Assembly (NCBI GenBank): GCA_003132905.1
Contig: PKZC01000303.1
Coordinates: forward strand, 1-5,687
Direction: 5' to 3'
Source of the DNA: Bryobacterales bacterium
GTDB lineage: Bacteria; Acidobacteriota; Terriglobia; Bryobacterales; Bryobacteraceae
DNA: 5,687 nt
This document shows, piece after piece, positions 1-5,687 of the stretch. A program made the translations under genes and the position numbers. The notes beneath the pieces were generated by a model, which worked only from the letters and a program-made list of their open reading frames with translations, was not told the DNA's origin and ran no database searches. Position 1 is the first letter of the stretch. Each line of letters begins with the position of its first letter.

Positions 1-1
1 C

Positions 2-253
2 TGGAAGAACGCCCCGGCGGGGCTATTGAGAAATGACATGTCGCCGAAGCCGGCTTACACGGCTTTAAAGGATCTGATCAAAAAGCAATGGTGGACCCGC
101 GCCGAAGAAGTTGCGGATGCCAGCGGCGATGTTCGCTTAAGAGGTTTTTACGGCAGCTATGAATTGACGGCGCAATCCGGAGGACGGCATTTGCGCGGCG
201 AATTTACATTTGACTCCGAGAGCGCGAAAGCCATCGAGGTCCATCTTCAATGA
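2..253 (+). CDS. GH10-like glycoside hydrolase (endo-1,4-beta-xylanase family), C-terminal fragment
   Basis: The reading frame is already open at base 2 and ends at TGA 251-253, giving the last 83 residues of a protein that starts before the window. An internal ATG at 26 is not the real start, because the family motif begins upstream of it. Fragment residues 4-19 (APAGLLRNDMSPKPAY) and 30-32 (WWT) match the end of the TIM barrel in many bacterial GH10 xylanase-like proteins, where a W-x-x-APAGL(L/V)R stretch precedes PKPAY and a WW pair. The last 40 or so residues (GDVRLRGFYGSYELTA onward) form a short beta-rich tail also known from this GH10 variant. GH10 enzymes hydrolyse beta-1,4-xylan or related beta-glycans with a retaining mechanism. 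The catalytic glutamates and any signal peptide lie outside the window, so activity, substrate and export cannot be judged. It sits 52 nt upstream of a second hydrolase gene on the same strand, so co-transcription is plausible. Family call fairly sure; substrate unknown. Confidence 0.82.
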   Translation, partial: WKNAPAGLLRNDMSPKPAYTALKDLIKKQWWTRAEEVADASGDVRLRGFYGSYELTAQSGGRHLRGEFTFDSESAKAIEVHLQ

Positions 254-260
254 AGCGAAA

Positions 261-275
261 GCGGCCGAGCGCCGC
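261..275 (+). other. Small GC-rich hairpin in the spacer after the GH10-like gene
   Basis: GCGGC (261-265) and GCCGC (271-275) are perfect inverted repeats around a 5-nt loop, 7 nt after the upstream stop codon. No U-run follows (the next bases are AGGAAATAAACG), so it does not look like an intrinsic terminator. It could be a weak mRNA 3'-end or processing structure, or chance in GC-rich DNA. Confidence 0.25.
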
Positions 276-293
276 AGGAAATAAACGTTCGTA

Positions 294-302
294 GAGAAAG
301 AG
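294..302 (+). promoter_or_regulatory. Weak ribosome binding site for the large secreted protein
   Basis: The purine stretch GAGAAAGAG lies just before ATG 306 and is the only Shine-Dalgarno-like sequence there; it is far from the AGGAGG consensus. The start at 306 is still well fixed: an in-frame TAA lies at 282-284, no ATG, GTG or TTG falls between it and 306, and translation from 306 begins directly with a signal peptide. Confidence 0.4.
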
Positions 303-305
303 CGT

Positions 306-419
306 ATGAGATCACAAAAACCAAGTTCGTCATCCTTGACTTCTATTCTGCGCATCGCCGGCCTGACAGCGATGATTGCTCCGATATTGTTGCTATGCCC
401 GCTTTCACAAGCGCAGGCA
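306..419 (+). other. Signal peptide coding segment (residues 1-38)
   Basis: The N-terminus has Arg2 and Lys5, a Ser-rich stretch, a hydrophobic segment (about IAGLTAMIAPILLL) and then LSQAQA before SPAP. The A-Q-A at 36-38 fits signal peptidase I. Cys31 follows LLL, but Leu at the -1 position does not suit a lipobox, so a lipoprotein is less likely. Confidence 0.85.
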
Positions 420-3400
420 AGCCCGGCTCCCACCATCACGAAGATTTCCCCCACCGCGGTCAATCCCAAGGGCGGAGCGGTTATTACGATTACGGGAACT
501 AATTTTGTAAGTGGCGCGACGGTCACGATTGCATCGAATAGTGCAACGGGCGTCACTTTCGTCAGTAAAACTAGTTTGAAAGCCACCGTCCCTGCGTCCA
601 CAGGCGGCGCCGAGGGCCCGGCGAATGTGACGGTGACCAATCCCGATACTCAAAGCGCAACTTTGACAAATGGCCTGACGTACAAGCTTGCCGCGCCCAC
701 CGTCACCTCGATCTCCCCCACTGTCGCCACGGCCGCGGGTGGCACCGTGATTACGATTACGGGCACTAATTTCGTTCTCGGCGCGACGGTCAGCTTCGGA
801 GCCAATGCCGGCACCAACGTCGTGTTCACCAGCAAGACCAGTCTGAAAGCCACCGCCCCAGCTTCCACGAACAAAGCGGAAGGCCAAGTGAACGTAACCG
901 TGACCAATCCCGATGGTCAAGCGGGGACGCTAACAAACGGCTTGATGTATCAATTTCCGGCGCCGACAATCACACAAATTTCACCCACGACAGCTTCGCC
1001 CAAAGGCGGAGCCGGGATCACGATTACGGGCACCAATTTTGTGAGCGGTGCGACGGTGATGTTCGGAGCGAATAGCGCAACCGCGGTTACCTTTAACAGT
1101 TCCACCAGCCTGAAGGCCACGGCACCGGCCTCAACCAATAAAGCTGAGGGTCCGGTGAACGTGGTGGTAACGAATCCGGACGGCCAGGCGGCCACTTTGA
1201 CCAACGGGTTGATGTACCAATATGCTGCTCCCACGATTACTTCCATTTCGCCCGCGGTCTCATCCACCAGCGGCGGCGCGGTAATCACGATTACCGGGAA
1301 CAACTTCTTAACTGGCGCGACCGTGAGTTTCGGTCTTAATAATGCGACCAATGTAGTATTCGTCAGCAAAACCAGCCTGCAGGCCACCACGCCAGCTTCC
1401 ACCAACAGCGCAGAAGGCAACGTGAACGTAACGGTAACCAATCCCGATAGCCAGGCTGCGACTTTGACGGGAGGGTTGCTCTATCACCTTCCGCCGAGTT
1501 TGACATCTATAACGCCGGCATTCGGGCTACCGGCCGGTGGATATACGGTCGTCCTGAACGGTCAATACTTCCGCGCGGGTGCAGCGGTGCTATTCGGTAC
1601 CGTGCCCGCGACGTCCGTCGCCTTCAACAGCAACACGACCCTGACTGTGGGAGTTCCGGCCCAAGCGGCCGGTCTTGTGAACGTGACTGTCACGGACACC
1701 GACGGACTGACCACAACACTAAATAACGGATTCAACTACACGCCCGTGGACGTCACGCAGGTGAGCCCCGTAATCGGGCCAATCAGCGGCGGCAATACAG
1801 TCACCATTACAGGAATTGGATTCACGAGCGGATCCACTGTGAGCTTCGGCGCTACGGCGGCCACCTCCGTGACATTCGTTTCGTCGACGACGCTAACTGC
1901 GGTGGCGCCGACCCATGCCTCCGGGATGGTGAGTGTCACGGTTGTAAGTTCGAATGGAACCGGGATTCTTCCGCAGGCTTATGATTTCTCCGGCGGAGCG
2001 ATCATTTCAAGCGTGTCACCATCCTCCGGACTGCTGGCGGGTGGCAACACCGTTACAGTGAAGGGCTTCAACCTGAAGTCGGTAACTCAAGTCCTTTTCG
2101 GGAGCACGCCGGTTGCGATCACCAGCACCAGTTCAAACGCAATTGTCGTGACCGCCCCAGCATTTCCAGGCGGCGCGAATCCGGTAGCGGTTAAAGTTAT
2201 TAACCCTAACGGATCGTACACCCTGCCAAGTGCGTACGATTATTCGTTATTGATTCTCACGCAGGGTCTAGACGATGCCTATCCCACTTTTCCCTACAGC
2301 AACACCTTAGCGGTGACCGGTGGAACCGGGCCTTACAACTGGACGATTACATCGGGAGCATTACCTACGGGCTTGGGGCTCAACGCGTCCACAGGCGTTA
2401 TCAGTGGAATGCCGGCGGCCAATTATGCCACCTACACGATCGGCTTGCAGGTAGCGGATTCGTCGGTGCCCCCGAATATCGCTACTACGTCGCTGACCTT
2501 CAATGTGCTCTTTGGCTTCAGCTCCGAAACGATTCCCGCGAATTTATTCGGGATGATTCTCTACGATCAAACCACGTGGCCAACCGTGCAGTTTGGCGCG
2601 CTGGGAAAGGGCTTGGGGACTACATGGCCTTTTATCGAACAAACCCAAGGAGTGTATAACTGGACGGCGCTCGATGAGTATGTGGCCGATGCCGCGGCTC
2701 ATCAGGTGCCCGGCTCGAACACCCCATTCACTATCTACTGGACGAATGCGAACGTGCCACCATGGGCAGCCTCCGATACCACCACCTGCACGACCTACTT
2801 GGGAACAGTCATATCCGCTTGCACCAGCACGGTCAGCAATATTCAATATCTTACGGATTTCATGACCGCCCTGGTCACTCGCTATAACGGAGGGCCCGGA
2901 TCTCCTGGGCCGATTCAGATTTATGAGTTATGGAACGAGCCGAACGTGATCAACGTTTATACCGGAAGCTTCGCAGACCTGGCTACCTTAACTGCGACCG
3001 CGTACAACGTCATCCGGGCCAACAACCCCAGCGCGATCATTCTTTCGCCCTCGCCCACGTCAGCGGGCTATCTGGAGACTTACCTCACTACGCCGGGCGC
3101 GCCGCTGGGTGTGGACGCAATCGCAATTCATGGCTATCCCGATGTCACGCAGGACGATGTGGCGGAAGCGATCACGGGCTTCAAGAGCGTCAATATCAAA
3201 CTTTCGATGATCCAGGCCGGGGTAGGACCAAAGCCGATCTGGGATACAGAATCGTCGTGGGGAGGACCACTGGCCATCCCCGATCCGGATTTGCGATCAG
3301 CCTTCGTGGCACGCACCTTCCTGCTGCATTGGTCGGCGGGCATCCACAACATGTATTGGTACGGCTGGGATGCGCCCGATTGGGGAACGCTGTATTATCC

Positions 3401-5324
3401 GCCACCGATCGGCGCTACGCCAGCCGCCACCGCATATAACGTCACTTTCAACTGGATGGTGGGCGCATCCATGCCCGCGCCTTGCTCGGCCAATGGCGGG
3501 TCGACGTTTCTGGCCGTATATACCTGTCAGCTCACTCGGCCCGGCGGTTATACCGCGCTCGCCGTCTGGGATACGACCCAGACTTGCAACGCCGGCACGT
3601 GTACTTCTTCCACCTTTATTCCGCCACCGCAATACACACAGTATCGCGACTTGACTGGCCTGGTTACCACCATCAGCCCTAGCCAGCCGGTCCAGATCGG
3701 CGCGAAGCCGATCCTATTCGAGACTGGAAATCCGCCGGGGGATCCGCCGCCGCCGCCGAATGGGACCATTTCTTATTCGGGATTGACACCCGCCTTATCT
3801 AGCACCGCGCAGACCCATCCTTATAACCCGCCGGTGCCCGCATCGTCCAATCAGGCGCCGAACACGACTCCAGCTTTGGGCCAGATCGCCCCGGTGAATC
3901 TCTTGGTGATGCCGGGACTTTCGGCGCCCAACTTCGATATGCAAGCAATCGATTCCGATGCCACTCTCGCCGTAGGCACTACGCAAGTGATGCAATGGGC
4001 GGATTTCGGTCTGGAAGTCTACAACAAGAGCGGCCAGGCACTGGTAGGCGTCCAAGGGACCGCCTTCTGGTCGTCAAACAGTCCCTGCACCTACGGGGTC
4101 AACGCGGACGGAACCGTCCAGTTCGACAAAATGGCTTCGGTGTGGGTGGTGGGTATGCGGTCTGGATCGAACACGGAATGCATCGCGATTTCGCAAACCT
4201 CCGACGCGACGCAGCAGTACAACGAGTACGCCCTGCAGTATATCGATGCCCTGCATCCGGCGTACCAGATGGATTACCCCAAGCTCGGAGTATGGCCGGA
4301 CGGATACTACATCGTTTTCGACATGCTCAACCCCCCACCGCCGTTGGGAACGGGCGACTACACTCCTGCATACTCCGTGGTCTGCGCTTTAGAACGATCC
4401 GCCATGCTCCTCGGCGCGCCCAATCCACAAACCATCTGTTTCACAACCGAATACAACAACAACACCGGCTTCTTCCACTTGCTTCCCTCGGACATGGACG
4501 CTGCGGCTCCGCCTCCGGCTGGGTCGCCGAACCATATTTTCACCTTTGCTAAACCCGTTACTGTGCCCCCGGCGGTCTCTCAGTATCATCTTTACCGCTA
4601 CGAGTTCCATGTGAACTACGCCACACCATCGGCGAGCACGCTCAGCGGGCCTTTTCAGGTGGATACTAACGCTTTCGCAAATCTCATGCCGGCCTGCGGC
4701 GCAGGAAACTCCAATTGCGTGCCGCAGCCTGCACCAGCGACAACGCCGCTGGATTCAGTGGGCGGTTATCTGATGGGCCGTGCGGCTTATAGGAATTTTG
4801 GAACCTATGAATCGCTGGTGTTCTCTCAGGCTGCCCAGACCTCAGCCACCAGCCCCGTTGGAGTCAGCTGGTATGAGCTGCGTAACCTCTCGACCATTCC
4901 GACCATTTACCAGAGCGGGTTCTTACAAGCGGCAACCAGCTCAACCACGCCGGATGGTTTCAGCCGCTGGATGAGTGCCGCCGCTGAGGATAACGTGGGG
5001 AACATCGCCATGGGCTATAGCATTTCGGGTGCGGCGGCCACTTCGTATTACAGTGGACTCCCCGGCCTGGCCATTGATGCCAGAAGCCCCTCCACGCCGC
5101 TCGGTACGCTACTCACCGAGGAGATCGTCTTCCAGGGGGTAAGTGTGGAGGTTCCGAATCCTCCACCCGCGCTAAAGATCGAACGCTGGGGTGCGGTATC
5201 GGGCATGGCGATCGACCCGGTGGATCAGTGCACGTTCTGGTTTACCGGCCAATACCAGCCCGCGCCCGGCGTTTACAACTGGTCCACAGAACTAGTTTCA
5301 TTCAAGTTGCCGAATTGTCACTAA
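306..5324 (+). CDS. Secreted multidomain glycoside hydrolase: 7x IPT/TIG, putative Ig, GH39-like clan GH-A barrel, C-terminal secreted module
   Basis: The product is 1,672 residues. Residues 1-38 are a Sec signal peptide: basic N-terminus, hydrophobic core around 17-33, and an AQA site before Ser39, so the protein should be exported. Residues 42-646 are seven IPT/TIG immunoglobulin-like domains. Residues 648-735 are a putative-Ig domain with the hallmark LPTGLGLNASTGVISGMP. Residues 737-1139 are a clan GH-A barrel resembling GH39/PslG, with probable acid/base Glu878 in ELWNEPN, probable nucleophile Glu982 in WDTESSW, His942 in IHGYPD and Trp1018 near strand 8. A proline-rich linker (1141-1153) leads to a module at 1154-1672 of a widespread secreted family of unknown function. 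The IPT and Ig parts have no cysteine; the barrel has six and the last module eight, which fits disulfides in an exported protein. No sortase, PEP-CTERM or other C-terminal anchor is visible. It likely cleaves a beta-linked polysaccharide outside the cell; the substrate is unknown. Neighbouring sugar genes suggest exopolysaccharide processing. Domain calls are strong, function is inferred. Confidence 0.9.
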   Translation: MRSQKPSSSSLTSILRIAGLTAMIAPILLLCPLSQAQASPAPTITKISPTAVNPKGGAVITITGTNFVSGATVTIASNSATGVTFVSKTSLKATVPASTGGAEGPANVTVTNPDTQSATLTNGLTYKLAAPTVTSISPTVATAAGGTVITITGTNFVLGATVSFGANAGTNVVFTSKTSLKATAPASTNKAEGQVNVTVTNPDGQAGTLTNGLMYQFPAPTITQISPTTASPKGGAGITITGTNFVSGATVMFGANSATAVTFNSSTSLKATAPASTNKAEGPVNVVVTNPDGQAATLTNGLMYQYAAPTITSISPAVSSTSGGAVITITGNNFLTGATVSFGLNNATNVVFVSKTSLQATTPASTNSAEGNVNVTVTNPDSQAATLTGGLLYHLPPSLTSITPAFGLPAGGYTVVLNGQYFRAGAAVLFGTVPATSVAFNSNTTLTVGVPAQAAGLVNVTVTDTDGLTTTLNNGFNYTPVDVTQVSPVIGPISGGNTVTITGIGFTSGSTVSFGATAATSVTFVSSTTLTAVAPTHASGMVSVTVVSSNGTGILPQAYDFSGGAIISSVSPSSGLLAGGNTVTVKGFNLKSVTQVLFGSTPVAITSTSSNAIVVTAPAFPGGANPVAVKVINPNGSYTLPSAYDYSLLILTQGLDDAYPTFPYSNTLAVTGGTGPYNWTITSGALPTGLGLNASTGVISGMPAANYATYTIGLQVADSSVPPNIATTSLTFNVLFGFSSETIPANLFGMILYDQTTWPTVQFGALGKGLGTTWPFIEQTQGVYNWTALDEYVADAAAHQVPGSNTPFTIYWTNANVPPWAASDTTTCTTYLGTVISACTSTVSNIQYLTDFMTALVTRYNGGPGSPGPIQIYELWNEPNVINVYTGSFADLATLTATAYNVIRANNPSAIILSPSPTSAGYLETYLTTPGAPLGVDAIAIHGYPDVTQDDVAEAITGFKSVNIKLSMIQAGVGPKPIWDTESSWGGPLAIPDPDLRSAFVARTFLLHWSAGIHNMYWYGWDAPDWGTLYYPPPIGATPAATAYNVTFNWMVGASMPAPCSANGGSTFLAVYTCQLTRPGGYTALAVWDTTQTCNAGTCTSSTFIPPPQYTQYRDLTGLVTTISPSQPVQIGAKPILFETGNPPGDPPPPPNGTISYSGLTPALSSTAQTHPYNPPVPASSNQAPNTTPALGQIAPVNLLVMPGLSAPNFDMQAIDSDATLAVGTTQVMQWADFGLEVYNKSGQALVGVQGTAFWSSNSPCTYGVNADGTVQFDKMASVWVVGMRSGSNTECIAISQTSDATQQYNEYALQYIDALHPAYQMDYPKLGVWPDGYYIVFDMLNPPPPLGTGDYTPAYSVVCALERSAMLLGAPNPQTICFTTEYNNNTGFFHLLPSDMDAAAPPPAGSPNHIFTFAKPVTVPPAVSQYHLYRYEFHVNYATPSASTLSGPFQVDTNAFANLMPACGAGNSNCVPQPAPATTPLDSVGGYLMGRAAYRNFGTYESLVFSQAAQTSATSPVGVSWYELRNLSTIPTIYQSGFLQAATSSTTPDGFSRWMSAAAEDNVGNIAMGYSISGAAATSYYSGLPGLAIDARSPSTPLGTLLTEEIVFQGVSVEVPNPPPALKIERWGAVSGMAIDPVDQCTFWFTGQYQPAPGVYNWSTELVSFKLPNCH
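429..2243 (+). repeat. Array of seven tandem IPT/TIG domain repeats
   Basis: Repeats begin near nt 429, 696, 963, 1230, 1494, 1749 and 2001 (residues 42, 131, 220, 309, 397, 482 and 566). The first three periods are exactly 267 nt (89 residues). Later units are 84-88 residues and more diverged. Each unit has the IPT/TIG pattern: a P-x-(I/V/L)-T-x-I-(S/T)-P entry, a GG turn, (V/I)TITG-x-(N/G)F, usually VxFG (replaced by VTIAS in repeat 1), a T-x-L strand, (A/V)P, VxVTxxxG and a closing aromatic Y. A shared DNA core similar to ATTACGATTACGGG recurs at 483, 750, 1017 and 1284, exactly 267 nt apart. IPT/TIG domains are immunoglobulin-like beta-sandwiches of extracellular proteins; here they probably form a rigid stalk or a glycan- or surface-binding region that holds the hydrolase away from the cell. 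Confidence 0.92.
2247..2510 (+). other. Putative Ig (He_PIG-like) domain coding segment
   Basis: Residues 648-735 contain YSNTLAVTGGTGPYNWTI, then LPTGLGLNASTGVISGMP, then YTIGLQVADSS and a closing LTFNVLF strand. This order (G-G-T-x-P-Y-x-W, L-P-x-G-L-x-L, T-G-x-I-S-G-x-P, D-S) is typical of the putative-Ig/He_PIG family common in large bacterial surface proteins. It directly precedes the catalytic barrel and probably acts as a spacer. Confidence 0.85.
2514..3722 (+). other. Clan GH-A catalytic module, GH39/PslG-like
   Basis: Residues 737-1139. The start (IPANLFGMIL, then a W-P-x-x-Q-F-G-x-L segment and GVYNWTALDEYV) resembles the first strand and helix of GH39-type barrels. IYWTNANVPPWAA fits strand 3. 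IQIYELWNEPN carries the strand-4 N-E-P with Glu878 as predicted acid/base. IAIHGYPD gives the conserved His and Tyr. PIWDTESSWGG carries Glu982 as predicted nucleophile on strand 7, about 104 residues later, a spacing typical of retaining clan GH-A enzymes. NMYWYGWD fits strand 8. The end (YRDLTGLVTTI, then PILFE) looks like the small beta-domain packed against the barrel in this group. Six cysteines (828, 839, 1060, 1074, 1094, 1099) could form three short-range disulfides. GH39 includes beta-xylosidases, iduronidases and the Psl exopolysaccharide hydrolase PslG; GH5-like or an unassigned GH-A family are alternatives. Confidence 0.8.
3744..3758 (+). repeat. (CCG)5 trinucleotide tract coding Pro1147-Pro1151
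   Basis: Five perfect in-frame CCG codons lie in the linker GNPPGDPPPPPNG between the hydrolase module and the C-terminal module. The tract keeps frame, so unit gain or loss would change linker length without a frameshift. A run of five prolines is a known type of ribosome-pausing sequence that needs elongation factor P. Confidence 0.8.
3765..5321 (+). other. C-terminal module of a widespread secreted bacterial family of unknown function
   Basis: Residues 1154-1672. It has ordered motifs that I recognise from many large secreted proteins of acidobacteria and similar soil bacteria: an entry with AVGTTQVMQW and LEVYNKSGQ, then FDKMASVWVVGM, CIAISQTSD, YPKLGVWPDGYYIVFDM (1324-1340), FTGQY-type aromatic segments, AYRNFGTYESLVFS (1494-1507), WYELRN, RWMSAAAEDNVGNIAMGYS and RWGAVSGMAIDPVDQCTFW (1627-1645). 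The repeating beta-strand and W/Y/G pattern suggests a beta-propeller or similar all-beta fold; this is inference. Eight cysteines (1261, 1292, 1360, 1378, 1464, 1471, 1642, 1671) allow four disulfides. No catalytic role is known to me. Two motifs look altered relative to the usual family form as I remember it (see findings). Confidence 0.75.
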
Positions 5325-5328
5325 TCGA

Positions 5329-5349
5329 CCGGAGGGAAGACCCAACCGG
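5329..5349 (+). other. Imperfect hairpin in the spacer before the epimerase gene
   Basis: CCGG (5329-5332) can pair with CCGG (5346-5349), and GGG (5334-5336) with CCC (5341-5343), around an AAGA loop with a 1/2-nt internal bulge. It begins 4 nt after the TAA of the large gene. The downstream bases (ACGAGATCTTATTT) have no real U-run, so it is not a convincing terminator; it could partly reduce read-through or protect the mRNA end, or be chance. Confidence 0.25.
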
Positions 5350-5363
5350 ACGAGATCTTATTT

Positions 5364-5369
5364 GGAGGA
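5364..5369 (+). promoter_or_regulatory. Strong Shine-Dalgarno site for the epimerase gene
   Basis: GGAGGA sits 7 nt before ATG 5377, a near-perfect match to the anti-Shine-Dalgarno complement at good spacing. It fixes the start of the downstream gene and is much stronger than the site of the large gene upstream. Confidence 0.85.
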
Positions 5370-5376
5370 ACTTATC

Positions 5377-5687
5377 ATGCAGACTTATAAAGGCAAAGTA
5401 CTCGTTACAGGCGCCGGCGGATTTATCGGCCATTATCTCACCACTTACTTAGTCAAGCACGGTTACTGGGTGCGGGGCGTCGATATCAAAGAACCCGAAT
5501 ACGCGCCCACGGACGCGCACGAATTCGAACTGCTGGACCTGCGGCGTTTCGATAACGCACTCATAGCCACTCGCGGAATCTCGCATGTTTACGCGCTGGC
5601 GGCCGATATGGGCGGGATTGGATTCATCGAATCCAACAAAGGAATTATCGTCCGGAACAACACGCTGATCAATCTTCACACCATCGA
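5377..5687 (+). CDS. NAD-dependent nucleotide-sugar epimerase (extended SDR, GDP-mannose 3,5-epimerase-like), N-terminal fragment
   Basis: The frame is open from ATG 5377 to the window end and gives the first 103 residues of a family usually about 310-380 residues long. Residues 7-18 (KVLVTGAGGFIG) are the Rossmann G-x-x-G-x-x-G dinucleotide site of extended SDRs, and Asp36 at the end of strand 2 favours NAD over NADP. LLDLR (52-56) and HVYALAA (70-76) are further SDR core motifs. ADMGGIGFIESN (76-87) followed by NNTLIN is strikingly like plant GDP-mannose 3,5-epimerase (ADMGGMGFIQSN), which turns GDP-mannose into GDP-L-galactose and GDP-L-gulose. The catalytic S/T and YxxxK lie beyond the window. 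Bacterial relatives with this motif are often annotated only as NAD-dependent epimerase, and another NDP-sugar substrate is possible. The protein should be cytoplasmic and supply activated sugar for surface polysaccharide. It follows the large secreted hydrolase gene after 52 nt, probably in the same transcript. Superfamily certain; substrate inferred. Confidence 0.88.
   Translation, partial: MQTYKGKVLVTGAGGFIGHYLTTYLVKHGYWVRGVDIKEPEYAPTDAHEFELLDLRRFDNALIATRGISHVYALAADMGGIGFIESNKGIIVRNNTLINLHTI

Follow-up and report, generated by a model that had tools for sequence, protein, structure and literature searches.

A predicted secreted protein joining TIG domains, a GH39-like hydrolase and a beta-propeller, with a possible role in exopolysaccharide processing

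The locus and its modular protein

The window (the whole 5,687-nucleotide stretch of DNA analysed) contains three co-directional genes, with 52-base gaps between neighbours (Table 1). The central gene is complete and encodes a large modular protein. The xylanase-like tail upstream had no Pfam match, and no relative of it was found among the 129 loci examined. The downstream gene is preceded by GGAGG at 5364-5368; its 103 residues in the window are related in sequence to characterised GDP-mannose 3,5-epimerases. The catalytic Cys and Lys positions, which we take to be those of the plant enzymes, fall past the window's end.

Table 1. Features of the window, with coordinates on its forward strand
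Feature	Position	Strand	Basis
Upstream gene, 3' end only: GH10 xylanase-like tail	2..253	+	8b73 beta-xylanase, E 1.6e-11
CDS of modular protein, stop codon included	306..5324	+	1672 aa, one open ORF; identical to P0001
Apparent signal peptide, residues ~1-38	306..419	+	Hydrophobic N-terminus, read by eye
Seven TIG/IPT domains, residues 42-649	429..2252	+	PF01833 and NF058597, seven stretches each
He_PIG Ig domain, residues 651-738	2256..2519	+	PF05345
GH39-like clan GH-A hydrolase (GH), residues ~737-1141	2514..3728	+	AlphaFold2, PDB comparison, GH39-chain profile match
Glu878 codon, proposed acid/base	2937..2939	+	
Glu982 codon, proposed nucleophile	3249..3251	+	
C-terminal beta-propeller module (CT), residues ~1150-1672	3753..5321	+	
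Downstream gene, 5' part only: GDP-mannose 3,5-epimerase-like	5377..5687	+	8sg0, E 4.2e-23; 2c54, E 2.5e-21; Pfam Epimerase, E 5.7e-11

The TIG units start at residues 42, 131, 220, 309, 397, 482, and 566. On the whole protein PF01833 scores 305.3 bits in seven stretches, far above its curated cut-off of 20.9 (E 6.5e-93); Tandem Repeats Finder returned no rows, that is, no recent exact duplication of TIG units was found. The He_PIG domain exceeds its curated cut-off (42.2 bits against 24; E 1.1e-10) when the stretch 2241-2522 is scanned alone, and is absent from the Pfam matches when the full-length protein is scanned. These Pfam matches, the structural model of the hydrolase, and the CT profile confirm the order proposed in the original prediction: IPT, Ig, GH, and C-terminal module in one chain.

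The catalytic domain

The GH unit was modelled by AlphaFold2 (mean pLDDT 91.0) as a (beta/alpha)8 barrel followed by a C-terminal beta-sandwich. Glu878 lies within the motif YELWNEP and Glu982 within WDTESSW, and the model places them at the ends of barrel strands 4 and 7: DSSP assigns strands at 138-142 and 246-251 of the query, with the glutamates at query positions 146 and 250. Thus, as in GH39 and clan GH-A generally, the modelled acid/base follows strand 4 and the nucleophile sits at strand 7. GH39 chains align with the catalytic motifs in a profile match. Both positions are nearly invariant (Glu in 146 of 148 aligned rows for Glu878, and in 147 of 148 for Glu982). Model, alignment, and conservation together bear out the earlier reading of a GH39-like fold with this catalytic pair.

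Family assignment is less direct. The best Pfam match for the GH stretch in a full-length scan is Cellulase (PF00150), which at 23.6 bits only just passes its cut-off of 23.5. PF01229, the Pfam model for GH39, matches neither the window protein nor the GH stretch alone, and is present in the precomputed annotation of relatives such as P0121. The domain is therefore filed as GH39-like rather than GH39. It is most likely a PslG-like retaining glycosidase, for which we infer retaining endo activity.

Relatives, trees, and gene neighbourhoods

Four profiles were run on 360 listed homologues, picked by their likeness to the window protein. Twenty of these, the window protein included, have the order TIG-Ig-GH-CT. 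Others are TIG-Ig-GH (36, some perhaps shortened by contig ends), Ig-GH (19), GH only (71), CT only (163), and Ig only (30); the remainder are CT-TIG (6), GH-TIG (5), TIG-GH (4), GH-CT pieces (3), GH-Ig-GH (1), CT-Ig (1), and one CT-TIG-Ig-GH protein, P0018. An assembly or frameshift artefact was ruled out, because the 20 proteins with the full order come from several sources; the window protein appears to belong to a small family. The claim that this order was undescribed held in part: no description was found among the papers listed from open-licence PMC, but at least 20 database proteins have it, one of which (P0011) carries the JGI name 'IPT/TIG domain/Cellulase'.

In each of the 20 fusions the Ig, GH, and CT domains are single, and TIG copies number 2 to 16. 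P0003 and P0004, respectively 86% and 80% identical to the window protein over residues 650-1672, have eight and six TIGs where the window protein has seven. This variation argues for a spacer of freely changing length, and so supports the suggestion that the IPT array holds the enzyme at a distance. In P0018 the same four parts occur with the propeller first, followed by TIG, Ig, and GH; domain order can therefore change. By eye, among 21 N-termini, that of P0021 is without a hydrophobic stretch.

Some of the listed proteins come from contigs of equal size. The longest contigs agree within three pairs, P0007/P0014 (24,555), P0009/P0015 (15,565), and P0010/P0013 (59,525), and probably each such contig carries two fusion genes. 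P0145, P0212, and P0242 are three pieces of a fusion-like protein on contigs of equal size (110,424), and are perhaps one broken gene.

The C-terminal module is predicted to have a propeller fold and matched nothing in Pfam or NCBIfam at E<=10. Its family comprises very common secreted propellers that likewise lack a match in either collection; of 7992 candidates scored, at least 2660 were relatives at E<=1e-3. About 100 residues are strictly conserved in it, and eight of these are cysteines. As the original prediction had stated, the module occurs mainly without a glycosidase: among the 360 listed homologues, 163 are CT only and 24 combine CT with GH (the 20 fusions, the permuted protein, and the three GH-CT pieces).

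In the GH tree (70 rows), 19 of the 20 fusions and P0018 fall in one starred clade, which also encloses three TIG-Ig-GH proteins (P0022-P0024); P0021 groups with TIG-Ig-GH and Ig-GH proteins. In the propeller tree (59 rows) the same 19 fusions and P0018 share a starred clade that also takes in five propeller-only rows and two GH-CT pieces. There the P0021 propeller lies among the common propellers, on a long branch (1.36). A single fusion clade was rejected by the AU test for the propeller tree (p 0.00045) and was compatible with the GH tree (p 0.134), both on 30 chosen rows with the group named after the trees had been seen. A single origin of all fusions is thus disfavoured, and the placement of P0021 and the AU tests point to a probable second event in which the propeller was added or exchanged.

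The genome-contig scan, which kept 80 of 162 confirmed relatives at 78 loci, contained no fusion; the best GH relative there is 45% identical. Nor was the fusion seen in whole-genome searches, some of which sampled larger groups with 2 to 4 candidates scored per genome, and some of which used an E cut-off of 1e-60. In the plasmid collection seven records matched, each weakly and over less than 80% of the query. GH relatives mostly carry acidobacterial names. Since the 78 loci hold no fusion, the exopolysaccharide (EPS) context described below is that of relatives 23-45% identical.

Eighteen of these 78 loci were chosen for a tally of 120 ORFs, each 130 to 900 aa long and lying no more than 4.5 kb from the match. 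In overlapping domain counts at Pfam E<=1e-5, not separate genes, Glycos_transf_1 (9), Glyco_trans_1_4 (9), GDP_Man_Dehyd (7), Epimerase (7), WecG (6), Wzy_C (5), Glycos_transf_2 (4), and Bac_transf (2) were recorded. Ig-rich secreted proteins were also frequent (HYDIN-like Ig, 7; ASH, 6; He_PIG, 5), which counts against an EPS reading. As a control, 106 ORFs next to 18 propeller genes were tallied in the same way: the 25 of 112 families listed include no glycosyltransferase, WecG, or Wzy_C family that has at least two members; the sets are imperfectly matched, as the GH set covers more phyla. Taken in bulk, the GH relatives at the 18 tallied loci lie among EPS synthesis genes; in the window itself only a partial epimerase gene is visible.

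Homologues of that epimerase fragment with at least 58% identity occur in eight of the 78 loci (L005, L010, L013, L026, L027, L030, L034, and L042), the closest being a Rokubacteria record (L030, 73%); L002 has one at 41%. A single weak match (L134, 36%) was found in the 18 control loci. In a set of 40 genomes the epimerase had no match at E 1e-40, a result that carries no weight. The gene was single-copy in 11 of 17 genomes examined, eight of which had been picked for carrying it. At one copy per ~4.7 Mb, chance predicts ~0.3 epimerases in the 1.32 Mb of these loci.

Locus L122 (G007:C277:10000-29900), a 20-kb Sulfotelmatobacter stretch, carries three GH39-like ORFs (28-34% identical) along with an epimerase. 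Unfused GH and propeller genes within ~15 kb of each other (G003:C63 and G005:C14) were set aside: the contigs look mutually syntenic, and the propeller shares just 32% identity.

Proposed function and known systems

We lean, with moderate confidence, towards a secreted modular enzyme that processes its producer's own exopolysaccharide. Glu878 and Glu982 would serve as acid/base and nucleophile of a PslG-like, GH39-like retaining glycosidase, which may trim or release the polymer outside the cytoplasm. The TIG array would be a variable-length spacer holding the enzyme away from the protein's N-terminal end; the most likely role of the propeller is to bind polymer or surface and so keep the enzyme on its substrate. 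The fusion gene probably lies in a locus that makes a polymer from GDP-mannose-derived sugars. Within this explanation we infer the endo activity, the substrate, the spacer role, and the binding role. The polysaccharide-processing function put forward originally gains support, as a role on the producer's own polymer, from the biosynthetic neighbourhoods of relatives.

The same protein might instead scavenge: it would be a secreted hydrolase that attacks polysaccharides of plants, fungi, or other microbes, its TIGs and propeller serving adhesion and binding. The xylanase-like tail directly upstream is the main observation that fits such a degrader, but the downstream gene would make a nucleotide sugar, and GH relatives have biosynthetic genes around them (glycosyltransferases, WecG, Wzy_C); we regard scavenging as rather unlikely. 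A propeller with its own lyase- or glycosidase-like active site, making this a two-enzyme protein acting on one polymer, seems improbable. It would account for the polar residues strictly conserved over 141 rows (for example D1323, D1396, D1398, R1496, E1524, R1554, D1562, and E1605) and for weak Foldseek matches, which include sialidases, a rhamnose-glucuronate lyase, and an arabinanase. Ranked by Z score, however, YncE and WD40 propellers come first; the enzyme CylK scores 22.3 and lectins ~20, and such likeness of fold shows no function. A profile search found no sequence relative of CT in the PDB; designed propellers match at E 1e-4 in a single-sequence search, with no stretch passing alone.

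Processing of the producer's own polymer remains our preferred reading. An extension of it, which we offer as speculation, is that these proteins form a new class of tethered enzymes that remodel EPS: a fast-changing TIG stalk would set the reach of the PslG-like glycosidase, and the propeller, a member of an uncharacterised family of secreted proteins, acquired probably twice and once placed at the opposite end, would read or modify the same polymer, as lectin or second active site.

The enzyme fold, the TIG array, and the propeller are each of known kinds; among the papers listed from open-licence PMC, no description was found of their combination, of the variable spacer, or of repeated assembly. 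EPS clusters often carry a hydrolase of debated role. PslG is among them: one study (PMC6813494) reports that its activity supported Psl output and cites other work that found it dispensable. The need for this activity in Psl synthesis is disputed, which counts against the EPS reading. A natural family joining an EPS-type hydrolase to a variable spacer and a propeller offers a testable case for where and how such hydrolases act. Beyond this, it draws attention to a large secreted propeller family without a Pfam or NCBIfam model match.

PslG itself, the GH39 endo-beta-glucosidase of the Psl cluster in Pseudomonas aeruginosa, has crystal chains of 412-414 residues that comprise the catalytic unit alone, whereas in the window protein the GH sits between seven TIGs and an Ig domain on one side and a propeller on the other. 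BcGH39 (5jvk) and GH39 beta-xylosidases (4m29, 2bfg) share the fold of the window GH and align with its catalytic motifs, but are 12-16% identical, have a different module set, and belong to a family whose PF01229 model leaves the window protein unmatched. Much closer are TIG-Ig-GH and Ig-GH proteins such as P0121 and P0131 (acidobacterial, judging by a few source names, e.g. P0156), which have the same Ig and GH core, with GH up to 59% identical; in the listed rows they are without the propeller, and those of ~680 aa have fewer TIGs. Finally, secreted propellers such as P0245-P0247, P0278, and P0302 are homologous to CT (37-52% identical), and usually occur by themselves or as the N-terminal part of other multi-domain proteins.
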